A DNA stretch of 37,283 bases from a virus, in IMG/VR virus record IMGVR_UViG_3300033153_007192, positions 1 through 37,283 of that record, one strand, 5' to 3'. The position numbers were made by a program, and so were the translations under genes. Below, in pieces: positions 1 to 37,283 of the stretch (positions are counted from its first letter, which is position 1; each line of letters opens with the position of its first letter). Below the pieces are notes generated by a model. It saw only the letters and a program-made list of their open reading frames with translations, searched no databases and was not told the DNA's origin.

Positions 1-114
1 AGGCGAAGTATTGCAGGAACTGTGCTTGGCGCGGGAACGCATGATGCTAGAAACTAAAACGGGAATAAAACGGGAATAAAACGGGAATAAAATGGTAAGG
101 AAAACGGGAATAAA
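1..114. repeat. Terminal direct repeat, left copy (circular closure)
   Basis: These 114 bases are repeated exactly at the right end (37170-37283). The contig therefore overlaps itself and represents a circle of 37169 bp, either as an assembly of circularly permuted headful-packaged DNA or as true direct terminal repeats. The overlap contains the end of the gene that begins at 37048, whose stop codon falls at 77-79 here, and the start of a run of ACGGGAATAAA repeats. Confidence 0.95.
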
Positions 115-130
115 ATGGTAAGGAAAACGA
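59..130. repeat. Tandem and interspersed ACGGGAATAAA repeats
   Basis: The 11-base unit ACGGGAATAAA occurs three times in tandem. A spacer TGGTAAGGAAA follows, then a fourth unit, then the spacer again, ending just before the first hexanucleotide array. The run starts inside the 3' end of the gene beginning at 37048 and continues past its stop. It may be slippage-generated sequence or a binding region; no function is evident. Confidence 0.85.
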
Positions 131-132
131 AA

Positions 133-324
133 ATGATCCGAAGCAGGAAACAAAAATGGTCTGGGTCTAGGTCTTGGTCTGGGTCTGGGTCTAGGTCTGG
201 GTCTGGGTCTGGGTCTGGGTCTTGGTCTTGGTCTGGGTCTGGGTCTGGGTCTAGGTCTAGGTCTGGGTCTGGGTCTTGGTCTTGGTCTGGGTCTGGGTCT
301 GGGTCTAGGTCTAGGTCTTATTAA
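133..324 (+). CDS. Hypothetical Ser/Gly/Arg/Trp repeat protein, copy 1
   Basis: A 63-residue reading frame starts at ATG 133 with MIRSRKQKW and then consists almost only of dipeptides Ser-Gly, Ser-Arg or Ser-Trp (TCT followed by NGG), ending Ser-Tyr. The same leader and ending occur in the second copy at 567-776. No domain is recognisable and such a peptide would be disordered and basic. The Shine-Dalgarno is only the AAGGAAAACG stretch upstream. The frame may simply reflect the repeat, and whether the protein is made is uncertain. Confidence 0.4.
   Translation: MIRSRKQKWSGSRSWSGSGSRSGSGSGSGSWSWSGSGSGSRSRSGSGSWSWSGSGSGSRSRSY
158..318. repeat. Hexanucleotide array 1, (GGTCTN)n with N = G, A or T
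   Basis: Twenty-seven consecutive GGTCT units are separated by one variable base: 15 G, 6 A and 5 T, never C, with the last unit running into TATTAA. A higher-order repeat is visible, because the variable-base pattern TTGGGAA occurs twice, nine units (54 bases) apart. Four adjacent GGG tracts with TCT loops at 199-219 satisfy a canonical G-quadruplex pattern on the plus strand. The array shares its flanks with array 2 at 592-770. Confidence 0.95.
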
Positions 325-342
325 AAACTAGGAGAATAGTAA

Positions 343-570
343 ATGAAAAAGATAATCGAACAAGTTGAGGGCGAAGGTTTTGAAGCACTGCTAGGCATCT
401 ACACGGGCAAGTTGGTCGGTGTAAATGACACCTGTGTCCTTTTGGATGGGCCGAAAATCGTATATGAAACGGGAGGTTTTGATGTTCCCACGTGGAAAGA
501 TGCACAAGCGTTGCCTAATCAATTGTATGTCCAGACCGGGTGCATAGAGTCATTTGGGATACTAAAATGA
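343..570 (+). CDS. Conserved small phage protein of unknown function
   Basis: A 75-residue protein starts at ATG 343 with a strong AGGAG Shine-Dalgarno about ten bases upstream. The middle (roughly residues 18-45: YTGKLVGV, then LLDGPKIVYETGGF) and the LYVQTGCIESFG end resemble a recurring small phage protein with a beta-rich core, often found beside early regulatory genes. I recognise the pattern but not a biochemical role. It lies between the two hexanucleotide arrays, and its stop overlaps the ATG of the second repeat ORF (ATGA), so the two could be translationally coupled. Confidence 0.8.
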   Translation: MKKIIEQVEGEGFEALLGIYTGKLVGVNDTCVLLDGPKIVYETGGFDVPTWKDAQALPNQLYVQTGCIESFGILK

Positions 571-776
571 TCCGAAGCAGGAAACAAAAATGGTCTAGGT
601 CTAGGTCTAGGTCTGGGTCTAGGTCTGGGTCTGGGTCTGGGTCTTGGTCTGGGTCTGGGTCTGGGTCTTGGTCTTGGTCTAGGTCTAGGTCTAGGTCTAG
701 GTCTAGGTCTGGGTCTAGGTCTAGGTCTAGGTCTGGGTCTAGGTCTGGGTCTGGGTCTAGGTCTAGGTCTTATTAA
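567..776 (+). CDS. Hypothetical Ser/Arg/Gly/Trp repeat protein, copy 2
   Basis: A 69-residue frame begins at ATG 567, overlapping the stop of the preceding gene by four bases (ATGA). It has the same nine-residue leader MIRSRKQKW as copy 1, then 29 Ser-Arg, Ser-Gly or Ser-Trp pairs and a final Ser-Tyr. Arg pairs (15) outnumber Gly (11) and Trp (3), so it is more basic than copy 1. An ATG at 540 in the same frame is less likely because it lies inside the upstream gene. Expression is unproven; the coupling overlap is the best argument that it is real. Confidence 0.45.
   Translation: MIRSRKQKWSRSRSRSGSRSGSGSGSWSGSGSGSWSWSRSRSRSRSRSGSRSRSRSGSRSGSGSRSRSY
592..770. repeat. Hexanucleotide array 2, (GGTCTN)n with N = A, G or T
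   Basis: Thirty GGTCT units with a variable sixth base (15 A, 11 G, 3 T, never C), ending in the same GGTCTTATTAAA sequence as array 1. The leader from about 563 (AAAATGATCCGAAGCAGGAA and on) is also identical to array 1, so the whole leader-array-tail module is duplicated around the gene at 343-570, while the order of variable bases differs between copies. The variable base is silent if read as Gly-Leu on the plus strand or Arg-Pro on the minus strand. Confidence 0.95.
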
Positions 777-792
777 ATGAGAGGATAAAATA

Positions 793-1437
793 GTGAGTAA
801 AACCAAAAGAACCCTAGCCCCGCTCCCAACCTGGGACGAGGACGTAAACCCCTCTACTATAAACAATCTAGAGGACATCAGCCTGAGCATCGACAGCCAT
901 CTCTGTAAAGCGGCCAGTTCCTTCATCGAAATAGGCAACCTGCTGATGCAGGCCAGGAACATGTTCACTTCGGACCGTACGTTTGGACAGTGGCGTATGT
1001 CCCAAACTAGCGTAGCATCTAGTCGCACGGCGTCGGCTTATATGCAAGTAGCCAGAAAGTTTAACGTCCACTCTTTGGTGCCAAAAGTTACCTATTCAGT
1101 CTTGCAAGAGTTGGCGTCCGCCTCTGAAGAAACTATAAAAGAGGTAGAGGAAAAGGTAGATGCCGGTGAAAAGGTAACTTCAAAAGAAGTGCGCGAGATG
1201 AAAAAGACATCCGTCGATGCCCCGTCCGCCGGACCCGTGGCCGAGGGCGCGGCTCACGCCGCCTCCAGGACCAGACACGCCGATACACGGTCCGAGGACG
1301 AGGACGGGGACGAGAGAGGCCCGGAAGAAGAGTACCTAATGGTTGCTTTAACTTCAACAGAGGTAAATGAAATAATCGACGCGTTACATAGTGTCGGCAG
1401 TCACCTGCTGGCAAAGAAGATAGAGGATGAGCTATGA
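793..1437 (+). CDS. DUF3102-like predicted DNA-binding protein
   Basis: A 214-residue protein starts at GTG 793 with GAGAGGA 8-14 bases upstream. Residues about 20-120 resemble DUF3102-type proteins: a helical segment around GNLLMQAR, a FGQWRM motif and SRTASAYMQVARKF, followed by a segment like the hinge of ParB-like proteins (VLQELASASEETIKEVEEK, then VDAGEKVTSKEVREM). Residues about 140-175 are acidic, low-complexity and probably a linker. DUF3102 proteins occur in phages and mobile elements, usually as presumed DNA binders. No ParB nucleotide-binding motif is seen. Its role is unknown, but it is notable in a genome with parS-like sites. Confidence 0.65.
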   Translation: MSKTKRTLAPLPTWDEDVNPSTINNLEDISLSIDSHLCKAASSFIEIGNLLMQARNMFTSDRTFGQWRMSQTSVASSRTASAYMQVARKFNVHSLVPKVTYSVLQELASASEETIKEVEEKVDAGEKVTSKEVREMKKTSVDAPSAGPVAEGAAHAASRTRHADTRSEDEDGDERGPEEEYLMVALTSTEVNEIIDALHSVGSHLLAKKIEDEL

Positions 1438-1496
1438 AGGTATTTAGTGGGACTTGCTGCAAGTGCGATACCGGCATGCACGGTAAAGAGTCATAA
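1434..1496 (+). CDS. Tiny Cys-rich peptide ORF
   Basis: A 20-codon frame begins at an ATG that overlaps the stop of the preceding gene (ATGA). The peptide contains a CCKC cluster (MKVFSGTCCKC then DTGMHGKES), which could bind a metal. The overlap favours translation by coupling, but the frame is too short to be confident and matches no family I know. Confidence 0.35.
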   Translation: MKVFSGTCCKCDTGMHGKES

Positions 1497-1589
1497 AGAT
1501 TATCTCTATTGACGGCACAGGTAGTTGCACTGGAGAGATAACGACTAATTGAAGAGCAAGACCTTTATTAACTTAAATAGGAGAGAAAG

Positions 1590-1958
1590 ATGAATAAAGT
1601 GATTCTTAGTGTAGCAATGATCGCATCCGTAGCGCACGAAGTAAATCGTGCCTATTGTCAAGCGATGGGGGACGACAGTCAGGGGCCGTGGCTCGATGCC
1701 CCCACGTGGCAACGTAAAAGTGCCAAGGACGGAGTTGAGTTTCACAGGCAGAACCCTAACGCAGGGCCGGAAGCTAGCCACGAAAATTGGCTAGAGATGA
1801 AAGAGGAAGAAGGGTGGGTCTACGGAGAAGAGAAAGATCCGGAGGAAAAAACCCACCCCTGCATGGTCCCGTTTGAAGATTTGCCAGTGGAGCAACAGGC
1901 CAAGGACCATATGTTCCGCGCCATAGTTCATGCTTTGACTGACCTAGAGGAGGAATAA
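1590..1958 (+). CDS. RyR-domain protein
   Basis: A 122-residue protein, ATG 1590, with AGGAGAG upstream. Residues about 9-115 have the hallmarks of the RyR domain that phages and bacteria share with ryanodine receptors: an early AxxxHExNRAYC helix, W followed by AP, a Trp/Glu-rich centre (SHENWLEMKEEEGWVYGE), then KTHPCMVPFEDLP and a C-terminal FRAIVHAL helix. In phages the domain stands alone; its function there is unclear, and ligand (nucleotide-like) binding has been proposed for the family. It lies in the early region just before a consensus promoter. Confidence 0.85.
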   Translation: MNKVILSVAMIASVAHEVNRAYCQAMGDDSQGPWLDAPTWQRKSAKDGVEFHRQNPNAGPEASHENWLEMKEEEGWVYGEEKDPEEKTHPCMVPFEDLPVEQQAKDHMFRAIVHALTDLEEE

Positions 1959-1965
1959 ACACCCA

Positions 1966-1995
1966 TTGACATATGGTATCTTCCTGTGGTATAAT
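1966..1995 (+). promoter_or_regulatory. Rightward sigma70 promoter, extended -10
   Basis: TTGACA at 1966-1971 and TATAAT at 1990-1995 are separated by 18 bases. TGG immediately before the -10 gives an extended -10 (TGGTATAAT). Transcription should start near 2002, upstream of the gene at 2024. Three other rightward promoters here share the same TGGTA(T/C)AAT core. Confidence 0.85.
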
Positions 1996-2023
1996 AGGTC
2001 TACATTGAAAGAAGGAAGATGCC

Positions 2024-2245
2024 ATGAACAGCAAAATGGATCTCATTGAAGTACAAAGATTTAAAAATAGTGACGCTGTTATCGCCCAGTTTCGCTATAT
2101 GCACCGGGAAGGATGGCTTTTGACTAATGAAGGCTTTATAACCACCGACTCAAATGGCGACGTGATCCTGGCCAAACCGCTAAAAACCAGCACTGGCTTT
2201 ATTGGAATATCAACTTGGAGAGTATGCTATGACGAAGAAAGATGA
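2024..2245 (+). CDS. Hypothetical early protein
   Basis: A 73-residue protein directly downstream of a consensus promoter, with a GAAGGAAG Shine-Dalgarno and ATG 2024. A second in-frame ATG at 2036 is possible. It contains HREGWLLTNEGFITTDSNG and has a mixed alpha/beta look; I do not recognise a family. Its 3' end overlaps the next gene by 17 bases, so the two are probably translated together. Confidence 0.7.
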   Translation: MNSKMDLIEVQRFKNSDAVIAQFRYMHREGWLLTNEGFITTDSNGDVILAKPLKTSTGFIGISTWRVCYDEER

Positions 2246-2666
2246 AAATACGGCCAAAGAAGAGGCCAACGTGAGCGTGAGCGTGAATGTTGACAAAGAC
2301 AAGTACGTTACCACCAAAACATCCAAAGGCACCAAGAGCCTGAGCAATGGCGATGACGTCGCCCTGGCCCTGGAAGGTCTGACGATCGAGCAGGTTCACA
2401 CAGTGGCCCAGCGCCTGTTGAAGATGGACACTGCCGAGAAGTATGGCCACCTGAACGAAGGCATGCAGCGTATGAATGTCGGCAACCGCATCCGTGGCGC
2501 AATCGCCAGCAAGAAAGAGGGCACTCCCTCTGTTGCGGATCTGGCCAAGGTTACCGGACCGATGCAGAAGAAGAACGCTGATGAGCGTGAGAAGGCCGCA
2601 AAGGCCAAAGCCAAAGAGGTCGAAGCCAAGGCCAAAGAGAAGGAGGTAAAGGCGAAAGCTGCATAA
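2229..2666 (+). CDS. Ala/Lys-rich tailed early protein
   Basis: A 145-residue protein; I chose ATG 2229 because GGAG lies eight bases upstream, although the frame is open further. Residues about 8-30 are Val/Ser/Lys-rich. A helical core follows around LTIEQVHTVAQRLLKM and NVGNRIRGAIASKKEG, and the last 35 residues are a repetitive AKAKAKEVEAKAKEKE tail, highly basic and helical. Such tails suggest nucleic-acid binding, as in histone H1-like proteins, but no defined domain is visible. A hairpin terminator follows the stop codon. Confidence 0.75.
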   Translation: MTKKDENTAKEEANVSVSVNVDKDKYVTTKTSKGTKSLSNGDDVALALEGLTIEQVHTVAQRLLKMDTAEKYGHLNEGMQRMNVGNRIRGAIASKKEGTPSVADLAKVTGPMQKKNADEREKAAKAKAKEVEAKAKEKEVKAKAA

Positions 2667-2685
2667 TTAAGTAGCGGATGGATGT

Positions 2686-2713
2686 GAGTGCTCCCGTACG
2701 GGAGCACTCTTTT
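2686..2713 (+). terminator. Rho-independent terminator
   Basis: A perfect palindrome at 2686-2709 (GAGTGCTCCC GTAC GGGAGCACTC on the top strand) is followed by TTTT. It lies 20 bases after the stop of the gene ending at 2666 and would limit read-through into the helicase gene. Confidence 0.85.
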
Positions 2714-2737
2714 AAGACAAAGACAAGGATAAATAAG

Positions 2738-2911
2738 ATGAGTATGACGCCACTACAAAGAGAGATTGCTGATGTTATGTTGATTAGCCTTCATGCAAGA
2801 TTAAATAGAGCCATTTCATTTACCCTTAACAGAGATCTATACCTGGAGTGTGAACTATTACGCGCTCAAATCGCAGCCCTAGGGCCAGAACTTAAAGATA
2901 AGGGTAAATGA
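2738..2911 (+). CDS. Small hypothetical protein upstream of the helicase
   Basis: A 57-residue, mostly helical protein. ATG 2738 is preferred over an upstream ATG because that one lies before the terminator hairpin, and an AAGGATAA Shine-Dalgarno precedes 2738. The stop is one base before the helicase ATG, so the genes are co-translated. The sequence (MSMTPLQREIADVML, ending LGPELKDKGK) matches no family I can name. Confidence 0.6.
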   Translation: MSMTPLQREIADVMLISLHARLNRAISFTLNRDLYLECELLRAQIAALGPELKDKGK

Positions 2912-2912
2912 A

Positions 2913-4586
2913 ATGGCAGATATAACTGTGGATGGTTCTGATGTGCTGATACGTGTTCCATACATGGAATCTTATCGAGGAAAAGGCATATCGAACGCTA
3001 AATGGGATCGTAAGGCCAAAGCATGGAGAGCGCCAATCATAAAAGCTACTTGTCGGGATATACTTAAAGAGTTTCCTGAGGATGTCAGTTCCATCATGGA
3101 ACATCGATTTACCCAAATTATAAATCGTAAACCAGAAGAATTACCGTTTCCTCCGCATGCTTTCAAGAATCCTCCTAAGAAGCATCAATTAAGAGCGCTC
3201 AATAAATGTTGGGGCAAACGTAATTTTGCGTTTTTCATGCGGATGAGAACAGGAAAAACTTATACTTCTCTGATGTGGGCAGAGCGCCTATATTATGAAG
3301 GTAGCATTGATGCGATATGGGTGACATGCCCCACGCCCGTAAAGGACGTATGGGAAGAGCAAATAAAGGAACATTGCGGAGTGCCTACGGACGTGTTCGT
3401 GATGAAGGCTGGTCGTAATGTTGCAGCGAAAAAGTTCATACTAAAGAACACGTCAGATCTAAAAATCATGATATTTGGTACTGAATCTCTTAGTGCGGGG
3501 TCTGCTGCTGCACTAGCCGAAAGTTTTACTATGAACCATAATGCTATGGGCATTGTGGATGAGAGCCAGGATATAAAAAATTTTAAATCTGCCAGGACTA
3601 AAGTCACCACTAAAATCGGCTCACATTGTGCCTATAGGTGCCTGTTGACAGGAACCCCTATAGCCCAAGGTATTGAAGATTTATACTCACAGTACGGGTT
3701 TTTAACTTCAGCTATCATAGGGATGAGTTCCTACTATTCATTCCGGAACAGGTACTGCGTGATGGGCGGATATCAAGTGGAAATACGCCCAGGCATGAAG
3801 GCGCCGACAAAGATCATAGGGTACAACAACGTAAAAGAATTGATGAAGCTGTTGTCCCCCTATACCATCGTAGTCGAAACCAAGGAAGCTTTCCCCAATC
3901 TGCCGAGAAGAATAAACGAAAAGTTAATAGTGGAGCCGACCAAGGAACAAACTACTGCTATCAATATGCTAAAAACGGAAATGATGGCTATTGATGGGGA
4001 TGATACTCTGGAGATTGAAAATGCCCTGGAAAGGATGATTCGATTTCAACAAATAGCGGGTGGCCATTTCCCCTTTGACGCGGGAGAAGGAAAATATGGC
4101 ATCAAGCCCATCAAAGGAAAGAATCCCAAGATGGATGCTATGGTTAGTATGATCGATAGGGACGCCAAAGATCAGAAGTACATTATATGGGCAGTGTTTA
4201 AGCCGGAGATAGAGCTTATATCAAAGACTTTAAAAAAGAAATTCGGTGAGGACTCCACTGTAACTTTTTACGGCGACACCTCCAGTGATGATAAGACTAC
4301 CGCTAGGCACCGATTTCAGAATGACCCTGACTGCCGCTTCTTTGTGAGCAGTCAAGCTGCCGGGGGGAAAGGGATCAAGCTGTCCGCCGCTGATATTATG
4401 ATCTACTTTTCTAATAGCTTTAAGTATATAGACCGGGACCAAAGTGGGGAGCGGTGGATAGACTACAATAGAGTACACAACATTTTAGTGGTCGACATTA
4501 TCATGAACCATAAAATAGATAAGGACATCTATCGGGCGTTATCCCGGAAAGAAGATGTGGCCACCTACGTAGCTAATAGTTTATAG
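2913..4586 (+). CDS. SNF2-family DEAD/H-like helicase (SMARCAL1-like)
   Basis: A 557-residue superfamily 2 ATPase. Residues about 15-42 resemble the N-terminal segment of phage SMARCAL1-like helicases (KWDRKAKAWRAP). Motif I is MRTGKT (111-116), motif II DESQ (216-219, a DEAH variant), motif III LTGTPI (245-250), and the second RecA-like lobe has YIIWAVFKPE, VTFYGDTSS, SQAAGGKGIKL and the arginine-finger motif QSGERWIDYNR near 520. These enzymes translocate on or remodel double-stranded DNA and are common in phages with family A polymerases, where they may support replication fork processing. The start at ATG 2913 follows the previous stop by one base. All key residues appear intact. Confidence 0.92.
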   Translation: MADITVDGSDVLIRVPYMESYRGKGISNAKWDRKAKAWRAPIIKATCRDILKEFPEDVSSIMEHRFTQIINRKPEELPFPPHAFKNPPKKHQLRALNKCWGKRNFAFFMRMRTGKTYTSLMWAERLYYEGSIDAIWVTCPTPVKDVWEEQIKEHCGVPTDVFVMKAGRNVAAKKFILKNTSDLKIMIFGTESLSAGSAAALAESFTMNHNAMGIVDESQDIKNFKSARTKVTTKIGSHCAYRCLLTGTPIAQGIEDLYSQYGFLTSAIIGMSSYYSFRNRYCVMGGYQVEIRPGMKAPTKIIGYNNVKELMKLLSPYTIVVETKEAFPNLPRRINEKLIVEPTKEQTTAINMLKTEMMAIDGDDTLEIENALERMIRFQQIAGGHFPFDAGEGKYGIKPIKGKNPKMDAMVSMIDRDAKDQKYIIWAVFKPEIELISKTLKKKFGEDSTVTFYGDTSSDDKTTARHRFQNDPDCRFFVSSQAAGGKGIKLSAADIMIYFSNSFKYIDRDQSGERWIDYNRVHNILVVDIIMNHKIDKDIYRALSRKEDVATYVANSL

Positions 4587-4597
4587 GGAGATACAAC

Positions 4598-4813
4598 ATG
4601 GAAATTCAAAAGATAATATCACAAAACCGCAGAGACTTTCAGGCTATCTATGAATGTGAACACTGCGGCCACATTGAAAAAGGCTATGGTTATGATGATG
4701 CTAATTTTCATGATAACGTAATACCCGGCATGAAGTGTAAAGAGTGCGGGAAAATTGCAAAAAATGATTATCGTCCGCTTACAACAAAATGCCCTGAAGG
4801 CCAAATTATATGA
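4598..4813 (+). CDS. Zinc-ribbon protein
   Basis: A 71-residue protein, ATG 4598, with AGGGAG about eight bases upstream. Two CxxC pairs (CEHC near residue 20 and CKEC near residue 47), separated by a Gly/Asp/His-rich loop, form a zinc-ribbon pattern. Similar small zinc proteins are frequent among phage early genes and are presumed to bind DNA or host proteins. It follows the helicase by 11 bases and is probably in the same transcript. No specific function can be assigned. Confidence 0.75.
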   Translation: MEIQKIISQNRRDFQAIYECEHCGHIEKGYGYDDANFHDNVIPGMKCKECGKIAKNDYRPLTTKCPEGQII

Positions 4814-4821
4814 TGGGATAT

Positions 4822-4845
4822 CCCGATGTGGATATGGACATCGGG
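4822..4845. promoter_or_regulatory. Inverted repeat overlapping a promoter -35
   Basis: CCCGATGT (4822-4829) and ACATCGGG (4838-4845) form an eight-base-pair inverted repeat with an eight-base loop. It covers the -35 box (4835-4840) of the promoter next to it, so it could be an operator or a hairpin ending the upstream transcript. No T-run follows, which disfavours a simple intrinsic terminator. Confidence 0.5.
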
Positions 4846-4863
4846 CGCGGGATGTGGTATAAT
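4835..4863 (+). promoter_or_regulatory. Rightward sigma70 promoter, extended -10
   Basis: TGGACA at 4835-4840, a 17-base spacer and TATAAT at 4858-4863 with TGG before it (TGGTATAAT). It would serve the gene at 4914 and possibly the whole downstream replication block. Confidence 0.8.
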
Positions 4864-4913
4864 AGAGGTGTACGTGCGGCACCGATTCTTTCTAATTATA
4901 AAGAGATAAGACA

Positions 4914-5234
4914 ATGACACCAAAAGTATATATGTCACAGTTGATCCGTGGTCTTGATTACCGGGACCTAGAAGCAAAGGGCGACATTGTCTTCCTCCTA
5001 GAAGATGAATACCCACGTGAACCTTCTTCATCTTTGGATAAAGAACGGATTATGGCACGCGCCGAAAGAAAATTTGAGGATTATGTGCCAGGGCGTGATT
5101 ATATAGCCTTGACTCCTTCTCCTATGTCCTGCTTGATAGCAGGAGTATTGATGGCTAAACGAGGAGGAGATCATAAAGTTCTAAAATGGAATAATCGCAG
5201 GATGGATTATGATGAGTTAAGAGTTTTTGTGTGA
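4914..5234 (+). CDS. Hypothetical early protein
   Basis: A 106-residue protein, ATG 4914, behind the promoter at 4835-4863; the Shine-Dalgarno is AGAGATAAGA. The N-terminal half is acidic and the C-terminal part (ALTPSPMSCLIAGVLMAKRGG then LKWNNRRMDYD) resembles a small phage family I have seen but cannot name. The stop overlaps the GTG of the next gene (GTGA), implying coupled translation. Confidence 0.7.
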   Translation: MTPKVYMSQLIRGLDYRDLEAKGDIVFLLEDEYPREPSSSLDKERIMARAERKFEDYVPGRDYIALTPSPMSCLIAGVLMAKRGGDHKVLKWNNRRMDYDELRVFV

Positions 5235-5719
5235 CCTCATTCACACAGATGCATAATGACTATTTGGACCCGGATAAGTTCGGGCTTTTTGATGACGAGG
5301 ATAATATAATGGAAAAGTATGAAGATATGACGCTGGCTGAGATGGTCCATGAGCTTAATGTGCTCAAGGCGCAACATGCCGGGATGAAAACAGCAACGGC
5401 TAAAGTGTGGAAAGAGGTAGATGAACTCCGCTTTACCTACATCGTGAAAAAGATGGAGGAAATGGAGATAGATTCTGCTAAGATAGTAGGTGAAGGCACC
5501 ATCAGCATCCGGGACGAAGCCAGTTGTAAAACCTTGAACAAATTCGGATTGATGGACTGGTTCCGGGATCACGACCAAGCTGACATGATCCAGGAGGTGA
5601 TAAACGCCTCCACCCTCAAAGCATTCATACGGGAGCAGATACGGGAAGGTCACGAAATTCCCAATGAGGAACTGATTGATTTTAGTACCTATCAGGTGGC
5701 AGTAGTCACAAAATCATGA
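5231..5719 (+). CDS. Conserved phage protein, replication-region type
   Basis: A 162-residue protein starting at GTG 5231, overlapping the previous stop by four bases. Residues about 35-85 form a probable coiled coil. Residues about 88-160 contain an EGTISIRDEA segment, then MDWFRDHDQADMI, INASTLKAFIREQI, EGHEIPNEEL and a short beta end. That C-terminal pattern recurs in phage proteins beside recombination or ssDNA-binding genes, but I know no demonstrated activity. A structured non-coding stretch follows. Confidence 0.7.
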   Translation: MTSFTQMHNDYLDPDKFGLFDDEDNIMEKYEDMTLAEMVHELNVLKAQHAGMKTATAKVWKEVDELRFTYIVKKMEEMEIDSAKIVGEGTISIRDEASCKTLNKFGLMDWFRDHDQADMIQEVINASTLKAFIREQIREGHEIPNEELIDFSTYQVAVVTKS

Positions 5720-5783
5720 ACAATAAGGCAGTTTTCCCCGCTTCCGTCGAGAGACCGGCTAGTAGGGTTTATTTCGGCGCCTA

Positions 5784-5931
5784 GTCCAGTGGGTGTTTGC
5801 CGAATAGACTGGACACAAACAATGAGGCAGGCAGTGAACTTGCTACTGCGGACTGACCCTAGCTCGGTGGGGTTCTGCCTATAGAACCGAGCACCAATTT
5901 TAAGGCGAAGTGGCTAGCCTCTGATGGCCAC
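5784..5931 (+). ncRNA. Candidate tandem structured RNA element
   Basis: Two tandem units lie 78-79 bases apart in the 226-base gap before the gene at 5946. Unit 1: stem GTCCAGT/ACTGGAC (5784-5790 and 5808-5814) with a 17-base loop, a linker ending AATGAGGCAG, then stem GCAGT/ACTGC (5831-5835 and 5845-5849). Unit 2: stem GCTCGGT/ACCGAGC (5862-5868 and 5886-5892), also with a 17-base loop, a linker with AAGGCGAAG, then stem GTGGC/GCCAC (5910-5914 and 5927-5931). Stem sequences differ but pairing is kept, and the loops share GGGnnTnTGCCnA. It matches no riboswitch I know. It could be a leader regulating the next gene. Confidence 0.55.
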
Positions 5932-5945
5932 AGAAAATAGAGAGT

Positions 5946-6707
5946 ATGATTAATATGGCAAAATCAATGACAAAGAAAGAAAATACAGCAATGGCGCAAT
6001 TCAGCGATGAAAGGCCGGATTATCTCGGCGATGAAACTCGTGGACAAGAGGGAGTTGGCGTCGACGATGTTACCATCCCCCGAATCAACGTTCTGCAGGA
6101 CCTTTCGCCTCAGATAAAGAAAACCAAGCCTGAGTATATTGAAGGCGCAGAAGCCGGCCAGCTGTTTAACAACGTTACTGGCGAAGTGTATGGCAATGCT
6201 ATCATCATCATACCTGTGATGTTTCGCAAAGAGTTCATCATATGGCGTGATCGTGATTCCGGCGGCGGGTTCCGTGGGGCATTCCCAACAGAGGTTGAAG
6301 CAGCAAAAGCAATGGCAACTTTGGAAGATGCTAGCCTGTGTGAAGTTAAGGATACTGGTCAGCATTTTGTCCTGGTGGTTCGCCCTGACTCAACAGTCGA
6401 TAACCCGATAATGGAAGAGGCTGTAATTTCCATGTCAGGCGGCACTATGGCCGCGTCTCGCCAGTTGAACTCCCTAGCTAAAATAGCAGGCGGGGATCGG
6501 TTTAGTCGGGCGTACAAGGCTAACGCCACTGTAGTCAACGGATCTAAGGGTGACTACTACAGCTTCAAGTTTCACCCGGAGGGCTGGGTTCCTGAGTCCT
6601 GGTATAAAGCCGGTGAGACCATGTACGAAGCCATCAAGACCGGCACCAAAGATGTTAGCCGGGGCGATGACAGCGTGAAGGAAGCGGTAGAAGCCGAAGA
6701 ATTCTAA
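5946..6707 (+). CDS. Conserved phage protein next to SSB-like gene
   Basis: A 253-residue protein; ATG 5946 follows GAGAGT, and an in-frame ATG at 5955 is also possible. It has a disordered, charged N-terminus (to about 35), then a conserved core with IPRINVLQDLSPQ, YIEGAEAGQLFNNVTGEVY and an IIIIPVMFRKEFIIW strand, ending in an acidic tail. This family sits beside SSB-like genes in many phages and may be an OB-fold or ssDNA-associated protein, but that is inference from context. It lies directly behind the candidate structured RNA and is followed by a strong hairpin. Confidence 0.75.
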   Translation: MINMAKSMTKKENTAMAQFSDERPDYLGDETRGQEGVGVDDVTIPRINVLQDLSPQIKKTKPEYIEGAEAGQLFNNVTGEVYGNAIIIIPVMFRKEFIIWRDRDSGGGFRGAFPTEVEAAKAMATLEDASLCEVKDTGQHFVLVVRPDSTVDNPIMEEAVISMSGGTMAASRQLNSLAKIAGGDRFSRAYKANATVVNGSKGDYYSFKFHPEGWVPESWYKAGETMYEAIKTGTKDVSRGDDSVKEAVEAEEF

Positions 6708-6719
6708 TCTAACCGGAGA

Positions 6720-6739
6720 GGGGGACCTTCGGGTCCCCC
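6720..6739 (+). terminator. UUCG-capped hairpin (attenuator or RNA stabiliser)
   Basis: GGGGGACC (6720-6727), TTCG loop, GGTCCCCC (6732-6739): a perfect eight-pair stem capped by the very stable C(UUCG)G tetraloop. It lies between the genes at 5946-6707 and 6769-7029. No T-run follows, so it may protect the upstream mRNA end or attenuate rather than fully terminate. Confidence 0.7.
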
Positions 6740-6768
6740 ATTAAGACACGACTAAAGAGGTAGATACC

Positions 6769-7029
6769 ATGGCTTTTGAGACAAATGAATTAAGCGGTGC
6801 CCTGTTTAAAAATGACAGGAAGGCCAAAGAAAACCACCCCGACTACCGGGGAGATTGCAAGGTAGACGGGACAGAGTACTGGGTTAGTGGCTGGATCAAA
6901 ACCCCCAGGGGCGGCGGCAATAAGTTCATGTCACTGGCCTTCGCCGCAAAGGAAGAATCTTATCGGCAGGCACCTGCTGAGACGATTAAGGTTGATAATA
7001 GCGGTTTTGATGATGATGTTCCATTCTGA
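6769..7029 (+). CDS. SSB-like / DUF736-like protein with acidic DDDVPF tail
   Basis: An 86-residue protein, ATG 6769, with AGAGG upstream. The body (GALFKNDRKAKENHPDYRG, then EYWVSGWIK and FMSLAF) resembles the small DUF736-like family. The extreme C-terminus FDDDVPF copies the acidic tip (DDDIPF) by which bacterial SSB recruits replication and repair proteins. It is therefore a likely single-strand-binding or SSB-mimic protein acting in replication just upstream of the polymerase. It is much shorter than cellular SSB (about 170 residues). Confidence 0.75.
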   Translation: MAFETNELSGALFKNDRKAKENHPDYRGDCKVDGTEYWVSGWIKTPRGGGNKFMSLAFAAKEESYRQAPAETIKVDNSGFDDDVPF

Positions 7030-7250
7030 TGGGCGCTCAAGTAGGAGAAAATCATCGTCTCGCTAAAATGACCGAAGAAGTAGTCCAAGCTTTACGGCAT
7101 GAGTATTGGTGCGAAGGGACAAGTCCAGGAAAGTTAGCTGAAAAATGTGGCCACACCGCCAAAGCCATAAGAAGGGCTGTCAACTACTATCCCTGGACAC
7201 GGGTCAGAGACACATTCAAAGCCAATCAAACCATCAGGCCATGCGAATAA
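7029..7250 (+). CDS. Small helix-turn-helix protein
   Basis: A 73-residue protein whose ATG (7029) overlaps the SSB-like stop by one base (TGATG). Residues about 16-58 look like a phage helix-turn-helix of the type found in HNH-associated proteins: a MTEEVVQALRHEYW helix, then SPGKLAEKCGHTAKAIRRAV, then WTRV. No nuclease residues are present, so it is a stand-alone DNA-binding candidate. The end overlaps the polymerase start. Confidence 0.65.
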   Translation: MGAQVGENHRLAKMTEEVVQALRHEYWCEGTSPGKLAEKCGHTAKAIRRAVNYYPWTRVRDTFKANQTIRPCE

Positions 7251-9094
7251 TGGAATATCCTGATCTCAATAGATATGACCGATTCGCACTGGACACCGAG
7301 ACTACGGGCTTAAAATGCCTAGTGGATCGCCCTTTTGGTGTGAGTATTTCTCTACCTGACGGGAGAGATTTTTACTGGGATATAAGAGAATATCCCCGGA
7401 CCTTGGAGTGGTTAAACGATCAGACGGAGAGCTATAAAGGAATAACAATTGCCCATAATGCTAGTTTTGATTATCGTATGCTAAGTCACATGGATGTGCA
7501 CCTCCCTTTGGAGCGGATGGATGATACAGTGATCAGGGCATGTTGTATAGACGAACATTTATTTTCATATGAACTGGATAATTTAGCAAAGAAATACTTA
7601 AACAAGAGAAAAGAATCAAGTATATATGATGCCTTGGCAGAAGTTTTCGGAGGACGGGCCACAAGAAACGTTCAGATTAAAAATTTACATAGAGCGCCTC
7701 CTGATTTAGTTGCCCCCTACGCCAAAACAGACACCAGATTGACGCTCGACCTGTGGGATTGGCAAGAGCAAGAAATAAGAAGACAAGGATTAGAGGATAT
7801 AACACAGTTTGAGCGGGACCTGATGCCTACATTCATCAGGGCTGAGATGCGCGGGATCAGGGTGGACCTGGAATACGCGGAGCAAGCCGCAGATAAACTA
7901 ACCCCTATAATAGAACAAAAACAGGGCGAGTTAAATGGCTTAGTAGGTTTTGATATAAATGTAAACTCACCGCCCCAAGTAAAAAGAATTTTTAACCCTG
8001 AACAGCTACCAAACGGGACATGGGTAACGGACGGTGGACATGAGATAGGTACCACCGACGGGGGCGGACCGAGCCTAAAAGCCGAGTACCTGCGTGAGAT
8101 GCATGACCCCCGTGCGGCCTTGATACTCGACATACGATCAGTCATCAAAACCAGAGATACATTCCTCCTGGGACATGTTATAGATCATAGTGTAGGAGGC
8201 AGGGTATATCCCAACGTAAACCAATCCAAGGGAGAGGATGGCGGGACCGGGACCGGTAGGTTATCGTACACCAATCCCGCAATGCAGCAGATACCCTCCA
8301 GAGATAAGGAAACAGCCGCTATTGTAAAGCCGTGTTTTTTGCCGGATGAGGGCATGCTGTGGGTAGATGCCGATGAGAGTAGCTTTGAGGTCCGGGTGTT
8401 TGCTCACTTAGTTAACAATCCTGAGATTATAGAAGCCTACCACAGGAATCCTAGCCTGGATTTTCATCAGTACGTAGCTGAAATCACAAAACTAGTACGG
8501 AATGCCACGTATAGCGGCCAACCTAACGCAAAACAGTTAAATTTATCCATGATTTTTAATTCCGGGAACGGGGCTATAGCCGACAAAATGGGCATGCCTT
8601 GGGAATGGGAGACGTTTTTACCTAAAGGAAAAACCGACAAGCCTGAGAATTATGTGACATATAAAAAGGCTGGCGCTGAAGCTATGGCGGTGATAAACAA
8701 ATACCACAGTAGAATCCCAGGAATAAAAAAGCTGGCTGAAAAAGCCGCAGGCGTGGCTAAAGAGAGAGGCTATTTGCGCACCTTTACGGGAAGGCATTTA
8801 CGATTCCCTAATGGGTGGAAAACATATAAGGCATCAGGCATCCTGATCCAGGCCACATCAGCAGAACTGAACAAAGAAAACTGGAAGATGATCGAAGAAG
8901 AATTAGACGGGGAAGGACACCTAATATTAAACACACATGACTCATATAGTATGTGCCTGCCGGAGAATTGGAAACCGCTTTATAAGAGGGTTGAATCTAG
9001 ATTAAATGATCGACCTTACATCCGCGTCCCGCTAAGATTAGACTTAAGCGGGGCAGGCAAAAATTGGTGGAGTGCATTAAATGGAACTAGCTAG
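7250..9094 (+). CDS. Family A DNA polymerase with 3'-5' exonuclease (DpoZ-like candidate)
   Basis: A 614-residue polymerase; start ATG 7250 (overlapping the previous stop as TAATG) or ATG 7241. The longer open frame upstream lies inside the previous gene and is unlikely. Proofreading motifs: DTET (15-18), NASFDYRML (Asp 74), YAKTDTRLT (Asp 161). Polymerase motifs: TGTGRLSYTNPAMQQIPSR, motif A DESSFEVR (Asp 375), motif B with Lys 428, Leu 432 at the position equivalent to E. coli Phe762 and Phe 436 at the Tyr766 position, and motif C HDS (564) instead of HDE. There is no 5' nuclease domain. Being in the same operon as PurZ, MazZ and DatZ suggests a role in incorporating 2-aminoadenine. Confidence 0.93.
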   Translation: MEYPDLNRYDRFALDTETTGLKCLVDRPFGVSISLPDGRDFYWDIREYPRTLEWLNDQTESYKGITIAHNASFDYRMLSHMDVHLPLERMDDTVIRACCIDEHLFSYELDNLAKKYLNKRKESSIYDALAEVFGGRATRNVQIKNLHRAPPDLVAPYAKTDTRLTLDLWDWQEQEIRRQGLEDITQFERDLMPTFIRAEMRGIRVDLEYAEQAADKLTPIIEQKQGELNGLVGFDINVNSPPQVKRIFNPEQLPNGTWVTDGGHEIGTTDGGGPSLKAEYLREMHDPRAALILDIRSVIKTRDTFLLGHVIDHSVGGRVYPNVNQSKGEDGGTGTGRLSYTNPAMQQIPSRDKETAAIVKPCFLPDEGMLWVDADESSFEVRVFAHLVNNPEIIEAYHRNPSLDFHQYVAEITKLVRNATYSGQPNAKQLNLSMIFNSGNGAIADKMGMPWEWETFLPKGKTDKPENYVTYKKAGAEAMAVINKYHSRIPGIKKLAEKAAGVAKERGYLRTFTGRHLRFPNGWKTYKASGILIQATSAELNKENWKMIEEELDGEGHLILNTHDSYSMCLPENWKPLYKRVESRLNDRPYIRVPLRLDLSGAGKNWWSALNGTS

Positions 9095-11393
9095 CGATAT
9101 TAGAGAGATAGACATAGATAAAGTCAGAGATATATCTGACAAGGGAAGCCATGAATGGCGCGTATATGCTGCGGCGCAGATGTACGTCAGGTCCGGATTC
9201 CGGGTTATTCCGATAAGGAAAAACTCAAAATTCTTGCCAGCAAAGGAACATAAAGTAAGCTACCAAAACGCATCAAATGCGATGGCCATGGTAGACAAGT
9301 GGTTTAATCTAGAGGATGGGTTATTTCGAGGATGGAACATTGGCATAGCCACAGGAAAGAAAGACGGCACATTTGTTATAGATGTTGACAGGCACGGCAA
9401 AGAAGATGGAATAGAAATTTTATCTGCCCTGGAAGAAGAATTCGGCGTATTGCCTCCTTGTCCTGTGCAGGATACCCCATCCGGAGGAAAGCACTACATC
9501 TTTCACTGGCAGGAGAACGCCACCAGCAGCACCGGCAAGATAGGAGCGTCCATCGACAGCCGGGGGGGGACCGAAACAGTATGTAAAGGCCATATAGTGG
9601 TTTGGCCCTCCGTGATAGATGGCAAAGAGTACCAGTGGCACATGGGAGGCAACAGGGGCAGTATACCTAAATGGGTAATGGAAAAGATGGGGGTTCCTTG
9701 GGCGGCGCGAGATAAACGTGGCTCTGGGCGTGGTAATGAATATGTCGGCGACAATGACACGGAAACCAAAGTAGAACTAGCTCAACTGGAAAAAATGTTA
9801 GGTGAGATAGACCCCAATGGGATGGAATATGACGAATGGTTGAGAGTCGGGATGGCTATCAAATCCCAGTACCCAGGTGAGGACGGATTCTCCACCTGGG
9901 ACAAGTGGTCCAGTCAAGGGGAAAGATATGAGCACAATGAGTGTCATATAAGGTGGGGTGGACTTGATGAATTAGGCGCAGTAAGGATGGGAACTTTATT
10001 CTATCTTGCTAAAGAATCTGGGTGGGAGCCAGAAAAAGGAGATAGACACAGCAATCCATTAAAAGATATAGTACATGCTATGAATGAAATCTATGCTGTG
10101 GTGGTGATTGGAGGAAAATTAAAAATTTTAAGGGAGAAGAAAGGGGAATATGACCCTATATTTGGGCATTATGACCTAATTGAAAAAGAAGCTTTTAAGG
10201 GACTATTGCAACCATACAAGATAGAGATAATAAACGACAAGGGAAAGATAGCCATGGTTCCCAAAGCAGATATATGGCTGGGGGACGAGGAACGTAGAGT
10301 ATATCCTAATGGAGTGGAATGCAGGCCCGATGGGAAAGCAAGAACTGGAACATATAACACGTGGAATGGATTTAGTGTAGAACCCGTTGCCGGGTCTTGT
10401 GAAAAATTTCTAGATCACGTGAAAAATATAGTATGCAGCGGAGATGAAGATCATTACGCCTGGACCCTGGATTGGTGCGCAAAAGCAGTACAAGAGCCAG
10501 GAGAATTGCCGGGGACCTGCATCGTCATGAAGGGCGACGAAGGAACAGGTAAAGGCATATTAGCCAACACTATAGGGGAGTTTTTCGGCCCTCATTACAG
10601 GCACTTGATCGATGATGCCCATTTATTATCAAATTTTAATGCTCACATGATGGATGCCTGTTTCGTTTTCGCGGATGAGATCACTTACGGTGGCAATGTT
10701 AAGACAGCAGGCAAACTAAAAGGTATGGTCACAGAAACATACCTTATTGGTGAGCGCAAAGGTATAGACGCGGTGGGCTATAGGAACATGATCCATATGA
10801 TGATTGCCAGTAATGATGATTGGATCATCCCAGTCGGTCCACTATCTAGACGATGGTTTGTGCTAAAAGTGGCGAATAGTATGGCAAATAACAAGACATA
10901 CTTCGATGGTATCATCGCAGAACTAAACAGCGGAGGTAGAGAAGCATTACTGCATTTCTTATTGACCCGTAACATTACCAGTAATCTAAATAAAGCACCT
11001 AGAACCAAAGCTTTGGATGAACAGTCGTCACGGACCACAAATGCTTTTAATAGTGTCATAAGGTGGTGGACCCGTAAAATCTTAGAAGAATCATTAGAAT
11101 CTGCAGATGTAAAGATAATAGATATGGCAGATGTAGATGGAACAACTGAATGGCCTAAAATGGTCAAGACAACGGATCTATTAAATGAATATAGTCAATG
11201 GTGCATACTAAATAAAATGAACCCTGTGTCTGATTTTACTTTTTACAGCGATATGAGAAAGTTGGGATTTACACCTTCCCGCCCTTCTGTGAACAAGGCC
11301 AGAATCAGGGCATCGAAAGTACCTTCAATAGTAGATGCACGGGCTAAAATGAAGAAGTTAGGTTATCCATTGCCAGATGAAGATGAGGGCTAA
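9081..11393 (+). CDS. PrimPol-PriCT_2-SF3 helicase (bifunctional primase-helicase)
   Basis: A 770-residue replication protein; ATG 9081 overlaps the polymerase end by 14 bases. The N-terminal primase-polymerase domain shows DVD (101-103), SGGKHY (134-139) and VVWPS (173-177). A PriCT_2 domain follows around 230-310. The C-terminal half is an SF3/DUF5906-type helicase: Walker A GDEGTGKG (485-492), Walker B CFVFADEI (527-534), motif C ASNDD (576-580) and arginine finger SRR (589-591). It should open the origin, prime and unwind DNA for the adjacent polymerase. The same PrimPol architecture occurs in cyanophage S-2L, a 2-aminoadenine phage. Confidence 0.92.
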   Translation: MELASDIREIDIDKVRDISDKGSHEWRVYAAAQMYVRSGFRVIPIRKNSKFLPAKEHKVSYQNASNAMAMVDKWFNLEDGLFRGWNIGIATGKKDGTFVIDVDRHGKEDGIEILSALEEEFGVLPPCPVQDTPSGGKHYIFHWQENATSSTGKIGASIDSRGGTETVCKGHIVVWPSVIDGKEYQWHMGGNRGSIPKWVMEKMGVPWAARDKRGSGRGNEYVGDNDTETKVELAQLEKMLGEIDPNGMEYDEWLRVGMAIKSQYPGEDGFSTWDKWSSQGERYEHNECHIRWGGLDELGAVRMGTLFYLAKESGWEPEKGDRHSNPLKDIVHAMNEIYAVVVIGGKLKILREKKGEYDPIFGHYDLIEKEAFKGLLQPYKIEIINDKGKIAMVPKADIWLGDEERRVYPNGVECRPDGKARTGTYNTWNGFSVEPVAGSCEKFLDHVKNIVCSGDEDHYAWTLDWCAKAVQEPGELPGTCIVMKGDEGTGKGILANTIGEFFGPHYRHLIDDAHLLSNFNAHMMDACFVFADEITYGGNVKTAGKLKGMVTETYLIGERKGIDAVGYRNMIHMMIASNDDWIIPVGPLSRRWFVLKVANSMANNKTYFDGIIAELNSGGREALLHFLLTRNITSNLNKAPRTKALDEQSSRTTNAFNSVIRWWTRKILEESLESADVKIIDMADVDGTTEWPKMVKTTDLLNEYSQWCILNKMNPVSDFTFYSDMRKLGFTPSRPSVNKARIRASKVPSIVDARAKMKKLGYPLPDEDEG

Positions 11394-11397
11394 AACA

Positions 11398-11613
11398 ATG
11401 ATATTACTAATAACCGATAAAAAAGATGGGACGTTTGCATGTACTGGCCCTCACCAAAGCCGTAGGGCAGCAATCGGACATGCTGATTTTATAGCCCATT
11501 TTAAACCAAAGTATGAATTTTATGTTGAAGAAGTGTTTCCAACAAACCAATACGGAACACCTATTTACCCATTCCCTACTGGGGATTGCGATGATGAGGA
11601 TTGCTGGAAATGA
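11398..11613 (+). CDS. Small hypothetical protein in the Z operon
   Basis: A 71-residue protein; ATG 11398 is chosen because GAGG lies nine bases upstream and it falls just after the helicase stop, although the frame is open from 11377. It begins MILLITDKKDGTFACTG and ends acidic with CDDEDCW. The ...TDKKDGTF...RRAAIGHAD pattern matches nothing I can name. Its stop overlaps the purZ start (ATGA). Confidence 0.65.
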   Translation: MILLITDKKDGTFACTGPHQSRRAAIGHADFIAHFKPKYEFYVEEVFPTNQYGTPIYPFPTGDCDDEDCWK

Positions 11614-12665
11614 AAAAATTAGATATGGTTATTGATCTTCAGTTTGGGTCGACCGGGAAAGGTCTTATTGCGGGATATCTCGCCGAAAAACATGGATATG
11701 ACACAGTAATAAATGCTAATATGCCGAATGCCGGTCATACTTACATAAATAACGACGGCAGGGAGTGGATACATAAAGTACTACCTAATGGTATTGTGTC
11801 GCCAAACTTAAAAAGAGTGATGATCGGCCCAGGCTCCATATTCAGTGAACAAAGGATGCTGGATGAAATAAACGCATCAAAGGACTTGTTGCAGGGCAAA
11901 GGGGTAAAAATTCTCGTGCATGCAAATGCTGTGATCCTAACAAAGGAGCATGCGTCCTTGGAAAGAGAAAAGTTACAAAGCATCAGTTCGACCATGCAGG
12001 GGTCTGCTGCAGCCATGATACAAAAAATATGGCGACAAGCAGGCAATAACCCTTGTATCGGAGCAGCTGACACATCGGATGAACTGAACAGGCATATAGA
12101 AATAATAAGCCCGTCCGACTGGAACAGTATAGTAAATAATGACGTTGACTATGCTCTTCTGGAAGGCGCACAGGGATATAGCCTAGGGCTGAATGCGGGA
12201 TTTTATCCGTACTGTACTAGTAGAGATTGTGTCCCGACAAGATTTCTGGCGGATTGCCAAGTGCCAATGATCCGCGATATTAGAATTATTGGAACTGCGA
12301 GAGTTCACCCGATCCGTGTGGGCAATCTCCCAGGTTCATCTAGTGGAGACTACTACCCTGACCAGGGAGAATTAACCTGGGATGAAGTAGGGGTAACCCC
12401 AGAAACTACTACAGTAACGGGAAGAAAACGTAGAGTGTTTTCCTTTAGTAGGATACAAATAGAACAGGCCATCATGGCCTGCCAACCAAATGAGGTGTTC
12501 CTTAATTTTTGTAACTATGATCCCGACGAAGCTAAATGGGCAATGGATAGTATATCAAATTCTCTATTTGATCTTGGGCCTCTTGGTGCACACGTAAGCT
12601 ATACCGGCTGGGGGCCAACCAGGAAAGACGTTTTATATGGAGGAGAGGCAAAATGGCCACAGTAA
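11610..12665 (+). CDS. purZ: PurZ, N6-succino-2-amino-2'-deoxyadenylate synthase
   Basis: A 351-residue PurA-family enzyme; ATG 11610 overlaps the previous stop by four bases (an upstream TTG is less likely). The P-loop reads QFGSTGKG (11-18): the catalytic Asp of PurA (GDEGKGK) is Ser14 here, the substitution that makes room for the 2-amino group of dGMP in known PurZ enzymes. NAGHT (His43), EGAQG (186-190), YPYCTSRD and ETTTVTGRKRR are conserved. PurZ couples dGMP and aspartate to give the succino intermediate that host PurB and kinases convert to dZTP. MazZ and DatZ genes follow immediately. At 351 residues it is shorter than cellular PurA (about 430), as expected. Confidence 0.95.
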   Translation: MKKLDMVIDLQFGSTGKGLIAGYLAEKHGYDTVINANMPNAGHTYINNDGREWIHKVLPNGIVSPNLKRVMIGPGSIFSEQRMLDEINASKDLLQGKGVKILVHANAVILTKEHASLEREKLQSISSTMQGSAAAMIQKIWRQAGNNPCIGAADTSDELNRHIEIISPSDWNSIVNNDVDYALLEGAQGYSLGLNAGFYPYCTSRDCVPTRFLADCQVPMIRDIRIIGTARVHPIRVGNLPGSSSGDYYPDQGELTWDEVGVTPETTTVTGRKRRVFSFSRIQIEQAIMACQPNEVFLNFCNYDPDEAKWAMDSISNSLFDLGPLGAHVSYTGWGPTRKDVLYGGEAKWPQ

Positions 12666-12934
12666 AAGATAGCAATGAGTTTGAAGAGATATGGGTCATC
12701 ATAACATCCATGGCCAAGGCAAAACTATTAATGAATCGCCACAAGGGGGATATAACCACTATCTCCGGTGATGATTTAATAGAAATGGCCAAAGGCGAAT
12801 TGGATGAACTCCATGAAGCCATCGTTAATGGCACCTACATGGAAGTAATAGAAGAAGCAGCCGATGTCCTCAATTTTACCACCGCTGCGGTACATAAAGC
12901 AGTAAATGCCTACAGGAATAGGAAAAATGGTTGA
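12653..12934 (+). CDS. mazZ: MazZ, MazG-like (d)NTP pyrophosphohydrolase
   Basis: A 93-residue single-domain all-alpha NTP-PPase; ATG 12653 overlaps the purZ end by 13 bases. The MazG metal motif is intact: E49xxE52 in the GELDEL helix and E68xxD71 in EEAADVL, 16 residues later. In 2-aminoadenine phages MazZ hydrolyses dGTP (and GTP) to the monophosphate, feeding dGMP to PurZ, and its place directly after purZ supports that role. A generic MazG housekeeping function is the alternative, but the context makes it unlikely. Confidence 0.9.
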   Translation: MATVKDSNEFEEIWVIITSMAKAKLLMNRHKGDITTISGDDLIEMAKGELDELHEAIVNGTYMEVIEEAADVLNFTTAAVHKAVNAYRNRKNG

Positions 12935-13094
12935 TAAATTATTACGGGAAGAACAACAAGACTATTTGAAAAATGAACCTGATGAAGAGTTAATAAGGTT
13001 GGCCAGGGCACATGCCAAGCAAACATCTTCTATGGTAGCTGGTATATTATTAGAATTAGCTTATAGGATAGAAGAACATGAAGATTCAAGATAA
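12927..13094 (+). CDS. Small helical protein between mazZ and datZ
   Basis: A 55-residue protein; ATG 12927 overlaps the mazZ end by eight bases and has AGGAATAGG upstream. It is helical and charged (LLREEQQDYLKNEPDEELI, then AKQTSSMVAGILLELAYRIEEH) without a recognisable domain. Its end overlaps the datZ start by 17 bases, so it is locked into the Z operon and may assist one of its enzymes; that is inference from position only. Confidence 0.65.
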   Translation: MVDKLLREEQQDYLKNEPDEELIRLARAHAKQTSSMVAGILLELAYRIEEHEDSR

Positions 13095-13599
13095 AGTGAG
13101 AGCTTGTCACACCTTCAGATGGTCGAACGCCAATACTATCCGGCAACAAACAGTAGCCGAGCATAGTTGGGCCGTGGCTATCATAGCTGATGAATTATGT
13201 CACAGGCTAGAGGTGGATGGATTTACGCGCCTCAATGTTATGCAATGTGCCATGTATCACGACATCGCAGAAGGAATAACAGGAGATGTACTTGCCGTTA
13301 CTAAAAGCAGGCTAAACGGAGAAGTAAATGCGCTAGAAAAGGAGTTGATTGACGGCATGGAAGGGGCTAAGCCTCCTGCTGACCCTAGCTATTATGTGAA
13401 AAAGATAGTAAAAGCAGCTGACCGCATAGAAGCCCTGGTTTTTATTACGGAAAATGGTGTAGGAAGACATTCCGAAAAAATCATAGCTAATGCACGTCGT
13501 GACCTTTCAAAACAATACCCAGTATCCGACGGTAAAAGTTTTAGAGTGGCTGTGTATGTCTTATTGAATGATATGACCCAAGGGGACGTAATGCTATGA
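13078..13599 (+). CDS. datZ: DatZ, HD-domain dATP triphosphohydrolase
   Basis: A 173-residue YfbR-like HD phosphohydrolase; ATG 13078. The metal ligands are in order: His29 (VAEHSW), His61-Asp62 (MYHDIAEGITGD) and Asp115 (AADRIEAL), with the RW pair at 14-15 that shapes the nucleotide pocket in this family. Known DatZ enzymes are about 175 residues and strip triphosphate from dATP specifically, emptying the pool of adenine nucleotide so that DNA is made with 2-aminoadenine. The position in a purZ-mazZ operon makes this assignment strong. dATP specificity itself cannot be proven from the sequence. Confidence 0.92.
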   Translation: MKIQDKVRACHTFRWSNANTIRQQTVAEHSWAVAIIADELCHRLEVDGFTRLNVMQCAMYHDIAEGITGDVLAVTKSRLNGEVNALEKELIDGMEGAKPPADPSYYVKKIVKAADRIEALVFITENGVGRHSEKIIANARRDLSKQYPVSDGKSFRVAVYVLLNDMTQGDVML

Positions 13600-14012
13600 G
13601 TGAAACACGGCTGAGAAAATATGTCCTAGACAACATAGAACACGTCGGTCATTGGTCTAAGGTGGAGTCGCACGATACCAGTGCCGGAATCCCGGACCTG
13701 AATCATTGCATAAGTGGGGCGGAAGGCTGGCTAGAATTAAAATTCGGCAACGAGGTAAAACCTCCCAAATTGCGCCCAACTCAATGCGCATGGTTCAGGC
13801 GCAGGACTAAAATGGGAATAGATGGAGCCCCCCAGTTATTAGTATGCGTTGAGTTAGATGGGCATAAAACATTTGGGTTGGTAAGAGGAAGATCGGTGCC
13901 TAAATTGATACATGCCAAGACTAATAAACAATGGCTGGACGCTTGTTACGTAAAATGGGAAAACCGTATTCATTGGGGGGAGTTTTTAACTCACATATTA
14001 GATCCGTTATGA
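13596..14012 (+). CDS. PD-(D/E)xK nuclease (VRR-NUC / resolvase-like)
   Basis: A 138-residue protein; ATG 13596 overlaps the datZ stop (ATGA). The core is SAGIPDLN (Asp34) followed by WLELKF (Glu47, Lys49), then RPTQCAWFRR: the PD-(D/E)xK arrangement of VRR-NUC and Holliday-junction-resolvase-like phage nucleases. It probably cuts branched replication or recombination intermediates before packaging. In this operon it would act on Z-containing DNA. A single-domain VRR-NUC is the best family guess. Confidence 0.8.
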   Translation: MSETRLRKYVLDNIEHVGHWSKVESHDTSAGIPDLNHCISGAEGWLELKFGNEVKPPKLRPTQCAWFRRRTKMGIDGAPQLLVCVELDGHKTFGLVRGRSVPKLIHAKTNKQWLDACYVKWENRIHWGEFLTHILDPL

Positions 14013-14371
14013 GCGCTAGACCTAGAAAATTAGAGTCGGTAACTTACCAAGTATATGTGCCCCCTATTGATGAAACTTTATTCATCATCATATCAGAGGA
14101 AAAAGGCAAGATCCGAGAATTATTTATTAATTCTGATCATGTGGACTCTTACCCTTGGATAAGTTATTTAACTAGAACTGTTAGTAAAAGACTTCAACAA
14201 GAAGAGTCCATAGAACTTCTCATTGATGAAATGAAAGAAACATATGATACAAACGGAGGCTATGTGATTCCTAAATCAGGCAATGTCCACGTTAATAGTG
14301 TAGTTGGCCATATAGCCTGGGTAGTCGAACAACATCAAGCCGCACAAATACACTCACACCAGACCAAATAA
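14009..14371 (+). CDS. TSCPD-domain protein
   Basis: A 120-residue protein starting at ATG 14009, overlapping the nuclease stop (ATGA); a longer upstream frame is a shadow. The layout (ETLFIIISEEKGKIRELFI, then WISYLTRTVSKRL, IELLIDEMK, and NGGYVIPKSGNVHVNSVVG) fits the TSCPD domain found at the end of some ribonucleotide reductases and alone in phages. Stand-alone copies may touch nucleotide metabolism, which suits its place as last gene of the Z operon, but no activity is established. Transcription converges here with the late genes. Confidence 0.7.
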   Translation: MSARPRKLESVTYQVYVPPIDETLFIIISEEKGKIRELFINSDHVDSYPWISYLTRTVSKRLQQEESIELLIDEMKETYDTNGGYVIPKSGNVHVNSVVGHIAWVVEQHQAAQIHSHQTK

Positions 14372-14398
14372 TCATAGCATTGGGCTAAAAGAATATTG

Positions 14399-15082
14399 TC
14401 ATAACCTAGCAAATTGAAAATGCATCCAGTCAAAATTGCGTTCCCGACCAAGAGACGTAGCGCCATGTTTTTCGACAATCTTCCAAAACGGTTTATACTT
14501 CTCCTCGGACAAATGCGCCCTGCTCTTGGTCCATTTAAATCTATTACGGGCAGGGTCAATATCAACGGCAATCCCCCAAGCATGCATTGAATAGCGACTG
14601 CCACCTCTCATTTTCCTTATGTTTAAGCAACCACCATACAGATCTAACCGCAAATCATAAATACCATCCAGGCCATAGTGATCCAGAGTGTCCACAAAAA
14701 TCCCCTGCATAGAAGTCGCTATTTTCTTGTGGCAGGAAATCTTCTTAACTACCACATCTAAATCCCAAGCTAATTTCATCTGATAGGGTAAAATGATTTT
14801 AGTTTGGTTGCGCCCCACTTGACCATAGAACTTTGGTACATCTTTTTGCCTGGGTGAATTTTTACGTTTTCTTGCGTTGGTGTCAGTATCCCTGGACGGC
14901 ATTGCCTCCGGGAACAGTTCAGCAAGCGTTTTTCTGCCAGCTATGCCATCGACCTTTAATGGCGGGTTAATGTGCTGAAATTTCTTGATGGCCGCTTTGG
15001 TTTTCGGGCCAGATATGCCATCAACCCGGTTCCAGTAAAGACCTAAACCACGTAATGCCCTTTGAATTTTTTTGATGGTCAT
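14399..15082 (-). CDS. Endolysin: peptidoglycan-binding plus M15 peptidase
   Basis: A 227-residue lysin. Residues 1-58 are a PG_binding_1 domain (IQRALRGLGLYW, DGISGPKTKAAIKKFQ, VDGIAGRKTL). After a basic linker (62-82), residues about 95-227 are an M15/VanY-like zinc carboxypeptidase with SMHAWGIAVDID (His167, Asp174) and NFDWMHFQF (Asp218, His221). It should cleave peptide cross-links in peptidoglycan at lysis. There is no signal peptide, so export would depend on a holin. It is the last gene of the late transcript and overlaps the previous gene by four bases. Confidence 0.92.
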   Translation of the reverse strand: MTIKKIQRALRGLGLYWNRVDGISGPKTKAAIKKFQHINPPLKVDGIAGRKTLAELFPEAMPSRDTDTNARKRKNSPRQKDVPKFYGQVGRNQTKIILPYQMKLAWDLDVVVKKISCHKKIATSMQGIFVDTLDHYGLDGIYDLRLDLYGGCLNIRKMRGGSRYSMHAWGIAVDIDPARNRFKWTKSRAHLSEEKYKPFWKIVEKHGATSLGRERNFDWMHFQFARL

Positions 15083-15468
15083 GCCACAAATACCTCTCGC
15101 CTTTCCGGCTTAGTGCCGCCAGCGAAATGTAGCTCAACTACTTCATAGTGCCACCATGCCCTGATACTAGTCATGCCATCTTCATGAAGATGATTATAGA
15201 ACATGCGATTTAATGCAGGCATACATTCAACCGGCAATAGCCCCCTGGCGACCATTAAACATCCGGCATCGTGAAATGCTCCGCCGCGCTTATTGGTTTT
15301 TGTATCGATAGAGCCAGAACACCCATCCCAGGCAAACCCAGCTTTCAACACAAAAAGCCCATTAGGATCCAATGAGTAATACTTTTCGTCTATATTAAAC
15401 CCGCGAATAGGAATTATGCATGATTCATCTTCACATAATTGGTATTTAAAACCTTTGGAGTATTTCAC
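15079..15468 (-). CDS. DUF1353-like protein
   Basis: A 129-residue protein starting at a GTG that overlaps the preceding stop (GTGA). The core (FVLKAGFAWDGCSGSID, then RGGAFHDAGCLMVARGLLP, then ADxxF-like helix) matches DUF1353 phage proteins, which often sit in lysis or tail-end modules. Conserved Asp and His residues (WDG and FHD) suggest a metal or catalytic site, but no activity is known. It lies between a membrane protein and the endolysin. Confidence 0.8.
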   Translation of the reverse strand: MKYSKGFKYQLCEDESCIIPIRGFNIDEKYYSLDPNGLFVLKAGFAWDGCSGSIDTKTNKRGGAFHDAGCLMVARGLLPVECMPALNRMFYNHLHEDGMTSIRAWWHYEVVELHFAGGTKPERREVFVA

Positions 15469-15791
15469 CGTGGACGATCCCCATTTCCGTTGAGATAAGT
15501 AGTGTTCATACGATCCAGTAATTTATCCATCTTACTATCTAGTTTATCTACCTTGCCGTCGATAATTTCTACTGTGCCGCGCACATGCTGCTGTTCAATG
15601 TGCATAATTTCTTTGGCATGGATAATTTCCTTAGTGTTTCCGCCGACTTGTTGTTCTACGCCCGAAGCCCACCAGAACACCCCAGCCGCTAAAGTAAAAG
15701 TCATGCCGATATGCCCCAGGTTAAGCCGTTTATCCAAATGCCAGTGTCTTCTATCATCTTCCATGTTAATATCGTAATTTACATCATTCAC
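15465..15791 (-). CDS. Single-pass membrane protein with coiled coil (lysis-module candidate)
   Basis: A 108-residue protein with a GTG start (AAGGA eight bases upstream). Residues 1-25 are charged with a DDRRHWHLDKR segment, about 27-45 form one transmembrane helix (IGMTFTLAAGVFWWASGV), and 50-95 is a periplasmic-looking coiled coil with DGKVDKLDSKMDKLLDRM. Phages often carry such a protein beside the endolysin; a holin-, spanin- or Rz-like part in lysis is possible. The single TM and the position are the only support. Confidence 0.75.
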   Translation of the reverse strand: MNDVNYDINMEDDRRHWHLDKRLNLGHIGMTFTLAAGVFWWASGVEQQVGGNTKEIIHAKEIMHIEQQHVRGTVEIIDGKVDKLDSKMDKLLDRMNTTYLNGNGDRPR

Positions 15792-15823
15792 GTCATTATC
15801 CTTATTATTTAACGGTTAGAATG

Positions 15824-17242
15824 TTACTGTTGGTTTTGGGCCTGCCCCACTCGCCCAGATTGTATCATCCCCTGCCTGATGGTAGTGAGCCAAAGGTTAT
15901 TATCCACAAATCCTCCGAGCATACCTTGATTTTTTAGCCTATTCAATCCAAGGGCTATAGAAGCTCTAGTTCGCGGAAATTCAAGAAAAGAAACACCGGC
16001 TCCCGCTGCTGCCCCAGGTATTCCTCCTACAGCATGCCCAATTCCCGTATGCAAAGATGCATTTAAAGGAACAGGACTTCTATTGCTTAGCCTAGCGGCG
16101 GACTGTTGCAAAGGACCCTCTAAATCAAGCAACCGACCCATCTCGACATTTAACGGTTTAACCTCCGGCACTATTGCTTCTATGTTTTCCTTTGCTGCTC
16201 GGCCCATGGCCTTATATGATTTTTCCTTGGCACTGGTTATCGTAGGTCTGCTAGGACGCCACCTGACCTTATCATACACGTCAGTTTTCCAATCTTGCAT
16301 CTCTTTCACAGTGAACTTATCTTTACCGATATCCCGCATCCGTCGAGTAAAATCTTCAGCTATATCATCGATTATTTTGATGTTAGCAGTAGCCTCTAAT
16401 TTTGGCCCCCCTACCTCTTTGCGGACCTTTTCCAAATGCCTGAAAACGGCCCAAGATGGGATGGTTTTTCCTGCGGCGTCAGCTGAAGATATAAGAGCGT
16501 TTATCTTTGAATTGATATTATTCATCCCTATTTCAAGCTTCTCTACTCCTTTAACAGTAGGCATTATCCCATAATCTAGGCCAGTTTGCGCCAAAGCTTG
16601 GCGCTCTGGGATAGATTTGGTTGTACTAAACCCGGCTGCTCTTTCATACATTTTCCTGAGCAAATCTTTACCTATAAGAGGACGTATTGAGGCTTTGGCT
16701 AGGTTACGGGCAACATTCACTGGATCCATGGCCATACCGGCTTTCTGTGCGGCTTTTCCGAGCCTACCAACCATCCCCGGTACTCTGGCTGCAGCCCCGC
16801 CTCCCCTTGTCAATATCGTGCTCATATCGGCCACAAACCCAGCGGGATCTTTCATCATTGTGGTTTTAAGAGCGTCCACACCTCCATACCGGTCAGCCAT
16901 CATCTGGCCTACTTGATCGGCATATTTCTCGTACTCCTGCTCACCAGGAATCAATTTTTCAGCAGCACCCCTGGCTAATCTCCCTACACCAACGGCTGTG
17001 TCTATGGGGTGCATGATAGGATAAACCATATCCTGAGCTAATTTTCCGACACTACCAGGAATGTTTTTAATCATTTCTCCGAAAGAAAAATCTACAGGTT
17101 CTTGCGGTGCAGCCGGTGCGGCCGGTGCAGCTTCCTGCGTTTGGGCCTGGACTGCGGCTATTACTTGTTCCTGTGACATTCCCGATGGACCATCGATTTC
17201 ATATTCTGTCCCGTCCGGGCCAGTTATAGCGTATGTGGTCAT
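15824..17242 (-). CDS. Internal virion / DNA ejection protein
   Basis: A 472-residue protein; the start codon overlaps the previous stop (TAATG). It has an N-terminal DGTEYEIDGPSGMSQEQV segment, an Ala/Pro/Gln linker at about 36-50, amphipathic helices with Gly/Ala-rich stretches (GHAVGGIPGAAAGAGVSF) and helical domains throughout. Large helical proteins downstream of the tail genes in P22-like phages are packaged in the head and ejected with DNA to build a conduit across the envelope. No catalytic motif is seen. Confidence 0.7.
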   Translation of the reverse strand: MTTYAITGPDGTEYEIDGPSGMSQEQVIAAVQAQTQEAAPAAPAAPQEPVDFSFGEMIKNIPGSVGKLAQDMVYPIMHPIDTAVGVGRLARGAAEKLIPGEQEYEKYADQVGQMMADRYGGVDALKTTMMKDPAGFVADMSTILTRGGGAAARVPGMVGRLGKAAQKAGMAMDPVNVARNLAKASIRPLIGKDLLRKMYERAAGFSTTKSIPERQALAQTGLDYGIMPTVKGVEKLEIGMNNINSKINALISSADAAGKTIPSWAVFRHLEKVRKEVGGPKLEATANIKIIDDIAEDFTRRMRDIGKDKFTVKEMQDWKTDVYDKVRWRPSRPTITSAKEKSYKAMGRAAKENIEAIVPEVKPLNVEMGRLLDLEGPLQQSAARLSNRSPVPLNASLHTGIGHAVGGIPGAAAGAGVSFLEFPRTRASIALGLNRLKNQGMLGGFVDNNLWLTTIRQGMIQSGRVGQAQNQQ

Positions 17243-18465
17243 TATTTAATCCTCACTTTGCCCCATCCTCCACCGGCCATTGGCGCTGTTTCAACGGGAG
17301 GCGGGGCATCAAAAGTTAACGGCTCAGGTAACATAGATACATCTACACTGGGATTATACAGCAACCCTGTCTCAGCCCCAGGTTTTTTGAGAACTTGACC
17401 GGCTCTTTTGTTGTGAGCCGTGATACGTGCCCTATATACTTTCTCCTGGATTTGCAAAATGCGCATAAGAGATTTTTCATTAAGGCTAATACGACCGCCT
17501 ACAATCTTCTCAGCATACTCCCTATCAGCATCCGATAAACCAGTGCCGGCACCGAACTGTTTAATCACGCGCCCGACTTCATTGCCCATTTGAGCCATGT
17601 ACGTTTCCGTGTTTGCTATTTTTTCGTTGGCGTCCTTGCCGCCCAGCCCGGCAAACTCAGCAAAACGTGCTAAATTAAGTTTTAGATTGCCACCAAACCC
17701 GGTGATCATCCCGGACTTAATTCTTTCTGCTGCTGAATGGATGTTTTGAACGCCGACAATATCATCCTGTGCCTCATCCTGCCTTGTAGTAAGACTAGCT
17801 GCTTGTTTCTCAGCTAGTTTAGTTATACCCTTACTGCCCGGATAAACATTAGTAGTTTGCGATGCTCTCTTGGATGCGCCAATCTCTTTCTGATAATCAA
17901 CAAATGATCCTGGGTAGCCCTGCCCCTTGGCGTATTGATACCCCTGTAGAGTCGCACCTGGAGAAACAGGCTTTTGAGGTGCAGTAAATACTGCCGAAGG
18001 AGTTGGAGTATCAGTTCGAACAAGATTGCCGCCTACCACTTTATACTCCGGCTTGCCCATACCGGCTGCCTGGGATGCCAGTGCCGCAGGGTTATCAGAA
18101 AACTGCATCATCCTAAGCAGCCCTTGCCTAACTTCCTCTGTAGTTTGAGGTGCAGTAGGTCCAGTGGCCGCTATAGGTAGCCCAGAAGCATCTACGCTAG
18201 CAGGGGCACCAGGAATCATAAACGCTTCACTACCCTGTCTTTGACGTCTAAGTTTGTTCTGGCGCATCCTTTGAGCGGACCGCTGCATTTCTAACTGCGA
18301 CTGCATCTGTCGCATCTGCATATCTTTTATTTCTTTCTGCTGCTGCAGCGTACGTTGCTGCTGGACATTTTCCATTCCTCGTTGAAGTCCTGGTCCTATG
18401 CGCCCTCCTCGCGACAACATACCAACACCCATTTGTGTCCAAGGATTATCAAAATAATCAGCCAT
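17242..18465 (-). CDS. Internal virion / ejection protein, Gln-rich N-terminus
   Basis: A 407-residue protein with a GAGGTAATTAAC Shine-Dalgarno region. Residues about 30-75 are a Gln/Met/Arg-rich helix (probable coiled coil). The middle contains GYQYAKGQGYPGSFVDYQKE, and the C-terminal half includes IKSGMITGFGGNLKL and a FGAGTGLSDADREYAEKIVGG motif seen in podovirus ejection-type proteins. With its two neighbours it makes the usual trio of ejection proteins. The exact role within the conduit is unknown. Confidence 0.75.
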   Translation of the reverse strand: MADYFDNPWTQMGVGMLSRGGRIGPGLQRGMENVQQQRTLQQQKEIKDMQMRQMQSQLEMQRSAQRMRQNKLRRQRQGSEAFMIPGAPASVDASGLPIAATGPTAPQTTEEVRQGLLRMMQFSDNPAALASQAAGMGKPEYKVVGGNLVRTDTPTPSAVFTAPQKPVSPGATLQGYQYAKGQGYPGSFVDYQKEIGASKRASQTTNVYPGSKGITKLAEKQAASLTTRQDEAQDDIVGVQNIHSAAERIKSGMITGFGGNLKLNLARFAEFAGLGGKDANEKIANTETYMAQMGNEVGRVIKQFGAGTGLSDADREYAEKIVGGRISLNEKSLMRILQIQEKVYRARITAHNKRAGQVLKKPGAETGLLYNPSVDVSMLPEPLTFDAPPPVETAPMAGGGWGKVRIK

Positions 18466-18470
18466 GTTAA

Positions 18471-19325
18471 TTACCTCTGCACATAAGGAATGTTGTTAGG
18501 ACTCATCCAGGTAGATGCCCCGCCGCCAGCTAACATTGGATTACCGGTCATAGCGCCAGCGCCCAACATACCTAACCCTAGAATTTGCCCAAATGGATTA
18601 CTATCCTGTGTGGTGGTGGATGAAGAAGAACCAAAACCCTCTGCGCCAGAAAGCATTGATTTATATCTACCCAAACGATCCCAAGGCTCATCCTGTTCGA
18701 AGGCATGCCGTTGCATTGCTTCATCTATGCCCCGTTGCTCCATGCCCTGCATTTGTCCGCCGATGCCTAGTTGTACTTGGCCCGGCAACATGCCCAATTG
18801 AGCGGTTTGAGGGGCCATACCAAGGGCCGAACCTTGAGCAGATAACCCTTGGCCATATGCGCCGCCATAGAGGTTCGCTAAAGCATCACCCAAGGCCTGC
18901 TGGTTTTCTCCGATCGCTATGCCTTGAGCTACTCCGTGCCTAGTTCCTGCCGTCTGCCCCGAATCGATCATGCGATCCCTGATGTTGCCCATGCTAGTGT
19001 CCAGGTTTGACTGCAGGCGACTGCCGATAACATCCGCCATTCCGCCGACATAAGGGTTATTGGCAACATCCGGTGCATTCAAAGCGAATTGAGACGCATC
19101 TTGAAACCCAGCAACTTGATCCTGCAGTCCGCCTCCTGCATAGTCCAATTGACCCTGCATCCCCTGCGCCTGTAAGGGGTCAAATCCTGCATAGGTTTGA
19201 CCCCCGAAAAATGATCCAGGTTCTTGAGATAATGTTTTTGCCTTACCGAAAACGTTTTGCAGATTCTCAGCATATGGACCCCAAGGTTTACTCTCTGTTT
19301 CAGTTGTTTGTTCGTCGTCGCCCAT
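18471..19325 (-). CDS. Internal virion / ejection or tail-associated protein
   Basis: A 284-residue protein, ATG with GGGGAT upstream. It starts WGPYAENLQNVFGKAK and has Gly/Gln/Ala-rich helical repeats, a GGMADVIGSRLQSNLDTSMG helix, a central ALANLYGGAYGQGLS region and a GLGMLGAGAMTG hydrophobic segment near the C-terminus. This layout is common to the first member of podovirus ejection clusters. The glycine-flanked hydrophobic end could insert into membrane. Confidence 0.75.
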   Translation of the reverse strand: MGDDEQTTETESKPWGPYAENLQNVFGKAKTLSQEPGSFFGGQTYAGFDPLQAQGMQGQLDYAGGGLQDQVAGFQDASQFALNAPDVANNPYVGGMADVIGSRLQSNLDTSMGNIRDRMIDSGQTAGTRHGVAQGIAIGENQQALGDALANLYGGAYGQGLSAQGSALGMAPQTAQLGMLPGQVQLGIGGQMQGMEQRGIDEAMQRHAFEQDEPWDRLGRYKSMLSGAEGFGSSSSTTTQDSNPFGQILGLGMLGAGAMTGNPMLAGGGASTWMSPNNIPYVQR

Positions 19326-19327
19326 AA

Positions 19328-19753
19328 TTAAATCCCCACAGATATTCTGTATTGTACATCAAGTTTTTTCGGCTCTACTTTTTGTAGTGCCTTTACCCAC
19401 CCCTTTCTACCTCTACCGATTATCTCGGAACATCCCACATGCCGACCAAAAGCTTTAAAAGTATTCCAAGCCGACTCAAGCCAAGCATCAAGACCTGCAC
19501 CGCCAATGAGATATATAATCAATATTCTATGCCCAGTTGATTGGACAGATATGTTAGTTATAAAAATACAACTAAAGTTTGTTGTTGCCCAACATTGCCA
19601 CTCAGGAGCAAGACAACGTTGCAGGGCATGGCTGGGTGTTATGTTTTTTTCTGCCCCCATCCGTTTTAATGGCTTACGGATAAGCGGTAAAAGTCGCTGA
19701 AAGTTACTAACTATTTCATCGTCAGATAATAGTTTAATTACAGTTTTACCCAT
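19328..19753 (-). CDS. Conserved phage virion-region protein
   Basis: A 141-residue protein; ATG 19753 is chosen, overlapping the previous gene by 16 bases (an earlier in-frame ATG would overlap more). The C-terminal pattern (GGAGLDAWLESAWNTFKAFGRHVGC, then IIGRGRKGW) recurs in phage proteins located next to tail and ejection genes, sometimes labelled GNAT-like. I cannot confirm an acetyltransferase fold or name a function. Confidence 0.65.
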   Translation of the reverse strand: MGKTVIKLLSDDEIVSNFQRLLPLIRKPLKRMGAEKNITPSHALQRCLAPEWQCWATTNFSCIFITNISVQSTGHRILIIYLIGGAGLDAWLESAWNTFKAFGRHVGCSEIIGRGRKGWVKALQKVEPKKLDVQYRISVGI

Positions 19754-19986
19754 GCTGCCCCCTCTCGGCCATAGAATCCTTCGCCGCTGCCTGGATTCCA
19801 ATCAGTTCCATCGGCATATCTAACCATGCCATCATATAATTTTCCTGTCGGTTCTATGTGAAGTATTTCATGGTCATGCATCTGCTCTATCACATCCCGT
19901 AGTCGTAATAATTCATCCCACACCCAATTCTCAATATCCTCAGGTATTTGATTGTTTGGAGGCGGATCTGGCGTATACCTGCTCAT
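19738..19986 (-). CDS. Small virion-associated protein
   Basis: An 82-residue acidic protein starting right after the hub protein's stop. It contains a helical IENWVWDELLRLRDVIEQM stretch and ends YADGTDWNPGSGEGFYGREGAAWVKL, a C-terminus typical of small phage proteins linked to tail or fibre genes. It may be a structural connector; no domain is identified. Confidence 0.65.
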   Translation of the reverse strand: MSRYTPDPPPNNQIPEDIENWVWDELLRLRDVIEQMHDHEILHIEPTGKLYDGMVRYADGTDWNPGSGEGFYGREGAAWVKL

Positions 19987-21543
19987 TTATCGATCACCTG
20001 CATATTCATGCTCAACTACATACCCGCTCAACTTCCAGTAAATATCATCAGTAGATTCAAACTTAATACCGTGCATAACGCCAGTAACCAACGCATCGAT
20101 TTTTACGTCAGTAGACGGATCAAAAGTAACAGGGTCTGCCCACCCTACTGCGCCGCCTGGGGTCATTTGCCCGCCGACTGAAATATCAACAGGCCCACTA
20201 CTATCGATATAAGGGTAAATAGCAGTTACCGTATGTAAATCAGCCGAGTCACCTAAATCTAGTCCAGTACGCTCTGCGACACAATGAGCATTTACACCGT
20301 CCAATTGATTGCCATCTTCGAACTGAAAAAGTTTAGTATCCACAGTAGCGCCGACAAGCGACCTACTCACTGGGCTATATGATCTTTCACCCCAAACCCC
20401 GACCCAATCATCCCAAGTAGGAGGCGGTAGTGTTTCCCAAGTATATGCTGCTGATGTTAAAATGCCTTCAGTGATATGAGTAGTATTATCAGGTAAATCT
20501 CTATAGGACCATGCCCCAGTTTTATAGTTCCAAACCAACGCTTTATTAGGTAATGTCTCACCGTGACCGGGGTAACAAATCCAGATTTCTTTTTTCTTTT
20601 GGAGGTGAGTGCAAAAGGTATTTAAGTAATTATCAACATCAATTGATGCAAATAGAAATTCCTTGTTCGTTTCATCCATGAGTGAAACACTTTCCCTGCC
20701 ATTATGCCGATACACATCACCGACACCTACAACAAAATGACCGCCGGGATATTCAACAACACATCGCTGAGATAACACCCCGGCGACTATCCCTGCTATA
20801 CGTCTTATGCGAAAAATAGACTCGCCGCCGACCCAAGTCATAGTATAAGCAGCATCTTCCTTATAGGCAATAATAATGTCGCCTAATTCATAAGCACACA
20901 CCAATATGCCTGTGGTGTCTCCCATCTTATGATCATTTTCTCCGGCATCATTTGTATCATCGGTCTCATCCCAATCAGTCGGGATTGTGCCGGATTGATC
21001 TGATGCGGACCACTTGACCATGTTGGGATGGTTGGTTCCTGATTTGGTGATATTAAAGGCCAACAAAAAACCTTTATGTGACATGATGAACTTAGTTTTC
21101 CAGTCGGTGTTCCAACCAGTAATTATTGCAAGCTTAGTGGCGATAAGAGGAGGAGACCACATCTGCGGATCATCAACGCCATTATTCAAGACAGGAACGC
21201 CATTTATCACACAACCATTCCATAAGTTATCCACCCCGCCCGTATAATCAACGTCTACAGCCGCAGTCTGTCGAGTAATGTTGGTATGCGAAGTTCCATT
21301 GTAACTATATATCTTATCCTGGCCACAGTACACCCAATGGTAATCAGCACCAGCTATAGCAGGCATCAAAAAATAAGGGACAATAGAAGGAGTAGTAAAG
21401 TCAGCATGCCCAGCAAAAGTACCTATCTGCTTATTAGCGCATCTCATATTACTCAAAGACGACCAAGCATTCACCGCAAGATCCCAAGGTTCTAGGTCAC
21501 TATTTAGCCCTATATCCCCAAGATCGTTGACTCTGGTCTTCAT
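19987..21543 (-). CDS. Tail hub / DNA-stabilisation-like protein (P22 gp10-type candidate)
   Basis: A 518-residue protein starting at the ATG that overlaps the fibre stop (ATGA). The beta-rich sequence has many Trp/Gly turns (GADYHWVYCGQDKIYSYNG, MVKWSASDQSG, GDIIIAYKEDAAYTMTWVGG, IWICYPGHGE, WNYKTGAWSYRDLP) suggesting a propeller-like fold. Proteins of this length and pattern, between fibres and ejection proteins in P22-like phages, plug the tail hub after packaging. The link to gp10 is by pattern and position, not by direct alignment. Confidence 0.7.
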   Translation of the reverse strand: MKTRVNDLGDIGLNSDLEPWDLAVNAWSSLSNMRCANKQIGTFAGHADFTTPSIVPYFLMPAIAGADYHWVYCGQDKIYSYNGTSHTNITRQTAAVDVDYTGGVDNLWNGCVINGVPVLNNGVDDPQMWSPPLIATKLAIITGWNTDWKTKFIMSHKGFLLAFNITKSGTNHPNMVKWSASDQSGTIPTDWDETDDTNDAGENDHKMGDTTGILVCAYELGDIIIAYKEDAAYTMTWVGGESIFRIRRIAGIVAGVLSQRCVVEYPGGHFVVGVGDVYRHNGRESVSLMDETNKEFLFASIDVDNYLNTFCTHLQKKKEIWICYPGHGETLPNKALVWNYKTGAWSYRDLPDNTTHITEGILTSAAYTWETLPPPTWDDWVGVWGERSYSPVSRSLVGATVDTKLFQFEDGNQLDGVNAHCVAERTGLDLGDSADLHTVTAIYPYIDSSGPVDISVGGQMTPGGAVGWADPVTFDPSTDVKIDALVTGVMHGIKFESTDDIYWKLSGYVVEHEYAGDR

Positions 21544-22499
21544 TCTGCTACTTTCCAAAACTCTATCCGAGAATATACCTCTACGACACCAAAATCAGCA
21601 GCTTCTCCATACCCATTATCAGATGCAGTATTATCGCAATAATGTTGAATTTCCAACTCTTGCGATGCGACGATAGTAAATCTGCCACTAGCAGAGCTGC
21701 GGTTCATTGATGAATTACTTGTATAATTATGCTCAGTTGTTCCTACTCCAATAGTTTCTGGAGTAGTCACATTTTGTAATCTAATTTTATGAGAAGCTAC
21801 ATGTAAAGCTGGCGCTGATGCTCTGAATATATATGTCCCAGCGGTTAAGGTTATCCGATTAGATGATAATGTTGCATAATTATTAGTATCACTTACCTCA
21901 GTATTAAATGCCCTTGTCCGCCAATCGCCTTGAGTAAAGGTTCCACCATGAGTGCCGCTAGCCTTCTGGTCTTCGATCAGGACGTAATTATCGACAGCAC
22001 CAGCAACAAAAGCAGTAGTGGCAGGCTTATTTGAACTGTCCCAAGCGGCCTGGGTAGTTGCCGTAACGCCATCATCGAGAACGCTGGTGGCACCTACCAA
22101 TGTAACGGTCAATGCATCAAGCGCACTACTACCATCAACCACCAATGCCTTAGAAGCAGTTACCGTGCCGCCCGTCACGCCATCCAGTACGTTGATTTCG
22201 TCCTTATCGGCTGTAACACCATCCAGGATATTTAATTCGCCTGTGGTTGAAGTGACACCGTCCAATAAATTCAATTCGGTGTGGGTTGAAGTAACCGCCC
22301 CAGTGATTCCAGGGAGCGATTGGGTAACTGTCTTTTTAATAAAGCGAAGATGATCATCGCCCTGAGATGGGTCATCAGAACTAAGCGGATTGGTGATAAC
22401 TAAATCATCAATATAGTCGCCTGTCTCAAGCCCAGCGACCGCAAAACCTGAGAAAGTAACCAGGGCAAATGCCAATAACCAACTATTTAATTTTTTCAC
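21540..22499 (-). CDS. Tail fibre protein with N-terminal signal-like segment
   Basis: A 319-residue protein. I choose GTG at 22499 because GGAG lies about seven bases upstream and the longer frame runs back into the preceding gene. It then begins KKLNSWLLAFALVTFSGFAVAG, a classic signal-peptide shape. Three LDGVT repeats follow (LNLLDGVT, LNILDGVT, INVLDGVT), a fibre shaft motif, and then a beta-rich C-terminal domain. The fibre assignment rests on the LDGVT repeats and neighbours. A cleavable leader on a phage fibre is unusual. Confidence 0.8.
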   Translation of the reverse strand: MKKLNSWLLAFALVTFSGFAVAGLETGDYIDDLVITNPLSSDDPSQGDDHLRFIKKTVTQSLPGITGAVTSTHTELNLLDGVTSTTGELNILDGVTADKDEINVLDGVTGGTVTASKALVVDGSSALDALTVTLVGATSVLDDGVTATTQAAWDSSNKPATTAFVAGAVDNYVLIEDQKASGTHGGTFTQGDWRTRAFNTEVSDTNNYATLSSNRITLTAGTYIFRASAPALHVASHKIRLQNVTTPETIGVGTTEHNYTSNSSMNRSSASGRFTIVASQELEIQHYCDNTASDNGYGEAADFGVVEVYSRIEFWKVAE

Positions 22500-22524
22500 G
22501 TGTTTCTCCAATTTATTCCTGTTA

Positions 22525-22884
22525 TCATGCAGCTGGTGCTGTTCTATCCCGTTCTTTAGTTGTTTTATTCCATCTTTGATTTGTCTCATCCCAGAGGTGA
22601 TCGCCTTCTGGTTTGTCTATAGGTGCTTTCCATCGGCATTTAGTTTCTTCCAGCTTCCATGAGGCATGTGGTTTAGGAGGTATAAAAGCATCGCGCCCAC
22701 TGTCATATGAACATCCTATCCCTGCGTAATTCTTGCGAAGATTTCCGTTATAAGAAGTTTGCACCCAAACGCCTCCCCCAAAGAACTCTTCACACCAATT
22801 AACGCCGTCCTCTTCATGTTCGTTATCAACAACAACAACACGTATGACGTTATTCTCGCCGTCTAATTCTGCGAAGTGTGCCAT
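22525..22884 (-). CDS. Conserved phage fibre-region protein
   Basis: A 119-residue protein of a widespread phage family recognisable by MAHFAELDGENNVIRVVVVDN at the start and VQTSYNGNLRKNYAGIG, CSYDSGRDAFIPPKPHASW and a CRWKAPIDKPEGDHLW-type end. These proteins lie among tail fibre genes and are probably structural or fibre chaperones. No enzymatic motif is present. Confidence 0.85.
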   Translation of the reverse strand: MAHFAELDGENNVIRVVVVDNEHEEDGVNWCEEFFGGGVWVQTSYNGNLRKNYAGIGCSYDSGRDAFIPPKPHASWKLEETKCRWKAPIDKPEGDHLWDETNQRWNKTTKERDRTAPAA

Positions 22885-22885
22885 G

Positions 22886-23134
22886 TTAGGTGCGCCTTAC
22901 TGCTTTCTTCTTTCTGGCCGGGTTTTTAGCGGGAGGTCTCTTGCTCTCACTCTGGGGTGTTCCCTCGCGGTGTTGGTCACACTTACCCCACTCCATCATC
23001 ATAGGAAAAACGCTAATTGTCTGCCCTGTAAGGGTCATCAACACTGTTGGAGGATTCTTGATGCAAAACGCCTGATCGGGGACAATACTATTCATCGCAT
23101 GGGAACACTGGCTGCATCGTTTTACTGGTTTCAT
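22886..23134 (-). CDS. Small Cys-containing protein with basic tail
   Basis: An 82-residue protein with AGGA upstream of its ATG. A CSQC pair near residue 7, a further Cys in QAFCIKNPP and CDQH near 52 could bind zinc. The last 20 residues are Lys/Arg-rich. Located among fibre genes; possibly a zinc-binding assembly factor, but I do not recognise a family. Confidence 0.65.
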   Translation of the reverse strand: MKPVKRCSQCSHAMNSIVPDQAFCIKNPPTVLMTLTGQTISVFPMMMEWGKCDQHREGTPQSESKRPPAKNPARKKKAVRRT

Positions 23135-23147
23135 TGTTAGATCCTAA

Positions 23148-24041
23148 TTATTGAAATTTATACCTGAAGATTACAACGCCAGAACCGCCAGCGCCACCAG
23201 CAGGAGAAGTACCCGCCGATTGATCACCAGCACCACCGCCGCCGCCGCCTGTATTTGCAGTGCCTGCTTCAGGAGTACAAGCAGTGTAGCCACAACCATC
23301 TCCGCCACCGCCATTGCCACCAGCCCCCGACCAAGACACTCCGCCTGTAGAAGTGCCGCCGCCGCCGCCGCCTGCATAATACACTGAAGATCCTGTAATA
23401 GAATAAGCCTTACCGATGCCGCCATCCGATCTAGGACTACCTACTGAACCGTCTTCACCAACAGCACCTGCACCACCGCCACCGCCACCATTATGACCAG
23501 GAGATGTATTAGCCCCACCATCGTTACCAAAACCAGTTAATCCGCCAGAATTGCCTTGCAGGCCATCGCCTTCAGCGGTTGTGCTAATAGTGCCGCGAGA
23601 TAAACCGCCACCGGATCCGCCATCTTCTGCATCGCCAGTGCTATAGCCACCACCACCACCACCACCCACTGCGGTAGCATTTATTACGCTGATAGTAGAA
23701 TCATTTCCGTTAGAACCATTAACTCCAACGCCCGTTCCGCCAGCGCCGCCGGCCCCTATAACAACGGCATGAGCAGCTTGAGTTAAAGAAATACCAGAAC
23801 CATAAAGCAGTCCACCGGCACCGCCGCCACCACCATCATTTACTGTTCCGCCGCCGCCGCCGCCGCCAGCCACAGCCAGGATATCAAAGGTGTCATCATC
23901 ACCTAATGTGGTGACTTCAAAAGTCCCAGAACTATTGAAAGTGTGTACCTTGTAATCGCCATCGGTGGTGATAGTGCCGCCAGTAGCGACAGTGAAAACC
24001 ACGGCAGAAGCAAATACATAAGGATTAATCATAAAGCTCAC
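23148..24041 (-). CDS. Glycine-rich tail fibre tip / adhesin
   Basis: A 297-residue protein. After an N-terminal strand region (YKVHTFNSSGTFEVTTLG, then FDILAVAGG), the body has many poly-Gly tracts separated by variable loops and ends GGSGVVIFRYKF. This is the glycine-rich receptor-binding domain of phage fibre tips, which packs as polyglycine-II helices with exposed variable loops (like T4-type gp38 adhesins). It is the best candidate for the host-range determinant. Its DNA is rich in GCC/CCG repeats, which favours recombination and variation. Confidence 0.85.
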   Translation of the reverse strand: MSFMINPYVFASAVVFTVATGGTITTDGDYKVHTFNSSGTFEVTTLGDDDTFDILAVAGGGGGGGTVNDGGGGGAGGLLYGSGISLTQAAHAVVIGAGGAGGTGVGVNGSNGNDSTISVINATAVGGGGGGGYSTGDAEDGGSGGGLSRGTISTTAEGDGLQGNSGGLTGFGNDGGANTSPGHNGGGGGGAGAVGEDGSVGSPRSDGGIGKAYSITGSSVYYAGGGGGGTSTGGVSWSGAGGNGGGGDGCGYTACTPEAGTANTGGGGGGAGDQSAGTSPAGGAGGSGVVIFRYKFQ

Positions 24042-25954
24042 GCCTGAGTACCTATCAGATACACTTTAAGACCAGCACCGGCAACAGTAGAACCGATCTG
24101 ATCTATGTCGATGGTTATCTCCGCATCATCCGCCAAAGCGGAATCACTGATGACTGCAGGGGTCGCCGCTGTAGTGCTGGTTTTCTCCGAAACATCAATG
24201 GATAATTTAGTCGAAAGTATACTAACTCCACCTTCATTGATATCCACCACAAGATTGGCTCCTGTTGGGGCCGTAGTTGCACTGGCTCTAACGTCCGAGA
24301 GGGTAAACCCGTAAGGCATTCTGAAAGTAGTCTTTGCTGCGCCAGTAGTAAGGGCTGCGGTTTCATCACTGCATGCTATGGATATATGCTCAATGAGCGT
24401 AGACCATGATGCTTGTGCTGAGCCATTTGTTATTAATACTTGATTAGCAGTACCGTCAGCCTGGGGCCACTTCACGCCGTCAAGTATCAGATCACCTGTG
24501 CCGTGAGGCGTGATAGGAATATCGCCATTAGCAAGAGATACAATAGACCCGGTTAAGGTCATAACACCTACTGTCTTGGTGCCGTTTGCATCTACTGAAA
24601 AATAATCAGTAGCACCACCGTTGATACTAATTTCAAATAAGTTGGCACCGATAGGAGTAGCATTATCCTCAATAGACACTGCGCCCCTGGTAGAATCCAA
24701 GACAAATTCAGGTGTTGTTGAATTGTTATAAACGTCCTGTATCGTGTTAGCACTTAGAACGCCATGTGAAGAATGCCCAACATGAGGGCGTTCATCCATA
24801 ATAGTTTCGGTGTCGGTAGATCCGCCTCTAACTAAAATTCTCCCAACGGAAACAAACCGATCTACGGAAAATATTCCGTATTCTACAGGGGCTTGCTGTG
24901 CTAATGATTCACTTGCGTAGTTTGTTGATGATATTACAAGTACAAACGAACCCTCACTGCCATCATCATCATCACTCTTAGGTGACTTTATGATGGTGTG
25001 AGATGCCCAACTGTTTGTAGATAGGGCAGTTTCTCCGCCAGCGCCATCATCATAAGTTTTAGGTATAACTATCGGGTCTGGTGCGGTTACAGTAGGGCCT
25101 GACGTGATTACTTTCAGACCGCCAATATTACTAATTGCATCGAGTACATGGCGATGTTGATCGACATCGTACAGTACGCCAGTTTCTTGGTTTAATTGAA
25201 AGGCAGTACCACTTGCAGCAAGAGCGCCGCCCCTGGCATAGATGTTGCCAATCGCTTCTAGTTGAAAAGATCTCTGACGCCAGCCCCTCTCAGCCATCAT
25301 CCATCTATCGTCCCTGATTCTTGAAACTACTGCCCCAGCACCGCCGCCACCAGAAGCCGTCAACCTAGCTATAGGCAAAGAAGTACGCATAGAAGTGGCA
25401 GTAAACTCCGCAGGATCAGCGCCATTCCGCAGGTTTAACCCGCCAGAATCTAACTCAACAAATACTGTGTCATCACTAGGATCGTTGAACGCTGGGTCTT
25501 GTGCTGTAACTCCAGCGTAGGTATAGCGAGTGCCTTGGATGTAGTAAACGGCAGCAGTAATGTCGACGGTAGTATTGTCACCACCATTAACTGACGCCTT
25601 GCCGCCAGATATGATTCCTGTATGAGCGATTTCATCCGTCTGTAGCACAGCCCTGGCCTGAGCCGGAGTAAGTTCTTCAGAATCACCAGATCCTGCAGTA
25701 GTTCTACCTAGGATGATTTGCGTAGCGACATTTGATACCACATCTACCGTCCCGCCGCCGCCTCCATATTCAAGGTTACCAGTGGCCTCATTATAAAACA
25801 GGCCATAACCATCGGATATATCTGTCGGGTCAACATCGACACCTTTAATTTTATCGGCATCAATCAAGCCATACACAAAATCATTAACGGCGTTGAGCCA
25901 TTCAGCGCAGATCTTTGTTACGCCATCGGTAAAATTTGTATCACTCACAGTCAC
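24038..25954 (-). CDS. Tail fibre / receptor-binding structural protein
   Basis: A 638-residue protein, the largest tail gene. It starts TVSDTNFTDGVTKICAEWLNAVNDFVYG, a typical fibre attachment segment, followed by a GGGGGTVDVVSN joint, long beta-rich shaft repeats (for example VSIEDNATPIGANLFEISIN, VMTLTGSIVSLANGDIPITP) and a C-terminal beta domain. It overlaps the glycine-rich tip gene by four bases, consistent with the two forming one fibre. No depolymerase catalytic motif was spotted. Confidence 0.8.
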   Translation of the reverse strand: MTVSDTNFTDGVTKICAEWLNAVNDFVYGLIDADKIKGVDVDPTDISDGYGLFYNEATGNLEYGGGGGTVDVVSNVATQIILGRTTAGSGDSEELTPAQARAVLQTDEIAHTGIISGGKASVNGGDNTTVDITAAVYYIQGTRYTYAGVTAQDPAFNDPSDDTVFVELDSGGLNLRNGADPAEFTATSMRTSLPIARLTASGGGGAGAVVSRIRDDRWMMAERGWRQRSFQLEAIGNIYARGGALAASGTAFQLNQETGVLYDVDQHRHVLDAISNIGGLKVITSGPTVTAPDPIVIPKTYDDGAGGETALSTNSWASHTIIKSPKSDDDDGSEGSFVLVISSTNYASESLAQQAPVEYGIFSVDRFVSVGRILVRGGSTDTETIMDERPHVGHSSHGVLSANTIQDVYNNSTTPEFVLDSTRGAVSIEDNATPIGANLFEISINGGATDYFSVDANGTKTVGVMTLTGSIVSLANGDIPITPHGTGDLILDGVKWPQADGTANQVLITNGSAQASWSTLIEHISIACSDETAALTTGAAKTTFRMPYGFTLSDVRASATTAPTGANLVVDINEGGVSILSTKLSIDVSEKTSTTAATPAVISDSALADDAEITIDIDQIGSTVAGAGLKVYLIGTQA

Positions 25955-26150
25955 TATCCTCGCAAGCTATTATAGTAGCCTCACCTGTCCAAGTGTCGGA
26001 TGCTTCCGCTTCTGCCGTCCAAGTGTCGGATGCTTCCGCTTCTGCATTCCACAAATCACACACGCCAGCTACAGCAGCACCGGCAACGGCAACACCGGCT
26101 ATTGCGATTTGAGCTACTGTGATCGATCCTGTGTGTGATCCGCATGCCAT
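25941..26150 (-). CDS. Small protein with duplicated segments
   Basis: A 69-residue protein; I choose the ATG at 26150 since AGGA stands eight bases upstream. It has a hydrophobic Ala/Val/Gly stretch at about 13-32 (possible membrane segment), then two tandem copies of the ten-residue AEAEASDTWT encoded by a perfect 30-base repeat, and a Cys/Asp/Glu-rich end. A 32-base duplication also doubles its ribosome-binding site and first codons. The function is unknown. Confidence 0.6.
   Translation of the reverse strand: MACGSHTGSITVAQIAIAGVAVAGAAVAGVCDLWNAEAEASDTWTAEAEASDTWTGEATIIACEDSDCE
25987..26046. repeat. Tandem 30-base repeat inside a small gene
   Basis: Two adjacent 30-base units (25987-26016 and 26017-26046), starting GTCCAAGTGTCGGATGC, are identical except at the last base and encode a repeated ten-residue block on the minus strand. 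The near identity indicates a recent in-frame duplication. Confidence 0.9.
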
Positions 26151-26192
26151 GATTATTATCCTGTGTGTGATCCGCATGCCATGATTATTATC
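26129..26192. repeat. Tandem 32-base repeat over the start of a small gene
   Basis: Two perfect 32-base units (26129-26160, 26161-26192) each contain, on the minus strand, an AGGA Shine-Dalgarno, an ATG and the first eight codons. From the upstream ATG the frame stops after eight codons; from the downstream ATG (26150) it continues as the 69-residue protein. The insertion of 32 bases thus created a short upstream ORF. Confidence 0.9.
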
Positions 26193-26844
26193 CTGTTATC
26201 ACATTAAATTTACTACTTCCTGATAACCCAGCAACATCAGAGTCCATAATTACTTCACTACGTGATCGTTCATCAAGTATGCTAAGTTCTGACATTACCT
26301 CATTATGCTGGCTCTTCCACAAAGGGAAGCGTCTATCGTTTTTGACGTATGGCATTGCTGCCATCATTGCTCCATAAAGATATGCATCAGGAAAATTGGT
26401 TAATAGCCAATTAGTAGAATTAGTGGCTATGTCCCATTTTTTAACATATAATAACCTAACCGTATGTTCATTCGCCACATCAGAGTTAAACTCTATTTGA
26501 GAATGTCTTGTGTAATGAGTTGGTGTGCCTCCGGAACTTAAACGCTTTTTATTAAGCATATCCGGAGTGGCATAAATAGGGCTAATATAAGTTGAATCAT
26601 CTGCACTTGCTAATTTTACTTGTATATCAAGTAATTCTAAACAGTCAGAAGGTAACGATACCCGTCTATTATTAGCTGAAACAAATGGAGTTGTTTGAAC
26701 AATTCTTTGCTGTGATAACCGAAGTTTACGATTAAGTTTGGCCTCGCAGAGAGAAATAAACTCAGGGATCCGACTAGTTAAATCACCTCTAGTCATCCAA
26801 TTAGCAATTGCTGCTTGAAGCTCCGTATAGTTTGATATGCTCAT
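26188..26844 (-). CDS. Head-tail adaptor (P22 gp4-like candidate)
   Basis: A 218-residue protein, GAGGG before ATG. The N-terminus (NYTELQAAIANWMTRGDL, then RIPEFISLCEAKLNRKLRL) is the signature of phage adaptor proteins that dock on the portal ring below the capsid. A beta segment with RRVSLPSDCLELLDI follows, then a helical LLTNFPDAYLYGAMMAAMPYV region. Its place between head and tail genes agrees. Confidence 0.85.
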   Translation of the reverse strand: MSISNYTELQAAIANWMTRGDLTSRIPEFISLCEAKLNRKLRLSQQRIVQTTPFVSANNRRVSLPSDCLELLDIQVKLASADDSTYISPIYATPDMLNKKRLSSGGTPTHYTRHSQIEFNSDVANEHTVRLLYVKKWDIATNSTNWLLTNFPDAYLYGAMMAAMPYVKNDRRFPLWKSQHNEVMSELSILDERSRSEVIMDSDVAGLSGSSKFNVITG

Positions 26845-26862
26845 GCTGCCCTCATATAAATG

Positions 26863-27717
26863 TTAATGGGCATATACCCGTTTTCGCCCATAGCCAAATC
26901 TTTTCATGATAGAGCCAAATTTCTTTTCGATCAAATGCGTATTCTTAAGGGAAAGTTTCCCTCTGGATTCAGATCCTCCTTTGCCAAAAAATTCATTTTT
27001 GGCTTTCGGGGAGGACTCACAAAACCCAGTTTCTTTCTCCTGTTTCCGCAACCTAGAAAGATTTGTCAACTGTACGGCTGCTTCTACTCGTTCTTTATCT
27101 GGCTCAACTCCGGAATGTTCCAGTATACGAGTAAATGAGTCTACTGGATTTTTTAACATATCCTCATACCGCACCCACAACGTATTGTGGCAATCATCAT
27201 CTAAAAATGATCTGGCGTGTGCATCCCATGCCCCAAGAAAATCGGCCACTGACCTGTCATTTGGGCTAAGAGTGCGGTATCTTTCCATCATCCATTCTAA
27301 CCCAGTATCTAAATCAACGCCCATGTGTTTCGAAAAACTAGGCAATATGTCTTTTGGATCGCGTACTATGTAAATAGTAGCTTTGGTAAGCATTTCATTC
27401 AAAAACTCAAGGCCATTAATTATCATATTTGGCGAATGAGTTTTAACGAATAGCGGGATAGATTTATCGGTATCCATATATTGCCGGACCAATCTGCACA
27501 TAGCCATTGGCCTAGCTAACTGCTGGATCTCTATCGGCAAATCCTGGATCCTTGATCCGTCGCCGACATCATACCAAGATGCAGTAGTGTCAGATATCGA
27601 TGATAATAATTCATTGATATTTACTTCCCGCAAAAAATACGCATCCAAAAGACATCGCACCCAAGTGTTACCACTTTTTGGGTACGATGCCAACCATACG
27701 ATTTGACGATGGTCCAT
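26863..27717 (-). CDS. PAPS-dependent sulfotransferase-domain protein
   Basis: A 284-residue protein that begins WLASYPKSGNTW (residues about 8-19), the 5'-phosphosulfate-binding loop of sulfotransferases. FVKTHSPN (about 90) places a catalytic His, and IYIVRDPKDIL (about 115-125) is the 3'-phosphate-binding motif. The C-terminal GKGGSESRG segment corresponds to the RKG-type PAPS loop. It should transfer sulfate from PAPS to a hydroxyl or amine, target unknown. It overlaps the previous stop (TAATG) inside the structural operon, an unusual place for such an enzyme, suggesting modification of the virion or host surface late in infection. Confidence 0.9.
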   Translation of the reverse strand: MDHRQIVWLASYPKSGNTWVRCLLDAYFLREVNINELLSSISDTTASWYDVGDGSRIQDLPIEIQQLARPMAMCRLVRQYMDTDKSIPLFVKTHSPNMIINGLEFLNEMLTKATIYIVRDPKDILPSFSKHMGVDLDTGLEWMMERYRTLSPNDRSVADFLGAWDAHARSFLDDDCHNTLWVRYEDMLKNPVDSFTRILEHSGVEPDKERVEAAVQLTNLSRLRKQEKETGFCESSPKAKNEFFGKGGSESRGKLSLKNTHLIEKKFGSIMKRFGYGRKRVYAH

Positions 27718-28250
27718 TATGCTGCGTCAGTAAGGGTGATTGCGGTCGCGGCGGCCCCCTGCCCACGAACATACCAATTGGTGCCATCCGATTCAACAGT
27801 GGCCCAATCTCCCGCAAGAGCAGCACTAGCAGTAAACGTAATAGTATCCTCGTCAGCCCCTGCGATGACAGCACCGTTTACCGTGACTGAGCCGAAGATA
27901 ATAGTTGCGTTCGCTGCAGTCACTACAGTATAATTAGCGCCTGCCGGAGCGGCTTTCACGACAAAGGTAAATTGGCACCCCGCAATTGGAGTGGGCAATG
28001 TGACGGCAAATTCAGTAGCACTATTTAAATAGACCGTTTTTCCGCACTCCGAATATAGGAGCGTGTCTACTTCAGTAGCAACCTCATAATCGCGAACCAT
28101 TGCCGACAGCTTCTGTGCGCCAATGTACTTATGCAAGTACGAAATTTGCCCTTGCGAAACGATATCCTCGTAAATGGACGCAGCCATTGCACTTCCAGCC
28201 GTAAAGACTGCGATGAGCAACATCATCAACCACATTTTAAAACTTTTCAT
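27717..28250 (-). CDS. Signal-peptide-bearing putative capsid decoration or surface protein
   Basis: A 177-residue protein with AGAGGG before ATG. Residues 1-24 form a textbook signal peptide (basic start, hydrophobic MWLMMLLIAVF core, AMA cleavage site). The mature part is beta-rich with SECGKTVYLNSATEFAVTLP, YTVVTAANATI and GDWATVESDGTNWYVRG, a pattern shared with proteins located directly after phage coat genes. It could be a head decoration protein or one sent to the periplasm. The leader on a gene in the head module is the oddity. A terminator separates it from the coat gene. Confidence 0.75.
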   Translation of the reverse strand: MKSFKMWLMMLLIAVFTAGSAMAASIYEDIVSQGQISYLHKYIGAQKLSAMVRDYEVATEVDTLLYSECGKTVYLNSATEFAVTLPTPIAGCQFTFVVKAAPAGANYTVVTAANATIIFGSVTVNGAVIAGADEDTITFTASAALAGDWATVESDGTNWYVRGQGAAATAITLTDAA

Positions 28251-28274
28251 TTCATGCCCTCTATTGAATCAGTT

Positions 28275-28297
28275 AAAAAGCCCCCCTTGCGGGGGGC
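28275..28297 (-). terminator. Rho-independent terminator after the coat gene
   Basis: On the minus strand GCCCCCC, a GCAA loop, GGGGGGC is followed by TTTTT: a seven-pair stem with a T-run just after the coat gene stop (28317). It probably enriches coat transcripts relative to downstream tail genes, with partial read-through supplying the rest of the operon. Confidence 0.9.
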
Positions 28298-28316
28298 GAC
28301 CGCCGGAAATTAACTC

Positions 28317-29552
28317 TTAGGTGTGCCACATCTTACATGCCAGATCCGGGCGAATCTCCTTGAAACCGTAGAGGATGTCAAGACGTGTGTACAACCGGTC
28401 TTTAACGACATCGTATGCGTTCATGACCATCCGCATGGAAATTCCATCGAACACCTTCCGAGATGATTCCTCTTTCGGAGGAAGCAGCAGGTCAGCGGTG
28501 CCGAATGCGAAAGCGCCCTTCTGGAACGCCAACGATTGATGGAACGTGGTTGAAGCATCTGCATTCAAGAAGGTCAATGCAGCATCGTTAGCAGCAACTG
28601 CGGAACAGTTCTGGTGTGGGCCTGCGGCTATGATAGCCGGAGTAATAACGATACTGGTAGCAGTCGCCTGCGCACCTGAAACTACGGTGAAACGTTTCAA
28701 AGCGGCGCGAGTTGCCTTGGTTTCCGGGTGTACATCGTAAACCCCGGCGATAGTAAACACCTGACCATTGGTAATGGTCTTTGTGCCTTGATCGATGGCG
28801 AGAGTCATAGTGTTAGGGTCATTATCAGTCGCCGAAACGGTCATTGACTGAGCAACATTGACATCATAAGCCGCATCGCCTGCATCTTCCACACCAGCGG
28901 TGTAATCAGGTAATAGAGTGTTCTCGAAGAACGTAAAGCCTTGAGCGCGAGTGATCATGCCCTCCAGGAACATCTTGGAAATCTGACCCTGGTCATTGTA
29001 CAAGCCCTTAAGTGCATCGTTCATGTCGACCACACACTGAGAATCCAGGAGGAAGGTCCGGGCATCGCCTGGAGTCAAAGAATCTTGTAGGATCTTACGA
29101 ACCTCCATGATATCTTTCCAAACAGGAGTAGCCAGGGTAGCAGCCTGATGCAACTGTGCCGTGCCGGCCATGGCAGTAGCAATGCAGTCATTCTCGATCA
29201 TGGCAGCCAATTTGGTCATGGCAGGTTCGATATGACGCTTGGAGAAGTCATCGATGTCGGTTGCCATTTCCGCACTAGTGAAACGCATTGGTACGTGGCG
29301 TTGGGTACTTACCCGGAGCGTGGTGCTGGTGCCGATAGAATCAGCGCCGGTTCCGGTTGCCATAGTTGCGCCGGTTCCGGTGTTGTACTGAACAGGCAAA
29401 CGGATGCGGAGAGTGTCCCCGATCTTTGCGCCGGTTTTCGCGTATGAGCCATCATAGTCACGAACCACGTTACCGATAAAATTGCTTTTCTGATGCAGTA
29501 CCCGCAAGGATTCGTGGGTGATGTCATCAATTGTTAGATTCACGTTTGACAT
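28317..29552 (-). CDS. Major capsid protein (P22 coat-like)
   Basis: A 411-residue protein with an early IDDITHESLRVLHQKSNFIGNVVRDYDG segment, KIGDTLRIRLPVQYNTG, and MRFTSAEMATDIDDFSKRHIEPAMTKLAAMIEND, a set of features typical of the P22 gp5 coat family. Its length is close to P22 coat (430). It follows the scaffold gene and is followed by a terminator, as is usual for the most abundant virion protein. It should form the HK97-fold icosahedral shell. Confidence 0.9.
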   Translation of the reverse strand: MSNVNLTIDDITHESLRVLHQKSNFIGNVVRDYDGSYAKTGAKIGDTLRIRLPVQYNTGTGATMATGTGADSIGTSTTLRVSTQRHVPMRFTSAEMATDIDDFSKRHIEPAMTKLAAMIENDCIATAMAGTAQLHQAATLATPVWKDIMEVRKILQDSLTPGDARTFLLDSQCVVDMNDALKGLYNDQGQISKMFLEGMITRAQGFTFFENTLLPDYTAGVEDAGDAAYDVNVAQSMTVSATDNDPNTMTLAIDQGTKTITNGQVFTIAGVYDVHPETKATRAALKRFTVVSGAQATATSIVITPAIIAAGPHQNCSAVAANDAALTFLNADASTTFHQSLAFQKGAFAFGTADLLLPPKEESSRKVFDGISMRMVMNAYDVVKDRLYTRLDILYGFKEIRPDLACKMWHT

Positions 29553-29558
29553 TTGAAA

Positions 29559-30434
29559 TTACCTCTGATTTGATTTTTTCTGAAGTTGGCTATTCCTGTT
29601 TTTCATCCACTCTTCAGTGCTCATATCACCGGTCTGTTTAACCGATGAAGCCTGACCACCTAACTCAGTAGGAGGAGAAATAGCAGGGGTTGTAGTTTGC
29701 GATGCAGGTTTGGCAGCAAGTCTCATTTCAATCTTTGCCACCTCCTTTATCGCTTGAATAGGTGACATAGAACCCAAACCATACAACTCAACGGGGTTTT
29801 TTGCAAGATAAACAGCAACATCAGCAAAATTATCTGATTCCACCACAGCTTGAAAACCGGCCGGACTTATTTCAGGTAAGTTAGGTAACTCAGGGTTGGT
29901 GATAGTAGCCATAAAATCGGGATACTTTTCAACGGCCTGTGCTACTTTCACTTGATAGTCCTGTTGCGCCTTAGCGTTATCGGCTATCTCCTGGGTTTTT
30001 CTATCAGACTCTGCCTGCCCCTCTTGGAATGAAGTTATTGAATCTTTTTTCCAAGATTCAACTGCCTCATAATAATCCTCAGGGGTAGTGTAATCCTCAA
30101 GCTGTGGTGGCGGTGCATTAACAGTACCATCTAACTGTGCTTGTCGCTGCTGCTCCTGGATACTATCCAACTGCTGCTGCAATTGAGCGTTTTGTCGTGA
30201 TGTATCATGGTTCTTTCTTACCAATTCATCGATACGCTTCCGAAATCCACCACCTTCCTTCTTTTGAGGGGTAGGTTCTGGGTTTGTGCCTTCTTCAGAG
30301 GTAGTCGGTGCCTCTATTCCCGTTTCAACGGGTTCGACTGATGCGCCTTCCACAGGCGAGTGTCCAGATTCTGCCCCTGGCTCAGGGGTTGCGGCTACTG
30401 GTGCCGAAGTTGGTTCTGCTGTTTGCATGTTCAT
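29559..30434 (-). CDS. Scaffolding protein
   Basis: A 291-residue acidic, Gln/Pro/Glu-rich protein with GAGGAG upstream. Residues 1-60 are disordered; 62-110 form a coiled coil (FRKRIDELVRKN, then QNAQLQQQLDSIQEQQRQAQ); then come TPEDYYEAVESWKKD and a basic C-terminal helix ending NRNSQLQKKSNQR, the usual coat-binding end of scaffolds. It sits between portal and coat, as expected. It would direct procapsid assembly and leave before DNA packaging. Confidence 0.88.
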   Translation of the reverse strand: MNMQTAEPTSAPVAATPEPGAESGHSPVEGASVEPVETGIEAPTTSEEGTNPEPTPQKKEGGGFRKRIDELVRKNHDTSRQNAQLQQQLDSIQEQQRQAQLDGTVNAPPPQLEDYTTPEDYYEAVESWKKDSITSFQEGQAESDRKTQEIADNAKAQQDYQVKVAQAVEKYPDFMATITNPELPNLPEISPAGFQAVVESDNFADVAVYLAKNPVELYGLGSMSPIQAIKEVAKIEMRLAAKPASQTTTPAISPPTELGGQASSVKQTGDMSTEEWMKNRNSQLQKKSNQR

Positions 30435-30501
30435 TAGAGCGAATCTCCTCGATTCGAATTGTGCCCGATCAAAACCGGATCGGTACGGGTTATTGTGGCC
30501 A

Positions 30502-32469
30502 CTATACTACAGACCCCTGTACATCTTTATTAAACTGAACAGCTAGTTTATTCATCTCAGCCCGATAATCCAAGGACATTTCCTTATACTTCCGCTCAAG
30601 CTCACCGGCTTTGATGTGTAACTCACCATCCTTATTCTCTACTCTTTGCTGTAGATTCCTTAGCTGCCCTTCTAGGTAATCGATGTGGTGTTTACCTTGC
30701 TGAATGATCCGCTGGTTCCTGTCCATCAACTGGCGTACTTGTGGATTTTCATCGGCCACAACAGCCGGCGGCAGGAGAAGTTTAAGACGTTTAGCGACCA
30801 AGTCGGCATCAGCCCAATCCATGTTCTTAGCCAACACATCGCCCAACACTGGCACCGCTTCTGGAAATGCTTTAATTATATCAAGCATTGATTTAACAGA
30901 CTCTTGCCGTTGTGTTGCGTATGATGGGCCAATATCAACGACCACATCATATCGACCTGCCGTCAGATTAAAGTTATAGTTCTTTTTGGTTTCTGGATCA
31001 ATTGTTTCTGCATTGACTGTAATAGATTTTTCTTCGCCGTCCGGGCGAAGAATCCGCACTACCCGTTCCTTATCGTATATAGTAGGGATCATATCAACCA
31101 TAACCCTACCGGCGTGGCGCATAGCCCGCCCTAGATTATCCACGAAATGGAAATTGGTTATGTCAGATCGAATATTTCTGGCGTCAATAGCAACACCAGA
31201 AACCTCATTAGAGCGGTCCCCCAACCCTGCATCGTAGATGCCAGTAACGGCTTTTAATTCTTCAGCTGAAGTTAATATCTCTTGGGATATGCCAGGGGAT
31301 ATGTCAGGTGGCATTGTACGGGAAGGCGTTAATCCCCCGGCCTCCTTAACTGCATCTGTGTCATATTCAAGGAACGCATGGTTTTTTGTGTTTGCTGTAG
31401 CCCATTTTGGCGATTTAAACGCACCTTGAGGGCCGACCCAAGGTGCTTTTGGTGTTAACGCAATACGTTCAACAGACGCAGAACGCATGTAATTATACTG
31501 TCGTTGTGGATCTTTCATATCCCGCACAATTCCCTGGTAGTGGATCTTCCCTTCGATATCCATTTCTTCGCCGACCACTGGAATAATTGGAATATATTTC
31601 CAAGGATATCTCTTTTCTTCTAAAACTTCTACTCCTGTTATAATGCTTTGCACCAACGTGGTCCGTGCACTTTTCCTGGTTTCCACGGCCTCTTCTGCAA
31701 GCTCCCCTAGGCCACCCCACAGCGTGGAACCATCCATCAACAGGGATAGAGTTTGTTCTTCTTTCTCTAGATGCCAATACTCGGCCACTTGAACATTATC
31801 ATTAGTGTACCAATTCTCAAGCCCGATACCGTCTGATATTTCAGTCCATCCCTTTTTTGCGTTTGGGTATTTCTTCTTAAATTCGTCCTTGTGTAATGAT
31901 TCGATGATGAATCCATACTTTGCATCAGAACCATCTGGTTCTTTACGATTACAGTCGAGGTATGTCGAAAATCGGTTCCGGATACGTCTAATTATAATAT
32001 CTTTTTCAAAACTCTCTGGGTCAGTATAGTCACAAGTGATACGGAAATATCCCATTCCCGAGGTTACTGCATCTTCAGCGGCCCAATCGTATGCTATTTC
32101 TGCATTACAGCTTTGCTCAATAGCTTTGATCATTCCGTTGATAACTTCAGCGGTTTCAGGGTCAGACACAGAGTCCACAGCACGTGCTTTGATGGCTGGA
32201 CGTATTTGACGGATATCGTTTACGACATGTTTAACGAATCGTGCCGTGCGATTCATAACTAAACAAGGGCGGTCATCTTCTTCCCTATCAGCTTTGACTT
32301 TATCTGGCCATTGATCGCCATGTTTAAACTTCATATCGTCCAGCGCCAACAGGCGATCATCCTTTTCCGCATCAACACAGTCAGAAAACCTAGCCAATGC
32401 AAGCTCTAAAGTTTTCTTTTGCCTTGAATTTTTCTGTCTGGTGGTTTCTTCAGGCATTACGACATCCAT
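30502..32469 (-). CDS. Portal protein (P22-like)
   Basis: A 655-residue portal with the P22-type pattern near the N-terminus: DDMKFKHGDQWP, DDRPCLVMNRTARFVKHVVNDIRQ, and GMGYFRITCDYTDPESFEKDI. The middle has VVGEEMDIEGKIHYQGIVRDMKDPQRQYNYMRS, and the C-terminus is a long coiled coil (KHHIDYLEGQLRNLQQRVENKDGEL and on), the barrel helix. Twelve copies form the DNA entry ring. The start overlaps the terminase end by 13 bases; ATG at 32457 is an alternative. Confidence 0.92.
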   Translation of the reverse strand: MDVVMPEETTRQKNSRQKKTLELALARFSDCVDAEKDDRLLALDDMKFKHGDQWPDKVKADREEDDRPCLVMNRTARFVKHVVNDIRQIRPAIKARAVDSVSDPETAEVINGMIKAIEQSCNAEIAYDWAAEDAVTSGMGYFRITCDYTDPESFEKDIIIRRIRNRFSTYLDCNRKEPDGSDAKYGFIIESLHKDEFKKKYPNAKKGWTEISDGIGLENWYTNDNVQVAEYWHLEKEEQTLSLLMDGSTLWGGLGELAEEAVETRKSARTTLVQSIITGVEVLEEKRYPWKYIPIIPVVGEEMDIEGKIHYQGIVRDMKDPQRQYNYMRSASVERIALTPKAPWVGPQGAFKSPKWATANTKNHAFLEYDTDAVKEAGGLTPSRTMPPDISPGISQEILTSAEELKAVTGIYDAGLGDRSNEVSGVAIDARNIRSDITNFHFVDNLGRAMRHAGRVMVDMIPTIYDKERVVRILRPDGEEKSITVNAETIDPETKKNYNFNLTAGRYDVVVDIGPSYATQRQESVKSMLDIIKAFPEAVPVLGDVLAKNMDWADADLVAKRLKLLLPPAVVADENPQVRQLMDRNQRIIQQGKHHIDYLEGQLRNLQQRVENKDGELHIKAGELERKYKEMSLDYRAEMNKLAVQFNKDVQGSVV

Positions 32470-33788
32470 CCCATTCCGCCGCCGACATGCTGCGGTTCTT
32501 GTTGAAGTGCAGCGTGTACTTCATCGCTGTATTGAATATTACTAGCCCTGTATCCTTGCCCGAAAGTACGGAACCCATCTGCTCCGTTACTGGCCCAATT
32601 ATGCAAGGGAGTCTCTCGGAATACTTGATACTTATCATCGAACTGGTACTGATAGTTTCGAAGTGCCTTAAGCCCATCGGAACATTTCGTTTTATCGAAG
32701 TAACACGATGCAAATGCTTTACGGACCATTTCGATGCCATCGTTGAGCACTTTGATCTTCGGGACGATCACAATAGGCTTTACGTCCATTTCCTTGAGGG
32801 TATCTTGCCTTTTCTTATTGGTTGATAAGGATACTACATCCCCGTCGTGGGGCAGGTAATGTTTTCCGTAATAATATCCACGTTCCCGGAGTACCTTCGC
32901 ATAGTGGTCCAGACCCACCAGACGACATTCGTAATAGTCAACAAACCTGTTCTCGGCTCCTACACGCTGGTGAAACCATATCGCATTAGTATCATTACGC
33001 CCCAAATCCCAGAACGTATTAACAGGAATATGTGTCTCAACAGGTATGTTATCTAGAATCCTATCTTTCGCTGCCTCAAGCTGTTCTCCGTAGATAGCTC
33101 CTTCTACTGCTGTCCTGCATTCACCTTCCCAGACATGCATATACTTATTGTGATCAGCTATCTCTAACTGGTCTTTCTCAAATTCAAGTTCCTTTGGAAA
33201 CCACGGATTATCTCTCCAAGATACTTTCTTCACTACGATCATGCCGTTTTCGTGAGAAGCGGATTCTTTTGGGTTTTCCTGGATTCCTAGTTCTTCTATG
33301 TACGGCATGACATACTTTTGATATGTTGCGTCGAGTTCATTCGCGGGGTTAAAACTTACCCAAATCTCTGATCCTTTCTCTCGAATAGTTGGAATCAATA
33401 TGTCCCAAGACTGCATTGATATCGCTTCAGCTTCCTCGCACCATACTATGTTAATTCCTTCCATGGATTTAATTTTCGTTGCATTGTTCTTCAGTCCTTC
33501 GAAAAAGAAGTTGGTTCCGTTCTTGCCTTTGATTGAGTCCCTCTGTACTGTGTAGTACCCATTTAGACCCATCCGGTCTATAGTGTCGGTAAGGAGTTTA
33601 TGTACAGATTCCTTAATGGACCCTTGGAACTCACGTGTGCATAAAATTCTTAGTTTTTTCTTTGCTCCGAGCACCAACAAGGCTTGCGCATAGGCCCACG
33701 ATTTAGCTCCGCCGCGTCCCCCGAAAAACACTTTATAGCGTTTTGGCTGGAAGAGTACCTCAAACGGTTTAGCTATTTGTATCGTCAA
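32457..33788 (-). CDS. Terminase large subunit (TerL)
   Basis: A 443-residue PBSX/Terminase_3-type motor. A TTG start at 33788 with AGGTG seven bases upstream overlaps the small subunit by 20 bases. Walker A is GGRGGAKS (23-30), Walker B IVWCEEAE (114-121), the coupling motif SFNPANE follows, and the C-terminal RNase H-like nuclease has FWDLGRNDTNAIWF and HDGDVVS. It pumps DNA into the procapsid through the portal and cuts it, probably by headful packaging. All catalytic residues appear present. Confidence 0.93.
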   Translation of the reverse strand: MTIQIAKPFEVLFQPKRYKVFFGGRGGAKSWAYAQALLVLGAKKKLRILCTREFQGSIKESVHKLLTDTIDRMGLNGYYTVQRDSIKGKNGTNFFFEGLKNNATKIKSMEGINIVWCEEAEAISMQSWDILIPTIREKGSEIWVSFNPANELDATYQKYVMPYIEELGIQENPKESASHENGMIVVKKVSWRDNPWFPKELEFEKDQLEIADHNKYMHVWEGECRTAVEGAIYGEQLEAAKDRILDNIPVETHIPVNTFWDLGRNDTNAIWFHQRVGAENRFVDYYECRLVGLDHYAKVLRERGYYYGKHYLPHDGDVVSLSTNKKRQDTLKEMDVKPIVIVPKIKVLNDGIEMVRKAFASCYFDKTKCSDGLKALRNYQYQFDDKYQVFRETPLHNWASNGADGFRTFGQGYRASNIQYSDEVHAALQQEPQHVGGGMGWMS

Positions 33789-34239
33789 CGAAAGTCACCT
33801 GTAGGTTGAGGTTGTTGGTGTCTTCCATACCATCCACACCTGCTATCTTCGATAGGTCTTTCATCAAGGAAACCATTTCTCCGGAATGGAACTTTCTTTG
33901 GGAAACTGATTGTCCAGTGGAGGTTATAGTATACACTTCCTCTTCGCCCATTAACTTAGGCACTAGTTCCAAATAGAGACCTCTCACAAAATTCTGTGAA
34001 ATTATGGACTGCAGGTGTTGGTTGTCTTGAGTATGCTTAATGAAAGCGCCAACAAGGGGTTTACGCAGGAGCCTTATTCCCTTATTAGGATCCAACCCGA
34101 CGACATTTGCCGCTTCCCGATGTTTGTATCCATTAGCCACAAACTCAAAAGCAAACGCCCTCTCTGCGGGGGTAAGATCTTCCCAATCGTTATCTTTGTT
34201 TCGCTCGATTAGATTTTGGGCGCTTTCTTTGTCCATCAT
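33769..34239 (-). CDS. Terminase small subunit (TerS)
   Basis: A 156-residue protein. Residues about 20-60 carry LTPAERAFAFEFVANGYKHREAANVVGL, the N-terminal helix-turn-helix of terminase small subunits, followed by oligomerisation helices and a beta C-terminus (NLQVTFVDDTNS). It recognises the packaging start site on the concatemer and loads TerL, encoded next. The ATG lies inside the end of the preceding small gene (50-base overlap). Confidence 0.88.
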   Translation of the reverse strand: MMDKESAQNLIERNKDNDWEDLTPAERAFAFEFVANGYKHREAANVVGLDPNKGIRLLRKPLVGAFIKHTQDNQHLQSIISQNFVRGLYLELVPKLMGEEEVYTITSTGQSVSQRKFHSGEMVSLMKDLSKIAGVDGMEDTNNLNLQVTFVDDTNS

Positions 34240-34411
34240 ATCTCATTATAATAGGCAGTAGCCAAGGTGATGTAGTCTGGGCCTTCTTGATAAGTTCAAC
34301 TTCTATCCGTTGAGCCACAGAGGAAGGTAATTCTAATAACTCACGATCCAATCTCCTTTCCTTAATATGGATGGCTATAATGTCGCCGCGTATCGGTTCA
34401 TGCGTTTTCAT
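34190..34411 (-). CDS. Small first gene of the late operon
   Basis: A 73-residue basic, helical protein (LPSSVAQRIEVELIKKAQ, then a KRPKSNRAKQR end) of unknown function. If the ATG at 34411 is used, the late promoter just upstream would start the mRNA within about two bases of it, giving a leaderless message. An in-frame TTG at 34351, preceded by AAGGAAAGGAG, is a good alternative start giving 53 residues. It overlaps the small terminase gene by 50 bases. Confidence 0.6.
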   Translation of the reverse strand: MKTHEPIRGDIIAIHIKERRLDRELLELPSSVAQRIEVELIKKAQTTSPWLLPIIMRYDGQRKRPKSNRAKQR

Positions 34412-34419
34412 CCACCTTC

Positions 34420-34448
34420 ATTATAACACACCGAGAATCTCGTGTCAA
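34420..34448 (-). promoter_or_regulatory. Late promoter, perfect sigma70 consensus
   Basis: On the minus strand TTGACA (34448-34443), a 17-base spacer and TATAAT (34425-34420) with TGT before the -10: every consensus feature at once. It is the only strong leftward promoter I see ahead of the 20-kb late block and should drive all virion and lysis genes. Such a strong host promoter must be held off early by some other means or used throughout infection. Confidence 0.9.
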
Positions 34449-34629
34449 GTACCGTCTGTCGGGCCGTAGGGTGGAGGATATTCTTATAAGCGATGCAATA
34501 TGACACTTTTATTAGGATGATATCTAAGGTGTTGGGGCATATACCTCCTCCCCACCCCCTGCTTTTTTTCTTTCGAACCTGGGCGCGGCCCAGAGATACC
34601 CACCCCCGGTTTTCGGCCCTGAGACCGCG

Positions 34630-34645
34630 CGTTCCACGTGGAACA
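34630..34645. promoter_or_regulatory. parS-like site 1
   Basis: CGTTCCACGTGGAACA: the inner 14 bases are a perfect palindrome and the 16-mer matches the chromosomal parS consensus TGTTNCACGTGNAACA at 13 of 14 defined positions (first T is C). This is the binding site of host ParB proteins. Confidence 0.75.
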
Positions 34646-34683
34646 CGACCCTGAGGCGGCAAACCCAGACCCCGAGGCATGGT

Positions 34684-34700
34684 CATAAGTCCGCTTTATG
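34684..34700. repeat. 17-base inverted repeat, copy 1
   Basis: CATAAGTCCGCTTTATG: six-base arms around TCCGC with one mismatch (or a G-T pair). A near-identical copy, with perfect arms, lies 557 bases to the right. The pair brackets most of the GC-rich region. Confidence 0.75.
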
Positions 34701-34822
34701 GAGGCATCAATCAGGCTTGGGCACACGGTCCTGGGTTTGTCGCCATGCGGTCCTGGGTTTGTGGTCCGGGTGGTCCGGGTGGTCCGGTATCTGAGGAACC
34801 GCGCCCGTGCGCGTACGTGGGG

Positions 34823-34838
34823 CGTTGCACGTGGAACA
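34823..34838. promoter_or_regulatory. parS-like site 2
   Basis: CGTTGCACGTGGAACA matches the parS consensus TGTTNCACGTGNAACA at 13 of 14 defined positions, with the same T-to-C change at position 1 as site 1, which lies 193 bases to the left. Confidence 0.7.
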
Positions 34839-35173
34839 GGAGGCTCGTAGGTTGGTCCCCTGGTCGAGGCTGGTGTGTGGGGCGACGAGCGGCCCGTCGG
34901 ACCCCCGGTTGCGGGGCGGTCGTCGTTGGTCCGGTCGGCACCGTCCACAGGGGCGCGTCCGGTACGTCCGGGAGTCCGGGGTCGTCTCGGGTCGTCGGGA
35001 CGACGGTGTGGTGTGGGGGACCCCCGGACCACCCGGACGAGCGGTGTCCTGATGGGGCGCGTGGCGTCCGGCATCCCCCCGCCTTGCACGATCCCGACCC
35101 CGGACCCCGACCCTTCTTTCCCCCTCTTCGCTTTATAGCCCTATAAGCATCTTTTATGATCAGCGCAGATCCG

Positions 35174-35224
35174 GACCCCGGACGCCGTGTTTCCGACCCC
35201 GGACGCCGGTCCAGACCCCGGACG
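35174..35224. repeat. Iteron-like direct repeats
   Basis: GACCCCGGACG occurs three times at 35174, 35195 and 35214, about 19-21 bases (two helical turns) apart, with related GACCCCGGACC sequence near 35097. Such spacing is typical of initiator binding sites, though no initiator other than the primase-helicase is evident. Confidence 0.75.
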
Positions 35225-35240
35225 TCTGGTTTTGGGCCGC

Positions 35241-35257
35241 CATAAGTCCGCCTTATG
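35241..35257. repeat. 17-base inverted repeat, copy 2
   Basis: CATAAGTCCGCCTTATG: perfect six-base arms around TCCGC, just upstream of the first rightward early promoter. It could be a protein-binding site or a small hairpin. Confidence 0.75.
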
Positions 35258-35278
35258 ACCCCTCCCGGCGAGCGGTAC

Positions 35279-35307
35279 TTGCGTTCGTGGTCTCCTCGTG
35301 GTACAAT
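35279..35307 (+). promoter_or_regulatory. Rightward early promoter 1
   Basis: TTGCGT (35279-35284), a 17-base spacer and TACAAT (35302-35307) with TGG before it (TGGTACAAT). It faces away from the late promoter and would start the early region at the right end of the contig. Confidence 0.65.
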
Positions 35308-35379
35308 GGGGATGTTAGTGGAGGGCAGCGCACGGCGACCAGCCAAGCCCCCGAAACCAGTAAAGACGAGGAAAAGACG

Positions 35380-35475
35380 ATGACGACAGCAAGATCGACA
35401 GCCCAGGCCATCCTACAGGCCCTAGAAGAAAACGCCCAGATCGCCGAGCTAGAGATTCTCGGCACAGCATCCTGA
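35380..35475 (+). CDS. Early microprotein 1
   Basis: A 31-residue peptide from ATG 35380, preceded by GACGAGGAAAAGACG. The sequence (TTARSTAQAILQALEEN, then AQIAELEIL) is predicted helical. The leader resembles that of the next small ORF, supporting both as genuine early products. No family is known. Confidence 0.5.
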   Translation: MTTARSTAQAILQALEENAQIAELEILGTAS

Positions 35476-35487
35476 CAGGAGGCCGTT

Positions 35488-35513
35488 TCTGCCCTTTGTT
35501 GCCAGGGGGCAGA
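35488..35513 (+). terminator. Hairpin between microprotein genes
   Basis: TCTGCCC (35488-35494) pairs with GGGCAGA (35507-35513) around a 12-base loop, just after the first microprotein. There is no T-run, so it may stabilise or attenuate rather than terminate. Confidence 0.4.
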
Positions 35514-35550
35514 CACAGCAAACCTGCTGAAACAACACGAGGACACGACG

Positions 35551-35661
35551 ATGACGACTTTCAGATTTCACGCAGCCATGACCCCGCTCTACCTGTGGGC
35601 AGCAGCCCAAGGACTAGCCCAACTGATCCACGCAATCACCGGTTTACCGATAGGAGGATGA
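35551..35661 (+). CDS. Early microprotein 2
   Basis: A 36-residue peptide from ATG 35551, preceded by CACGAGGACACGACG, a leader closely related to that of microprotein 1. Both start MTT. It contains a hydrophobic helix (PLYLWAAAQGLAQLIHAI) that could lie in a membrane. No family is known. Confidence 0.5.
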   Translation: MTTFRFHAAMTPLYLWAAAQGLAQLIHAITGLPIGG

Positions 35662-35665
35662 GACG

Positions 35666-35773
35666 ATGAAACTGATCGAATGCGACGGGAACACCAGGAT
35701 GGACAGGCTGACCCAAACCACCTATTGGGGCCAGGGCCTGGGCCAGCACTGGACCATAACACAACACACTTAA
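35666..35773 (+). CDS. Early microprotein 3
   Basis: A 35-residue peptide from ATG 35666, four bases after the previous stop, with AGGAGG at the end of the upstream gene as its Shine-Dalgarno. It is Gln/Thr/Trp-rich (MKLIECDGNTRMDRL onwards). Tight spacing with the previous ORF argues for co-translation. Confidence 0.5.
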   Translation: MKLIECDGNTRMDRLTQTTYWGQGLGQHWTITQHT

Positions 35774-35817
35774 ACTAAAAAGACTGAGGATATCGGCCTT
35801 ATATCCCACCATAGATA

Positions 35818-35847
35818 TAGACCCAGATACCCCTCTCATGGTATAAT
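35818..35847 (+). promoter_or_regulatory. Rightward early promoter 2
   Basis: TAGACC (35818-35823), 18-base spacer, TATAAT (35842-35847) preceded by TGG (TGGTATAAT). The -35 is weak but the extended -10 compensates. It lies upstream of the gene starting at 35893. Confidence 0.65.
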
Positions 35848-35892
35848 GAGGATTCTGGTGGGGTGATTCTCACAATAAACAGGGCAAAGACA

Positions 35893-36318
35893 ATGATGAT
35901 ACAAATAGTAAACATCGACGGTAAAAAGTACAGCCATGTCTCACATGACAACATCGACGCTCATTTTAGTCGTGTGGTGTCGGATATGGGTTTGGGAGAG
36001 ATTGAGGTGTGGAAGGAAGAGCAAATTGCCCTAAACAAGCCCCCTCCCGTCATAGACCATCGTGAATACCTGCGCCTTGTTGCTGATTTAATCGAGGCGA
36101 ACGGGAACGATGCGAAGGTGGCTCTTATACCTCCCGGCGGTGTGTTTCCTGCGTCACGGGTGATTCGCGCCAAGCCACACCCCATCGCCTTTGGTTTCTG
36201 TTGTGGCCAGATTGATGCAGATTACGACATAAACGCACAGGAAATGGGCTGGCTCCCGGCCCGGATGCAAGAAGTTTTCGAAGGTGAATACGCCTATTAT
36301 GCGCCAGTAGAGGGCTAA
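35893..36318 (+). CDS. Hypothetical early protein
   Basis: A 141-residue protein. ATG 35893 is preferred to GTG 35863 because the leader CAGGGCAAAGACA matches that of the gene at 36833 (AGGACAAAGACA). It contains REYLRLVADLIEANGNDAKVALIPPGG and GFCCGQIDADYDINAQEMGWLP, neither of which I recognise. It follows a promoter and is probably produced early in infection. Confidence 0.65.
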   Translation: MMIQIVNIDGKKYSHVSHDNIDAHFSRVVSDMGLGEIEVWKEEQIALNKPPPVIDHREYLRLVADLIEANGNDAKVALIPPGGVFPASRVIRAKPHPIAFGFCCGQIDADYDINAQEMGWLPARMQEVFEGEYAYYAPVEG

Positions 36319-36322
36319 GACG

Positions 36323-36724
36323 ATGACCATTGAAACTAAAAAGGTATTTCCTGTGTCAACCTACGTGTACCGTAGGTTGACTAAACTAGGGCTAAAGGAA
36401 ATAGAAACCGTGCGGTTCATCAACAAAGACCTGCACAGGAGCATCAACCGAAGAGGTGATCTAGCTGATGCCATAGCAAAATATGCTATAAACGGGGTCA
36501 TCTGGGTTAGGGTCTGGCAGAGAGACTGCGACTGCACGGAATGGACCACAAAGGTCAAGATACCCGCTACTCTGCAAGGGTGGCGCGACCTAGATGAATC
36601 AATGGGCATGAATGCAGAAGGCCTGTACCATTTAGCCATTCTAGAACGCCCTGAAGAGTTCCAGGCTCACGTGCGGGATCGCATCCTAGAAGCACGTGAA
36701 AACGGCAGTAACTACTTTGTGTGA
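36323..36724 (+). CDS. Hypothetical early protein
   Basis: A 133-residue protein, ATG 36323, five bases after the previous stop with AGGGCTAAG as leader. It has an N-terminal beta/alpha region (VSTYVYRRLTKLGLKEIETVRFI) and a WVRVWQRDCDCTEW segment with two Cys. No family is recognised. It is in the same transcript as the gene before it. Confidence 0.65.
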   Translation: MTIETKKVFPVSTYVYRRLTKLGLKEIETVRFINKDLHRSINRRGDLADAIAKYAINGVIWVRVWQRDCDCTEWTTKVKIPATLQGWRDLDESMGMNAEGLYHLAILERPEEFQAHVRDRILEARENGSNYFV

Positions 36725-36732
36725 GGTGATTT

Positions 36733-36822
36733 ATGGTTGATTTATATGAACTGATTATCGTGATCCGTGACGTAACAGTTACAATAGCTTGCGTCACTTA
36801 TCTTGTGCTGACATTAACCTAG
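36733..36822 (+). CDS. Small hydrophobic peptide
   Basis: A 29-residue peptide from ATG 36733, with AGGTG seven bases upstream. Nearly all of it could form one membrane helix (LYELIIVIRDV then TVTIACVTYLVLTL). Its stop lies just before the leader of the next gene. A small inner-membrane peptide acting on the host is possible. Confidence 0.45.
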   Translation: MVDLYELIIVIRDVTVTIACVTYLVLTLT

Positions 36823-36832
36823 GACAAAGACA

Positions 36833-37051
36833 ATGAAACTAATATACACAGGAACCAAAAAAGAAGTGAAAGTCGGCGATAAGGTTGTCATTCGATCCGG
36901 CGATGAGATGGAAGCGGTAATGGTAAAGAGAATCACAAAACCACATAAGCCCTCATCCACGGGGCGAGTACTCGTAGCGGGTGACCTAAACTCGATGGAG
37001 TTTTTCCCTACTGTGATCGGGGCGGAGTGGATTGAGAGGGAAGACAGGTGA
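36833..37051 (+). CDS. Hypothetical small beta-rich protein
   Basis: A 72-residue protein, ATG 36833, with AGGACAAAGACA leader. The sequence (MKLIYTGTKKEVKVGDKVVIRSGDE, then RVLVAGD, then GAEWI) looks like a small beta-barrel of the kind common in phage early regions. The stop overlaps the GTG of the next gene (GTGA). Confidence 0.65.
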   Translation: MKLIYTGTKKEVKVGDKVVIRSGDEMEAVMVKRITKPHKPSSTGRVLVAGDLNSMEFFPTVIGAEWIEREDR

Positions 37052-37248
37052 TAGACACCTACCCAAAAGCATTAAGAGTAATCAATAGTTGCATTCTCCC
37101 CGGACAACTGCACACCGCATCAAGGTTCGTGGGCCGCGCAACTTCTCGGGGGCATCTTAAACCGATCGAAGGCGAAGTATTGCAGGAACTGTGCTTGGCG
37201 CGGGAACGCATGATGCTAGAAACTAAAACGGGAATAAAACGGGAATAA
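37048..37248 (+). CDS. Hypothetical protein running across the circle junction
   Basis: A 66-residue protein starting at GTG 37048, overlapping the previous stop by four bases. It has INSCILPGQLHTASRFV and a helical C-terminus (EGEVLQELCLARERMMLE). The last residues are encoded in the ACGGGAATAAA repeat, and the same 3' end appears at 1-79, so the gene is intact in the circular molecule. Function unknown. Confidence 0.65.
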   Translation: MIDTYPKALRVINSCILPGQLHTASRFVGRATSRGHLKPIEGEVLQELCLARERMMLETKTGIKRE

Positions 37249-37283
37249 AACGGGAATAAAATGGTAAGGAAAACGGGAATAAA
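37170..37283. repeat. Terminal direct repeat, right copy
   Basis: Exact copy of bases 1-114. Joining the two copies makes the small rightward genes at 35.4-37.2 kb continuous with those at 0.1-14.4 kb, so the early region is a single block in the native molecule. With a P22-like terminase and portal, circular permutation by headful packaging is the likely cause, but a true short terminal repeat cannot be excluded from the sequence alone. Confidence 0.95.

Follow-up and report, generated by a model that had tools for sequence, protein, structure and literature searches.

Gene content of the locus and of the genome

The window, which is the whole stretch of DNA that was analysed, comprises the 37,283 bases of a virus record. 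The following genes, among them candidate genes for the replacement of adenine (A) by 2-aminoadenine (Z), were identified in it:

7145–9094, plus strand: dpoZ, family A DNA polymerase of the phiVC8 DpoZ type; the start may be 7241
9081–11393, plus strand: primase-polymerase/helicase (PF09250, PF08707, PF19263)
11610–12665, plus strand: purZ, 2-amino adenylosuccinate synthetase, 351 aa, ATG at 11610 (NF038379, 6fm1, tree)
12653–12934, plus strand: mazZ, MazZ-2 type, MazG-like nucleotide pyrophosphohydrolase, predicted to convert dGTP to dGMP, 93 aa (PF01503)
12927–13094, plus strand: small ORF between mazZ and datZ, 55 aa (62 aa from a start at 12906), overlapping both
13078–13599, plus strand: datZ, HD-domain dATP triphosphohydrolase, 173 aa (phrog_7076, 6zpa)
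13596–14012, plus strand: small nuclease-like protein after datZ (phrog_2165, E 6e-17)
14009–14371, plus strand: stand-alone TSCPD-domain protein, 120 aa (PF12637, E 4e-4, just below the cut-off)

The genes are intact, and purZ, mazZ and datZ lie where a preliminary description had placed them. The three had been described as overlapping; mazZ and datZ do not touch each other, yet the genes form one continuous overlapping run because the small ORF overlaps both neighbours. Position 12927 is the best start of this ORF, with the ribosome-binding-like sequence AGGAATAGG upstream of the ATG; no homologue of its 62-aa version was found in a single-sequence scan of IMG/VR or in the Z loci examined. 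The triad had also been called complete, which holds for purZ, mazZ and datZ and omits dpoZ at 7145–9094. Vibrio phage phiVC8 and Alteromonas phage ZP6 have their genes in the same order (DpoZ, primase, PurZ, MazZ, DatZ, nuclease), and in both the primase-polymerase/helicase occupies the same place between dpoZ and purZ.

The operon-like run extends past datZ into the nuclease gene, which also follows datZ in relatives and occurs in most Z loci examined, and then into the gene for the TSCPD protein, which is translationally coupled to it (ATG at 14009, ATGA, 4-base overlap). The TSCPD protein resembles class II ribonucleotide reductases of roseophages in their C-terminal part and may hint at an alphaproteobacterial host. 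It was present in none of the other Z loci examined, no close relatives were detected in a single-sequence scan of IMG/VR, and relatives of the phage carry a DUF6378 protein in its place. Promoter- and terminator-like sites between 5700 and 15200 occur at the shuffled level, and therefore no promoter is claimed.

The replication module is on the plus strand, and the late module on the minus strand includes the genes for terminase, portal, scaffold and the major capsid protein. Both ends carry the same 114 bases (1–114 and 37170–37283, an exact direct repeat), so that this is probably a complete podovirus genome. Short repeats, AAAACGGGAATA, are seen inside the terminal repeat. No integrase was found among the window proteins scanned, a subset of the ORFs, and a lytic phiVC8/ZP6-like podovirus infecting bacteria is the best explanation of the virus type. 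Megablast of the first 25 kb against phage records gave no match. A protein with a RyR domain (1590–1958; PF02026, 42.8 bits), unusual for a small phage, is encoded elsewhere in the genome.

The synthetase, the polymerase and the supply of dGMP

The synthetase scored 341 bits against the curated PurZ model NF038379 of NCBIfam (cut-off 300), while the NCBIfam PurA equivalog models remained far under their cut-offs (TIGR00184: 87 vs 396 bits). The closest solved structures are phiVC8 PurZ (6fm1, E 4.5e-112) and S-2L PurZ (7odx). Ser14 replaces the catalytic Asp13 of PurA, as had been noticed from the sequence earlier, and is invariant in 10 aligned PurZ proteins. Mapping of the S-2L pocket residues given in PMC8342488 through the alignment revealed that Ser14, the dGMP pocket, Val237 near the ribose, the TTVT tip, Arg274 and the ATP-stacking Phe300 and Pro336 are kept. 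S14, V237, the T267–T270 tip, R274, N299, F300, N302 and other pocket residues are those of phiVC8, including the Asn at residue 302. The sole pocket difference from phiVC8 is Ser126 for Gly126, with Gly also present in S-2L and Ser also present in ZP6.

Tree placement had been proposed as a check on this assignment. A maximum-likelihood tree of 98 rows, with no archaeal PurA among them, nested the synthetase among the PurZ proteins, a group split from PurZ0 and from E. coli PurA with support of 98/95. Within this group it sits on a long branch and belongs to a clade of 25 rows (support 100/94) that also contains ZP6, Burkholderia phage Bm1 and Stenotrophomonas phage BUCT555. The synthetase is thus supported as a PurZ, predicted to use dGMP, aspartate and ATP. 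It does match the PurA Pfam family, as would be expected of a captured PurA that makes adenylosuccinate from IMP amid nucleotide housekeeping genes in a phage with ordinary DNA. Such an origin is, however, highly improbable given the serine at the catalytic position, the scores against the PurA and PurZ models, the place in the tree, and the DpoZ and DatZ alongside.

The frame at 7145–9094 (649 codons) scored 894 bits against NCBIfam model NF038380 (cut-off 500), and its best solved relative is the phiVC8 enzyme (7pbk, E 3e-226). L467, F471 and G565 correspond to phiVC8 L455, F459 and G548, which are signatures of the DpoZ clade (PMC8599892), and the exonuclease residues D50, E52 and D109 are present; both the Leu, Phe, Gly signature and the exonuclease triad of the phiVC8 type are therefore found. 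The protein is a DpoZ, predicted to be a 2-aminoadenine-selective polymerase. Nearly all published signature residues of PurZ and DpoZ are kept.

The 93-aa product of mazZ matches PF01503 with 26 bits, above the cut-off of that model, and is 44–48% identical to the MazZ-2 proteins of phiVC8, ZP6 and Vibrio phages. A tblastn search of 50,697 phage records with this protein returned 40 matching records (E about 1e-16), all of them Vibrio or Alteromonas Z-phages, and MazZ-2 relatives in the phage records are confined to phages with purZ. The MazG metal motif reported earlier is indeed intact, with E49xxE52 and E68xxD71 (EEAAD). These four acidic residues and a YRxRK motif are invariant in 11 MazZ-2 sequences. 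R88 or R90 of the latter provides the counterpart of S-2L R83, and the gene has the position between purZ and datZ that belongs, with these residues, to the MazZ-2 type as defined in PMC8342488.

The preliminary description had MazZ producing dGMP. The MazG-type enzyme is there, but MazZ-2 has no BLAST-detectable similarity to the characterised MazZ-1 of S-2L (PMC8342488), and so its dGTPase activity is a prediction. No assayed or solved MazZ-2 member was found, and the PDB returned no match to the MazZ-2 sequence. A predicted model (pLDDT 87), compared with known structures in view of the all-alpha NTP-pyrophosphatase (MazG) fold expected for the type, has three helices and found weak matches in the fold search, the best being 2p06 (AF_0060) with Z 9.7 and the others near the helical-bundle background.

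A profile scan of IMG/VR revealed at least 580 relatives of PurZ, and 80 loci were kept for comparison; a scan with the single PurZ sequence found no close relatives, although here, as in the other single-sequence scans, the records nearest to the window may be missing from the set scanned. MazZ-1, MazZ-2 or DUF5664 was recognised with home-made profiles in 76 of the 80 loci, so a dGMP-supplying enzyme appears to accompany PurZ nearly always. In all ten phages of PMC8342488 mazZ lies between purZ and datZ. With the same home-made profiles, and checked with the Pfam model PF18909, DUF5664 was found in nine of the 13 purZ loci that have no MazZ. In nine loci (L013, L014, L016, L019, L025, L029, L039, L042 and L047) datZ directly follows purZ, DUF5664 (PF18909) is present and the contig has no match to the MazZ-2/MazG family. 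DUF5664 enzymes hydrolyse dATP and dGTP (PMC12884076), and both this finding and the distribution of DUF5664 are in line with a requirement of PurZ for a phage enzyme that supplies dGMP.

Several loci depart from the common arrangement. L061, L075 and L089 have PurZ, DpoZ and DatZ with a gap of some 300–400 bases between purZ and datZ, and neither MazZ nor DUF5664 was recognised in them. The contigs without MazZ and DUF5664 gave no match to DUF550 (PF04447), in a search that matched nothing anywhere and therefore carries no weight. L020, a contig of 119,931 bases, has PurZ with no DpoZ, MazZ or DatZ in the 15 kb around it, which sets it apart from nearly all the others. L096 and L098 are PurZ-like genes in alphaproteobacterial/proteobacterial genome contigs (994 kb in the case of L098) with no neighbouring DatZ, MazZ or DpoZ; they form a sister pair near the PurZ base in the tree and are possibly prophage or chromosomal PurZ.

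DatZ and its base pocket

DatZ matched the PHROG dATP triphosphohydrolase family phrog_7076 with E 8e-26 and, in a sequence search, the S-2L DatZ structure 6zpa with E 1e-9. The predicted model has 6zpa as its top PDB match (Z 20.9, rmsd 2.2 over 166 residues), which places the protein in the DatZ fold. The HD ligands H29, H61, D62 and D115, already pointed out in the preliminary description, are all present, and so is the whole set of metal and phosphate ligands: R14, H29, H61, D62, E65, D70, K76, K112 and D115. All residues expected of a DatZ by S-2L numbering (the HD metal ligands, E70, D75, R19, K81 and K116) are thereby accounted for.

The base pocket differs. Of the pocket positions W20, I22 and P79 of S-2L, the first is kept (W15) and V74 is as in phiVC8, but the Ile22 position is occupied by Asn17, a non-conservative replacement. 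Since the segment from Trp15 to His29 aligns without gaps, the register of Asn17 is firm. Across the alignment of 85 DatZ sequences, I occurs here in 61, M in 13, L in six, V in three, T in one and N in one, the window.

A scan of all IMG/VR with a degenerate DNA pattern, which fixes Gln24 and Ala-Glu-His and so misses Asn variants with other flanks, found one further DatZ of the Asn type. It lies in L106 (9337–9933, minus strand) beside PurZ and DpoZ and is 32% identical overall to the window DatZ. The TIRQQTVAEHS stretch with the Asn is otherwise similar in the two proteins; as Asn recurs in such a stretch of a second Z-phage, a sequencing error is a less probable, though still conceivable, origin of Asn17.

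Asn17 likely changes the base pocket. In E. coli YfbR the aligned residue is aliphatic (Leu), yet the enzyme acts on several deoxynucleotides, which argues that this residue alone does not set specificity. In S-2L DatZ, Ile22 sterically keeps out the 2-amino group, and the I22A variant has lowered dATPase activity, a detectable but very low dZTPase activity and no dGTPase activity (PMC8065100). Conservation of the pocket residues is a trend among homologues and not a rule of membership (PMC8065100), and for this reason we keep the assignment as DatZ, with a putative substrate specificity. Of the earlier statement that DatZ destroys dATP, the catalytic part agrees with the residues found; the base specificity is put in question by the change from Ile22 to Asn.

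These observations bear on a variant of the same Z-phage in which the specificity of DatZ is relaxed or shifted: Asn17 would admit the 2-amino group, selectivity for dATP would be weaker, and replacement of A would be incomplete or would depend mainly on DpoZ. The firmly aligned Asn, its recurrence in L106 and the lowered dATPase and detectable dZTPase of I22A speak for this variant, which we nevertheless hold to be rather unlikely, as all catalytic residues are kept, YfbR is aliphatic at this position and I22A gained only a very low dZTPase and no dGTPase. More speculatively still, the Asn-gated DatZ proteins of the window and L106 might use their amide for a novel recognition of the base edge, tolerating 2-aminopurines or rejecting them otherwise. 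Depletion of dATP and sparing of dZTP would then be rebalanced relative to S-2L, with more of the selectivity resting on DpoZ and possibly with the TSCPD protein shifting precursor supply.

Probable replacement of A by Z in the phage DNA

Family models, solved-structure relatives, residue tests, gene order and the PurZ tree support a Z-cluster of the phiVC8 kind. We consider the window to be a phiVC8/ZP6-like podovirus with a complete 2-aminoadenine module and a genome that carries Z in place of A, with a probability of about 93%. That the phage DNA very likely carries Z for A is the best reading because the PurZ and DpoZ models score above their curated exception-level cut-offs, the signature residues are kept and gene order and tree agree; the presence of DpoZ strengthens the case for Z in the DNA itself. 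No support was found for a degenerate relic of such a module or for a fortuitous succession of ORFs, a reading that has a negligible probability and is contradicted by the sequence. All frames are open and tightly overlapping, the active sites are intact, and the module is accompanied by terminase, portal, scaffold and capsid genes in a genome with a 114-base terminal repeat. With 341 bits for the PurZ model, E 8e-26 for phrog_7076 and E about 1e-16 for MazZ-2, the three genes are far beyond chance.

We infer the reactions of the module from characterised homologues and published Z chemistry (PMC8342488, PMC8065100, PMC8599892, PMC12884076). MazZ-2 would cut dGTP to dGMP, which PurZ, with ATP, would join to aspartate to give N6-succino-2-amino-dAMP. 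Host PurB and kinases, which are not encoded by the phage and are assumed to be supplied by the host, would convert this intermediate to dZTP. DatZ would strip dATP to dA, and DpoZ would prefer dZTP over dATP, through which preference Z would replace A in the genome. The resulting DNA is predicted to resist restriction enzymes that read adenine, a resistance that has been reported for Z-containing DNA.

Among known systems, phiVC8 (Enhodamvirus) has the same genes in the same order and the same MazZ-2 type, with identities of 56% for PurZ, 57% for DpoZ, 48–50% for MazZ and 35% for DatZ. The window differs from it by the extra small ORF between mazZ and datZ, by Asn17 of DatZ (Leu in phiVC8) and by the TSCPD protein. 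ZP6 (Mareflavirus) shares the gene order and the 25-row PurZ clade, and its PurZ is about 52% identical to that of the window. Cyanophage S-2L has the purZ-mazZ-datZ triad and the DatZ fold in common with the window, whereas it has Ile22 in DatZ, MazZ-1 and a non-selective PrimPol and no DpoZ (PMC8342488), in place of Asn17, MazZ-2 and DpoZ. The PurZ0 systems of Arthrobacter, Microbacterium and Streptomyces phages form a clade separate from the window PurZ. In Bennie and Goodman the PurZ-like synthetase lies near PolA; deoxyuridine triphosphatase-like genes occur in Bennie, Goodman and Galactica, whose compared stretch has no annotated DatZ or MazZ.

The Z system has been known since 2021 and is already well described, and the window is a new, rather distant member of the phiVC8-like Z-phages. 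The phages for which a four-letter alphabet with Z in place of A is predicted thereby gain a genome that is probably complete and whose PurZ sits on a long branch. Its DatZ with Asn17 is a naturally occurring equivalent of the I22A variant engineered in S-2L DatZ and so offers a direct test of how Z-phages spare dZTP while removing dATP.
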